The translations under genes and the position numbers were made by a program. A DNA stretch of 41,195 nt from positions 1 to 41,195 of the IMG/VR virus record IMGVR_UViG_3300020469_000094. The stretch is one strand, 5' to 3'. The notes under the pieces were generated by a model, which searched no databases, was not told where the DNA came from, and saw nothing but the letters and a program-made list of their open reading frames with translations. Below are positions 1-41,195 of this stretch, in pieces; positions within the stretch are counted from its first letter, which is position 1, and each line of letters begins with the position of its first letter. Source of the stretch: a virus.

Positions 1-104
1 AAGAACGCAATATACGTATAGTTTATAACACTAGAGATCACTCCTTTTCCACAACTTCCCTTCGCGAAAGAATCAAAAAAGGCTTTAAAATTAATATCTA
101 CTAG
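1..104 (+). CDS. 3' end of a nucleotidyltransferase-like gene (partial)
   Basis: Only the last ~33 codons are present, open from the left edge in the frame starting at base 3 and ending with TAG at 102-104. The residues read RNIRIVYNTRD, then SFSTTSLRERIKKG. That pattern resembles the C-terminal (I)SST-x-IR region of NMN adenylyltransferase/cytidylyltransferase-type enzymes, where it contacts the nucleotide phosphates. The catalytic HxGH region would lie outside the window, so function is an inference from a short motif. Confidence 0.4.
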   Translation, partial: ERNIRIVYNTRDHSFSTTSLRERIKKGFKINIY

Positions 105-106
105 TA

Positions 107-126
107 CAGAAACATGCATGTTTTTT
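107..126. repeat. Palindromic element, copy 1
   Basis: It contains the perfect 14-bp palindrome AAACATGCATGTTT (110-123), just after a stop codon and 14 bp upstream of an early-type -35 box. The 20 bp 107-126 recur in inverted orientation at 13687-13706, again 14 bp upstream of the same -35 box. It could be a short terminator hairpin (T-run at 121-126) or an operator. Confidence 0.6.
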
Positions 127-137
127 GCAGAAAACAC

Positions 138-166
138 TGTACATTTGTCCTAATACCTGTTACAAT
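138..166 (+). promoter_or_regulatory. Early-type promoter P1
   Basis: -35 TGTACA at 138-143, 17-bp spacer, TG-extended -10 TACAAT at 161-166. The block AAACACTGTACA is identical at four other sites in this window. It drives the small-gene cluster starting at 198. Its leader, with GGAG, is almost identical to that of the promoter before 14316, suggesting a duplicated cassette. Confidence 0.8.
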
Positions 167-197
167 ATCTATATAAATCAAATTAGGAGTGATTAAA

Positions 198-446
198 ATG
201 GAAAGAATAAATTTAAATGATATAGGCCGAAAACCACAAAATGGTTTCGTAGGCAAAAGAGTAGATGGATCATCAATTGTCATAGTTGATATTGGTGATA
301 ATAAAGAACTAAAAAATCTTATGATTGATAATAAAGACTTATCATCATGGGATAAATTTTGCGATTTAATCGGCGACTTTGACCCAAGAGGTCAAGTAGA
401 TATTGATTGGCTATTTGTTAATGGAAAACCGAGGGTATTTCACTAA
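198..446 (+). CDS. Small acidic early-type protein, unknown function
   Basis: An 82-residue protein starting MERINLNDIG. I chose the ATG at 198 because AGGAG (185-189) lies 8 bases upstream; a GTG at 189 in the same frame overlaps that ribosome-binding site and is unlikely. The protein has no signal peptide or membrane segment and is rich in Asp and Lys. It is the first gene after promoter P1, and its stop overlaps the next start (TAATG), so the two are probably translationally coupled. I do not recognise the family. Confidence 0.7.
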   Translation: MERINLNDIGRKPQNGFVGKRVDGSSIVIVDIGDNKELKNLMIDNKDLSSWDKFCDLIGDFDPRGQVDIDWLFVNGKPRVFH

Positions 447-1036
447 TGGCATATGATATAAGCGATAAAATAATCCTAGTAGATTGCGATGGAGTTCTCT
501 GTGATTGGGGATATGCATTTACGCAATGGATGCAACACACTAAAGGATTTAAAACAGTACACGATAGCAAATATAATATTGCAGAAAGGTTTGGTATACA
601 ACCATCTGAAGGTAAAAAGTTAGTTAGAGAATTTAATGATTCTGCTGCAATAGCTTTTCTACCTCCACTTAGAGATGCAGTATACTATATGAAAAGATTG
701 AATATGCTACATGGATATAAGTTCGTGTGCATAACATCATTATCAACTAATAAATACGCACAGAGATTAAGAACACAAAATCTTAAAATGCTATTTGGAG
801 AAGAGCTCTGGGAAGACTTTGTTTATCTAGGTTGTGGTGCTGATAAGGACGAAGAGCTCATAAAATTTGAAGGAAGCGAATGTTGGTGGGTAGAAGATAA
901 ACCAGAAAATTGTAAAGCTGGCGAAAAAGTAGGTTTAAGACCAATACTGGTTGGTCACGATCATAACATAGAATGCTATGATTATCCAAGGTTTGACAAA
1001 TGGAAATACATATATAGGCATATAATCGGTGAATGA
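446..1036 (+). CDS. HAD-superfamily phosphatase / 5'-nucleotidase-like protein
   Basis: 196 residues. The N-terminus carries the HAD nucleophile motif as VDCDGVLCDW (Asp13 and Asp15). A Thr/Ser-containing motif II (CITSLS, near residue 96) and an acidic WWVEDKPENC motif in the C-terminal third complete a HAD layout. The family hydrolyses phosphate esters; phage members are often compared with 5'(3')-deoxyribonucleotidases, which would fit nucleotide recycling, but the substrate cannot be read from sequence. It lies between TAATG coupling upstream and an 8-base overlap with the next gene. Confidence 0.75.
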   Translation: MAYDISDKIILVDCDGVLCDWGYAFTQWMQHTKGFKTVHDSKYNIAERFGIQPSEGKKLVREFNDSAAIAFLPPLRDAVYYMKRLNMLHGYKFVCITSLSTNKYAQRLRTQNLKMLFGEELWEDFVYLGCGADKDEELIKFEGSECWWVEDKPENCKAGEKVGLRPILVGHDHNIECYDYPRFDKWKYIYRHIIGE

Positions 1037-1616
1037 GAAAGCAATTATATTAGGAAATGGAGAATCTAGAAAAGGTATAGATTACCGTAAGGTTTATCCA
1101 GATCATTTTGTTTATGGCTGTAATGGAGCTTATAAAGAATCTCCTGACGCTCTTGTGTGTACAGATAGCTATATGCAACACATAATATATGAAACTAATT
1201 ATTGTGAAAAGAATCTTTGCTATTTTAGCGAATGGGATCCATTACCAGGTGATGTTGCTTTAGGAATAGCACCTACAGCATTTGGTAATTTGGCTATGAT
1301 TTCTAATAATAGAGAAAATAGACAAAACGCACAGATAGCTGGTACAGAAAAGTTCATATATATTACATGGGTTGATGATAACGACAATGTTATTTCAATC
1401 CCTGAAATAGAAATTTCATCTGGAAGTAGAGCTTTACTATTAGCCTGTGAGGCAGGATTTAAAGAAATTCTGCTATTGGGCTTTGATGGTATGGGTGCTA
1501 CTAATGTTTATCAAAAAGATAAAGGTTACGAAAGATCAACACCTCGTGCTGAGTGGATTAGTGAACGAGAAAAAATAAAAGGAAAATTTAAAGATATTAA
1601 AATAAAAGAGGTATAA
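1029..1616 (+). CDS. DUF115/CST-I-like (sialyltransferase-fold) protein
   Basis: 195 residues from a GTG start overlapping the upstream stop; no ATG in this frame suits better. The N-terminus AIILGNGESRKGIDY resembles the nucleotide-binding GNGxS loop of the DUF115 and CST-I sialyltransferase-like families, and SGSRALLLACEAGFKEILLLGFDG (split here as two adjoining motifs, residues ~132-155) matches their second conserved block. Family members bind nucleotide-sugars or pterin substrates; a surface-glycan role is possible but unproven. The catalytic assignment is by motif memory only. Confidence 0.5.
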   Translation: MNEKAIILGNGESRKGIDYRKVYPDHFVYGCNGAYKESPDALVCTDSYMQHIIYETNYCEKNLCYFSEWDPLPGDVALGIAPTAFGNLAMISNNRENRQNAQIAGTEKFIYITWVDDNDNVISIPEIEISSGSRALLLACEAGFKEILLLGFDGMGATNVYQKDKGYERSTPRAEWISEREKIKGKFKDIKIKEV

Positions 1617-1757
1617 ATGGCAAAATCAACAGGAGCATATGCGTCATCACATATAGGCGTAAAAAAGGGAACAAGTCAAGGTCGAAGACCAGATACTTCT
1701 ACAATGAATAAAAGTAAAAGACGATCATTTAAAAAATATAGAGGCCAGGGGAAATAA
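1617..1757 (+). CDS. Small basic protein
   Basis: 46 residues, MAKSTGAYASSHIG onward, very rich in Lys, Arg, Ser and Gly. It starts immediately after the previous stop and ends one base before the next ATG, which supports a real gene in a tightly packed cluster. The charge suggests nucleic-acid or capsid contact, but no family is recognised. Confidence 0.6.
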   Translation: MAKSTGAYASSHIGVKKGTSQGRRPDTSTMNKSKRRSFKKYRGQGK

Positions 1758-1758
1758 A

Positions 1759-1956
1759 ATGCCAACAAAATTTAAACCTACTCAGGTAACAAGAGAACGT
1801 GGAACAGGAAAATTAAGTACTACACATTTTTATATGAAAACAATGCCGAAACAAGAATTGTTTGATTACATTAATAATGATAATAGTAAACCTAAAATTA
1901 AACAGAAATGTCGAAATGAATTAATTCGACGTGGAATAAAAATAGTATATGCGTAA
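1759..1956 (+). CDS. Small conserved T4-type phage protein
   Basis: 65 residues, MPTKFKPTQVTRERG, ending in KQKCRNELIRRGIKIVYA. I recall similar short basic proteins in marine T4-like phages (pattern KxKQKxxNELxRRG). The ribosome-binding site is weak (CCAGGGG at 1745-1751). No function is known; it overlaps the next gene by 8 bases. Confidence 0.7.
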   Translation: MPTKFKPTQVTRERGTGKLSTTHFYMKTMPKQELFDYINNDNSKPKIKQKCRNELIRRGIKIVYA

Positions 1957-2113
1957 AATATGGACAATTTGGAAATATGCAATAGGAAGTTTTTCAGATG
2001 AACAAACTGAAGAATATGATAATGTTGTTGCAATTGCCAGAACATTCATTGTTGGATTAAACGTTATATGTGCAATTTTTATTATAGCTAATATTATAAA
2101 GGGTTGGGTATGA
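1949..2113 (+). CDS. Small single-span membrane protein
   Basis: 54 residues. The N-terminal half reads MRKIWTIWKYAIGSFSDEQTEEYDN; residues ~28-50 form one hydrophobic helix (VAIARTFIVGLNVICAIFII). I recall similar proteins (IWxYAxGSFSDxxTExYDNVV) in marine T4-like phages, without known function. It overlaps its neighbours on both sides by 8 and 4 bases. Confidence 0.7.
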   Translation: MRKIWTIWKYAIGSFSDEQTEEYDNVVAIARTFIVGLNVICAIFIIANIIKGWV

Positions 2114-2280
2114 CAACAAAAAATGACATAACTGGCGATTTAATAAAAACTAAAACAGAAGGTCAAAGTAATTATAGAGATAATTATGACAAAATATTCG
2201 GAAAAAAGAATAAAGACAAGATATCACAAGATTCTGTTCGACGAGAACAGCCCCTTTCGCGCGAAAGTGGTTCCAAATAA
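2110..2280 (+). CDS. Small hydrophilic protein
   Basis: 56 residues, MTTKNDITGDLIKTKTEG onward; highly charged, no membrane segment. Its start overlaps the previous stop (ATGA). Its last 95 bases are shared with another plausible small gene in a different frame (2186-2341). Function unknown. Confidence 0.55.
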   Translation: MTTKNDITGDLIKTKTEGQSNYRDNYDKIFGKKNKDKISQDSVRREQPLSRESGSK

Positions 2281-2341
2281 AAAGAAGAAAAACCCCCGTA
2301 AAGAAACTAAAAAGCTTATAAATAGTTTAATAGAGGACTAA
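2186..2341 (+). CDS. Small basic protein in overlapping frame
   Basis: 51 residues, MTKYSEKRIKTRYHKILFDE, then a Lys/Arg-rich tail (VVPNKKKKNPRKETKKL). The stop is at 2339-2341, three bases before the next ATG. The N-terminal half lies inside the preceding gene in another frame. The DExxPFRAKVV stretch resembles short conserved phage proteins I recall, so I favour it being real. Function unknown. Confidence 0.5.
   Translation: MTKYSEKRIKTRYHKILFDENSPFRAKVVPNKKKKNPRKETKKLINSLIED
2317..2324 (+). promoter_or_regulatory. T4-type late promoter box
   Basis: Perfect TATAAATA. By T4 geometry the transcript would start near 2330, just ahead of GAGG (2334-2337) and the ATG at 2344. Confidence 0.6.
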
Positions 2342-2343
2342 AT

Positions 2344-2610
2344 ATGAGTATAGATATTAATCAATTTGATTTCGGCTTTACGGCTGTAGATGAGAATGAA
2401 CTAGAAGCAGTACAAAAAGTTACTACTGAAGCTACTAGTGCATCTGCATCTTTACAAGAAGCTGAAGATAAATTAAACAAGCTGTATAATGCCATATTGC
2501 CATTATTAACTAATCTTAAAAAGAACCCCGAAAAAGAATATATTCTCTGGCCTAATCGTACAGAAAAAATAGAAGAATTCGAAGATCATATATCAGGAAT
2601 TATAAAATGA
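2344..2610 (+). CDS. Conserved T4-type phage protein, unknown function
   Basis: 88 residues beginning MSIDINQFDFGFTAVDENEL. The centre is predicted helical, and the C-terminus has YILWPNRTEKIEEFEDHI, a block I recall as conserved in marine T4-like phages. It follows a late promoter and a good GAGG ribosome-binding site, and its stop overlaps the next start, so it is probably expressed late with the structural proteins. Exact role unknown. Confidence 0.7.
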   Translation: MSIDINQFDFGFTAVDENELEAVQKVTTEATSASASLQEAEDKLNKLYNAILPLLTNLKKNPEKEYILWPNRTEKIEEFEDHISGIIK

Positions 2611-3938
2611 CAATAATATCGTCTGGACAAATAGCTTTACAAGATGGAGGAACTAATCCATCAAGCACAGTAGAAAATAAGTTATACGATAATACCATGA
2701 TTTCAGGTGTCGATGGATTATTGACGGTAGAGAGAAAGTATGAACTTGATATTGGAGATCAATTTCAAAATTTTACAGAATGGCAAGGAGATCATTATGG
2801 GTTTCATGCAAATCATCTTGCTTCAGGCGTACAAGGAAATCCTGTATTTGGTTTTTTAGGTAGTGTCGGGGGTGGATCGGGCCATCTTCCAGCTGGTAAT
2901 TTTAGATGTCAATCTTTATCAAATATTGGATCAGCCACAACTGCATTTACAGATGGTAGTGGAACCACAAGGACTATAAGAGCTATAACATGGGGAATTC
3001 CAGATACATCTCCATCACCAAACACTAACAGCAAATGGTTCATATTTGGTCTCAGCGGAACAGGTATTAGTAATAGCGATACTACATTTAAAAGTATAAA
3101 AATTACTAAACCCGGTGGATCACAACAAACATTTACAAGATCTAGTGCATCACAATACAGTTCATCCGATAATGGTGGTACTGCATGGGCTTGGGAAGTT
3201 GATAGTTCTGGTACAACTACAATAGATAATTTAGGAACAAGTGGAACTGGTTGGGATGTAGAAATATATGGTGCAGATATCACAACATCATTTAATAATG
3301 GAATTGCTGAAGAACATGGTGGAGCAGATAGTTCTGATGTTAAAATGTCAGATTATTACACTAATGGAACCTTTTTAGGATCCGTATCAGGTGTTCCATC
3401 TACTGGCGAAATAAAATTTTCAGACTTTTTAAGTACAACAGCAACAGCTCCAGGTATACATTCATTTACCATGACTCCAAAATGGCAGGTTGTACAATTA
3501 TATGGTAGTACTTATACTTATTCATCTGGTTATTATGATGCTTATGGTTCCAACTCTGGTACTTTATCTGATGATACATTTCCTAATACTGGAACAATAA
3601 ATTTCGGTGGAAGTAATAGAACAGCTAATTCATTGACAATAGGTACTTTTAGAAATTCTTCTTTTAATAATACAACCAATGGTACTTATTTTGGTTTAAC
3701 TATAACTTGTGATAGTGCCTTTACAAATGCTGGATTTACAAATATAAAAATTTATTTAAATAGTACTTCTGCGTCTGGATCACCAGATAAAACATTAGTT
3801 AGAACAGATGCATCATTTTCTGCATATCAAGTTGGAAGCGTATATTACGGCATTTGGAATTGGACAGAAACTAATGCATTTTCAACGTACTTTGGAAGTT
3901 CTTCTAGCAATAATGATAGTTTTATAGTAATTGATTAA
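2607..3938 (+). CDS. Virion structural / tail-fibre-like protein
   Basis: 443 residues with low complexity of Ser, Thr, Gly and Asn and almost no Lys/Glu-rich helices, as in beta-rich fibre or receptor-binding proteins. The start MTIISSGQIALQDGG and a later block SVSGVPSTGEIKFSDF (~residue 265) fit a marine phage virion motif (S-x-G-x-I-x-[ML]-x-[DE]-[FI]), also present in the next gene, so the two are probably distant paralogues. The C-terminal ~160 residues may be an independent lectin-like domain. It overlaps the upstream gene by 4 bases and is likely transcribed from the late promoter at 2317. Confidence 0.6.
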   Translation: MTIISSGQIALQDGGTNPSSTVENKLYDNTMISGVDGLLTVERKYELDIGDQFQNFTEWQGDHYGFHANHLASGVQGNPVFGFLGSVGGGSGHLPAGNFRCQSLSNIGSATTAFTDGSGTTRTIRAITWGIPDTSPSPNTNSKWFIFGLSGTGISNSDTTFKSIKITKPGGSQQTFTRSSASQYSSSDNGGTAWAWEVDSSGTTTIDNLGTSGTGWDVEIYGADITTSFNNGIAEEHGGADSSDVKMSDYYTNGTFLGSVSGVPSTGEIKFSDFLSTTATAPGIHSFTMTPKWQVVQLYGSTYTYSSGYYDAYGSNSGTLSDDTFPNTGTINFGGSNRTANSLTIGTFRNSSFNNTTNGTYFGLTITCDSAFTNAGFTNIKIYLNSTSASGSPDKTLVRTDASFSAYQVGSVYYGIWNWTETNAFSTYFGSSSSNNDSFIVID

Positions 3939-3939
3939 T

Positions 3940-3947
3940 TATAAATA
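3940..3947 (+). promoter_or_regulatory. T4-type late promoter box
   Basis: Perfect TATAAATA directly after the preceding stop codon. The predicted start is near 3953, leaving a ~10-base leader before the ATG at 3964. Confidence 0.65.
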
Positions 3948-3963
3948 ATATAGGAAATAAAAA

Positions 3964-4746
3964 ATGCCATTACCAACAACTAACATATCAATGAACGACA
4001 TCCATATAGAAGTAGGTGGATCGTCAGGTACGACTGTTTCATTAAATGATGCAGACGTTAGAGGAATAGGAAATCCTAATTCTACATATGATGGCGGTGA
4101 TGGTATTAATACAACATCTGGTAGTGCTATTAATATGGGAGAATTTAGAGGGGCTGAAGATACAGCTAACTTTGAATTATTAACAGCTAATGCAAACGGC
4201 GTTAGAAATTCTAGTTCAGGTTTAGGAATGACCGGAACTAGAACAGTAACCTCAGGAATTGTGTTTTTAAATCCAGTTGGGTTATATGCAAAAGCTACTC
4301 TAAATAATAATGTTGTAACTTTAGAATTCAAAGAATATAATTCAGCATCAACATCTACTTATTATAAGCCAAGTGGAACACAGACTACATTATCAACTAC
4401 TTATATTAATAGTGGATCAAGAACTTATGCATCAGGAGCTGTTGATGCAATGAAAATAAATTTTTCTTATCAGTTAACAGATTCTACAGGTACTGGATCA
4501 GTACAAAATGCGTTCTCAGGACATGGAGCTACTTATGGTCCATATAGCTTCCACACCGTATCAAATGGTCAATCAGTCGGCGGTGGAATATACGCTAATG
4601 CGACTGCAGAATGTTACACACAATCTGAAAGAAGTATTACAGTAACTGCAACATTAACATTAAGAGGCACTGGTTATAATGATACTGTGGTAGCAACGCA
4701 TACTGGTTCATTTAGTAGTTTCTCTAATTCAAATAATTGTTTCTAG
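3964..4746 (+). CDS. Virion structural protein with conserved N-terminal anchor
   Basis: 260 residues. The N-terminus reads NISMNDIHIEVGGSSGTTVSLNDADVRG, given here by its key residues, and ends the first domain with INMGEFRGA (~residue 55). This anchor pattern recurs in minor virion proteins of marine phages. The rest is beta-rich and Thr/Ser/Asn-heavy, with a tail reading TVTATLTLRGTGYNDTVVATHTG. It has its own late promoter. A tail-fibre or surface decoration role is inferred. Confidence 0.65.
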   Translation: MPLPTTNISMNDIHIEVGGSSGTTVSLNDADVRGIGNPNSTYDGGDGINTTSGSAINMGEFRGAEDTANFELLTANANGVRNSSSGLGMTGTRTVTSGIVFLNPVGLYAKATLNNNVVTLEFKEYNSASTSTYYKPSGTQTTLSTTYINSGSRTYASGAVDAMKINFSYQLTDSTGTGSVQNAFSGHGATYGPYSFHTVSNGQSVGGGIYANATAECYTQSERSITVTATLTLRGTGYNDTVVATHTGSFSSFSNSNNCF

Positions 4747-4754
4747 GATAATAT

Positions 4755-5108
4755 ATGGCATTTTTAAATTATAAAACACAATTAATAAGAGACGAATCAA
4801 ATGTCTCATCAATATATAAAGTTACAGTTAAAAAGCATAGTGCAACAACTGAATTAACACAAACATATAACGATGAAGATGGTAATGAACAAAGTTATAC
4901 ATATGACGGATTTACAGATGATACAGTTTTAGATTCTAGGATTATAAACTATAATATACCAGAAGCTGATAAAACTAGCGTAGTTCCTGGCCATCCACAT
5001 GTACATGAAGAAGAGATTGAATATCAAGAATGTGCAACAAAATGGTTAAATGCTGTTAAACAAACAGCTGAATATACGACAGCAAAAGAAGAATTACTAG
5101 GAGAGTAA
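4755..5108 (+). CDS. Hypothetical late protein
   Basis: 117 residues, MAFLNYKTQLIRDESNV onward, acidic and soluble, with GHPHVHEEEIEYQE near residue 78. It follows the structural gene by 8 bases and precedes the lysozyme by 3, so it is likely cotranscribed from the promoter at 3940. Family not recognised; a small virion or chaperone protein is possible. Confidence 0.6.
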   Translation: MAFLNYKTQLIRDESNVSSIYKVTVKKHSATTELTQTYNDEDGNEQSYTYDGFTDDTVLDSRIINYNIPEADKTSVVPGHPHVHEEEIEYQECATKWLNAVKQTAEYTTAKEELLGE

Positions 5109-5111
5109 ATT

Positions 5112-5576
5112 ATGTTTTTTAATAAAAATAAAGATATTGATGTAGATCAATTAAGAGAACAATTAATAATAGACGAGGGACAAGTAAATGAAATATATCA
5201 TGATCACCTTGGCTATGCTACATTTGGCATTGGACACTTGGTATTGGAAGGAGACCCAGAATTCGGGTTGGCGTTGGGTACTGCAGTCTCAGAGGATAGA
5301 GTTATATCATGCTTCGCCAAGGATGTAGAGACAGTCATTAGTGATTGCAAAAAATTGCATGATGGTTGGGACGGCTACCCAGAAGAGGTTAAACAAGTTG
5401 TCGCAAATATGATGTTTAATATGGGACTTACGCGCTTAAGTAAATTTAAAAAGCACAACGCAGCGCTGCAATGTGGAGATTGGAAGGAGGCGGCTGTCGA
5501 AGGCCGTGATTCAAAATGGTACAGACAAGTGACGAACAGAGCAGAAAGACTCATGTTGAGACTCGAGGCGATGTAA
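5112..5576 (+). CDS. T4-type lysozyme (GH24 endolysin)
   Basis: 154 residues. The catalytic arrangement of T4 lysozyme is clear: DEG with Glu22, then Asp31 and Thr37 (spacing 9 and 6, as E11/D20/T26 of T4 lysozyme), followed by FGIGH. It cleaves the NAM-NAG bond of peptidoglycan at lysis. It has no signal peptide, so it would need a holin; two holin-like genes lie at 6324 and 6620. The gp5 spike in this genome lacks the lysozyme domain found in T4. Base composition rises to about half G+C in parts of this gene, unlike its AT-rich neighbours, hinting at acquisition by transfer. Confidence 0.9.
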   Translation: MFFNKNKDIDVDQLREQLIIDEGQVNEIYHDHLGYATFGIGHLVLEGDPEFGLALGTAVSEDRVISCFAKDVETVISDCKKLHDGWDGYPEEVKQVVANMMFNMGLTRLSKFKKHNAALQCGDWKEAAVEGRDSKWYRQVTNRAERLMLRLEAM

Positions 5577-5710
5577 ATTATTATCATACTAATGAAACAC
5601 AAACTAATAAAGGTTGGCATTGGTGTTATGATAAAAAAGGGTATTTTAGATACTCAGATTGGTTTAAAACTAAAAAGGAAATAGGAGAAAAATATGGCTT
5701 CAACAGTTAA
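5516..5710 (+). CDS. Small ORF overlapping the lysozyme end
   Basis: 64 residues. The only in-frame ATG (5516) lies inside the lysozyme gene and has a poor ribosome-binding site. The part after the lysozyme stop (YYHTNETQTNKGWHWCYDKKGYF and a Lys/Tyr-rich end) looks protein-like and returns to AT-rich composition. It may be a genuine overlapping gene or the 3' remnant of a gene whose start was replaced when the lysozyme arrived. Confidence 0.4.
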   Translation: MVQTSDEQSRKTHVETRGDVNYYHTNETQTNKGWHWCYDKKGYFRYSDWFKTKKEIGEKYGFNS

Positions 5711-5948
5711 ACTATTAGGCTCAGAAGTAAATTTAGCATCAGCAACTAACGTTGGAAATGCTAAATTAGTAAGAGTACTTAATAACAAAACAAGTGTTCA
5801 GGCAATTACACAAAAAAATGCTAGTGGTACAACACTAGCAACTGTTACTTTAGCAGCTGGAGAAGTTGCATATATTGAAAAGGGAGGCCAAGATACTTTA
5901 ACTGGCCTAGCTTCTTCATTAGCAGTAAGTGTAGCATTTACTAATTAA
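5694..5948 (+). CDS. Small virion-type beta protein
   Basis: 84 residues, MASTVKLLGSEVNLASATNVG, with beta-strand alternation and a motif TLAAGEVAYIEKGGQDTL. Similar short proteins occur in marine phages next to structural genes, by recollection only. The ATG at 5694 has a strong TAGGAG upstream within the previous ORF. Probably a minor structural or decoration protein. Confidence 0.65.
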   Translation: MASTVKLLGSEVNLASATNVGNAKLVRVLNNKTSVQAITQKNASGTTLATVTLAAGEVAYIEKGGQDTLTGLASSLAVSVAFTN

Positions 5949-5975
5949 TGAGGGCATTTCTCTTAGGAGAATATA

Positions 5976-6293
5976 ATGTTCGATTTAACAGACACAGCAT
6001 TAATTGAAACGCTCAAAAAAACCGAAGAATCGGGAAGCACCGATATACGTATTGGTGTTACTGGTGGCGGTTGTAATGGTTATGAGTATGTTATACAATG
6101 GTGCGAAAAAATTAGAAGAGATGACCATATCTTAGATTATGGAAAATTTCAAATAGTTATAGATAATGAATCCCTTGAATATCTAAAGGATGCCCAATTA
6201 GATTGGGTAACCGAAGGATTAAATTCCTTTTATAAAATAATCAACCCCCTGGAAACGGCATCATGTGGATGCGGTGTTTCCGTTTCTTTTTGA
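5976..6293 (+). CDS. IscA/HesB-type iron-sulfur cluster carrier
   Basis: 105 residues with the A-type carrier signature: Cys33 in GGGCNGY and Cys97-Gly-Cys99 near the C-terminus (C-x63-C-G-C, as in IscA). The family takes or delivers Fe-S clusters as dimers or tetramers. Similar genes occur in marine myophages, where they may support Fe-S enzymes during infection; the partner here is unknown. A clear ribosome-binding site (TTAGGAG) precedes the ATG. The 3' end of the gene also forms the terminator hairpin at 6251-6281. Confidence 0.85.
   Translation: MFDLTDTALIETLKKTEESGSTDIRIGVTGGGCNGYEYVIQWCEKIRRDDHILDYGKFQIVIDNESLEYLKDAQLDWVTEGLNSFYKIINPLETASCGCGVSVSF
6251..6291 (+). terminator. Terminator hairpin at the end of the IscA-like gene
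   Basis: GGAAAC (6251-6256) pairs with GTTTCC (6276-6281), and GCATC (6258-6262) pairs with GATGC (6268-6272) around a 5-base loop. GTTTCTTTTT follows. The hairpin is made of coding sequence and separates this gene from the late-promoter unit starting at 6311. Confidence 0.65.
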
Positions 6294-6310
6294 TTTAAGA
6301 TCACAATTAT

Positions 6311-6318
6311 TATAAATA
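6311..6318 (+). promoter_or_regulatory. T4-type late promoter box for the curli-like module
   Basis: Perfect TATAAATA followed by 5 bases and then the ATG at 6324. With T4 spacing (last A at -6), +1 is the A of the start codon, so this transcript may be leaderless. Confidence 0.7.
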
Positions 6319-6323
6319 AACGT

Positions 6324-6620
6324 ATGGATGAAGTGTTTAAGTTGATTGCTGATGTAGGAGCACCTATAGCCGGATCAATCATCATGGGCGTTTTTATATT
6401 TATTGTTATAAAGCAAATCCTTGCTGGTATAATAGACCAAATAAAGACTCTCACGATGTTTTGCCAATCTTTGGAGAATAGAGCGAGAACAATGAGCAAC
6501 GAAATCATAAAAATCGACTTATTAGTATCTAGTGCATTAGATTTACCACCAGATATTGATAGAATAGCTCGTGCAGAAAACTTTATCGAAGATGGTAAAC
6601 TTGATGTGAGAAGAGATTAA
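6324..6620 (+). CDS. Holin-like small membrane protein 1
   Basis: 98 residues. One hydrophobic helix (~residues 13-36, PIAGSIIMGVFIFIVIKQIL), then an amphipathic helical tail. Length and layout resemble BhlA/UviB-type holin or bacteriocin-associated proteins. It is similar throughout to the next gene product (LIADVGAP against LVSDYGFP, then matching helices), so the two are probably tandem paralogues. A role in lysis timing with the lysozyme at 5112 or in the envelope module downstream is inferred. The stop overlaps the next ATG. Confidence 0.55.
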   Translation: MDEVFKLIADVGAPIAGSIIMGVFIFIVIKQILAGIIDQIKTLTMFCQSLENRARTMSNEIIKIDLLVSSALDLPPDIDRIARAENFIEDGKLDVRRD

Positions 6621-6892
6621 TGGACATTGGACAATTAGTATCAGATTATGGATTTCCAGCAGTTATGGCTGTAGGAATGGGTTATTTTATTTGGTATATT
6701 TGGCACTTTATTAATACGGTGATTGAGCCTGAGCTAGAAAAAATGCACATGGCTTTAATTAGAGTAATAGATCAAACAAGGATGTTAGATCAAGATATGA
6801 TAAGATTACAGCAAAAAGTAAATGTAGTTTTAAGGTATAAAGAAAATGCAAAGAAGAAGCGAGGAAAAAGAAATGAAAAGCAAAATAATTAA
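6620..6892 (+). CDS. Holin-like small membrane protein 2
   Basis: 90 residues: one N-terminal membrane helix (~residues 11-33, FPAVMAVGMGYFIWYIWHFI), a helical segment with heptad spacing, and a very basic tail (KKKRGKRNEKQNN). The plan fits BhlA/UviB-like phage holins. It overlaps the previous stop by one base and the CsgF-like start by 20 bases, so it is translationally tied to the curli-like genes. Function as holin is inferred. Confidence 0.55.
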   Translation: MDIGQLVSDYGFPAVMAVGMGYFIWYIWHFINTVIEPELEKMHMALIRVIDQTRMLDQDMIRLQQKVNVVLRYKENAKKKRGKRNEKQNN

Positions 6893-7400
6893 TTTTATAT
6901 TTATTTTTACGCTATTATTAATAGCAACACCATCATCACAAGCTGATGAATTAGTACATAAATTTAAAAGTCCTTCCTTTAGTGGTATAGGGACTTCATC
7001 ACACTATTTAACTATAGAAAACCAAGAATTCTCACGTAAAAAAGCAATTGCTGATGATATTGAAGCTGCTTTATTACAAGCTGAGCGAGATGCAGAAAAC
7101 ACAACTCTAGCTAAATTTATGAGAAACCTAGAAAGCAGGATATATGCTCAACTTAGTAAACAGTTGGTAGAAAGTTTATTTTCTACTTGCGATATTACCG
7201 ACCCAGCATGTCAACAATCAAGCTTTGGTAGTTTTGTATTAGAAGGTAATACTATTACTTACCAAAGAACAACTTGTGATGCATCAATATATGCATGTGT
7301 ACAAGATGAAGAAGTTATAATTATGACAATTACCGCAGAAGATGGATCTGAAACTACGATAGTTATTCCTATAGGAGCTGGAAGTGCTGGAACAGGCTAA
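6873..7400 (+). CDS. csgF: CsgF-like curli assembly factor
   Basis: 175 residues from the ATG at 6873, preceded by GAGGAAAAAG; an upstream ATG at 6846 would bury the signal peptide. Residues 1-24 are a Sec signal peptide (IINFIFIFTLLLIATPSSQADE). The mature start LVHKFKSPSFSG matches the CsgF pattern FxNPxFGG, the segment that plugs into the CsgG pore in E. coli. A helical middle and a C-terminal beta part (residues 146-166) follow, as in CsgF. Two cysteine pairs (106/113, 135/142), not present in E. coli CsgF as I remember it, could form disulfide loops. It sits just ahead of csgG, as in pelagimyophage CsgGF loci I recall. Confidence 0.82.
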   Translation: MKSKIINFIFIFTLLLIATPSSQADELVHKFKSPSFSGIGTSSHYLTIENQEFSRKKAIADDIEAALLQAERDAENTTLAKFMRNLESRIYAQLSKQLVESLFSTCDITDPACQQSSFGSFVLEGNTITYQRTTCDASIYACVQDEEVIIMTITAEDGSETTIVIPIGAGSAGTG

Positions 7401-8277
7401 AAAAGCAATATCACTATTATCAGTAATAGTACTAACAAGTTGTGCTGGGATGCCTAGTATGACTGATAGCTGTAAAGATAGCTTAATGGAATATTATGGC
7501 GAATGTAGAGAAAAGCCAATAGTAGTTCACTTACCAACACATAAGGAATTATTAGAATTACCAGCACCAGAAAAACAACCTGTGGTGGCAGTATATAATT
7601 TTCCAGATTTAACAGGACAAAGAAAACAAAAAGGCGATTCAGCTTTATTTTCAACAGCCGTTTCACAAGGAGCATCTACTATGTTAATAGATGCTTTAAA
7701 AACTGCTGGTGGTGGAAGCTGGTTTAGAGTTGTCGAAAGAGTTGGCCTGGATCATTTAACTAGAGAAAGACAAATAGTTAGAACAACTAGAGAACAATAT
7801 GGCGAAGAGGACGAAACAGGATTAGCTCCTTTACTTTTCGCTGGAATCATTCTTGAGGGAGGTGTCATTGGATTTGATACTAACATCGAGACTGGGGGTG
7901 CAGGAGCACGATATCTTGGAGTAGGAACTTCGCGAGCCTATAGAAGAGATATAGTTACTGTACATTTAAGAGCCGTTAGCACATTGACGGGTGAAGTTTT
8001 ACTTAATGTGCAAACATCAAAAACCATTTTGGCTGTCGCTAATGGATATGATGTTTTTAAATTCGTCGATATGAGTACTCAGCTTGTAGAAATAGAAGAT
8101 GGGATAACTGAAAATGAATCCGTGACACGGTCACTTCGATCAACAATTGAAGCAGCTGTGTTGGAACTAATATACCAGGGTCATGACAGAGACTTTTGGG
8201 AAATAAAAGCAGGACATCGTCACCCTCATCAGGATGATGGGAATAACGATAAACACGCTTTAAACGAGGAAAACTAA
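7384..8277 (+). CDS. csgG: CsgG-like outer-membrane curli secretion pore (lipoprotein)
   Basis: 297 residues from a GTG start inside csgF. A lipoprotein signal ends with LTSC (Cys20). The CsgG core is strongly conserved: LELPAP (57-62), VYNFPDLTGQ (70-79), FSTAVSQGASTMLIDAL (89-105), VVERVGLDHL (116-125), RERQIVR, a GAGARYLGVGTS block (172-183) and TSKTILAV (211-218). CsgG forms a nonameric 36-strand beta-barrel exporting amyloid subunits. The constriction loop RKQKGDSALF (80-89) keeps the Phe but not the Tyr/Asn I remember from E. coli. The tail after 275 is His/Asp-rich. CsgE is not seen nearby. Confidence 0.9.
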   Translation: MLEQAKKAISLLSVIVLTSCAGMPSMTDSCKDSLMEYYGECREKPIVVHLPTHKELLELPAPEKQPVVAVYNFPDLTGQRKQKGDSALFSTAVSQGASTMLIDALKTAGGGSWFRVVERVGLDHLTRERQIVRTTREQYGEEDETGLAPLLFAGIILEGGVIGFDTNIETGGAGARYLGVGTSRAYRRDIVTVHLRAVSTLTGEVLLNVQTSKTILAVANGYDVFKFVDMSTQLVEIEDGITENESVTRSLRSTIEAAVLELIYQGHDRDFWEIKAGHRHPHQDDGNNDKHALNEEN

Positions 8278-9006
8278 ATGAAAATGTTAAATAGATATAT
8301 CGCATTTGCAATTTTGTTATGCCCTATAGTTGCTTTTGCCGGCGCTAATGACAACAAGATCTTACTCGACCAGAGTGGAGATACACTAAACTTAACTATT
8401 GACCAAGTAGGTTATGGTAATAAGTTATGTGGATCTATTTCTAGTGGCGATTGTGCTACTGATTGGGTCTTGACTGGTAACACTGTGACTATGGACATTG
8501 ATATGCTAGGTAATTTAAACCAAATCTTCGGACCAACCTTATTTGATAATACTGACGTTGACTTAAAGTTAACAGGTAATAGCAATATTTGGGATTGGAA
8601 CGTAGGATATGGTGGAAGTGCTGATGCTTCAGTCGTTGATGTAGCAGTAACTGGAAACTCAAATACATTCGATATAGATTGGGGCTACGCAGCTTCAGCT
8701 GAAAGATTGGATTTTGATCTAGATATTACTGGTGGATCTAACGTCTGGGATATCAATATTGATGCTGATGACGTTACATGGAATGTTGACGTAGTTGGAT
8801 CTTCAAATAATTTTATGACAGCACAAACAGATGGTTCTGATCAATCTCTAACTATGGAGTGGATTGGAAGTAGTGGTGATATTGATATCACTCAATCATC
8901 TGGCACATGCCCAACAGGTATAACAAGCTGTTATGGAGTAATTAATGCAGAATTCGATACTGAAAACGCTGTGGTTAATATCGTCCAAAAAGATACTACT
9001 GACTAG
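8278..9006 (+). CDS. Curlin-like (CsgA/CsgB-type) secreted repeat protein 1
   Basis: 242 residues with a Sec signal peptide (cleavage after VAFA, ~residue 21) and GAGGAAAA before the ATG. The mature part is made of ~20-25-residue beta repeats. The first contains LNLTIDQVGYGN (37-48), a curlin-type Q-x-G-x-x-N turn; later ones use V-x-V-x-G-x-SN-x-[FW]-D, for example at LTGNSNIWDW and VTGNSNTFDI. It is strongly acidic and rich in Asp, Asn, Trp and Gly. Cysteine pairs 51/59 and 211/218 bracket the repeats. Being next to csgG, it is the likely export cargo. A beta-solenoid amyloid or fibre is inferred. Confidence 0.72.
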   Translation: MKMLNRYIAFAILLCPIVAFAGANDNKILLDQSGDTLNLTIDQVGYGNKLCGSISSGDCATDWVLTGNTVTMDIDMLGNLNQIFGPTLFDNTDVDLKLTGNSNIWDWNVGYGGSADASVVDVAVTGNSNTFDIDWGYAASAERLDFDLDITGGSNVWDINIDADDVTWNVDVVGSSNNFMTAQTDGSDQSLTMEWIGSSGDIDITQSSGTCPTGITSCYGVINAEFDTENAVVNIVQKDTTD

Positions 9007-10108
9007 TTTATTAGTTAGTACGTTTTCTTTTGCAGATGATATAGGCGGCATAGAAGAACATAAGGGCAGTGGTGGTATAACACGCTCAGGCGAAAATATT
9101 ACCACTGAACTTGGTTTAGCTATACAGCAAATGGATCATGTAGAAACAGCTAAAGGCCGTATGCTACTAAAGTTCTTAGACGATTCAGTTGTTCGTTTAA
9201 CTGAACACACTGAAGTAACGCTTACTGAATATTACTACGATCCTAATAAAAAGGCTGATGCTAATATGACTATGAAATTCGTGGCTGGTACAGCGCGATT
9301 TTCAACTGGAAGATTAGGTTTAGTACCAAAAGAAAATATAAAAATAGAAACTCCAACTGCCACTATAGCGGTTAGAGGTACAGATTTCACAACCTCGGTT
9401 GATGAATTGGGAAGAAGCTTAGTTATACTTCTACCTGAAACTGAATGTACAATTGACGGTGACTGTTCTCCAAGTGGTGAAATAACGGTTACTAACGAAG
9501 GAGGTGTTGTTACACTTAGTGAAGCTTATCAAGCAACGATGGTTTCAAGTTTTAACACAATTCCAAGTCAACCAGTTGTATTAGATAATATTAACTTAAA
9601 TATGATAGACAATATGTTTATCGTGAGTCCACCAAATGAAATTGAAGAAAAACAAGATGAAGGAAGTAATGGAACTGGGAATGCTGATAACAATATTCTG
9701 GATTTTACTGATCTCGATACAGACTACCTAGCTGATGATTTTTTAGCTGAGGATAATCTAGAGTTTAATGAACTCGATATGGATTTATTAGATGTCGACT
9801 TTCTACAAGACATATTGGTGGCATTGGAAAAAGTAAGTATCTTTAATCGTAGATCAGCACTAGATAGTTCATCAGGCGATATACAAGGAACTTTAGCCCC
9901 AGGGTTCGATAAAGATACACAATATAATACTATAATTGACCAAGGGGCTGGTCAAATATGGTTCTATAGAGAAGTAAACGGAGTAATTTCTGTTAAAATA
10001 CCTATAGGAACTAATTTAACTTTGGATACAGAAAATGAAGGTAGAAAAAATAACATTATTGTTGGCGATGGCCAGTCTGTTATTATCATCATTCGTCAAG
10101 GCGGATAA
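8945..10108 (+). CDS. FecR-domain secreted/periplasmic protein
   Basis: 387 residues. The start at 8945, with GGAG at 8935-8938, lies inside the preceding curlin-like gene, so the signal peptide (KKILLTSLLVSTFSFA) is encoded in the overlap. Residues ~45-180 form a FecR-type domain; the signature PTATIAVRGTDFTT is at ~137-150, followed by DELGRSLVILLPE. FecR domains sense or bind in the periplasm and often sit beside CHASE2-cyclase genes, as here (11083). Residues ~252-291 are an Asp/Leu-rich repeated stretch (FTDLDTDYLADDFLAED). One cysteine pair (168/174) is present. Confidence 0.8.
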   Translation: MQNSILKTLWLISSKKILLTSLLVSTFSFADDIGGIEEHKGSGGITRSGENITTELGLAIQQMDHVETAKGRMLLKFLDDSVVRLTEHTEVTLTEYYYDPNKKADANMTMKFVAGTARFSTGRLGLVPKENIKIETPTATIAVRGTDFTTSVDELGRSLVILLPETECTIDGDCSPSGEITVTNEGGVVTLSEAYQATMVSSFNTIPSQPVVLDNINLNMIDNMFIVSPPNEIEEKQDEGSNGTGNADNNILDFTDLDTDYLADDFLAEDNLEFNELDMDLLDVDFLQDILVALEKVSIFNRRSALDSSSGDIQGTLAPGFDKDTQYNTIIDQGAGQIWFYREVNGVISVKIPIGTNLTLDTENEGRKNNIIVGDGQSVIIIIRQGG

Positions 10109-10748
10109 TTTAATAGAATTAAAAAATGTTGAATCTAATGATTTAGATCTTACTATAGAACAGGTAGGAGCTAATAATACTATACAGTGCTATCAAGATA
10201 ATTGGTGCTATATAAAGGATAGTGTTACTATAGATTTTAAACAAGTAAATACATCCACTGCAACAAATGTTTTAGAAATTTGGCATGTAGAAGATGGTAA
10301 TAATACTATACGATGGGGTCAAGGTGTTTCACTCAATAATAAGAATTCTACAACATGGGTATATGATGGAACTGAAGGCGGTGGTCATTACGCTAGAATA
10401 GATGTACATGGCGGTGGTAATAATTTTATAGGATATCAGCAAAATGCTGGTGATACTACTGGACACATTTTTACATCTCTTATTTTTAGTGATAATAATG
10501 ACATATGGGTTAGACAAAAAAATAATGGTCGTAAAGAATTAAACCTATACACAACATCAGATGGTAATACTATAGATGTTTTGCAAAAAACAAACGGTGG
10601 TGAACATACTGCTAATATAGCTTTACATGGTTCACAACCAACAACTTTAAATTTAATACAACAAGGACAAACTGATCAATCATATTCTATTACACAAAAT
10701 TGTGTAACGGTTGGTGGTTGTTCTATCAGTGTAACACAGGGTAATTAA
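10035..10748 (+). CDS. Curlin-like secreted repeat protein 2
   Basis: 237 residues. The signal peptide (KITLLLAMASLLLSSFVKA) is encoded within the 3' end of the FecR gene, a 74-base overlap; GGA lies 8 bases before the ATG. Residues 37-48 (LDLTIEQVGANN) match curlin-like protein 1 at the same positions. The body has beta repeats with QxG/NNT turns, ending TLNLIQQGQTDQSYSITQN, very close to the curlin repeat (Q-x-G-x-x-[NQ]). Cysteine pairs 52/58 and 223/229 bracket the repeats. It may act as nucleator or second subunit alongside protein 1; which is which cannot be told. Confidence 0.72.
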   Translation: MKVEKITLLLAMASLLLSSFVKADNLIELKNVESNDLDLTIEQVGANNTIQCYQDNWCYIKDSVTIDFKQVNTSTATNVLEIWHVEDGNNTIRWGQGVSLNNKNSTTWVYDGTEGGGHYARIDVHGGGNNFIGYQQNAGDTTGHIFTSLIFSDNNDIWVRQKNNGRKELNLYTTSDGNTIDVLQKTNGGEHTANIALHGSQPTTLNLIQQGQTDQSYSITQNCVTVGGCSISVTQGN

Positions 10749-10749
10749 T

Positions 10750-11010
10750 ATGGAATGTCCAGAAGATCTTATATGTTTTACTGAAGAAGAGTGGACAAAC
10801 TTTTTAACTGAATATGAACTCGATATTGTAAATGAGGTTGGCACACCAACTTCTACAAGTGATGCGGAAGCGGCAATAAACTTTACATGGGAAATTTTAT
10901 TTCTCTCGCCATGGGAATTAGCTTACATAGCTTTACCTATGAGCGTTTTAGCGTTTTACGGGCTCACAATATATGCAATATTCAAATGGCTTCAGAAAAA
11001 ATTTAACTAA
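10750..11010 (+). CDS. Small membrane protein of the curli-like module
   Basis: 86 residues. The N-terminal 50 residues are acidic and contain the pair Cys3/Cys9 (MECPEDLICF). One membrane helix follows (~residues 55-78, PWELAYIALPMSVLAFYGLTIYAIF), then a basic KWLQKKFN end, suggesting N-out/C-in topology. It follows curlin-like protein 2 by one base. It might anchor or regulate the secreted products or act as a small accessory to the cyclase. Family not recognised. Confidence 0.6.
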   Translation: MECPEDLICFTEEEWTNFLTEYELDIVNEVGTPTSTSDAEAAINFTWEILFLSPWELAYIALPMSVLAFYGLTIYAIFKWLQKKFN

Positions 11011-11082
11011 TTTAAAATATTATATAAGAAGAAAATACGGCTATCCTAATCAGAAAAAAGGATTATTAATAGATATATACGC

Positions 11083-12915
11083 ATGAAATACATTACTTCA
11101 ATATGGACAACACTATTAATAATTGTTTTATTAATTGGTTTAAGAGTACAAGATCCTCAGTTATTAGAAGAAACTAGATTAAATGCCTTTGATCAATATA
11201 TCCAATCACTACCTGATAAACATTCAGACCAAATTGTATTAATTGATATAGGCGAAGATAGCCTAGAAGCATTAGGACAATATCCATTCCCAAGACAAAC
11301 ATACGCACAGATGATATCTGATTTACGTAATGCAAATGCAGGTATGATTGGATTTACTATAATGTTTCCAGAGTCAGATAGATTTGGTGGTGACGAAATA
11401 TTTGCATCATGGATCAGAGATAATGGAATCATATTATCACAAGACGCAAGCTCAGCAGGAAGAAGTAATCAAGCACCATATGTAGGAACAGCAATAAAAG
11501 GTATAGGCGATCCATATAATTATGCATATGAATACACTGGATTAGTAACTAATATATCAATGTTAGAATCAGAAGCTTGGGGTGTAGGATTAATAAATGG
11601 AGCTCAAGAGGTTGATAATGTCACAAGAAGAATACCTCTAATATCACAAGTAAACAATAAATTATATCCGTCATTTGCATTAGAAACTATTAGAGTACTT
11701 CAAGACAAAAAATCATATACGATGCATGTCGAAGATTTTGGTATATTAGATGTAATGATTCCACCATATGAACCAGTAAAAACTGATACTAATGGATCTA
11801 TATGGATTAATACAAATTACACATTTGATAGTTATATGTATGGAGTAGATGCATTACCTAATTTAAATGGAAAAACAGTTATTGTAGGAGTTACAGCTTC
11901 TGGTATAGTTCCACAAACATCAACACCGATGGGATTGGTATATCCTCATCAGTTACAGGCTTCTGTTATACAAACTATAATGGATGGATCTTCTATATCT
12001 CGTCCGCAGTGGGCAGATTCAATGGAAATATTAGTTGGTTTGATTCTATCTTTAGTATTGGTTTTGACGGTATATTATCTACCGATCTGGGCATCGCTTG
12101 TTGTCTTCTTCTCGAACGTTGCAATTGCTGCATCTTCTGTATATTTCTTCTGGTACGAATGGGGTATACTCCTCGATCTTTCGTTTCAACTAATATTATA
12201 TATAATAACCTTCACCTCAGCGGGCTTTAATAATTTTTATAAGCAATTTATGTTACGACAACAAATTAGAAAGCAGTTTGAAACTTACCTAGATCCTAGA
12301 CAAGTGGCACTATTACAAAAAGATCCATCGCTATTAAAGCTTGGTGGAGAACGGAAAGAGATGACATTTATGTTTATGGATATAGTAGGGTTTACTCCAA
12401 TATCAGAGCATTATAAAAACAACGATGATCCTGAAGGGTTAGTGATTATTATAAATAATTATTTAGATCGTATGACTAAAGTAGTTTTAAAGCATGGTGG
12501 AACGATTGATAAGTATATGGGTGATTGTATTATGGCTTTTTGGAATGCACCATTACAGTGTGATAATCATGCAGACATGGCTTTAAAAGCAGCAGAGGAG
12601 ATAGTAGAGACAGCAGATGAACTTATTAAAGAATTGGAACAACAGGGTTTACCTAGGATTGATATTGGTATTGGTATCAACACCGGCGATTGCATCGTCG
12701 GAAACATGGGATCAGAAACTCGATTTGACTATTCCGTCATTGGAGATGCCGTTAACCTTGGAGCTAGACTCGAAGGCCAAACACGCAATTATGATGGGGT
12801 TCGAGTGTTGTTATCACAGTTCACTGCTGGAAAGTGTAAAGAGAGAAGCTTCACTCAAGTCGATAGAATACAAGTCAAAGGTAAAACAGAGAAAATTCAA
12901 ATTTTCACTATCTAA
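11083..12915 (+). CDS. CHASE2-domain class III adenylate cyclase
   Basis: 610 residues: N-terminal membrane helix (~5-20), extracytoplasmic CHASE2 sensor (~25-300), three membrane helices (~313-385), and a cytoplasmic class III cyclase domain (~420-610). Catalytic residues are present: metal-binding Asp433 (FMDIVGFT) and Asp481, purine-contacting Lys477 (DKYMGD), and transition-state Asn558 and Arg562 (VNLGARLE). The adenine-specifying position is Ser551, typical of class IIIb bacterial enzymes, so cAMP is the likely product. The domain ends normally (VKGKTEKIQIFTI), so it should be active. The ribosome-binding site is weak (AGGA ~22 bases upstream). Confidence 0.9.
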   Translation: MKYITSIWTTLLIIVLLIGLRVQDPQLLEETRLNAFDQYIQSLPDKHSDQIVLIDIGEDSLEALGQYPFPRQTYAQMISDLRNANAGMIGFTIMFPESDRFGGDEIFASWIRDNGIILSQDASSAGRSNQAPYVGTAIKGIGDPYNYAYEYTGLVTNISMLESEAWGVGLINGAQEVDNVTRRIPLISQVNNKLYPSFALETIRVLQDKKSYTMHVEDFGILDVMIPPYEPVKTDTNGSIWINTNYTFDSYMYGVDALPNLNGKTVIVGVTASGIVPQTSTPMGLVYPHQLQASVIQTIMDGSSISRPQWADSMEILVGLILSLVLVLTVYYLPIWASLVVFFSNVAIAASSVYFFWYEWGILLDLSFQLILYIITFTSAGFNNFYKQFMLRQQIRKQFETYLDPRQVALLQKDPSLLKLGGERKEMTFMFMDIVGFTPISEHYKNNDDPEGLVIIINNYLDRMTKVVLKHGGTIDKYMGDCIMAFWNAPLQCDNHADMALKAAEEIVETADELIKELEQQGLPRIDIGIGINTGDCIVGNMGSETRFDYSVIGDAVNLGARLEGQTRNYDGVRVLLSQFTAGKCKERSFTQVDRIQVKGKTEKIQIFTI

Positions 12916-13192
12916 TACTTATCCAACTGACCGCCAAATAGTATATTTTTATGTGATTAACACACTTGATATATGGACTACTTACAGGGGAGTAAAATCT
13001 GGAAAGGCTAAAGAGAAAAATCCGTTATTACCAAATAGTCCAAATATTGGAGAATTAATAGCCTTTAAGGTCGTATGGAGTGATGTAATTCTTACTTCTT
13101 TTAATGAGGAAGAAATGAGTATAGCCAATGGTATAATAACCCTAGCAGTAATAAATAACCTAAATGTTCTCCATAATATCGACGAGTTATAA
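12617..13192 (+). CDS. Secreted/membrane protein overlapping the cyclase by 299 bases
   Basis: 191 residues in the +1 frame relative to the cyclase. The N-terminus is a credible signal peptide (YLGLILVLVSTPAIASSETW) encoded over the cyclase catalytic domain. The C-terminal part reads PTDRQIVYFYVINTLDIWTTYRG, then KNPLLPNSPNIGELIAFK, a pattern of phage and bacterial membrane proteins with D-x-x-TT/QT, then NPLL, then two helices. No in-frame ATG exists after the cyclase stop, so either this long overlap is translated or a non-ATG start near 12950 is used. Function unknown. Confidence 0.55.
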   Translation: MNLLKNWNNRVYLGLILVLVSTPAIASSETWDQKLDLTIPSLEMPLTLELDSKAKHAIMMGFECCYHSSLLESVKREASLKSIEYKSKVKQRKFKFSLSNTYPTDRQIVYFYVINTLDIWTTYRGVKSGKAKEKNPLLPNSPNIGELIAFKVVWSDVILTSFNEEEMSIANGIITLAVINNLNVLHNIDEL

Positions 13193-13221
13193 GGATATAA
13201 CAAAAAAGTATAAAGAAACAC

Positions 13222-13250
13222 TGTACATTTACCAAAAAACCTGTTAGAAT
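13222..13250 (+). promoter_or_regulatory. Early-type promoter P2
   Basis: -35 TGTACA (13222-13227), 17-bp spacer, extended -10 TGT-TAGAAT (13245-13250), with AAACACTGTACA intact. It lies in the 87-base gap before the metallopeptidase gene. Confidence 0.8.
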
Positions 13251-13279
13251 GGTCATATATTAATGGAAAAGAGTTATAT

Positions 13280-13732
13280 ATGGCACATATCGTAGTAAAA
13301 GGTATTAAAAAAGCACATCGAGAAGACCTATCTCAGTACCTCTACAACCTTCAGAGAACCCTTGGTATCATCAACCTCCGTAGTAAAACCATATACCTTA
13401 CCTTTAAGAGGCGTGTAGACGGCGACGCGATGGGATATTGTTCAGGTGATCATAAGGTGGTTGAAATAGAAATAGCCAAAACTGGATGGGAATTTGAGGA
13501 TATTATGATAGCTGTAGCACATGAAATGGTACATGCTAAGCAGTTTCTAAGAAAAGAACTGATAGACGGATATATGTATAAAGGCCGTAACTATTGGGAG
13601 TGCTCATACGAACATCAACCATGGGAAAAATCAGCTTATTTAAGAGAAATGAAGTTATATAACACCTGTTATGGTCACGGTAATAGAAAAAACATGCATG
13701 TTTCTGCAAATAAACACTGTACATTTTGCTAA
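13280..13732 (+). CDS. SprT-like zinc metallopeptidase domain protein
   Basis: 150 residues. The zinc motif HEMVHAKQ is at 81-88 (His81, Glu82, His85), with a downstream PWEKSAY whose Glu could be the third ligand, as in SprT/WLM-type phage peptidases. The substrate is unknown; SprT relatives cleave DNA-bound proteins. The ribosome-binding site is GGAAAAGAG. The last ~15 residues are encoded by the palindrome and the promoter that serve the next gene, so the C-terminal tail may be non-essential. Confidence 0.7.
   Translation: MAHIVVKGIKKAHREDLSQYLYNLQRTLGIINLRSKTIYLTFKRRVDGDAMGYCSGDHKVVEIEIAKTGWEFEDIMIAVAHEMVHAKQFLRKELIDGYMYKGRNYWECSYEHQPWEKSAYLREMKLYNTCYGHGNRKNMHVSANKHCTFC
13687..13706. repeat. 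Palindromic element, copy 2 (inverted relative to copy 1)
   Basis: Contains AAACATGCATGTTT (13690-13703); the 20 bp are the reverse complement of 107-126. It lies 14 bp upstream of a -35 box, the same distance as copy 1, but here inside the 3' end of a coding region. Confidence 0.6.
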
Positions 13733-13746
13733 AAACCTGTTAGAAT
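13718..13746 (+). promoter_or_regulatory. Early-type promoter P3
   Basis: -35 TGTACA (13718-13723), 17-bp spacer, -10 TAGAAT (13741-13746) with TG extension. The -35 box is inside the metallopeptidase coding region. Confidence 0.8.
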
Positions 13747-13777
13747 AACTATATAAATTAATAAATGGAGTGAATTT

Positions 13778-14050
13778 ATGAAAAAGTCTTTAATCAAAGC
13801 AATCAACGGAATCTCAACTAATGCAGAAATGAACGAGGTTATCGATCTAATTAAAATCAAACAAAAGCAGTTACGTGCAGTTAAGGCATTCGATATTAAG
13901 CAAAGCATATCGGTAGGATCTGATGTAATTGTTAATTCTAGGAACGGATCTGAAAAAGGTGTTGTTACTAAAATTAAAAGAACTAAAGCAGTCGTTGAAA
14001 TTAACGGAAGGCTTTGGAACTGCCCTTTAACAATCCTACAGGTGGCATAA
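13778..14050 (+). CDS. Small conserved phage protein with KOW/SH3-like tail
   Basis: 90 residues. The first half is helical (AINGISTNAEMNEVIDLIKIKQKQL); the second half is a small beta-barrel-like region (SVGSDVIVNSRNGSEKGVVTKI, then KRTKAVVEIN). Similar two-part small proteins occur in many tailed phages without known function; the beta part suggests nucleic-acid or ribosome contact. Good GGAG ribosome-binding site; stop overlaps the next start (TAATG). Confidence 0.65.
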   Translation: MKKSLIKAINGISTNAEMNEVIDLIKIKQKQLRAVKAFDIKQSISVGSDVIVNSRNGSEKGVVTKIKRTKAVVEINGRLWNCPLTILQVA

Positions 14051-14241
14051 TGGATAACGAAAGATACGTAATGACAATGGAATTTTATATCTATGCACCT
14101 AATGACGAAAAGGCCAGATCTCTGGCCAATTATGTGGCAGAAAGACAAAAGATGAAGTTCGACAATAGATGCGGTGTTACATCTTTGAAGATGGCTCCAT
14201 TTGGTAGCCTTAACGAGGGTAAAGAATTAATTGCAAATTAA
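14050..14241 (+). CDS. Small early-type protein
   Basis: 63 residues starting MDNERYVMTMEFYIYAPND. I chose the ATG at 14050 because it overlaps the preceding stop; an in-frame ATG at 14014 would lie deep in the upstream gene. It is soluble and may adopt a small alpha-beta fold (YIYAPNDEKARSLANYVAE). No family recognised. Confidence 0.6.
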   Translation: MDNERYVMTMEFYIYAPNDEKARSLANYVAERQKMKFDNRCGVTSLKMAPFGSLNEGKELIAN

Positions 14242-14254
14242 TTGCAAAAAACAC

Positions 14255-14283
14255 TGTACAAATGGTCAAAGACCTGTTATAAT
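14255..14283 (+). promoter_or_regulatory. Early-type promoter P4
   Basis: -35 TGTACA (14255-14260), 17-bp spacer, perfect -10 TATAAT (14278-14283) with TG extension. The leader up to the ATG at 14316 nearly repeats that of P1. Confidence 0.85.
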
Positions 14284-14315
14284 ATCTATATCAAATCAAA
14301 TTAAGGAGTGATTAA

Positions 14316-14816
14316 ATGAAAAAATTAGTAATACAAACCCAATACCAAGAAAACTATGCGGCTCATAACGAGTTCTATAACCCGGAATTTGACGAGGCTC
14401 ATTGGAAATTTAAAGGTGGTAGCACCTATGTACTTCCTAACTGTGGCGACGCTAATGTCACTGATGTGGTCAATGCGGTTTCTAAATTCATCACGAGCGA
14501 TGATGACTATCAAAAAGAGTACATTGAAAGTGCAATGATCGTAGACTATAATGAAAAAGTTTGCGAAGAGTGGGAAACGGTAATTGAATTTACTGCTACC
14601 CAGCATGGTATACATTTTATGAAAGTCACTGACAATCGCGTAGATGGTTGGATGAAATCCGAGATCTTAGAGAAGGTCGAAACATGGACTGGTTGCTTGG
14701 AAAGCGACAGTGGTCGTAAAGGCTATAAGGCAGAGTTCCTAATGGAAGATGGAGACTTCTGCGTTGGTAGCCACGAGCTAAAAGCATGGTTTGAAAATAA
14801 CACACAGGTTGCATAA
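14316..14816 (+). CDS. Conserved phage protein, unknown function
   Basis: 166 residues starting MKKLVIQTQYQENYAAHNE, with HWKFKGGSTYVL near residue 30. I recall similar proteins in several T4-type and other myophages, none with a known role. It is acidic, soluble and has no membrane segment. Strong AAGGAG ribosome-binding site behind P4, so probably well expressed early. Stop overlaps the next start. Confidence 0.65.
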   Translation: MKKLVIQTQYQENYAAHNEFYNPEFDEAHWKFKGGSTYVLPNCGDANVTDVVNAVSKFITSDDDYQKEYIESAMIVDYNEKVCEEWETVIEFTATQHGIHFMKVTDNRVDGWMKSEILEKVETWTGCLESDSGRKGYKAEFLMEDGDFCVGSHELKAWFENNTQVA

Positions 14817-15070
14817 TGAACAGAATTGAATTAATAAAAGCTGCAGCTGAAAAAGCTCGAGAAGAAAGAGAATTTAAAGCTGCAGTAAGAGCAGTATACG
14901 ATAGACCTAAGCTTACACAGCAAGTCAAAAAAGCAAAGCATCTATCTCCTGGCGGATTAGATTGTTTTAAAGAAGAAAATATGCATTATTCAGAAGAACA
15001 AACTAGGGATTACCTAGCTGGTAGTAGCTATATGGAAACATATCAAGCAATGAAGGACGATTGGGATTAA
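14816..15070 (+). CDS. Small helical early-type protein
   Basis: 84 residues, MNRIELIKAAAEKAREERE onward, with a charged N-terminal helix and a YSEEQTRDYLAG segment near the end. Coupled to both neighbours by TAATG overlaps. Not recognised. Confidence 0.6.
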   Translation: MNRIELIKAAAEKAREEREFKAAVRAVYDRPKLTQQVKKAKHLSPGGLDCFKEENMHYSEEQTRDYLAGSSYMETYQAMKDDWD

Positions 15071-15330
15071 TGCGATTATTAGAAGCTAACTATGGTAACG
15101 TCAGAGTATTTTCAGAAAGACCATTTGGCTATAAAAGATATATTGTTGAGTGGCCTGATCATACAGAAATGTATTCTGGTATATGGTACAAGAAAGAAAC
15201 AATATTAAAAAAGATTGAAAAGAGGTTAGAGATGATTGAAGAGAACTGGACAGACAACACCGAAGCAAACGAAGGCTCGACCTTCCTAACACAGGAAGAG
15301 TACGACGCTCTCAAAGGAGGTCAAGAATGA
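15070..15330 (+). CDS. Small early-type protein
   Basis: 86 residues from the ATG at 15070, overlapping the previous stop; a TTG three codons upstream is less likely. It begins MRLLEANYGNVRVFSERPFG and ends FLTQEEYDALKGGQE, with a helical charged middle. Function unknown. Confidence 0.6.
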   Translation: MRLLEANYGNVRVFSERPFGYKRYIVEWPDHTEMYSGIWYKKETILKKIEKRLEMIEENWTDNTEANEGSTFLTQEEYDALKGGQE

Positions 15331-15596
15331 GTGAATACGATGACGTGGTCGAAAGACAAAGACAATTATTAGCAGCAGAAGAATGGGCATCAGGTGTATC
15401 AAGTATACATGCACATTCTATGAGTTCTATGCACTATGACGATAGACCAGGAGATACTGCAAATGGCGAAGGTGTGACAGATACTCAATTTAATAATGGT
15501 TTAATTCAAAGAACTAAAAATGGTAAAGTAATACATTACTTTGGTACAAAATTAGAAGGTGATGATTTAGTAGCAGCATGGAGGCAAAAATCATAA
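15327..15596 (+). CDS. Small early-type protein
   Basis: 89 residues, MSEYDDVVERQRQLLAAEEW onward, His- and Met-rich in the middle (SSIHAHSMSSMHYDD). The ribosome-binding site AAAGGAGG lies in the upstream gene, and the start overlaps its stop (ATGA). Not recognised. Confidence 0.6.
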   Translation: MSEYDDVVERQRQLLAAEEWASGVSSIHAHSMSSMHYDDRPGDTANGEGVTDTQFNNGLIQRTKNGKVIHYFGTKLEGDDLVAAWRQKS

Positions 15597-15910
15597 TGGG
15601 AATGACAAGTTTTTATACAGGAAGTCTACGTTATGATCCAACTGGCCGTAAGCGTAAAACTAATTCAATGAGAAAAAAGAAAACAACGCATGAGTTTAAG
15701 CCATATAAGGCAGAAAAAACTTATGCTCAATTACAGATGGAAGAATTTAATAAGAAATATCCATCTTATACTGGTAAATCAAAGTATGAACCAGTTGACG
15801 ATACTTCTTGGAAACAAGAAGAATCTAAAAACTTTACGGTAGCACCAGCATATAATAAAGGTGCCTATCAAGTAATCCCACGAAAAGAAGTGGAACATAT
15901 AGGAAAGTAA
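15596..15910 (+). CDS. Small basic conserved phage protein
   Basis: 104 residues from the ATG at 15596 (TAATG), MGMTSFYTGSLRYDPTGRKR. The basic N-terminal block LRYDPTGRKRK is familiar from small proteins of T4-type phages. The C-terminal half is Tyr/Lys-rich (YAQLQMEEFNKKYPSY). Function unknown. Confidence 0.6.
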   Translation: MGMTSFYTGSLRYDPTGRKRKTNSMRKKKTTHEFKPYKAEKTYAQLQMEEFNKKYPSYTGKSKYEPVDDTSWKQEESKNFTVAPAYNKGAYQVIPRKEVEHIGK

Positions 15911-15911
15911 G

Positions 15912-16040
15912 ATGGAAACATTTATGCAAATAATAATTTTAGTAATTGCCTTTTGGTTTATGATTGAATCATCCGAAATGGTAGCAAATTCTAAAGGACA
16001 ATCTTTATTTAAAAAAGATAAAGACGGAGATAAAAAATAA
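15912..16040 (+). CDS. Small single-span membrane peptide
   Basis: 42 residues, METFMQIIILVIAFWFMIES, with one membrane helix (~residues 4-18) and a charged tail (FKKDKDGDKK). It fits between its neighbours with no gap (TAATG to the next), which supports it being real. Function unknown. Confidence 0.55.
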   Translation: METFMQIIILVIAFWFMIESSEMVANSKGQSLFKKDKDGDKK

Positions 16041-16270
16041 TGGAATATATGACATTCTCAACATACGTTAATAGCAATAAACAAGCTGATGTTGTACGTG
16101 ACGTAGGAGACCCTAAAAACCGGGTTTGGGGCGTAAGGTACTCAACTGACAATAGTGTTATTGGAATTGAGTGGTACAAAGGACATTCAGAAACTTATGC
16201 AGAAAATGCTGCAGAAAATTTTGTCCACGGAATAAAAACAACCGTTAATAATAAAATTATAAAAGGTTAG
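16040..16270 (+). CDS. Small conserved phage protein
   Basis: 76 residues, MEYMTFSTYVNSNKQADVVR onward, with GVRYSTDN and a YAENAAENFVHGIKT segment I recall from marine T4-like phages. Last gene of the early-type cluster; a strong terminator follows at once. Function unknown. Confidence 0.65.
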   Translation: MEYMTFSTYVNSNKQADVVRDVGDPKNRVWGVRYSTDNSVIGIEWYKGHSETYAENAAENFVHGIKTTVNNKIIKG

Positions 16271-16276
16271 TTTTGG

Positions 16277-16328
16277 CATGCATCAGATCAACTCACTCCT
16301 TATCGAACGATCTGATGCATGTTTTTTT
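16277..16328 (+). terminator. Strong rho-independent terminator
   Basis: Perfect 13-bp stem CATGCATCAGATC (16277-16289) / GATCTGATGCATG (16309-16321), 19-base loop, then seven T. It ends the early-type cluster and lies 10 bases before the next promoter -35 box. Confidence 0.9.
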
Positions 16329-16338
16329 ATTAAAACAC

Positions 16339-16367
16339 TGTACACAGGAAATAAACTGTGGTATAAT
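16339..16367 (+). promoter_or_regulatory. Early-type promoter P5 for the replication operon
   Basis: -35 TGTACA (16339-16344), 17-bp spacer, perfect -10 TATAAT (16362-16367). The AAACACTGTACA block is conserved, but the TG extension is replaced by GG. It drives 16389 through gp32. Confidence 0.85.
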
Positions 16368-16388
16368 AGTACAAAATAGGAGTAAGCA

Positions 16389-17528
16389 ATGAAAAAAACT
16401 AGAAAAAGAGGCCCATCGTTAGAAGACAAATACTTAGGTACAGAACCTAATTACCATGGTCAAGAACTTAACGATGAAGAATTTAAAAACGCTTGTCGGC
16501 AGTCAGCTAATTATTTTAACTACTTTCACAACACTAAATCTAATGTTCCAATTGTATTATTATATGCCGAAAAAGAATTAGGCTATTCTAAGAAAGATGT
16601 ACAAGCATTAAAGAAAGTAGAAAATTGGAAGTTAAACCAAGGGATAGGCAATAACATACGATGCTTTAATGCAGGCCTTTCACTTGAACGATTAGGTATT
16701 GCAGATAACGTTAGAGATAGACTAAGTAAATTGCTTGAAGAAGGCAAAAAGATTGTAAAAGAAATCCAAAACGAACCAACTAAAGTTGTAATTTCACCAG
16801 CTGAAAGAATGCAGAAAAAAGTGATGGAAACAATTTATTATGATTTTGATACTATAGTAGTAGATAGTTGGATGGACAATAACTTTGATAATATAAAGTT
16901 TCCAGCTTATGGCTTACTAACAGCTCATGGAATAAAGGGCGGTGGAATTAATATCTTTAGAAAGAAAATGGAATTTGAATTAGAATTAATTATGGATGCA
17001 TATAATAAAACATGCGAACAAGCAGTTGAGGCATATGAACATATTACTAAAGGTAATAAGAAAAAAATGATTACCTTATTAGAAAAAATTATTGCTGATG
17101 TAGACAGACTAAAACTAAATAACAAATCAGCTAGATTACCTAGAGCTAAAAAGCCAAAGAGCTCAGATTCACAGGTATCTAAATTACAGTTTAAGGAAAA
17201 TGATGTTGAAAGTAAACTAACATCTATTAATCCTATAATGATTCCTGGTAAAGAACGATTGTTTGTATATAATACTAAAACAAGAAAGCTTACAGAGTAT
17301 TTGACCACAAGTACGAAAGGATTTGAGGTTGGTGGTACTTCAATTAAAAACTTCTGCGACAAGAGTAGCCGAACAGCTAAACTTAGAAAACCAGAGGACA
17401 TATTACCACACGTACTTACCCTCGCACCTACTAAGATTAATAAAAAGGTGTGGGACAATATAACAACTAAAGTAACAGTGCCTAATGGTAGAATCAATAA
17501 AGATTGTATTTTACTAAGGGTATTATAA
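16389..17528 (+). CDS. Conserved T4-type marine phage protein, unknown function
   Basis: 379 residues, starting MKKTRKRGPSLEDKYLGTEP, basic overall. Predicted mostly helical; residues ~245-265 are a Lys/Ser-rich linker (ARLPRAKKPKSSDSQ), and a C-terminal beta domain follows (LFVYNTKTRKLTEYLTT). It leads the operon 33-dsbA-59-32, and I recall similar proteins at this place in marine T4-like phages. The basic character and position suggest a DNA-associated role; not proven. Clear ribosome-binding site (AGGAG). Confidence 0.6.
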   Translation: MKKTRKRGPSLEDKYLGTEPNYHGQELNDEEFKNACRQSANYFNYFHNTKSNVPIVLLYAEKELGYSKKDVQALKKVENWKLNQGIGNNIRCFNAGLSLERLGIADNVRDRLSKLLEEGKKIVKEIQNEPTKVVISPAERMQKKVMETIYYDFDTIVVDSWMDNNFDNIKFPAYGLLTAHGIKGGGINIFRKKMEFELELIMDAYNKTCEQAVEAYEHITKGNKKKMITLLEKIIADVDRLKLNNKSARLPRAKKPKSSDSQVSKLQFKENDVESKLTSINPIMIPGKERLFVYNTKTRKLTEYLTTSTKGFEVGGTSIKNFCDKSSRTAKLRKPEDILPHVLTLAPTKINKKVWDNITTKVTVPNGRINKDCILLRVL

Positions 17529-17532
17529 AATT

Positions 17533-17766
17533 ATGATTGAACAAAAAATAATGACAAAAAAGAGATTTTCCCAAGCAGTAGAAGAACTGGTAGCGGAAAA
17601 GAAATTAGATTATTTGGATGCTATGGCTTATGTAGTTAAGCAAAGAGGATTGGATATAAGGAATGTTCCAAAACTTTTAACACCATCGCTTAAAGAAAAA
17701 CTAACTGCACAAGTATCTAAAGCTAATCTAATAAGAAATAAAAAAATTAATAAATTACCAATATAG
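17533..17766 (+). CDS. 33: gp33-like late transcription coactivator
   Basis: 77 residues. T4 gp33 links the sliding clamp to RNA polymerase at late promoters. The body LDYLDAMAYVVKQRGLDIRN and the KLLTPSLKEKL segment, then the C-terminal KINKLPI, match marine T4-like gp33 proteins. The order 33-dsbA-59-32 is that of T4. The ATG at 17551 (MTKKRF) is an alternative start. Its presence agrees with the TATAAATA boxes in this window. The late sigma gp55 is not in the window. Confidence 0.75.
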   Translation: MIEQKIMTKKRFSQAVEELVAEKKLDYLDAMAYVVKQRGLDIRNVPKLLTPSLKEKLTAQVSKANLIRNKKINKLPI

Positions 17767-17774
17767 GAGAAAAT

Positions 17775-18035
17775 ATGAGTAATGTTATAATTCCGTCGAC
17801 TGACGCGGATAAAAAGAGGATTAAAGATTGCGTTATCGAAATCTCTAATTCAATGACTAGAGTTGCAGCAGAAAAAGCCTTCATAAAGGAAGCAATCTTA
17901 AGCTGTTGTGATGATGTAGAAATTGATAAAAAGCATCTAAGAAAGATGGCAACAATTTATTATAAACAAAACCTTTCAGAAGTAGTAGGTGAAATCGAAG
18001 AAGTAGAAGCATTATACGAAAATGTTATACAATAG
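17775..18035 (+). CDS. dsbA: DsbA-like double-strand DNA-binding protein
   Basis: 86 residues, helical and highly charged: STDADKKRIKDCVIEISNSM, then a DKKHLRKMATIYYKQ motif. It matches marine T4-type DsbA homologues by pattern and by position between 33 and 59. T4 DsbA binds double-stranded DNA and affects late transcription. GGAG precedes the ATG. Confidence 0.7.
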   Translation: MSNVIIPSTDADKKRIKDCVIEISNSMTRVAAEKAFIKEAILSCCDDVEIDKKHLRKMATIYYKQNLSEVVGEIEEVEALYENVIQ

Positions 18036-18108
18036 ATTGAGATCTGCAGCTTATGGCGAAGGTAGAAGATACTTTAGTTGGTGGTTACATGTTTGGTGTA
18101 ATAGATGA
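18022..18108 (+). CDS. Micro-ORF bridging dsbA and gene 59
   Basis: 28 codons (MLYNRLRSAAYGEGRRYFSW and seven-residue end). It overlaps the end of dsbA by 14 bases and the start of gene 59 by ATGA, exactly bridging an otherwise unfilled gap. The product is basic and Trp/Tyr-rich. It may be a real small protein or a coupling ORF; no ribosome-binding site is evident. Confidence 0.4.
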   Translation: MLYNRLRSAAYGEGRRYFSWWLHVWCNR

Positions 18109-18689
18109 ATGATCCTTTCGAATCATATAAATTGTATAACGCATTAAAGCTACATTTTGAATCTAGCTACGATGCAATAAAATATAATTTTAAAACATCA
18201 GTTACGCCTAATAGTTTTTACAAACGAAAGGATAAATACTTCTTTGCCAAATTGGCTAAAAAGTATAACGGCAATTTAAAAGATTTTTATATCTCGCAAT
18301 TTATCAATACCGAAAAATATATCGGTGATATGATGGATAGCGAAGCTGATCAAAACTATATGAAATATAAAAAAATTAAAGAAAGTATTCATAGAGTGTT
18401 TTCAGTTGATATAAATAGAATAAGAGAAGAGAATGTACCATTTGACGATATGTTTAAAGCCGTTAATGGACAACATCCTCTTATCGTAAAGTTATGGATG
18501 CAAGAAGAAATCAGTTTAGAAACTGTTGTAATTCTTAATTCTATATTTGGGTTTATAGATCGTGAATCTAAGAACATATCAGATACCATTATTTGGCCTG
18601 ATACTCGTAGATTAATCGATAAGTATACGCCCTTTGTAAGTTTCGATACTAGCAAGTGTAAACACATGTTAGTAAACAAATTTACATAA
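18105..18689 (+). CDS. 59: gp59-like replicative helicase loader
   Basis: 194 residues, against 217 in T4. The block YDAIKYNFKTSVTPNSFYKR, then RKDKYFFAKLAKKY, parallels T4 gp59 (YDVIKYNW, RRDKYFFQKLSEKY); IGDMMDSEAD and IKLNSIFGFID-type segments also align. gp59 loads the gp41 helicase onto gp32-coated DNA and is encoded next to gene 32, as here. Helical throughout, with no membrane segment. Confidence 0.9.
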   Translation: MNDPFESYKLYNALKLHFESSYDAIKYNFKTSVTPNSFYKRKDKYFFAKLAKKYNGNLKDFYISQFINTEKYIGDMMDSEADQNYMKYKKIKESIHRVFSVDINRIREENVPFDDMFKAVNGQHPLIVKLWMQEEISLETVVILNSIFGFIDRESKNISDTIIWPDTRRLIDKYTPFVSFDTSKCKHMLVNKFT

Positions 18690-18751
18690 AATATTATATT
18701 ATGGATAAAGTGGATAATTCAGTAAATACGACGAAATATGGAGAAAATAAT

Positions 18752-19654
18752 ATGTCATTTGCAAACTTAAAGAGCTCACGAGGCTCGTCAATCGACAAAC
18801 TCGTTAAAGCTGCGGAAGCAGTATCCACGCCAAAAACAGAATCAAACTCTTATGATGATGATCGTTTTTGGAAACCTACCAGAGATAAAGCGGGCAATGG
18901 ATTCGCAGTGATCAGGTTCTTACCAGCACAAGAAGGTGAAGATCTTCCTTGGATAAGATACTGGGATCACGGATTCAAGGGGCCTACAGGTCTATGGTAT
19001 ATAGAAAACTCTTTAACCTCTATTGGACAACAGGATCCAGTGTCTGAGATGAACTCAGTGCTTTGGAATTCTGGTAGAGACGAGGATAAAGCTATCGCAA
19101 GGGAAAGGAAAAGACGTTTACATTATGTATCAAACGTGATGGTCGTTTCTGACCCATCTAACCCAGAAAATGAAGGAAAGGTATTCCTATACAAATTTGG
19201 TAAAAAGATCTTTGATAAAATCATGGATGTTATGCAACCACAATTTGCAGACGAAGAGCCAGTAAATCCTTATGACTTTTGGGAAGGTGCGGACTTCAAA
19301 ATTAAAATCAGAAAAGTGGAAGGTTGGATTAACTATGATAAATCAGAGTTTAGTGCAGCAACACCACTTCATGGTGGAGATGAAGAAAGGTTGGAAGAAG
19401 TATATAACAAGCTTCATTCATTACAGGATTTCTTAAAGCCTGAGAACTATAAAACATACGATGAATTGAAAATGAAATTGAATAGAGTTCTTGGAGTTGA
19501 TGCTGGAGTAACTATGGAAACTCCACAGCCAGCACCTGTTGTTGAAGAACCAGTTATGGCGACTAACAACTCACCGATGGTTGATACACCAACGGATGAT
19601 AGTTCATCTGATGAAGATACGCTAAGCTATTTTGCTAAATTGGCAAACGAATAG
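18752..19654 (+). CDS. 32: gp32-like single-stranded DNA-binding protein
   Basis: 300 residues from the ATG at 18752 (GGAG 11 bases upstream); an ATG at 18701 would add 17 residues not typical of the family. Basic N-terminus (MSFANLKSSRGSSIDKL), core with NGFAVIRFLP, WYIEN, PENEGKVFLYKFGKKI, and an acidic C-terminal tail (TDDSSSDEDTLSYF) used for protein partners in T4. The zinc ligands of T4 gp32 (His64, Cys77, Cys87, Cys90) are not conserved. Coats single-stranded DNA in replication and repair. Followed by a strong terminator. Confidence 0.93.
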   Translation: MSFANLKSSRGSSIDKLVKAAEAVSTPKTESNSYDDDRFWKPTRDKAGNGFAVIRFLPAQEGEDLPWIRYWDHGFKGPTGLWYIENSLTSIGQQDPVSEMNSVLWNSGRDEDKAIARERKRRLHYVSNVMVVSDPSNPENEGKVFLYKFGKKIFDKIMDVMQPQFADEEPVNPYDFWEGADFKIKIRKVEGWINYDKSEFSAATPLHGGDEERLEEVYNKLHSLQDFLKPENYKTYDELKMKLNRVLGVDAGVTMETPQPAPVVEEPVMATNNSPMVDTPTDDSSSDEDTLSYFAKLANE

Positions 19655-19714
19655 TAGGGAGAGATCCTTTCAATAGGACACATCCTTATAGAATAAAATA
19701 GAATATGTTTTTTC

Positions 19715-19740
19715 AAGGTCTCGAAAGGGACCTTTTTTTT
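19715..19740 (+). terminator. Terminator after gene 32
   Basis: AAGGTCTC/GGGACCTT form an 8-bp stem (one G-T pair) closed by a GAAA tetraloop (hairpin 19715-19734), with a T-run through 19740. It separates gene 32 from the convergent minus-strand operon, whose last stop overlaps the T-run. Confidence 0.88.
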
Positions 19741-21469
19741 ATCTAGCGTATGACCTTGCCATTTGTTGAGCAATTGTATCTCTACTTGATAATACAGTTA
19801 CTCTATTAGATTCATTACGCGATTGGTTAACGTTTTGTTGTGTGATTACTTTAGTTTCTTTTGGTGGTGTTATATTAGCTAGTGCATTATCAGTTGATAG
19901 TTCTATCATTTCAGTACCTGGTCCGGCCATATTTAATTCTTGTTGTTTTCTATCTTCTTCAGCTTTTCTAATTCTTTCTTCTTCAGCTTTTATATCTAAC
20001 TCTGCCTTTTTCTTTTCAGCATTATCAGTTGACATTTTAGGTACTTTAGGTAACTCTACATCAAACCCTATAAAGCTTGCAATACCTTCTACAATACCAA
20101 ATATAAAATTAACTATAGATCCGATTGCATTAACTACATGACCAAATGCGTCTTTTAAATGTGCAACACCTAACATTATAACATCTAATATTGAGGTAAA
20201 GCCCATAGCATCTTTAATCGCTTGTAACCCGAAGTATAGACCTGCAAACACTGCAGCAATTGCTAGTATAGGTAGTAATATTGGTGCCATTGCAGCTAAA
20301 ACTGGTACCATTGCAGCACCAATTGCAGTTAAGCTTGCAAGCATTGATGGTATAAATGAACCCATCATGAATACTCTAAATACTTGGAATGCTGTAACCA
20401 ATCCTTTAAATAGTTTCATAAAGGCTCCGCCTACAGCAGCCATCATTGATTTTAAATTGCCTATTAATGTAGGTACAAATGTGGTCCTTATAAAGAACCC
20501 GAAGGCCTTAAACATATCTACTAGTTTAGTAACCATACCCATCATAGCTGAACCTACAGAAGCCATCATGGATTTTAAATTTGATATAAGTGGAGTAACA
20601 AGAGATGTCTTCATGAATGTACCAAATGTAGTAAACATAGTTGTTAAGCCTCTGAATACTTTCATGAATTTAGCACCAACTGATTTCATCATAGATCTTA
20701 AATTAGCCATCATGTTAGCTACAAATTCTGATGCCATGAAAACTCTAAATGTAGTAAATGCAGTTTTTAAAGTTCTAATTACTCTTAATAGTTTAGGTAA
20801 TGCAGCAATAATTCCTACACCAATTATAGCAGCAAAAGTACCAAAGTTTTTTGATATAGTTGCTCTCATTGATTCAAAATCACCAGTAACAAAATCTTGA
20901 ATTACACTTACAATATCTTTAACAACATTGATAGCAGTATTTACTATTTCTGCAAAGGTTTCTGGTGAAAAGAATAGAGTTGCTAAACCTGCAATACCAG
21001 CTAAAAAGCCAGCTGTCTTAGCAGCTTTACCACCAAAGTCTGATACACCATCAGCAATTTTTGTAAGAGTAGAATTAGCTTCATCTTGTTTTGCAAGTGC
21101 TTCTCTTTTATCTTCTTCTGATTGTATAGCGTCTTGTGCAGCTTCTACTTGCTGACGAGCAAGTTCAATAGCTTCTTGATCGCCACTGGCCATTGCGTCT
21201 TGTAAAGATTTTTGTGAAAGTTTAAAATCTTCGCCTAATTGCTGTATTAACGGGTCTCCAGCTTGAGTTGTCATTTGTAAACTTCTCAATTTCTTCTGAG
21301 TTTCATTATCATTTTGAGTTTGAAGATCAATCGTAGTAGTTTGGTCTTTAATCTTTGCAGCGATTTCGCTTAATCTACTAACCTGTTCTTTTCCAGACTC
21401 TTTTTCACCTTGCCTTTGTTCTTTAAATGCTTGGATTAAATCGTTAATGCTCCCGTCTTTTATTGCCAT
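19739..21469 (-). CDS. Tape-measure-like protein with 41-residue repeats
   Basis: 576 residues, close to T4 gp29 (590). N-terminal ~150 residues are charged helix or coiled coil (Lys/Gln/Glu-rich); residues ~160-440 are hydrophobic helices; the C-terminal ~100 are charged again (KAEEERIRKAEEDRKQQ). Residues 236-358 hold three perfect-length 41-residue repeats, with a partial fourth, each with F-x-x-F-x-x-F-M and NLKSMMASVG-type cores. This pattern suits a tail tape measure filling the tube. It lies downstream of gp26 and its frameshift extension, as tape measures follow tail chaperones. A different hydrophobic virion protein remains possible. Confidence 0.6.
   Translation of the reverse strand: MAIKDGSINDLIQAFKEQRQGEKESGKEQVSRLSEIAAKIKDQTTTIDLQTQNDNETQKKLRSLQMTTQAGDPLIQQLGEDFKLSQKSLQDAMASGDQEAIELARQQVEAAQDAIQSEEDKREALAKQDEANSTLTKIADGVSDFGGKAAKTAGFLAGIAGLATLFFSPETFAEIVNTAINVVKDIVSVIQDFVTGDFESMRATISKNFGTFAAIIGVGIIAALPKLLRVIRTLKTAFTTFRVFMASEFVANMMANLRSMMKSVGAKFMKVFRGLTTMFTTFGTFMKTSLVTPLISNLKSMMASVGSAMMGMVTKLVDMFKAFGFFIRTTFVPTLIGNLKSMMAAVGGAFMKLFKGLVTAFQVFRVFMMGSFIPSMLASLTAIGAAMVPVLAAMAPILLPILAIAAVFAGLYFGLQAIKDAMGFTSILDVIMLGVAHLKDAFGHVVNAIGSIVNFIFGIVEGIASFIGFDVELPKVPKMSTDNAEKKKAELDIKAEEERIRKAEEDRKQQELNMAGPGTEMIELSTDNALANITPPKETKVITQQNVNQSRNESNRVTVLSSRDTIAQQMARSYAR
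20396..20764 (-). repeat. Three tandem 123-bp (41-codon) repeats in the tape-measure-like gene
   Basis: Units 20764-20642, 20641-20519 and 20518-20396, each encoding a 41-residue unit, with a degenerate fourth after 20395. The protein repeats keep Phe at positions 3, 6 and 9 and N-L-[KR]-S-M-M at 21-26. Confidence 0.8.
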
Positions 21470-21478
21470 TTTGCTTAC

Positions 21479-21805
21479 CTATTTTTTATTGGTGAATGCT
21501 TGTGAACCAAAGAATGCAGCTACAATACCAGCAACAGCAACAAAATAAGTTGCAGCCATATCGCCAAGTATTTTACTTGCTGTATCTAATCCTGATAATA
21601 CTGCAATTACTACAGCAAAGGGATATAATAACATGCCGCCTAATGCGAACCATGCCATTTTTCTTTGTGCATCTCTCATTGCATCAGCATCTTCTAACTC
21701 TTTTCTTTTAAATTCTAGGTACATATCCTGTTCTTTTCTAGAGACTTTTCCATCTCCATTAGTATCAGCAGGATGATGTCCACTCGCTTTTATTTCTTCT
21801 TCCAT
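21479..21805 (-). CDS. EF-hand membrane protein
   Basis: 108 residues. An N-terminal EF-hand-like calcium loop, DTNGDGKVSRKEQDMY (residues ~14-29), carries ligands D-x-N-x-D-G and E at position 12. A charged helix (EFKRKELEDADAMRDAQRK) and two membrane helices follow (~50-70 and ~82-102). I recall similar proteins in marine T4-like phages at this place, some called holin-like. Its role could be membrane-linked tail or lysis function; uncertain. The start follows the frameshift ORF stop by three bases. Confidence 0.65.
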   Translation of the reverse strand: MEEEIKASGHHPADTNGDGKVSRKEQDMYLEFKRKELEDADAMRDAQRKMAWFALGGMLLYPFAVVIAVLSGLDTASKILGDMAATYFVAVAGIVAAFFGSQAFTNKK

Positions 21806-21808
21806 TAC

Positions 21809-22006
21809 TTACCTCTTAATTTTACTATTCATTTTTTCATTACGTTCATTTTCTTCTTTAATGAACTGCTGTAACAGTGCTACATATATTTCCCTTTCCC
21901 ATGGTATCATATTATCTAACTCTGTTAAACTATATCCGTGATGTTGCATCATCGCGAAATTTACTTTGTAATGGTTTACCAGAGTCTCATGAGAAAGGCC
22001 TAGGTA
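21809..22006 (-). CDS. gp26 frameshift extension (gp51-like tail chaperone part)
   Basis: 65 codons open in the -1 frame of gp26, from the slippery site to TAA (21809-21811). The product reads YLGLSHETLVNHYKVNFAMM, then QHHGYSLTELDNMIPWERE and a helical end. No start codon lies near its beginning; the first ATG (21952) would give only 47 residues and has no ribosome-binding site. A -1 slip would make a 304-residue fusion, as in the G/GT tail assembly chaperones encoded before tape measures. The block YSLTELDNMIPWERE matches proteins I recall as gp51-like in marine T4-like phages. Confidence 0.65.
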   Translation of the reverse strand, partial: YLGLSHETLVNHYKVNFAMMQHHGYSLTELDNMIPWEREIYVALLQQFIKEENERNEKMNSKIKR

Positions 22007-22722
22007 AAAAAACTTTGCAGTCCTCTTAACTCAATGTCATTACTATGCCCACATTCTTTACAATCCCATTTTAGATTGTGTGTCAACGCTGGCATATCGT
22101 TAAAAAAGTCAGTAACCTTTTTAAACTGCGCTGAATTTAAACCATCAACAAATTCTACTAATTCACTTTCCTTATAGTTATCAGTAGAGTGTACATCTTC
22201 TTCATCAAAAATACTATCAATACATAATAAAATTAAACTTGATGTATAATCTAATTGCTCTTCAGCACTTAAATCTTCTGGATTACCTATATCTAGGTTT
22301 TCCATTACTGCAACAGATGGATATTTCATTTCTAATCCAATCTTATCTGTTAACATAACCATATTGCTTTTTTCTGGTATATCCATTTTAATGTCTTCCA
22401 GATTAACATTATGATTAGCTGGTGAATCACACTCTTTACAATTAATTGCAATCTTTGCTGTTTCACCTACTGATTTAGATCTAAGCTGTAAAAACATATA
22501 CTCTAAATCAAAGTTAGCTAAATTGTTAGCATCTATTTCTTCAAAGGTGCAATTACTAATAACATCCTTTAAAGTTCTCATGATTAGTTTATTATCTTTT
22601 GATTCTAAAGCTACCATGAGTAGTTTTTCTTCCTTTACTAAGAAAGGTCTATATTCTATTTGTTTTCCCGTACTAGGTATTACCATAGTATAACGAGATG
22701 AATTCACTTGTGGCAAAGCCAT
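22000..22722 (-). CDS. 26: gp26-like baseplate hub / tail assembly protein
   Basis: 240 residues, MALPQVNSSRYTMVIPSTGK onward, then YRPFLVKEEKLLMVALES. It contains two Cys pairs (CKEC near residue 97 and CKECGH near residue 222), possibly a zinc ribbon. It matches the T4-type gp26 family by its N-terminal pattern and by position. In T4, gp26 takes part in baseplate hub assembly. The last sense codons form T-TTT-TTT just before TAG, allowing a -1 frameshift into the next ORF. Confidence 0.78.
   Translation of the reverse strand: MALPQVNSSRYTMVIPSTGKQIEYRPFLVKEEKLLMVALESKDNKLIMRTLKDVISNCTFEEIDANNLANFDLEYMFLQLRSKSVGETAKIAINCKECDSPANHNVNLEDIKMDIPEKSNMVMLTDKIGLEMKYPSVAVMENLDIGNPEDLSAEEQLDYTSSLILLCIDSIFDEEDVHSTDNYKESELVEFVDGLNSAQFKKVTDFFNDMPALTHNLKWDCKECGHSNDIELRGLQSFFT
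22006..22012 (-). other. Slippery heptamer for -1 ribosomal frameshifting
   Basis: Seven T in the minus strand, in the right phase (T TTT TTT with respect to the gp26 frame), two codons before the gp26 stop. A -1 slip continues into the 65-codon extension. I see no clear strong stem-loop just downstream. Confidence 0.7.
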
Positions 22723-22741
22723 AATTTTCTCCTATATAATA

Positions 22742-23395
22742 TTATCCAAGTAAGGATGCAGCATTTTTAATAGCACTTACGGTACTACTTACTGGTCCTT
22801 CTACAACATATTTATCATATGCCCAAGTAACTGTTAGCTTTGATAATCCATTTTCATCTGTATTATTTAATTCAATAGCACTAACTGTTACCGGGTATGC
22901 TTTTTCTAATTTCACACCATACACGGGTATATTGTCAACATTCAATTGCTGAATTATAACATCAGTTGAATAGTCGTCTTTATATCCTAAAGTGTAAGTG
23001 TCCATATCAATAATAGATGATAACCAACCATCAAACATTGTCTTCATGTAATAATCGTTAGTTAAAATCCAGGTCATGTCAATATCTGAATCAATAAGTG
23101 TATTAGGGAATTTATTACTTTGTCTATCACTTTGATAATCTATCGTGGATAAACTTCTTCCTGGTATACTTACTGATTCGCATAACATAGCTATATCCCT
23201 AGGATCCGCAATTAAACTACGAACACTAGGAGTATCACCAGAAGCTAGCTGACCAACTAATACTTCTGGATTTAAATTTAATAATGATTGCTTTGGGGGT
23301 GTGAATATAACATTAAATCTATTAGTTCTAGCAATACCGCCTTTTGCAGCGATGGAAGCTTTTAATGTATCTATATTACCTGTCTTACCAAACAT
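22742..23395 (-). CDS. 54: Tail-tube-fold protein (gp54/gp19 family)
   Basis: 217 residues, MFGKTGNIDTLKASIAAKGG, then RTNRFNVIF; CESVSIPGRSLSTIDYQ near residue 92 and WAYDKYVVEG near the end are typical of the tube fold. gp19 is the tail tube and gp54 starts the tube on the baseplate. Its place next to gp26, gp2 and gp48 suggests gp54 rather than the main tube subunit, but the family alone does not decide this. It lies 19 bases upstream of gp26 and has GAGG before the start. Confidence 0.7.
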   Translation of the reverse strand: MFGKTGNIDTLKASIAAKGGIARTNRFNVIFTPPKQSLLNLNPEVLVGQLASGDTPSVRSLIADPRDIAMLCESVSIPGRSLSTIDYQSDRQSNKFPNTLIDSDIDMTWILTNDYYMKTMFDGWLSSIIDMDTYTLGYKDDYSTDVIIQQLNVDNIPVYGVKLEKAYPVTVSAIELNNTDENGLSKLTVTWAYDKYVVEGPVSSTVSAIKNAASLLG

Positions 23396-23400
23396 GTTTA

Positions 23401-23991
23401 TTACCTCTTAGCAATCTTGAGAGATTCAGACCATACGGCTGTTTTACTCTTCTTCTTGAATTGTTCTGTTGGTAAGAATATAGCTATTTCCCAATCTGTC
23501 ATTGGAACTCTTACCATTTTACTTTTTATATGGCTTGTTAAATAATGTTTAAAGCAAGGTTTAAACTCTTTATACTTTTGTACACCTTTTAATAAATCAT
23601 ATCGCATTTTATTAACTCTTGTTCTATCTGTTAATTTATTTGGTGCTAATTTCATAAGCCTATCTAAAAACTCAGCTCTTATATCAGGTCTGAGGTAATG
23701 TAAGTTTAATCCATAAAACCCACCCTTAGCATCTTCAACCATTATAACTAATGGGAACCTATCGTAATAAGGTAGAGTATCTTTTGTTTTAGGATCATAA
23801 AAATACATATACATACTACCAGCAATTTCTCTAGTAGTAGGATCTAAAGCATCGTCCTTTAATAGTGCAGTTCTGTTAACACTACCTAATTCTTTTACTT
23901 TGCCTTGGAACCATTCACGTGATTTTTTAGTCCTAGCTGTGATGCCAGCACGTTGTGCTCCTGCCTGTAATGTATCAAATAAGCTTGCCAT
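23401..23991 (-). CDS. 2: gp2-like DNA end protector protein
   Basis: 196 residues. The block DTLPYYDRFPLVIMVEDAKG, then GFYGLNLHYLRP, and FKPCFKHYLTSHIKSKMVRV, ending in WEIAIFLPTEQFKKKS, match the marine T4-like gp2 family as I recall it. T4 gp2 protects the ends of packaged DNA from host RecBCD. It lies between gp4 and the tube-fold protein; in T4 genes 2 and 4 are also adjacent. A late box on this strand is 7 bases upstream. Confidence 0.72.
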   Translation of the reverse strand: MASLFDTLQAGAQRAGITARTKKSREWFQGKVKELGSVNRTALLKDDALDPTTREIAGSMYMYFYDPKTKDTLPYYDRFPLVIMVEDAKGGFYGLNLHYLRPDIRAEFLDRLMKLAPNKLTDRTRVNKMRYDLLKGVQKYKEFKPCFKHYLTSHIKSKMVRVPMTDWEIAIFLPTEQFKKKSKTAVWSESLKIAKR

Positions 23992-23997
23992 ATATAC

Positions 23998-24005
23998 TAT
24001 TTATA
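23998..24005 (-). promoter_or_regulatory. T4-type late promoter box for gp2
   Basis: TATAAATA on the minus strand, followed by 6 bases and the ATG at 23991. The predicted +1 at 23992 leaves a one-base leader. It lies just outside the gp4 stop. Confidence 0.65.
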
Positions 24006-24452
24006 TCAAGATTTGAGTAGTTTGATGCCTAGATTCTTTAAAGTGTCTTCTGTCCAGACCTGAAATTTCCATCCTTTATGGTTAGCATATTGATTAGCAG
24101 CTTCCCATTTAGATGTATTCTTTACATATGTCATCACTTCGTTTATATACCTTTTAGTTTTACGTTTAGGATTTTTAGGTGCAAGAGTTTGCTTTTTAGG
24201 TTTAATTTCAACTAATATAATATCTTTATTATCTAATTCAACTAATAAATCAACATAATAACGATGTATACGATTATCTGTCTTACATTTATAAGGTATA
24301 ACAATTTCTTCAGAGTTCCATCGTTTAACTCTAGGATTTGTTTCACACCATTTAAAGGTTTGACGTTCCCACATGGAACGATATATAACTTTGGTTGCAT
24401 CACCAAGATATTTTGATTTGTCTTTAATTGTGTATTTACCTTTGTAAGCCAT
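24006..24452 (-). CDS. 4: gp4-like head completion protein
   Basis: 148 residues, MAYKGKYTIKDKSKYLGDAT, then YRSMWERQTFKWCETN and LVELDNKDIILVEIKPKKQT. The E-x-K motif (VEIKPKKQT) in a nuclease-like fold, and the RYINEVMTYVKN block, are conserved in the T4 gp4 family, which finishes head filling for tail joining. The fold is related to restriction-type nucleases. Upstream is the divergent late promoter region. Confidence 0.88.
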   Translation of the reverse strand: MAYKGKYTIKDKSKYLGDATKVIYRSMWERQTFKWCETNPRVKRWNSEEIVIPYKCKTDNRIHRYYVDLLVELDNKDIILVEIKPKKQTLAPKNPKRKTKRYINEVMTYVKNTSKWEAANQYANHKGWKFQVWTEDTLKNLGIKLLKS

Positions 24453-24459
24453 ATAAATA
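24452..24459 (+). promoter_or_regulatory. T4-type late promoter box, plus strand, for gp48
   Basis: TATAAATA overlapping the gp4 start codon on the other strand. The predicted transcript begins near 24465, 41 bases before the gp48 ATG. Confidence 0.55.
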
Positions 24460-24486
24460 GTATATAATAGTTAATTAATCTATAGT

Positions 24487-24494
24487 TATTTATA
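24487..24494 (-). promoter_or_regulatory. T4-type late promoter box, minus strand, for gp4
   Basis: TATAAATA read on the minus strand (TATTTATA on plus). The predicted start near 24481 gives a 28-base leader to gp4 and a 5' overlap with the plus-strand transcript. Confidence 0.6.
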
Positions 24495-24505
24495 AGGGTA
24501 AAAGA

Positions 24506-25309
24506 ATGGCAAACACAATAGCTTTCCCAAGCACATTAAGAAAAGACATCGACGATGGTACAGCAAATCATGTATCATTCCAAATTATAGGCGGTGGTTT
24601 AGACGAAGATCTATTTAAAATCCACATGTATATACCTCAGGGATTTAGTTTAGGCGATACAGCCACTTTTGGCAGTATAGATCTAGGAGTTATCAACGCA
24701 ACAAAAAGCTTAATTAATAACAGCAAAGAAGAAAAGAATGAAGCTGATGCGGAAGATATTGCAATCGGTGCATCTGTCATGAAGAATTTAGGATTGGATA
24801 TAGGTGGTTCAGCTGATGCAGCGTTGGTAGATCAAGGGATTGCAATTAATAATCAGACAACATTAACCTTTGAAGGTAGTAGTATTCGTACATTTAACTT
24901 TAGTTTTATATTAGTTGCACAATCAGAAGCTGAAGCAAGATTAGCCAAAACAATAGAACATACCTTTAGAAAGTATATGTACGCAAAGAAAGAAGGTGAA
25001 TTTGCCATTAAATATCCACCAATCTTTCGTATTAAGTTCCTTTCAGGGGACGAAATTAATACAAATATGCCTAAATTGTTTGATTCTTATCTCACTGGAT
25101 TAACAGCAGCATATAATACACAGGGTGGAAACATGTTCCATGCCGATGGATCACCTACAGATATACAATTAGATTTAGCATTCCAGGAACAAAAACAGTT
25201 AACAAGAAGCGATTTATATGATTTAGAGGATGTAGCACCTGGTAGTATACAACAAGATTTCACATATCCTGAGCAAAAAACATCTAATGGACAACCTAGA
25301 GGAGGCTAA
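24506..25309 (+). CDS. 48: gp48-like baseplate tail-tube cap
   Basis: 267 residues, MANTIAFPSTLRKDIDDGTA, then HVSFQIIGG; the tube-fold signature appears as RTFNFSFILVAQSEAEA, FRKYMYAKK and the IKYPPIFRIKF block. T4 gp48 caps the baseplate and starts the tail tube with gp54. Position before gp53 and length fit marine T4-like gp48. It opens the plus-strand baseplate operon. Confidence 0.78.
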   Translation: MANTIAFPSTLRKDIDDGTANHVSFQIIGGGLDEDLFKIHMYIPQGFSLGDTATFGSIDLGVINATKSLINNSKEEKNEADAEDIAIGASVMKNLGLDIGGSADAALVDQGIAINNQTTLTFEGSSIRTFNFSFILVAQSEAEARLAKTIEHTFRKYMYAKKEGEFAIKYPPIFRIKFLSGDEINTNMPKLFDSYLTGLTAAYNTQGGNMFHADGSPTDIQLDLAFQEQKQLTRSDLYDLEDVAPGSIQQDFTYPEQKTSNGQPRGG

Positions 25310-25314
25310 TCTAC

Positions 25315-26142
25315 ATGAATTTCTTTAAATTATTCCCAACAATACCGGTCGATTTACAAAAAGATGGCCGAGTCAACCAAATGGTTCATACATTTAAGAG
25401 TGTAAGACCACTTCAAAACTTTATCGATCAACCATCTTTATATACTTTTTATGAAATACAGAACGGCGAAAGGCCAGACATAGTCAGCCAGCGACTATAT
25501 GGAACATCAGAATACTATTGGACATTCTTTGTCATAAACGAATTCCTTCACGATGGTTATAGAGCATGGCCAATGAGTCAAGAAGTTGCCGCGAAGTATA
25601 TCGAAGAAGAGTATAGCGGATATGTTATTACCACAAGCCCCAGTATATCACGAGATAGCGACGGCGCCATAAGCGAATTTAGTAATTCTTTGCAGGGAGA
25701 GAATCGTAATTTTGTCGTGACAGATGGTACAAGATTTAAATTAAACGAAACCATAACAGGTAGTATATCAGGAGCCAGCGGTACATTAAAGAAAAAGAAT
25801 TCAGATTTAAACCAGTTAATAGTAAAAGATGTCACAGGAGTCTTTCAAACGAATGAAAATATCGATGGAGGAACATCACAAGCGAGTGTTGAATCATATC
25901 AAGTATATAAGTACGCAGACGCACCTCACCATTTCTTTAAGATAGGCGATGCGGAAGAAAGAACCATTACACCAAGAGATTATATTAATTCTCCATTAGC
26001 AGAAAGCACTAATAACTATACATTTAAATCAAATAGACAGTATATAATGGATAAGAACGAAGAGAGATCATCTATTAGAGTGTTACAACCAGAGTATATA
26101 AGCCAATTCGTGGAAGAATTTGAGAATCTAATCAATGAATAA
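25315..26142 (+). CDS. 53: gp53-like baseplate wedge protein
   Basis: 275 residues, against 196 in T4. The conserved block RPDIVSQRLYGTSEYYWTFF, then YRAWPMSQEVAAKY (residues ~53-97), matches T4 gp53 (RPEELANAIYGNPQLYWVLL). An extra beta-rich stretch (~110-195, GSISGASGTLKKK, then VTGVFQTNENIDG) interrupts the T4 plan. gp53 joins the wedges around the hub. It overlaps the next gene by 8 bases. Confidence 0.85.
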   Translation: MNFFKLFPTIPVDLQKDGRVNQMVHTFKSVRPLQNFIDQPSLYTFYEIQNGERPDIVSQRLYGTSEYYWTFFVINEFLHDGYRAWPMSQEVAAKYIEEEYSGYVITTSPSISRDSDGAISEFSNSLQGENRNFVVTDGTRFKLNETITGSISGASGTLKKKNSDLNQLIVKDVTGVFQTNENIDGGTSQASVESYQVYKYADAPHHFFKIGDAEERTITPRDYINSPLAESTNNYTFKSNRQYIMDKNEERSSIRVLQPEYISQFVEEFENLINE

Positions 26143-27439
26143 TAGTAATAGAGTCAATCCAGAAGGGTATGCGAGCACTCCATTATCGTATAATATAACT
26201 TCTGCGAGACTTTATTCAAATGTTATAAATCCAAAGAAAAAATATAACATTGACATAAAAGCGCTTTTGGCCGTGATTGAAGGGACAGAATCAATCCATA
26301 GTCCAGGAGTAGAGTATACGATTAAATTAGGCGATAGTGTTAATCTATTAGAACGATTAAAGATCACTGGAGGCGAGAAGATAGAGATCCAATTAGAACA
26401 GAGGACCTCTAATAAAACACATAAGCATTCTATTACATGTTACATAGGGGAGATCGTTAACTATAAGAAGAGTGGCACAGCAAAGGCGTCGTATACATTC
26501 AAGTGTTATAGTGAACATATGATGAATGAGAGTGTATCTGTATTAAGGAAATCGTTTAAAGGGACACCAGGTCAATTAATAGAGAAGATCTGTAGAGGGG
26601 ATCTAGCCGTCGCTACGCACTTTATACAGCAAGGAGGTGGGTTACTACAGGGTATATATCCACAGCTTAGACCCTTACACGCTATCTTCTGGTTGATGCG
26701 TAATGCCTTTGACGACGGTACACCATACTTCTTTTATGAGACACTAAAGAATGGTATACAATATAGATCATATAAGAACATGCTTACAAGAGATAATATC
26801 GATCGGTACTACTTTAAGTCCTATATGAAGAACGCAAAGGAGAGTGAAGAAGGGTTCGAAGAAGAAAGAACCATGGTCACGGATATATCATCTCCTTCAT
26901 ATGGCATGTCTAAAATGGTAGGGGCAGCCTGCGGGGCCTTTGCTAGCACTCTGCACAATGTAGATATAGCCACTAAGACATATAAGAAGATTGTATTTAA
27001 TAGAGAACGACAACAATTAAACATGTTAAATAAGTATAAACCCTATGTACAAAATAATAATACTATGATACTATCGAGGAAGTACTCAGATCACGCCGTA
27101 TCTAAGCAGTTCTTTATTAATAGTAATAGTAAGGCCTTCGGTCAGAATAACTATTATGGAGAGACCGATATAGATTTAAATAAAGGGATCGCGCAACTAG
27201 AGAACCTAAACTTCCAACAACAAGAGATTACCATACCAGGTAACTTTGATATGGAGGTAGGACGTATACTACATCTAACTGTATATCGTAATAAGGAAGA
27301 GACTGAAGGCGCAGGCATCGATAAGGCTCAATCAGGCAAGTACCTAGTGACGAGAGTGATACATAGGTTCGATGATAACTACAGTCAGGAGCTGGTCCTT
27401 CAGAAAGATTCAGGAGAATTAAATTATGAAACTGCATGA
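26135..27439 (+). CDS. 27: gp27-like baseplate hub protein
   Basis: 434 residues (T4 gp27: 391). A tail-hub plan is visible: beta-rich N-terminal domains (residues ~40-130, IDIKALLAVIEG, then KIEIQLEQRTSNK and CYIGEIVNYKK), a middle helix-rich region with LRPLHAIFWLMRNAFD (~180), and a C-terminal beta domain (ITIPGNFDMEVGRILHLTV). The hub trimer carries the gp5 spike. It overlaps the gp5-like gene by 14 bases, and synteny with gp53 and gp5 supports the call. Confidence 0.75.
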   Translation: MNNSNRVNPEGYASTPLSYNITSARLYSNVINPKKKYNIDIKALLAVIEGTESIHSPGVEYTIKLGDSVNLLERLKITGGEKIEIQLEQRTSNKTHKHSITCYIGEIVNYKKSGTAKASYTFKCYSEHMMNESVSVLRKSFKGTPGQLIEKICRGDLAVATHFIQQGGGLLQGIYPQLRPLHAIFWLMRNAFDDGTPYFFYETLKNGIQYRSYKNMLTRDNIDRYYFKSYMKNAKESEEGFEEERTMVTDISSPSYGMSKMVGAACGAFASTLHNVDIATKTYKKIVFNRERQQLNMLNKYKPYVQNNNTMILSRKYSDHAVSKQFFINSNSKAFGQNNYYGETDIDLNKGIAQLENLNFQQQEITIPGNFDMEVGRILHLTVYRNKEETEGAGIDKAQSGKYLVTRVIHRFDDNYSQELVLQKDSGELNYETA

Positions 27440-28139
27440 TGATCAATTTGTAGGTGGCCAATTCGCATGGTTCACTGGCGTAGTAGAAGATATAAACGAT
27501 ACAGAATATCTTAATAGAGTCAAGGTCAGAGCCTTTGGATACCATAGTGACGATACTGCCGAGGTACCTACAGATGCATTACCATGGGCTACAGTGATGG
27601 GGACAACGCTTAACGCTGGACATAAAGGTGTTGGCTCAAACCACCAACTAGTAATAGGGACATGGTGTGTAGGGTTCTTTAGGGATGGTCTCAGCGCTCA
27701 GGATCCTATTATAATGGGAACAGTTGCTTCCTCTCAGCCGGATGGTACACTTGATCTACCAACAGAGGCGCAGGTTAGTGGTAATACAAATGCTGTATAT
27801 AAGAGTACAGCAGGACACTTAATAGAAATAGACAATACGCTTAACGCTAGCCGTATAATGGTTACTCATATAGAGGGTACTAGTATACTGATTGATAATA
27901 GTGGGAACGTAACGATTGATACTAGCTCTGGTGGTAATACAGTTAATATAATAGGTAATACTACTATAACAGGTACTCTACACGTATCGGATAAAATAAC
28001 TAGTAATGATGATATTGTTGCTGATAATGATGATACAAAAATCTCGCTGGAAGATCATGTACACGTATATAAAACTGGAAGTGGTACAGCTCATAATACA
28101 ACTAATAAAGATACAGAGAAACCAACAGATGCAAGTTAA
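27426..28139 (+). CDS. 5: gp5-like central spike without lysozyme domain
   Basis: 237 residues. The N-terminal OB fold (residues ~10-105, WFTGVVEDINDTEYLNRVKV, then LPWATVMG, GTWCVGFFRDG and DPIIMGTV) is typical of gp5/VgrG. A short beta-helix of triplet-like repeats follows (HLIEIDNTLNASRIMVTHIE, then GNVTIDTSSGG, and NTTITGTLHVSDK). The lysozyme domain inserted in T4 gp5 is absent. It pierces the outer membrane on contraction. Good RBS in the preceding gene (CAGGAGAA). Confidence 0.85.
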   Translation: MKLHDDQFVGGQFAWFTGVVEDINDTEYLNRVKVRAFGYHSDDTAEVPTDALPWATVMGTTLNAGHKGVGSNHQLVIGTWCVGFFRDGLSAQDPIIMGTVASSQPDGTLDLPTEAQVSGNTNAVYKSTAGHLIEIDNTLNASRIMVTHIEGTSILIDNSGNVTIDTSSGGNTVNIIGNTTITGTLHVSDKITSNDDIVADNDDTKISLEDHVHVYKTGSGTAHNTTNKDTEKPTDAS

Positions 28140-28201
28140 TAATTTATATAGCTCGCTCGCTTGCTTTGAGATGGCTTTTCGGAAAAAAAATCTCGCTGGA
28201 A
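28037..28201 (+). repeat. Pair of 16-bp direct repeats flanking the gp5 end
   Basis: AAAAATCTCGCTGGAA at 28037-28052 (in the gp5 coding region) and again at 28186-28201 (intergenic). The second copy lies in the 99-base gp5-gp25 gap with a GCTCGCTCGCTTGCT motif (28151-28165). It may be a recombination remnant. Confidence 0.6.
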
Positions 28202-28225
28202 TTTTTAAATCCCTAACCTTTTGCA

Positions 28226-28233
28226 TATAAATA
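28226..28233 (+). promoter_or_regulatory. T4-type late promoter box for gp25
   Basis: Perfect TATAAATA, five bases (GTACT), then the ATG at 28239. As at 6311, T4 spacing puts +1 on the A of the start codon. Confidence 0.7.
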
Positions 28234-28238
28234 GTACT

Positions 28239-28685
28239 ATGGAACATAATACAGGATCAAATCAAAATAAATCAGATAAGAGAAATGGCGCTTCAATCGT
28301 CTCTCGGAAGAAAGGTTATCGCGATTTAGATCTTTCTTTAAAGCGACATCCTATTACTGGTAAGATCACAACACTTAAAGATGATGCAGCAGTAAAGAAT
28401 GCTGTGAAGAATCTCGTTCTAACTAACTTTTTTGAACGACCATTCCAGCCCTCGCTAGGTGCTAATTTACGCGGACTCTTATTTGAGCCGGCTGATGGTG
28501 TCACAAGGTTAGCAATAAAGGATAATATAGAAGGTGTTGTCAAAGCAGAACCACGCATAAAATTGCTGGCTCTCTCGGTAATTGACCTTTCGGATAAGAA
28601 TGCGTATCGAGTTACAATGAAGTATCGTATACGGGAATCAAATAAAGTAGAGGATGTAGAGATAGTACTACGCAGACTAAGGTAA
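28239..28685 (+). CDS. 25: gp25-like baseplate wedge protein
   Basis: 148 residues from the ATG at 28239 (MEHNTGSNQNKSDKRNG); a TTG at 28221 would overlap the late promoter. The core LRGLLFEP, then NFFERPFQPSLGAN, AVKNAVKNLVLT and EPRIKLLALSVIDLSD, matches the gp25 / gpW-type wedge family, which links baseplate and sheath. It is followed at once by gp6, as expected from baseplate J partners. Confidence 0.9.
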   Translation: MEHNTGSNQNKSDKRNGASIVSRKKGYRDLDLSLKRHPITGKITTLKDDAAVKNAVKNLVLTNFFERPFQPSLGANLRGLLFEPADGVTRLAIKDNIEGVVKAEPRIKLLALSVIDLSDKNAYRVTMKYRIRESNKVEDVEIVLRRLR

Positions 28686-28691
28686 GATAAT

Positions 28692-30551
28692 ATGGCAACA
28701 AATTTAAATGTAACAGAATTAGACTTCGATCAGATTAAACAAAATCTGAAAAACTTTTTAAAGCAACAAGAAGAGTATACTGACTATGACTTCGAAGGTT
28801 CAGGTCTTAGTACACTCCTTGATGTATTAGCATATAACACACACTACAACGCAATGAACGCGCATTATAGTTTAAATGAAGCATTCCTTGACTCAGCTCA
28901 AATACGTGGTAATGTTGTCACACGAGCGAAGCTATTAGGTTATACTCCTCGTTCAGTTCTTTCTGCAAGAGCAAGAGTACAAATTACTGTTGATATATCT
29001 GGCGAAGATCAGGCAACAAAGGATAACACTACTTCACTCACACTACCTCGTGGTACTAAACTCAAGGCTGAAGTTGGTAATGATAAATTCGAATTTGTTG
29101 TATTGGATAATCATAGCGTAGATGTTATTGCAAATACACATACATTTGTTTTTAATAACATAGAAATTGCAGAAGGTACATACAAAACATTACTATACAG
29201 AGTTGATAATGATATAGAGAATCAGAAATTTCAACTAGGTGATAAGGATGCTGATACATCCACATTACGAGTCAGAGTACAACAGAACGAACAAGCAGTT
29301 GCGTACGATATCTATACAAAGTTTGAATCGCTATTAAATGTTGATTCAACTTCACAGATCTATTACTTACAAGAAAATCCATCCGAACTCTTTGAAGTTT
29401 ATTTCGGCGATGGTATTGTTGGAAGAAAGCCAATTAATAATAATATTGTAACTCTTGATTATGTTTATACAAAAGGTGAAGAAGCAAATGGTGCTTCCAC
29501 ATTCTCTATGGTCGATACAGTTGGTGGATTCGTAGGGGCTGCTGTTAAAGTAACAGATGCAGCTGGTGGTACTGAAAGAGAAACTTTAGAATCAATACGA
29601 TTTAATGCACCACTAACATTTACAGCACAGAACAGAGCGGTAACATCAGATGATTACCGTGGTATCTTATTAAAGAACTTTGCTAACATCTCTTCTATCT
29701 CAACATGGGGTGGAGAAGATAATGATCCACCAGATTTTGGAACAGTATATGTTAGTATTAAACCACTAACAGCAAATACATTAACTGATGCTGAGAAAGC
29801 AAATATAAAATCAACAGTACTAAAAGGAAAGAACGTGGTCTCTGTTACACCAGAGATTGTAGATCCTGCATTTACTAATTTAGAATTAGATGTATTCTTT
29901 AAATATAATCCAAACCTCACAGATAGAAGCTCGGTTGATTTACAAACAGTTGTCAAAGATGTCATCGCTGACTATAACTTTAATAACCTCAATAAATTTG
30001 ATGGAGTATTTAGGCATTCACAATTATTAAAAGCAATTGATTCAGCCGATCCTTCTATTTTAAATAGTACAGTTCGTCCATATATGTATCAGGACATTAC
30101 TCCATCTGTTGTGTCAGGCCAGAACAATCACAGTCTTACATTCGCGGCTCCATTCTATCAAGCTGGTAACTCAACAGATTTTATTTTAACATCATCTTCA
30201 TTTAATATTGGTTCAGTACCTCATTTCTTTGGTGATAAACCAATTTCTGGTTCTACTAACAGAACAGTTATTGTATATAAGATTATAGAAAACGAAAACA
30301 TTACAGTAATAAAAGATGCTGGTACTATTGATGTAAGTAAAGGAACAGTAACACTTCATAGCTTTACACCAGACACAGTAGCATCTATTAGAATCACACT
30401 TACACCAAACAGTTTAGATATAGCACCAAAAAGAAATCAGCTATTAAACATTGATAATTCTAAAGTTATAGTTACAGCTCAGGTAGATACTATCACAACA
30501 GCTGGCTCAGCAGGATCAATAGATTACGCAGTTAATTCAAGGTTAAGATAA
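28692..30551 (+). CDS. 6: gp6-like baseplate wedge protein (baseplate J family)
   Basis: 619 residues (T4: 660). N-terminus DFDQIKQNLKNFLKQQEEYT, then DYDFEGSGLSTLLDVLAYNT, YNEAFLDSAQ-type and RAKLLGYTPRSVLSAR, are hallmark gp6/gpJ features. A central beta domain and a segment NRAVTSDDYRGILLKNF (~315) follow. gp6 dimers form the ring holding the wedges. It follows gp25 by 6 bases, with GGTAAGATAAT before the ATG. Confidence 0.9.
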   Translation: MATNLNVTELDFDQIKQNLKNFLKQQEEYTDYDFEGSGLSTLLDVLAYNTHYNAMNAHYSLNEAFLDSAQIRGNVVTRAKLLGYTPRSVLSARARVQITVDISGEDQATKDNTTSLTLPRGTKLKAEVGNDKFEFVVLDNHSVDVIANTHTFVFNNIEIAEGTYKTLLYRVDNDIENQKFQLGDKDADTSTLRVRVQQNEQAVAYDIYTKFESLLNVDSTSQIYYLQENPSELFEVYFGDGIVGRKPINNNIVTLDYVYTKGEEANGASTFSMVDTVGGFVGAAVKVTDAAGGTERETLESIRFNAPLTFTAQNRAVTSDDYRGILLKNFANISSISTWGGEDNDPPDFGTVYVSIKPLTANTLTDAEKANIKSTVLKGKNVVSVTPEIVDPAFTNLELDVFFKYNPNLTDRSSVDLQTVVKDVIADYNFNNLNKFDGVFRHSQLLKAIDSADPSILNSTVRPYMYQDITPSVVSGQNNHSLTFAAPFYQAGNSTDFILTSSSFNIGSVPHFFGDKPISGSTNRTVIVYKIIENENITVIKDAGTIDVSKGTVTLHSFTPDTVASIRITLTPNSLDIAPKRNQLLNIDNSKVIVTAQVDTITTAGSAGSIDYAVNSRLR

Positions 30552-30552
30552 T

Positions 30553-32922
30553 ATGGCAAATGAATCATCACCAGGATATATAGAATCAATAGGTTCTACT
30601 AAAAGGAAGACAAAGGAAGATCTTTTAATAGATAATCTTATTCCTTCCGAGATCTTAGCTCAAGCTGGTGAAGGTGGAATAAAGAACTTACTTAAAAGAT
30701 ATTATGAATTCATGAATATGGACGAATTCATATATACACAAAACGAAACTTTTACTGATATCGTTTTAAATGGCCAAGCTCAATTTAGAGTATCAGATCC
30801 AAAAAATGAGAATGATGAATTCTTTATTGACCATACTTTTATTAATTCAACTTTAAAGACTGCAGGATTAGTTACCTTACCTGGAGAGAGTGAAGCGCTT
30901 CCTATTGGTAGCTCTATCACAACAATAAAAGTAACTGACGCAAATGGAACTGTAACAAGTCAACCAATCGGAGACGCGGCTGTTACTATATCAAATGGTA
31001 ACGAACTTCCAGGCTCATTAGCTAATTCAGTAGATCCTATTGGAAAAACTTACACAATAACTGGCTTGGAAGATTATAATAATATACCACTTACATTTAC
31101 AACACCCGTTAAATATTGGGTAGGACCTGGACCTTCATATGTTCTTAACGCAATTGAAGAAGCAATGGACATAGATGTAAATGGTGATAACTATCTACAG
31201 CTTATGCAAAAGGAAATAGCTCAAGCTATTCCTCGTAATTTAACTACAGATAAAAGAAAGTTATATAAAAGAATAGTTGATTTCTATAAAGTAAGAGGAT
31301 CACAAGATTCTATAGAAATCTTTTTTAGACTTTTATTCGATGATCAGGTTGAAGTAGAATATCCATGGGATAATACATTAAGACCTTCAGCTGGAGATTG
31401 GAGCTCTGATACAAATCAATTTGTTTCTACTACTGGTATGATATCAGAAAAGAAAATTAGATTACACGATTCTAATAGATATCAAAAATATTCTTACCTT
31501 GTAAGAACTGGTCAGAACGTTAGTACTTGGAAGAATGTATTTGAAAGATTAGTACATCCAGCTGGATTTGTTTTCTTCGGAGAGATATTAATATTACTAT
31601 CACTATTAAGAAGTGCTAATGGTGATAATACTAAAAGTAGTACTTATACATACACAGGACAAATCACAACACCAAATGGTTTAACAGCATTTAGATCTGG
31701 GGCCGCGGCATTAAGTACTGTACTGGCTTCCGAAGTATCTAGTGTTAATGTTGATATTCCATCATCTACTGGTGGAGATGTATTTCAAACAATAAAAGCT
31801 TATCCTAGATCTAATCGATTAACTAAATCTTCTATGCCAGGATTGCAACCAGGAGTTATTGGAGTTGAAGATCTTCCATTACTAGTTGAAATGTTTGTAT
31901 CACAATTTTTACCAGAGGCTAAAGCTAAGATAAATAGAAATGCTATATTAGGTGTTTCTACTAATACTTCAAATCAAGTTAGTGCTATTGAAATTGTAGA
32001 TACAGGTTATGGTTACCCAGTAGATAATTCAACAAAAACAACTGTTGCTGGCCAAGACTTTTATGATGGCCCAGCAATTACAATTAGTGGTACAGGATCA
32101 AGTGCAACAGCTACATCTAAAATTAATATAGAAGGTGAGCTAGAGACAGTTACTATTACTGCAGCTGGTAGTAATTATACCGAAGCTTCTATTGCAGTAG
32201 CTGGTAATTCAAATGCTGGTAAATTATCTAGAATTAATTTAACTGGTATTGCACCAAAGACATATAGAAGAGCTCCTAATATAGTATTAGGTGCGCCTAC
32301 AGCTGTAGACCAAGATGGTGTTTTACTTACTACTAATGTACAAGCTGTAGCTAAGTTTGTACTAGAAGCAACATCAGTTAATGAAGTACAAATGCTTAAT
32401 AGAGGTAGTGGATATACTTCCATCCCTACTGTTACAATATCATCACCAAGCTCTGGACAACAAGCACAAGCTCATGCTGTTGTAAGTTCGGATGGAAAGA
32501 TTGATGGCATCAGAGTTTATAATGGAGGAAGTGGATATACTGAAGCACCTACTATTACAATTAGTGGTGGCGGAGGAACTGGAGCTACAGGTTTAGTTTA
32601 TTTAAAAGCTAGTGAAATAAGTAGCATAAATATAACTAATAGTGGAAATGGTTATGTGTTTGATCCTAGAGTTACATTAGGTTCATCAGCAGTTTCTGAA
32701 AAGAGAGCAAGAGATACGATAATGTATTTAATCTTGCACCTCAATCAGGTTGATAGAGTACAAAATAATTATTTTAATTTAAAGAAAAATAGTTTTTACG
32801 ATAGTAGCAAAAGATTTAACAGTAATCAAAGAATTGACTTATTTGGTAGTCAAATTATAGGAAACAACTACAAAACTGTTATAAATAGTTATAACACTAG
32901 CAGTTTTATAGAAACAGATTAA
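30553..32922 (+). CDS. gp7-position baseplate wedge protein with beta repeats
   Basis: 789 residues (T4 gp7: 1032). The N-terminal ~400 residues are an alpha-beta domain (NLIPSEILAQAGEGGIKNLL, KRYYEFMNM, YKRIVDFYKVRGSQDSIEIF). From ~residue 475 come repeated beta units of the type N-x-GSGYT-x-x-P-[TA]-[VI]-TI-[SG]. It is the third gene after gp25, the place of gp7 in T4, and resembles marine T4-like gp7 proteins; sequence identity to T4 gp7 itself is not visible by eye. Confidence 0.65.
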   Translation: MANESSPGYIESIGSTKRKTKEDLLIDNLIPSEILAQAGEGGIKNLLKRYYEFMNMDEFIYTQNETFTDIVLNGQAQFRVSDPKNENDEFFIDHTFINSTLKTAGLVTLPGESEALPIGSSITTIKVTDANGTVTSQPIGDAAVTISNGNELPGSLANSVDPIGKTYTITGLEDYNNIPLTFTTPVKYWVGPGPSYVLNAIEEAMDIDVNGDNYLQLMQKEIAQAIPRNLTTDKRKLYKRIVDFYKVRGSQDSIEIFFRLLFDDQVEVEYPWDNTLRPSAGDWSSDTNQFVSTTGMISEKKIRLHDSNRYQKYSYLVRTGQNVSTWKNVFERLVHPAGFVFFGEILILLSLLRSANGDNTKSSTYTYTGQITTPNGLTAFRSGAAALSTVLASEVSSVNVDIPSSTGGDVFQTIKAYPRSNRLTKSSMPGLQPGVIGVEDLPLLVEMFVSQFLPEAKAKINRNAILGVSTNTSNQVSAIEIVDTGYGYPVDNSTKTTVAGQDFYDGPAITISGTGSSATATSKINIEGELETVTITAAGSNYTEASIAVAGNSNAGKLSRINLTGIAPKTYRRAPNIVLGAPTAVDQDGVLLTTNVQAVAKFVLEATSVNEVQMLNRGSGYTSIPTVTISSPSSGQQAQAHAVVSSDGKIDGIRVYNGGSGYTEAPTITISGGGGTGATGLVYLKASEISSINITNSGNGYVFDPRVTLGSSAVSEKRARDTIMYLILHLNQVDRVQNNYFNLKKNSFYDSSKRFNSNQRIDLFGSQIIGNNYKTVINSYNTSSFIETD
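31984..32691 (+). repeat. Beta-repeat region in the gp7-position gene
   Basis: Successive units containing IVDTGYGYP, LNRGSGYTSIP, VYNGGSGYTEAP and ITNSGNGYVFDP, each followed by a T-I-S-type strand and a Gly/Ala-rich linker. The same motif occurs in the gp8-like gene (VIENGGSNYDAAD). This is a virion repeat of marine myophages. Confidence 0.65.
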
Positions 32923-32935
32923 TAGGTAAAGAAAT

Positions 32936-34333
32936 ATGGCAGCAATAATTACAACCCCATTTAGAGTTCTAAATGCAGAGAACTTTAAAGAAGATGTCGG
33001 GTCATCTTCAGTTTATCTTGGTATAGGTAAATCAGACGTATGGTCGTTAGCGACTAGTGATACAACTGATACTATTCCATTCACACCAGGCGATCACGTA
33101 GATGATATAAACGGAGCATGGTCTCAAATGATTGCAATGAAAAAGGTTACATCCTCTGACGTTGCACATGTTGTTCCAAGACATGACTATGCAGATGGAG
33201 AATCATACGTAGCTTGGGATTCAAAAGATTCAGATATATATGACGATAAGTTTTATGTACTAACTTCAGAATTTAAAGTTTATAAGTGTATACAAAAAGG
33301 ACCAAGTTCTACATCAGTACAACCTACACATACTACAGCAACTATACCAGTTGCTGGAGCTGATGGTTACAGATGGAAATACATGTACACTATTACAACA
33401 TCTGATTCAGAAAAGTTTTTAACCAAGTCATTTATGCCAGTTAAAACATTAGCAGAGGCTCCAGTGTTAGCAGATACTAATGTAAACTATCCACAACAAC
33501 AATCACAAATTAATTCTAGAGCTCTTGCCACTGCTGCCGGCATTGAGAGAATTGTTATTGAAAATGGTGGATCTAATTATGATGCTGCTGATGTATTTAC
33601 AATTACCATTGAAGGTGATGGAACAGCTGCTGCTGCAGTTGATGGTGGTGTTACAGTTGTAGGCGGAGCAGTCACAGCAATTGCATTAAGCAATGTAGGT
33701 ACAGATTATACAAAGGCTAAGGTAACAGTAACAGCTAACAATGCATCAGGCGGTGCAGTAGGTTCTGGCTGTATTGCAAGAGCAGTTATCTCACCCCCAG
33801 CTGGTCATGGAACAGATCCAGTATCAGAACTAGGAGCTTTCTTTTCAGCATTAAACGTACAACTTGATGGAAACGATGGATCAGACTTTACAGTTGGTAA
33901 TGATTTTAGACAAATCTCAATTGTTAAAAATCCATATGCATCTGGTACAACTGTTGCAAGTGATCCTACAGTTAGAGCAACTAAAGGATTACAACTAGGC
34001 TCTGGACAGAACACAACAGGATTCGTGGTTGACCAAGTTATACAAGCAGCCTCAGGTGGAAGTGGAGCCAAAGCTTATTTGGTAGAAATAGATGCAACAA
34101 ATGCTAGATTATATTACTACCAAAACGAAAAGACTGGATTTACACCATTTGCAAATAATGATACAGTACAAGGAACATTACCATCTGGTGGTTCAGCTAC
34201 ATTAGCATCATCACACAATATTGCAGCTGAAGTCGTACCTGGATCTGGACAACTTATATTCCTAGAAAACAGAGATCCAATTAGTAGATCTGCAACACAA
34301 ATTGAAGACATTAAGTGTATTATAGAATTTTAA
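32936..34333 (+). CDS. 8: gp8-like baseplate wedge protein
   Basis: 465 residues (T4: 334). T4 gp8 features are clear: GIGKSDVWS near residue 30, HVVPRHDYAD, DGYRWKYMYTI, FRQISIVKNP (T4: FRQISIITNP) and the end LIFLENRDPI, then QIEDIKCIIEF (T4: MIYMENRPPI, QTEEINILFTF). An inserted beta-repeat segment (~residues 205-285) makes it longer than T4 gp8. It links gp7 and gp10 in the wedge. RBS AGGTAAAG. Confidence 0.88.
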   Translation: MAAIITTPFRVLNAENFKEDVGSSSVYLGIGKSDVWSLATSDTTDTIPFTPGDHVDDINGAWSQMIAMKKVTSSDVAHVVPRHDYADGESYVAWDSKDSDIYDDKFYVLTSEFKVYKCIQKGPSSTSVQPTHTTATIPVAGADGYRWKYMYTITTSDSEKFLTKSFMPVKTLAEAPVLADTNVNYPQQQSQINSRALATAAGIERIVIENGGSNYDAADVFTITIEGDGTAAAAVDGGVTVVGGAVTAIALSNVGTDYTKAKVTVTANNASGGAVGSGCIARAVISPPAGHGTDPVSELGAFFSALNVQLDGNDGSDFTVGNDFRQISIVKNPYASGTTVASDPTVRATKGLQLGSGQNTTGFVVDQVIQAASGGSGAKAYLVEIDATNARLYYYQNEKTGFTPFANNDTVQGTLPSGGSATLASSHNIAAEVVPGSGQLIFLENRDPISRSATQIEDIKCIIEF

Positions 34334-34358
34334 TTAATACATACAACAGAGAGATTTT

Positions 34359-37300
34359 ATGAGTACTACAAAAATAAAAGTATTTGGTCAACAACCATAT
34401 TATGACGATTTTAATGAAGCAAAAGGCTTTTACAGAGTTTTATACAGACCAGGATTTGCAGTTCAAGCTAGAGAGCTTACACAGATGCAAACTTCTATTC
34501 AAGCTCAGATTGATAGAGCTGGTCAGTATGCTTTTAAAGATGGCTCTAGAGTTATTAAAGGACAAGTTACTTTAAATACAGAATTTGATTATATACAATT
34601 AGAAGATGTTTTTAATTCTACACTTGATTCATCTTCTGCAAATCTTACTACTTCTAATTATTTAACAGACTTTGTAGGTACAACAATTACCGGTAGTGAT
34701 AATACTGGAAATCAAGTAACGGCTAAAGTTTTAAAAGCTGTTGCAGCTAACTCAACAAGTGGAGCTCCTTTAACGCTATATATTAAATATAAGAATAAAG
34801 GTGGCCCTACTAAAACAATCGAAAAATTTGGAGCCGGAGAAGAATTTCAATCAAACACATCTAAATTTGGTAAAATTCTAACTAATGGTGCTACAGTTAA
34901 TTCTGCAGCAACACAGCCTATAGGCGTAGGTTCCATAGCTACATTAGCTGAAGGTGTTTATTTTATATCAGGTGCATATGTTTATGTATCTGAATCAGAT
35001 GTTATATTAGATGCATATTCAAATACTCCAAGCTATTTAATTGGACTTACAGTAACTGAAGAAGAAGTTAACTCAGGTACCGATGGTACTTTAGTAGATA
35101 ATGCATTAGGTACATCAAATGCTTCAGCACCTGGAGCTAACAGATATAAAATTTCTGCAGTATTATCTAAAGACTCATTAACTAAAGCTGGTAGAACTAT
35201 TGATAATTTTATTACTCTACTAAAAGTAAAGAACGGCATCACAAGAATAGATACAACTGATGATACGGGTAATACTGAATTAACTAAAAGATTAGCAAGA
35301 AGAACATTTGAAGAATCTGGTAACTATGCTATAAGGCCATATCAATTAGATATTAAAGAACATTTAAATGATGAAGTAGGTAACAATGGATTAAAAACTA
35401 GTGGACAAGGCGGTGATGCTAATAAAATTGCACTAGGCGTAGAACCTAATGTAGCTTATATTCAAGGATTCAGAAACGAAAATTTAGGTACTACATATAT
35501 TGATGTTGATAAGCCAAGGCATGCTACAAATGATACATCAACAGAAACAGGTACTGTTACTCAATTAGTAAGTGGTAACTATATTAGATTAGATAGAACT
35601 GGTACAAGTAGTAGTGGACCAGCGTTACACTCCGCTATGAAAGGATTGCCACCAATAAATAATTTAGATACTATTGACTTGCATAGTGTGCGTATTGGCG
35701 GAACTCAATCGGGTAGTAATAAAATTGGTACAGCAAGAGTAAAAGAAATAGTAAAAATTGATAATAATGAAGCTCATTTATATCTCTTTGATATTACAAT
35801 GAGTGCTATTGATGCAAATAATGATTATAACTTTAGTTCTGTTCAATCTGTAAGTTATGCTGACTCAGGTAGTCAAGACTTTATTGCTGATTTAAAATCT
35901 GGTTTTGAAGGAAAGAGATTTAAATCTTCTAAATCAGGTGCAGTATGGAAGTTACCATATGATGCAGTTAAAGATGTTCCTACCGTAACATACGAAGTTA
36001 GAAGAAGAGAAAAGATTAATGTAACAAGTGGATTTGCTTCTATATCTACTGGTTCAGGAGAGGCATTTGAAGATGCTGCTAATGATATTATAGTAGCTCC
36101 TGGTACTGGAACAGTTTTAGCTGGTAGCCAAGTAACATTAAGTACAAGCACAGCAACTGCAATTACAATTAATGCTGGGGCCATGGGTATTTCAAATGGT
36201 ACACAATTAATTATAATTACAACAATTCAAAAAACAGCTGCACCTAAAACTAAAAGTTTACAGACTGGATCTAATAAAAGAACTCAAACAATTAATGTTA
36301 CCAACGGAAGCGCAGCAAGCTACAATCTAGATAGAGCTGATATTTATAGAATAATTTCTATAACAGATGTATTAGGCGACGATGTAACTGATAGGTTTAC
36401 ATTAGATGATGGACAAAGAGATAACTTCTATACAAACGGTAGCATTATTAAGAAACCTGGTTCACAACCAATTGCTGTCGGCAATATGGCAGTAGTATAT
36501 GAGTGGTGGCAACATGGTTCTGGTGATTATATAACTAGGACTGGTTATCAAGGTGCTGATGCATATGAAAAGATTGGAACATTTAATAGTTCAAGAGATG
36601 GATTGTTACAACTAAGAGATTGTATTGATTTCAGACCAGTTAAAGATAACACAGGAGCTAATTTTAGTGGCACTGGAGCCGTATTGCATGATTTAGGTGT
36701 ACCAAAAGCTAATTCTAATGTGACAGCTACAATTCAATATTATTTACCAAGAAAAGATAAATTGATACAAACTATTAATGGGGAATTTAAAGTTATTCCT
36801 GGTGTATCATCAGAAAGACCAGTATCACCAGAAGATCCAGAAGATGCAATCATTATTGCAAATGTTGATATGCCAGCTTATGTGTTTAATGTTAGTGATA
36901 TTAGAACAAGGTTGGTAGACAATAAACGATATACAATGAGAGATATTGGTAATATCGATAAAAGAGTTAAGAACTTAGAATATTACACATCATTATCATT
37001 ATTAGAAAAGAGTGCAAATGATACTCAAATTTTCGATGGTAACGATGAAAGATTTAAAAATGGTATTTTAGTAGATGGATTCTATGGACACAATGTTGGT
37101 GATCCAGCTAATCCTGACTATAATACTGCTGTAGATGATATGAACGGAATGTTAAGACCAGCTCATTCTACAAAGGCTGTAACTCTAGTTAGATTACAGG
37201 GAGAAAATAATTCACAATCAAATAAATGTGATAAGAATGGATCTATAGTTACTATGGATAAAGTAAGTGATGTAGAATTTGTATCACAACCATACGCAAC

Positions 37301-39797
37301 TACTCATATTAATGTTAACCCATACGACGTATTTACTTGGGGAGGAACTATAAAGTTATCTCCTGAGTCGGATGTATGGAAAGAAGTTGATGTAAGACCT
37401 GATATTGTGATAGATGATACGGCAGCTTATGATCAATTTATTAAACAAGCTGAAGAAGAAAATATTTTAGGAACAGTTTGGAATGAGTGGGAAACAAACT
37501 GGACAGGAACTCAAATAGATGAATGGGATGTATGGGAAGAAGGTTTAGGTTTCGGATTTATTCCTGGCAATTTAGGTGGAACTATTACTACAACTTCATC
37601 TCAAACAAGGAGTGGTTTAAATACTTCAGTTGTTGCTGATACTATAACTAAGGAAGTTGGTAATGAAGTTATTAAAGTAAACTTCCTACCATTTATGAGA
37701 TCAATTAAAGTTCACTTTGATGCGCAGTTAATGAAACCAAATACAAAGTTATTTCCATTCTTTAATGGTGTTGATATTAGTAGTTATGTAAAAGAAGAAG
37801 CATTCCAAGAATTCTCAGATATTGCTGATACTGTAGAAGTTAGAACCTATGAAGGAACTACAACTCATCCAAATACAGCTGGTGTTTTAGAAACTGATAA
37901 CTCAGGTAGATGTATTGGCTCATTCATTGTTCCAAGAAACGACGTATTAAAATTTAAAGCTGGAACTAGAGAATTTAGATTATCAGATAGATCTGATAAC
38001 GATAAAGCGCTCGAGTCAACTTTTGCAGAAACACAATTCCATTCACAAGGATTACTAGAGGTTCATCAAAAAACTATTATATCAACTAAGGTTCCAAGAT
38101 TAGTTACGACAGAAGTACAAGATAATAGAACAATAACAGAAACGCAAAACTTTGCACCAATCAGATGGGTTGATCCATTAGCACAAACATTCTTAGTAGA
38201 CGAAAAAGGTGGAATATTCTTAACTTCAGTTGATTTATATTTTAGAACAAAGGATGCAGAAATTCCAGTAAACGTTTCTATACGTTCAGTAGAAAATGGT
38301 ATACCTACACAGAAAGTTGTACCAGGTTCAGAAGTAATTAAATATCCAGCAGATTCATTATCATTTGCAACTAGTGGTAGCTCAACTCCGACAACAGCTG
38401 GAGATATTGCAGTTACTGGTATTGCAACAGATACGACTGGAAGATACGGAACAAGATTTACGTTTGAACATCCAGTATACTTACCACAGGATGGAGAATT
38501 CTCAATAGTAGTAATGGCACAAACAAATGAGTACAATTGCTTTATTTCAGAAATGGGAGAGTTCGATTTACAGGATACTACTAAGAGAGTTTCTAAACAG
38601 CCATACAATGGAGTATTATTCACATCACAAAATGCTTCAACATGGACACCAGAACAAAATAAAGATTTAAAATTTAATATTAATAGAGCATCTTTTAATA
38701 CTGGAGCTGCTTCAGAAATTAACATAGTCAATAGAAAACTACCAGGTAGGTTATTAAAACCTGCACCATTTAGAATTATTAATTCAGCAAGTAATGCTGA
38801 TTGTAGAATTAGGGTAAATCATCCTAATCATGGAATGCATGTAAATGGATCCAAGGTAAAATTTGAAGGAGCTGAAGCATTCCATGGAATTACAGCTGCT
38901 CAGTTAAATAGCTCAACAGGCCATTCAATTTCTGAGATTGAGCATAACTCATATACTATTACGATAGCTAATGCTACTACTTCAGCTATTAGGTCAGGAG
39001 GCGGAAGCTCAGTACGAGCATATGGAAACGTATACATGGATGTAGCTAAAGTTCTTCTACAAAATATTCAATTGCCAAATACAGAAACTAAATTTTATTT
39101 AAGAACTTATAATACACATTCCATAGATGGAGCTCAAGGTAATGGAACTTTACAAACTGAAAGACAAATATTAGTAAACAGAAACTTAACATTTGAAAAT
39201 CCACAAGTAATTTATAACGAATTAAATGAAGCTGAGTATGGAGATAGCGATAGTGTTATTGCTAATAAGTCATTCCATCTAAGAGTAGTAATGACAACAG
39301 AGAGAGAAAATATATCTCCAGTAATAGATTTAAATAGAGCTGCAGTTACGGGTACCCAAAATATTATAAACGATGCAGCAAGTGATACTGGGTCATATGA
39401 TGAATCAAACGGTGATGGAAGAAGTCATGTTGCTGAAACAGTTGCAACAGGTGGTTCTGAATTATCTAAATATATAACAAAGGAAGTTAGCTTAAACGAT
39501 GAGGCTACAGTAATTAGAGCATTATTAAATATTAACAAACCTTCTAATGCTAGTGTTAATCTATACTATAAAGTATTAGGTGCTGGTTCCGATGATTCAA
39601 TGAATGATATTGCATGGGAAGAAATAACACCTGATGATGCAATAACTTCTAATAACTATGGTCAGTTCCAGGAAGTAGAATATAATAAAACACCTGGCGA
39701 TAACTTTGGATCTATGATGTTTAAAATTGTGTTAAGATCAAAAAATTCATCCACGGTTCCAAAATTAAAAGACTTTAGAGTAATAGCGGCGACATAG
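34359..39797 (+). CDS. Giant baseplate/fibre protein (DUF4815-type, gp10 position)
   Basis: 1812 residues, the largest gene here. The N-terminus has PYYDDFNEAKGFYRVLYRPG, then FAVQARELTQMQTSIQAQID, the signature of DUF4815-type phage baseplate proteins. Residues ~200-850 are mixed beta, with IDFRPV (~757); ~1080-1250 hold QTFLVDEKGGIFLTSVDLYF-like sheet domains (~1278), and the C-terminus is a beta domain of 1600-1812. It occupies the place of T4 gp9/gp10 and probably connects wedge and fibres. The gap before it has GAGAG. Confidence 0.78.
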   Translation: MSTTKIKVFGQQPYYDDFNEAKGFYRVLYRPGFAVQARELTQMQTSIQAQIDRAGQYAFKDGSRVIKGQVTLNTEFDYIQLEDVFNSTLDSSSANLTTSNYLTDFVGTTITGSDNTGNQVTAKVLKAVAANSTSGAPLTLYIKYKNKGGPTKTIEKFGAGEEFQSNTSKFGKILTNGATVNSAATQPIGVGSIATLAEGVYFISGAYVYVSESDVILDAYSNTPSYLIGLTVTEEEVNSGTDGTLVDNALGTSNASAPGANRYKISAVLSKDSLTKAGRTIDNFITLLKVKNGITRIDTTDDTGNTELTKRLARRTFEESGNYAIRPYQLDIKEHLNDEVGNNGLKTSGQGGDANKIALGVEPNVAYIQGFRNENLGTTYIDVDKPRHATNDTSTETGTVTQLVSGNYIRLDRTGTSSSGPALHSAMKGLPPINNLDTIDLHSVRIGGTQSGSNKIGTARVKEIVKIDNNEAHLYLFDITMSAIDANNDYNFSSVQSVSYADSGSQDFIADLKSGFEGKRFKSSKSGAVWKLPYDAVKDVPTVTYEVRRREKINVTSGFASISTGSGEAFEDAANDIIVAPGTGTVLAGSQVTLSTSTATAITINAGAMGISNGTQLIIITTIQKTAAPKTKSLQTGSNKRTQTINVTNGSAASYNLDRADIYRIISITDVLGDDVTDRFTLDDGQRDNFYTNGSIIKKPGSQPIAVGNMAVVYEWWQHGSGDYITRTGYQGADAYEKIGTFNSSRDGLLQLRDCIDFRPVKDNTGANFSGTGAVLHDLGVPKANSNVTATIQYYLPRKDKLIQTINGEFKVIPGVSSERPVSPEDPEDAIIIANVDMPAYVFNVSDIRTRLVDNKRYTMRDIGNIDKRVKNLEYYTSLSLLEKSANDTQIFDGNDERFKNGILVDGFYGHNVGDPANPDYNTAVDDMNGMLRPAHSTKAVTLVRLQGENNSQSNKCDKNGSIVTMDKVSDVEFVSQPYATTHINVNPYDVFTWGGTIKLSPESDVWKEVDVRPDIVIDDTAAYDQFIKQAEEENILGTVWNEWETNWTGTQIDEWDVWEEGLGFGFIPGNLGGTITTTSSQTRSGLNTSVVADTITKEVGNEVIKVNFLPFMRSIKVHFDAQLMKPNTKLFPFFNGVDISSYVKEEAFQEFSDIADTVEVRTYEGTTTHPNTAGVLETDNSGRCIGSFIVPRNDVLKFKAGTREFRLSDRSDNDKALESTFAETQFHSQGLLEVHQKTIISTKVPRLVTTEVQDNRTITETQNFAPIRWVDPLAQTFLVDEKGGIFLTSVDLYFRTKDAEIPVNVSIRSVENGIPTQKVVPGSEVIKYPADSLSFATSGSSTPTTAGDIAVTGIATDTTGRYGTRFTFEHPVYLPQDGEFSIVVMAQTNEYNCFISEMGEFDLQDTTKRVSKQPYNGVLFTSQNASTWTPEQNKDLKFNINRASFNTGAASEINIVNRKLPGRLLKPAPFRIINSASNADCRIRVNHPNHGMHVNGSKVKFEGAEAFHGITAAQLNSSTGHSISEIEHNSYTITIANATTSAIRSGGGSSVRAYGNVYMDVAKVLLQNIQLPNTETKFYLRTYNTHSIDGAQGNGTLQTERQILVNRNLTFENPQVIYNELNEAEYGDSDSVIANKSFHLRVVMTTERENISPVIDLNRAAVTGTQNIINDAASDTGSYDESNGDGRSHVAETVATGGSELSKYITKEVSLNDEATVIRALLNINKPSNASVNLYYKVLGAGSDDSMNDIAWEEITPDDAITSNNYGQFQEVEYNKTPGDNFGSMMFKIVLRSKNSSTVPKLKDFRVIAAT

Positions 39798-39805
39798 GAA
39801 ATATT

Positions 39806-40039
39806 ATGGCAAGAAAGAAAAAGGTAGCAATAGTAGAAGAAGATAATACACTTGTTAGAGATTTATCTACTAATGCTATTATAAATACTAATGAGACTGC
39901 ATATGAAAGACGCTTACAACAAATAGCTAGAAAGCAATCTCAAGAACAAATAGATGCAGCTCAAAGAGCTGACATAGATCAATTAAAAGCTGACATGAAA
40001 GAAATAAAAGCAATGTTAAAAAAGTTAGGTGGTAAATAA
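39806..40039 (+). CDS. Small coiled-coil protein
   Basis: 77 residues. Basic start (MARKKKVAIVEEDN), then a long helix with heptads (QQIARKQSQEQIDAAQRADI, then DQLKADMKEIKAMLKKL). Likely a trimeric or dimeric structural or chaperone-like accessory of the adjacent fibre genes; its stop overlaps the next start (TAATG). Confidence 0.65.
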   Translation: MARKKKVAIVEEDNTLVRDLSTNAIINTNETAYERRLQQIARKQSQEQIDAAQRADIDQLKADMKEIKAMLKKLGGK

Positions 40040-41195
40040 TGGCCGATAATGAACATAGAGTTTTAAAAAATAATACCTTCGACGAATGGAGACAGAAAAG
40101 TAATGAAGTCTCGTTTGATGTAGGTGATAACGCATTACTGGATAATACCAGATTAAGCGATAAAGTATTTAACTATACAGCTTCAGCTGGCCAAGTACAC
40201 GTTAAGGGTAATGATACTAATGGCGATACATTAGTAATTCAGAAACTTCCTGATTCTTTCCTTGACAATACTGGCGGATATATTATCCTAGAACATGGTA
40301 CTACAATACCAGGAGCTTTTGCTAAAGATGCTGTATTAACACAGGGCTCAGCTTATAGTGCTACAATATCTTCAGTAGTTACAGTTGATAATAAATCAAA
40401 AATACTAGTAAAAAATTCTACTGGAACATTTAGTACATCTACTGATTTAACAGTTGGATCTTCTACAATAGCTCATGCTAAAGTAGAAAGATTAGTTTCA
40501 GAATCATTCCCTAAAGGAAACATAAGAGTTAAGAAAGCTGGTGTCGAATTAACACAGGATTTAAACGAAGCTGGATTCCATATTGCAAATCATGCAGGTA
40601 CTATCAATTTAACTGGTACACCAACTGTTGATAAAGTTACAGAAGGTATTACCGTCTATCAAGCTTCAGCTAACCAAACCACACAATCAGGTGTTGAAGG
40701 TTCTGCTGACTGGTGGGGAACAGTACTCCATGCTAACACAACTGAAATTAAAGTTAAAAGTAATAATGGAACATTTAATTCTGGATCTAATGACGATATT
40801 AGAATATTAGGTTATGCACCAAACACCGCAAAGGTTGATGCTGCAAACGTTAGTAGCTTTACAGTTAACGACTCATCAACTCTACATACAGTAGAGTTAA
40901 ATAACGAAGCTTCTGGATCAGATGCAATTGTTATTATTACTACAGATTTAGTATCGGCAATCAATGAATTACAAGACGATATTGGAACTATAGAAAGTTT
41001 AGATGCAAGTTTAGGAACAGATGTAGTAACTGCACTTAATAATATCGAGGCAGTATTCGACGCATCAACACATGAGATTAGTGCAGGTTCAAATACATTT
41101 ACAATCAATTCAGACAATTTTACTGTTAATTCAAACGGAACTATTAAACTTGATGCAGAAGATGGTATTATAAATCTATTTGATAATACTACTCA
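40039..41195 (+). CDS. Virion structural / fibre-like protein (partial, 3' end missing)
   Basis: 385 residues open to the right edge. The start MADNEHRVLKNNTFDEWRQK, then NEVSFDVGDNALL, is an N-terminal anchor typical of long marine myophage structural proteins. Beta-rich, Thr/Ser/Asn/Val repeats follow (TVDNKSKILVKNSTGTFS and TTEIKVKSNNGTFNSGS are two similar strands), ending with a GIINLFDNTT-type segment at the edge. Probably a tail fibre or baseplate-attached protein. Confidence 0.65.
   Translation, partial: MADNEHRVLKNNTFDEWRQKSNEVSFDVGDNALLDNTRLSDKVFNYTASAGQVHVKGNDTNGDTLVIQKLPDSFLDNTGGYIILEHGTTIPGAFAKDAVLTQGSAYSATISSVVTVDNKSKILVKNSTGTFSTSTDLTVGSSTIAHAKVERLVSESFPKGNIRVKKAGVELTQDLNEAGFHIANHAGTINLTGTPTVDKVTEGITVYQASANQTTQSGVEGSADWWGTVLHANTTEIKVKSNNGTFNSGSNDDIRILGYAPNTAKVDAANVSSFTVNDSSTLHTVELNNEASGSDAIVIITTDLVSAINELQDDIGTIESLDASLGTDVVTALNNIEAVFDASTHEISAGSNTFTINSDNFTVNSNGTIKLDAEDGIINLFDNTT

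Follow-up and report, generated by a model that had tools for sequence, protein, structure and literature searches.

The window analysed here is a whole stretch of 41,195 nucleotides from a viral record (IMG/VR IMGVR_UViG_3300020469_000094). A run of genes near its start had been described, from the letters alone, as encoding two holin-like proteins, CsgF, CsgG, a curlin-like protein, a FecR-domain protein, a second curlin-like protein, a small membrane protein and a CHASE2 cyclase. All of these genes are present in that order on the + strand, with near full-length PHROGs matches for h1, h2, CsgF, CsgG, FecR and the cyclase. The features are as follows.

6250-6282, + strand: terminator-like hairpin (fold -14 kcal/mol) with a T-rich tail after it, where the preceding Fe-S (HesB/IscA-like) gene ends
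6311-6318, + strand: T4-type late promoter box TATAAATA, 13 nt upstream of the h1 ATG
6324-13192, + strand: module of 10 genes, h1, h2, csgF, csgG, A1, fecR, A2, s, cyclase and DUF5658-like
6324-6620, + strand: h1, 98 aa, one N-terminal membrane helix and a coiled coil (phrog_18771)
6620-6892, + strand: h2, 90 aa, paralogue of h1 (phrog_18771) with a basic C-terminus
6873-7400, + strand: CsgF (PF10614, 7.6e-10, above cut-off), with a Sec signal peptide
7384-8277, + strand: CsgG outer-membrane export pore (PF03783, 1.1e-50), lipobox LTSC
8278-9006, + strand: A1, curlin-like, 242 aa, predicted beta-solenoid
8945-10108, + strand: FecR-domain protein, 387 aa (PF04773, 7.3e-11), with a Sec signal peptide
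9032-9613, + strand: FecR N-domain, residues 30-223, of the adhesin-retention/cell-surface-signalling fold
9875-10105, + strand: FecR C-terminal beta domain, residues 311-387, whose last strand, IIIIRQGG, is curlin-like
10035-10748, + strand: A2, second curlin-like protein, 237 aa
10750-11010, + strand: s, small membrane protein of 86 aa that most relatives lack
11083-12915, + strand: class III adenylate cyclase of the CHASE2 receptor type, 610 aa, its catalytic motifs intact
12617-13192, + strand: DUF5658-like membrane protein, whose N-terminal part shares 299 nt, in another frame, with the sequence for the cyclase catalytic domain

The earlier note had placed the end of the module at 13192, which takes in a tenth gene (12617-13192) that it left unnamed. 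The tightly overlapping run that it described is broken by a 72-nt gap ahead of the cyclase. The csgF gene was likewise confirmed, with its start most likely at 6873 and not at 6846. Both of the upstream signals that had been reported, a terminator and a T4 late box, were found. Across relatives, TATAAATA occurred near h1 in 76 of 118 distinct loci, compared with 1.5% in shuffled sequence, and among 183 distinct loci, 89 had it at precisely -13; ahead of each internal module gene, only 0-3 matches were seen. This enrichment near h1 and not at internal genes bears out the assignment of a late box to the start of the operon.

Features of curli, or type VIII, secretion were then compared with the module. 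CsgG and CsgF are both present, the CsgG profile matching the CsgG structure in the PDB with E 4.9e-66, and curlin-repeat substrates can be recognized at the family level. CsgE, CsgC and CsgD were not identified among the module proteins of this 41-kb fragment. The window's own A1 and A2 gave no Pfam match individually. Their families, by contrast, contain Curlin_rpt matches in 17 of 34 (A1) and 9 of 30 (A2) members, the A2 profile matches Escherichia coli CsgA in the PDB (E 9e-4), and A1 and A2 are homologous to one another (hhalign 99.6%, E 4.8e-25), so that the curlin assignments hold at the level of the family. Curlin kernels averaged 2.5 and 3.7 per protein in the two curlins, compared with 0.23 and 0.36 in shuffles. 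The predicted structure of A1 is all-beta (pLDDT 83, pTM 0.79), in agreement with the proposed beta-solenoid. Foldseek returned no match to this model at E<0.001, and generic beta-solenoids outranked CsgA for it; the predicted fold therefore backs a solenoid without singling out curlin.

A curlin-like C-terminal strand was found in 83 of 88 A1, 75 of 76 A2 and also 72 of 75 FecR proteins. The same strand was seen in none of 91 CsgF and 108 CsgG proteins, in 1 of 56 cyclases and in 5 of 279 other ORFs. Kinship between the FecR C-terminal domain as a whole and the curlins was considered and set aside: the profile comparison was not significant, and strict curlin kernels were not clearly enriched in FecR. 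As both of these comparisons fell short, the likeness between FecR and the curlins rests on the last strand. The fecR gene directly follows the first curlin gene and usually lies between the two curlins.

In fold, the FecR N-domain matches PupR (Z 14.9), and the sigma-regulators FecR/PupR have the FecR-domain fold as well. Only an N-terminal signal peptide and the FecR domain were found, with no cytoplasmic anti-sigma part and membrane helix ahead of that domain, an arrangement unlike that of an iron-citrate sigma-regulator. A match to the 'cell surface anchoring domain' 5ix9 (Z 7.1, 24% identity, rmsd 2.1 over 72 residues) is too low to stand alone. At the sequence level, RTX adhesin N-termini matched the FecR N-domain with E values down to 1.8e-36. 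Across 385 alphaproteobacterial genomes (E<=1e-24, the module's own operon type excluded), 43 of 58 matches lay in open frames of more than 500 aa, the longest of 6,913 aa. RTX repeats were present in the 5 inspected proteins with a FecR-type N-domain, and TolC, ABC and HlyD genes adjoin at 2 of those loci. Judged by sequence, the closest relatives of the FecR N-domain are the N-terminal domains of alphaproteobacterial RTX adhesins. A literature search found no report of FecR domains in RTX adhesins.

The cyclase gave Pfam matches to CHASE2 (7.5e-41) and class III cyclase (2.3e-18), and the class III catalytic residues (metal Asp pair, Lys, Asn and Arg) are present; full catalytic motifs were retained in 144 of 157 cyclases. 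In the overlap with the DUF5658-like gene, the alternative frame was open for at least 85 codons in 39 of 40 overlap loci and in none of 94 others. The DUF5658 overlap frame is genuine, and no report of DUF5658 in phages was found in a literature search. As for h1 and h2, their description as holin-like is an unproven guess, the sole hint being a 21-residue match to phrog_4898 (E 0.0019); the BhlA holin family gave no match. A published 'histidine kinase' label was discarded for these proteins of 90-98 aa, in which Pfam kinase domains (HisKA, HATPase) are absent.

Related viral contigs were compared. In about 300 viral loci, not all of them independent, the genes stand almost without exception in the order h-h-csgF-csgG-curlin-fecR-curlin-(s)-cyclase, and frames and order are retained across deep divergence in myo- and podophages. 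Nearly every related viral contig of sufficient length keeps this order, and its conservation is far beyond chance. Reciprocal searches with FecR retrieved curli loci nearly every time. Three full curli modules are without the cyclase (L415, L421 and L423), and two phages carry cyclase and DUF5658 without curli genes (L348 and L369), which indicates that parts of the module are separable.

The combination of FecR, cyclase and two cargoes had been thought unreported. This was mistaken: in 2022, Wittmers et al. (PMC9599517) described a pelagiphage module that includes two curlin genes as well as FecR and adenylate cyclase, and the cultured phages HTVC008M and Melnitz, the latter a Methylophilales phage, carry it. 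In that study, phage curli proteins made up about 0.1% of assembled viral proteins and occurred at all 65 GOV2.0 stations, and expression of the module in metatranscriptomes was reported (PMC9599517). The pelagiphage type VIII secretion module has the same order as the window (small pair, CsgF, CsgG, curlin, FecR, curlin, cyclase), with 40-46% identity to HTVC008M and 35-40% to Melnitz for CsgG, FecR and cyclase. The window differs in having the 86-aa gene and the overlapping DUF5658 gene, and in placing the module after lysozyme/HesB rather than after gp32. HTVC008M A2 bears a PA14 domain, and the Melnitz cyclase has lost one catalytic Asn. What is new here is the re-reading of FecR, the genuine DUF5658 overlap frame, the finding that h1/h2 are without kinase domains, and one bacterial chromosomal operon.

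This last operon (L091) lies on a 705-kb bacterial contig of the MAG 'Hyphomonas sp. TMED17', where csgF, csgG, curlin, fecR and CHASE2 cyclase follow one another in the same order among ordinary bacterial genes. Compared with the phage module, it has no h1/h2, one longer curlin-like gene, and a FecR without the terminal curlin strand. As to the direction of transfer between L091 and the phages, L091 branches from within the phages (96/90), with a long branch of its own, but a phage-only clade was not rejected (p-AU 0.206). No other genome among 299 of the order, 105 of the family and 385 of the class contained a full-length FecR match of this kind.

Other known systems share parts of this arrangement. 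E. coli curli (csgBAC/csgDEFG) has CsgG, CsgF and curlin-repeat substrates in common with the phage module, which adds FecR, the CHASE2 cyclase, h1/h2 and DUF5658 and has degenerate curlin repeats. RTX adhesin retention (LapA and the Marinomonas adhesin, type I secretion; PMC13090378) shares with phage FecR an N-terminal beta anchoring domain, a helix and then a segment without predicted structure. Phage FecR, however, has a Sec signal peptide, just 387 aa, CsgG and not TolC as neighbour, and the curlin-like end strand. FecR-CHASE2 pairs had been put forward as a bacterial signalling arrangement, and such pairing is documented in bacteria: Campylobacterota clusters (PMC9239204) combine a CHASE2 cyclase with an exported FecR-domain protein, as in phage, and pairs without curli were seen here at two loci (L238 and L246). 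The phage module lacks the phosphodiesterase and TPR partner of the Campylobacterota clusters and has curli export joined to it.

We tentatively favour an operon for type VIII (curli-type) export coupled to sensing and transcribed late, in which the CsgG pore would hold FecR back and the CHASE2 cyclase would read its state. CsgG and CsgF would form the outer-membrane pore through which the two curlin-like, putatively beta-solenoid proteins leave, and we infer that these would assemble into a fibre on the surface of the infected cell. FecR would not be an iron regulator; it would leave the cytoplasm by the Sec route, its adhesin-retention-type N-domain joined through a flexible linker to the C-terminal beta domain. 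Its C-terminal end may dock on the fibre or on CsgF via the pore while the folded N-domain stays periplasmic, so that FecR would anchor the fibre and perhaps gate the pore, no CsgE having been identified in the module. The state of FecR could be presented to the periplasmic CHASE2 domain, whereupon the cyclase would make cAMP, with the DUF5658-like membrane protein as a possible cyclase partner. Aggregation or shielding of host cells is a possible benefit. Against the proposal stand the lack of clumping in Melnitz cultures (PMC9004378), the L091 FecR without the terminal motif and the separable parts of the module. A bolder form of this proposal, possible but speculative, is that an adhesin-retention domain has been turned into a pore-lodged occupancy sensor: FecR would plug the viral CsgG pore, tie the fibre to the periplasm and drive the CHASE2 cyclase, so that fibre export or cell contact would raise cAMP late in infection.

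In the published interpretation (PMC9599517), the module is a curli-like amyloid operon whose fibres aggregate or shield infected cells, with an iron-sensing FecR and the cyclase as upstream regulators of curli expression. The presence of CsgF, CsgG and two curlins and the reported expression agree with this. The regulator role is opposed by the signal peptide of FecR, its missing anti-sigma region and its kinship with adhesin N-termini; little is left for a transcriptional regulator because the operon bears its own late box, and the putative histidine kinase is 90-98 aa without kinase domains. We consider this account doubtful as a whole. That FecR, CHASE2 cyclase and DUF5658 form an independent envelope or environment sensor merely travelling with curli genes is suggested by the curli-less and cyclase-less phages and by the bacterial pairs described above. 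We nevertheless judge it unlikely, since fecR follows the first curlin gene and shares the curlins' C-terminal strand, and FecR searches lead back to curli loci.

A lysis-timing device, with CsgGF as gated pore or pinholin and h1/h2 as holins, has been proposed for Melnitz (PMC9004378). Here csgF is preceded by lysozyme, an 84-aa gene and HesB; each of the three has relatives in 32-33 of the 115 loci that extend far enough upstream, and a lysozyme gene stands shortly ahead of the module in L464. A nearby lysozyme of that type is absent from most loci, however, so the link holds in part of them; CsgG is an outer-membrane pore, the holin support for h1/h2 is the 21-residue match, and the conserved curlin cargoes, FecR and catalytically intact cyclase are left unexplained. 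We regard lysis timing as improbable. Finally, SAR11 and OM43 hosts are reported to be without curli genes (PMC7029224, PMC9004378), as might be expected if the module were a decaying passenger, functionless in phage. With order, frames and cyclase motifs kept across such divergent phages, this is barely credible.

The module is common in ocean phages even though the known hosts are without curli, which is a puzzle. If FecR is read as a domain of the retention type that ends like a curlin, that puzzle becomes directly testable, in terms of one protein, its terminal motif, a pore and a cyclase. If the favoured export-and-sensing proposal is true, these phages would encode a surface organelle with its own sensor, and this would help to explain why FecR and CHASE2 genes recurrently keep company in bacteria.

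The virus record is linear, 41 kb in length and that of a T4-like phage, with a helicase loader (phrog_269) at 18105 and a single-strand binding protein (phrog_224) at 18701, both downstream of the module. The gene set that the earlier note claimed for this region is present, together with one gene that the note did not name, which makes ten plus-strand genes. Most of them overlap or abut, and 72 nt separate the cyclase from the gene before it. Pfam and PHROGs agree on the identities of CsgF, CsgG, FecR, CHASE2 and the class III cyclase.

6324-13192, + strand: in order, h1 and h2 (small membrane proteins), CsgF, CsgG, A1 (first curlin-like protein), FecR protein, A2 (second curlin-like protein), s (86-aa small membrane protein), CHASE2 cyclase, DUF5658-like protein

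Three genes precede the module at window 5112-6293, for a lysozyme, an 84-aa protein and a HesB/IscA-like Fe-S protein; each has relatives ahead of csgF in 32-33 of 115 loci. Immediately 3' of the module, 13280-13732 encodes a 150-aa protein with a HEMVH metalloprotease-like motif. For the literature, we take PMC7029224 to be Zaragoza-Solas et al. 2020, PMC9004378 to be Buchholz et al. 2022 and PMC9599517 to be Wittmers et al. 2022.

CsgF, CsgG and their neighbours have already been reported in pelagimyophages (PMC7029224) and in phage Melnitz (PMC9004378), and the arrangement HK(s)-CsgF-CsgG-CsgA/B-FecR-CsgA/B-AC has been described in podo- and myophages (PMC9599517). The cultured phage genomes HTVC008M and Melnitz share this arrangement. 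The combination of FecR, cyclase and two candidate cargoes, suggested at first reading to be new, is therefore not so; the module type is already published, and the window adds another member. h1 and h2 are paralogues of one family (phrog_18771). The histidine kinase label given to such proteins in PMC9599517 was rejected, because they are 90-98 aa long and have no kinase domains by Pfam; holin is a putative label.

Across phage contigs, the genes travel together in near-fixed order. Two h genes, csgF, csgG, curlin, fecR, curlin, optional s and cyclase follow one another, as far as contigs extend, in 83 loci and a second set of 73, both drawn chiefly with CsgG queries. Queries from the other side of the module, with h, with the cyclase and with FecR, recovered this block again (71, 79 and 70 loci, some contigs being common to several sets). 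Exceptions are three modules without the cyclase (L415, L421 and L423), two phages with the cyclase and no curli genes (L348 and L369), and some loci with a single h or in which no second curlin was detected (e.g. L464). Module-bearing phage contigs (L084, L086, L088, L090, L093, L101) also turned up in MAGs that carry the labels Sphingobacteriales, Saprospirales, Planctomycetaceae and Flavobacteriaceae, likely as contamination. A 1.5-kb record, OR851715.1, has a 42% match to CsgG; its label, 'Salmonella phage S.Kent 1-2-1', looks doubtful.

The T4 late box proposed at the module head was borne out: TATAAATA (6311-6318) lies 13 nt ahead of the h1 ATG (box through start codon, window 6311-6326), and internal genes almost never have such a box in front. 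On the model of T4 late promoters, transcription of the operon would begin at this ATG or right beside it. The mRNA may be leaderless, since the box ([TC]ATAAATA) stands exactly at -13 in 89 of 183 distinct loci and few (27/183) have a Shine-Dalgarno-like stretch.

A1 and A2 are homologous, and curlin kernels (pattern from PMC10192328) are ~10 times as frequent in them as in shuffled copies. The predicted structure of A1 is a beta-solenoid (pLDDT 83, pTM 0.79), for which generic solenoids rank first in fold comparison and CsgA fits poorly (Z 10.9, rmsd 8.9). The profile of A2 hits CsgA at E 9e-4 and a further curlin-repeat protein at E 6e-3. Across relatives, A1 is near constant in length and A2 variable; the PA14 domain in the HTVC008M second curlin (L002:10638-11963) suggests that A2 is a variable adhesive subunit.

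In a CsgF+CsgG tree, all phage copies group with L091, a contig of the MAG 'Hyphomonas sp. TMED17', separately from other alphaproteobacterial curli (100/100). L091:9468-15491 is a chromosomal operon surrounded by bacterial genes, with the csgF-csgG-curlin-fecR-CHASE2 cyclase order of the phage module.

The full set of catalytic motifs is kept in 144 of the 157 phage cyclases, including that of the window, and the best-matching relative of solved structure is CyaB (3r5g, E 9e-33). The Melnitz cyclase (L003:14826-16877) has lost the catalytic Asn (GDSVSTAARIE versus GDAVNLAARLE elsewhere) and has a C-terminal extension that is also present in the bacterial L091 cyclase. The tenth gene has a weak, below-cut-off Pfam match to DUF5658 (E 3.9e-4). 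Its relatives adjoin the cyclase in ~60 loci, including the curli-less L348 and L369, and lie upstream and adjacent, upstream at ~0.8-1 kb, or downstream, where, with one exception, they overlap the cyclase by ~290-400 nt. In 39 of 40 overlap loci the second frame runs uninterrupted over 85 codons or more, versus 0 of 94 among cyclase genes arranged otherwise. At window 12617-12915, ~100 codons of the DUF5658-like gene, a signal-peptide-like start among them, lie over the part of the cyclase gene that encodes the catalytic domain. In related phages, L348:659-4486 and L369:2211-5326 encode the CHASE2 cyclase, a DUF5658-like protein and a small lipoprotein-like protein, which may form a second envelope system that uses this cyclase.

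The FecR protein has a signal peptide. In its predicted structure, a confidently modelled N-terminal beta domain (30-223) is joined by a low-confidence linker to a second beta domain at the C-terminus (311-387). In fold comparison the N-domain matches the cell-surface signalling domain of PupR (Z 14.9) and, at Z 7.1, 5ix9 ('Cell surface anchoring domain'), probably the domain that retains the Marinomonas RTX adhesin. In an independent search of 385 alphaproteobacterial genomes, the best matches other than L091 were close to the N-termini of long proteins, with 43 of 58 matches in frames >500 aa. Five examples that were inspected have RTX repeats, one also cadherin domains, and TolC, ABC and HlyD genes adjoin two of the loci. 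By sequence, the N-domain resembles the N-termini of RTX adhesins. Such adhesins are retained in their own export pore via a periplasmic N-terminal domain (PMC13090378). At bacterial locus L477:3969-9984, a CHASE2 receptor lies two genes ahead of an 874-aa FecR-domain protein, a pairing like that of the module but with a SpoIIE output.

FecR, A1 and A2 share a hydrophobic-x-hydrophobic-x-Q strand at the C-terminus, with a few residues beyond it. It is present in 72/75 FecR, 83/88 A1 and 75/76 A2 distinct C-termini, counts that are not independent because the sequences are related, yet cover deep splits of the phage group; the controls gave 0/91 (CsgF), 0/108 (CsgG), 1/56 (cyclase) and 5/279 (other ORFs). 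Profile comparison with curlins gave no support for the FecR C-domain as a curlin. In E. coli CsgB, the last, imperfect repeat is implicated in CsgF binding (PMC10192328), and the curlin N-terminus is thought to leave CsgG last (PMC6957492), so that a protein such as FecR, whose N-domain is folded and whose tail is curlin-like, could become stuck in the CsgG pore. With moderate confidence, a FecR protein held at this pore and read by the CHASE2 cyclase is the best-supported reading of the module in this analysis.
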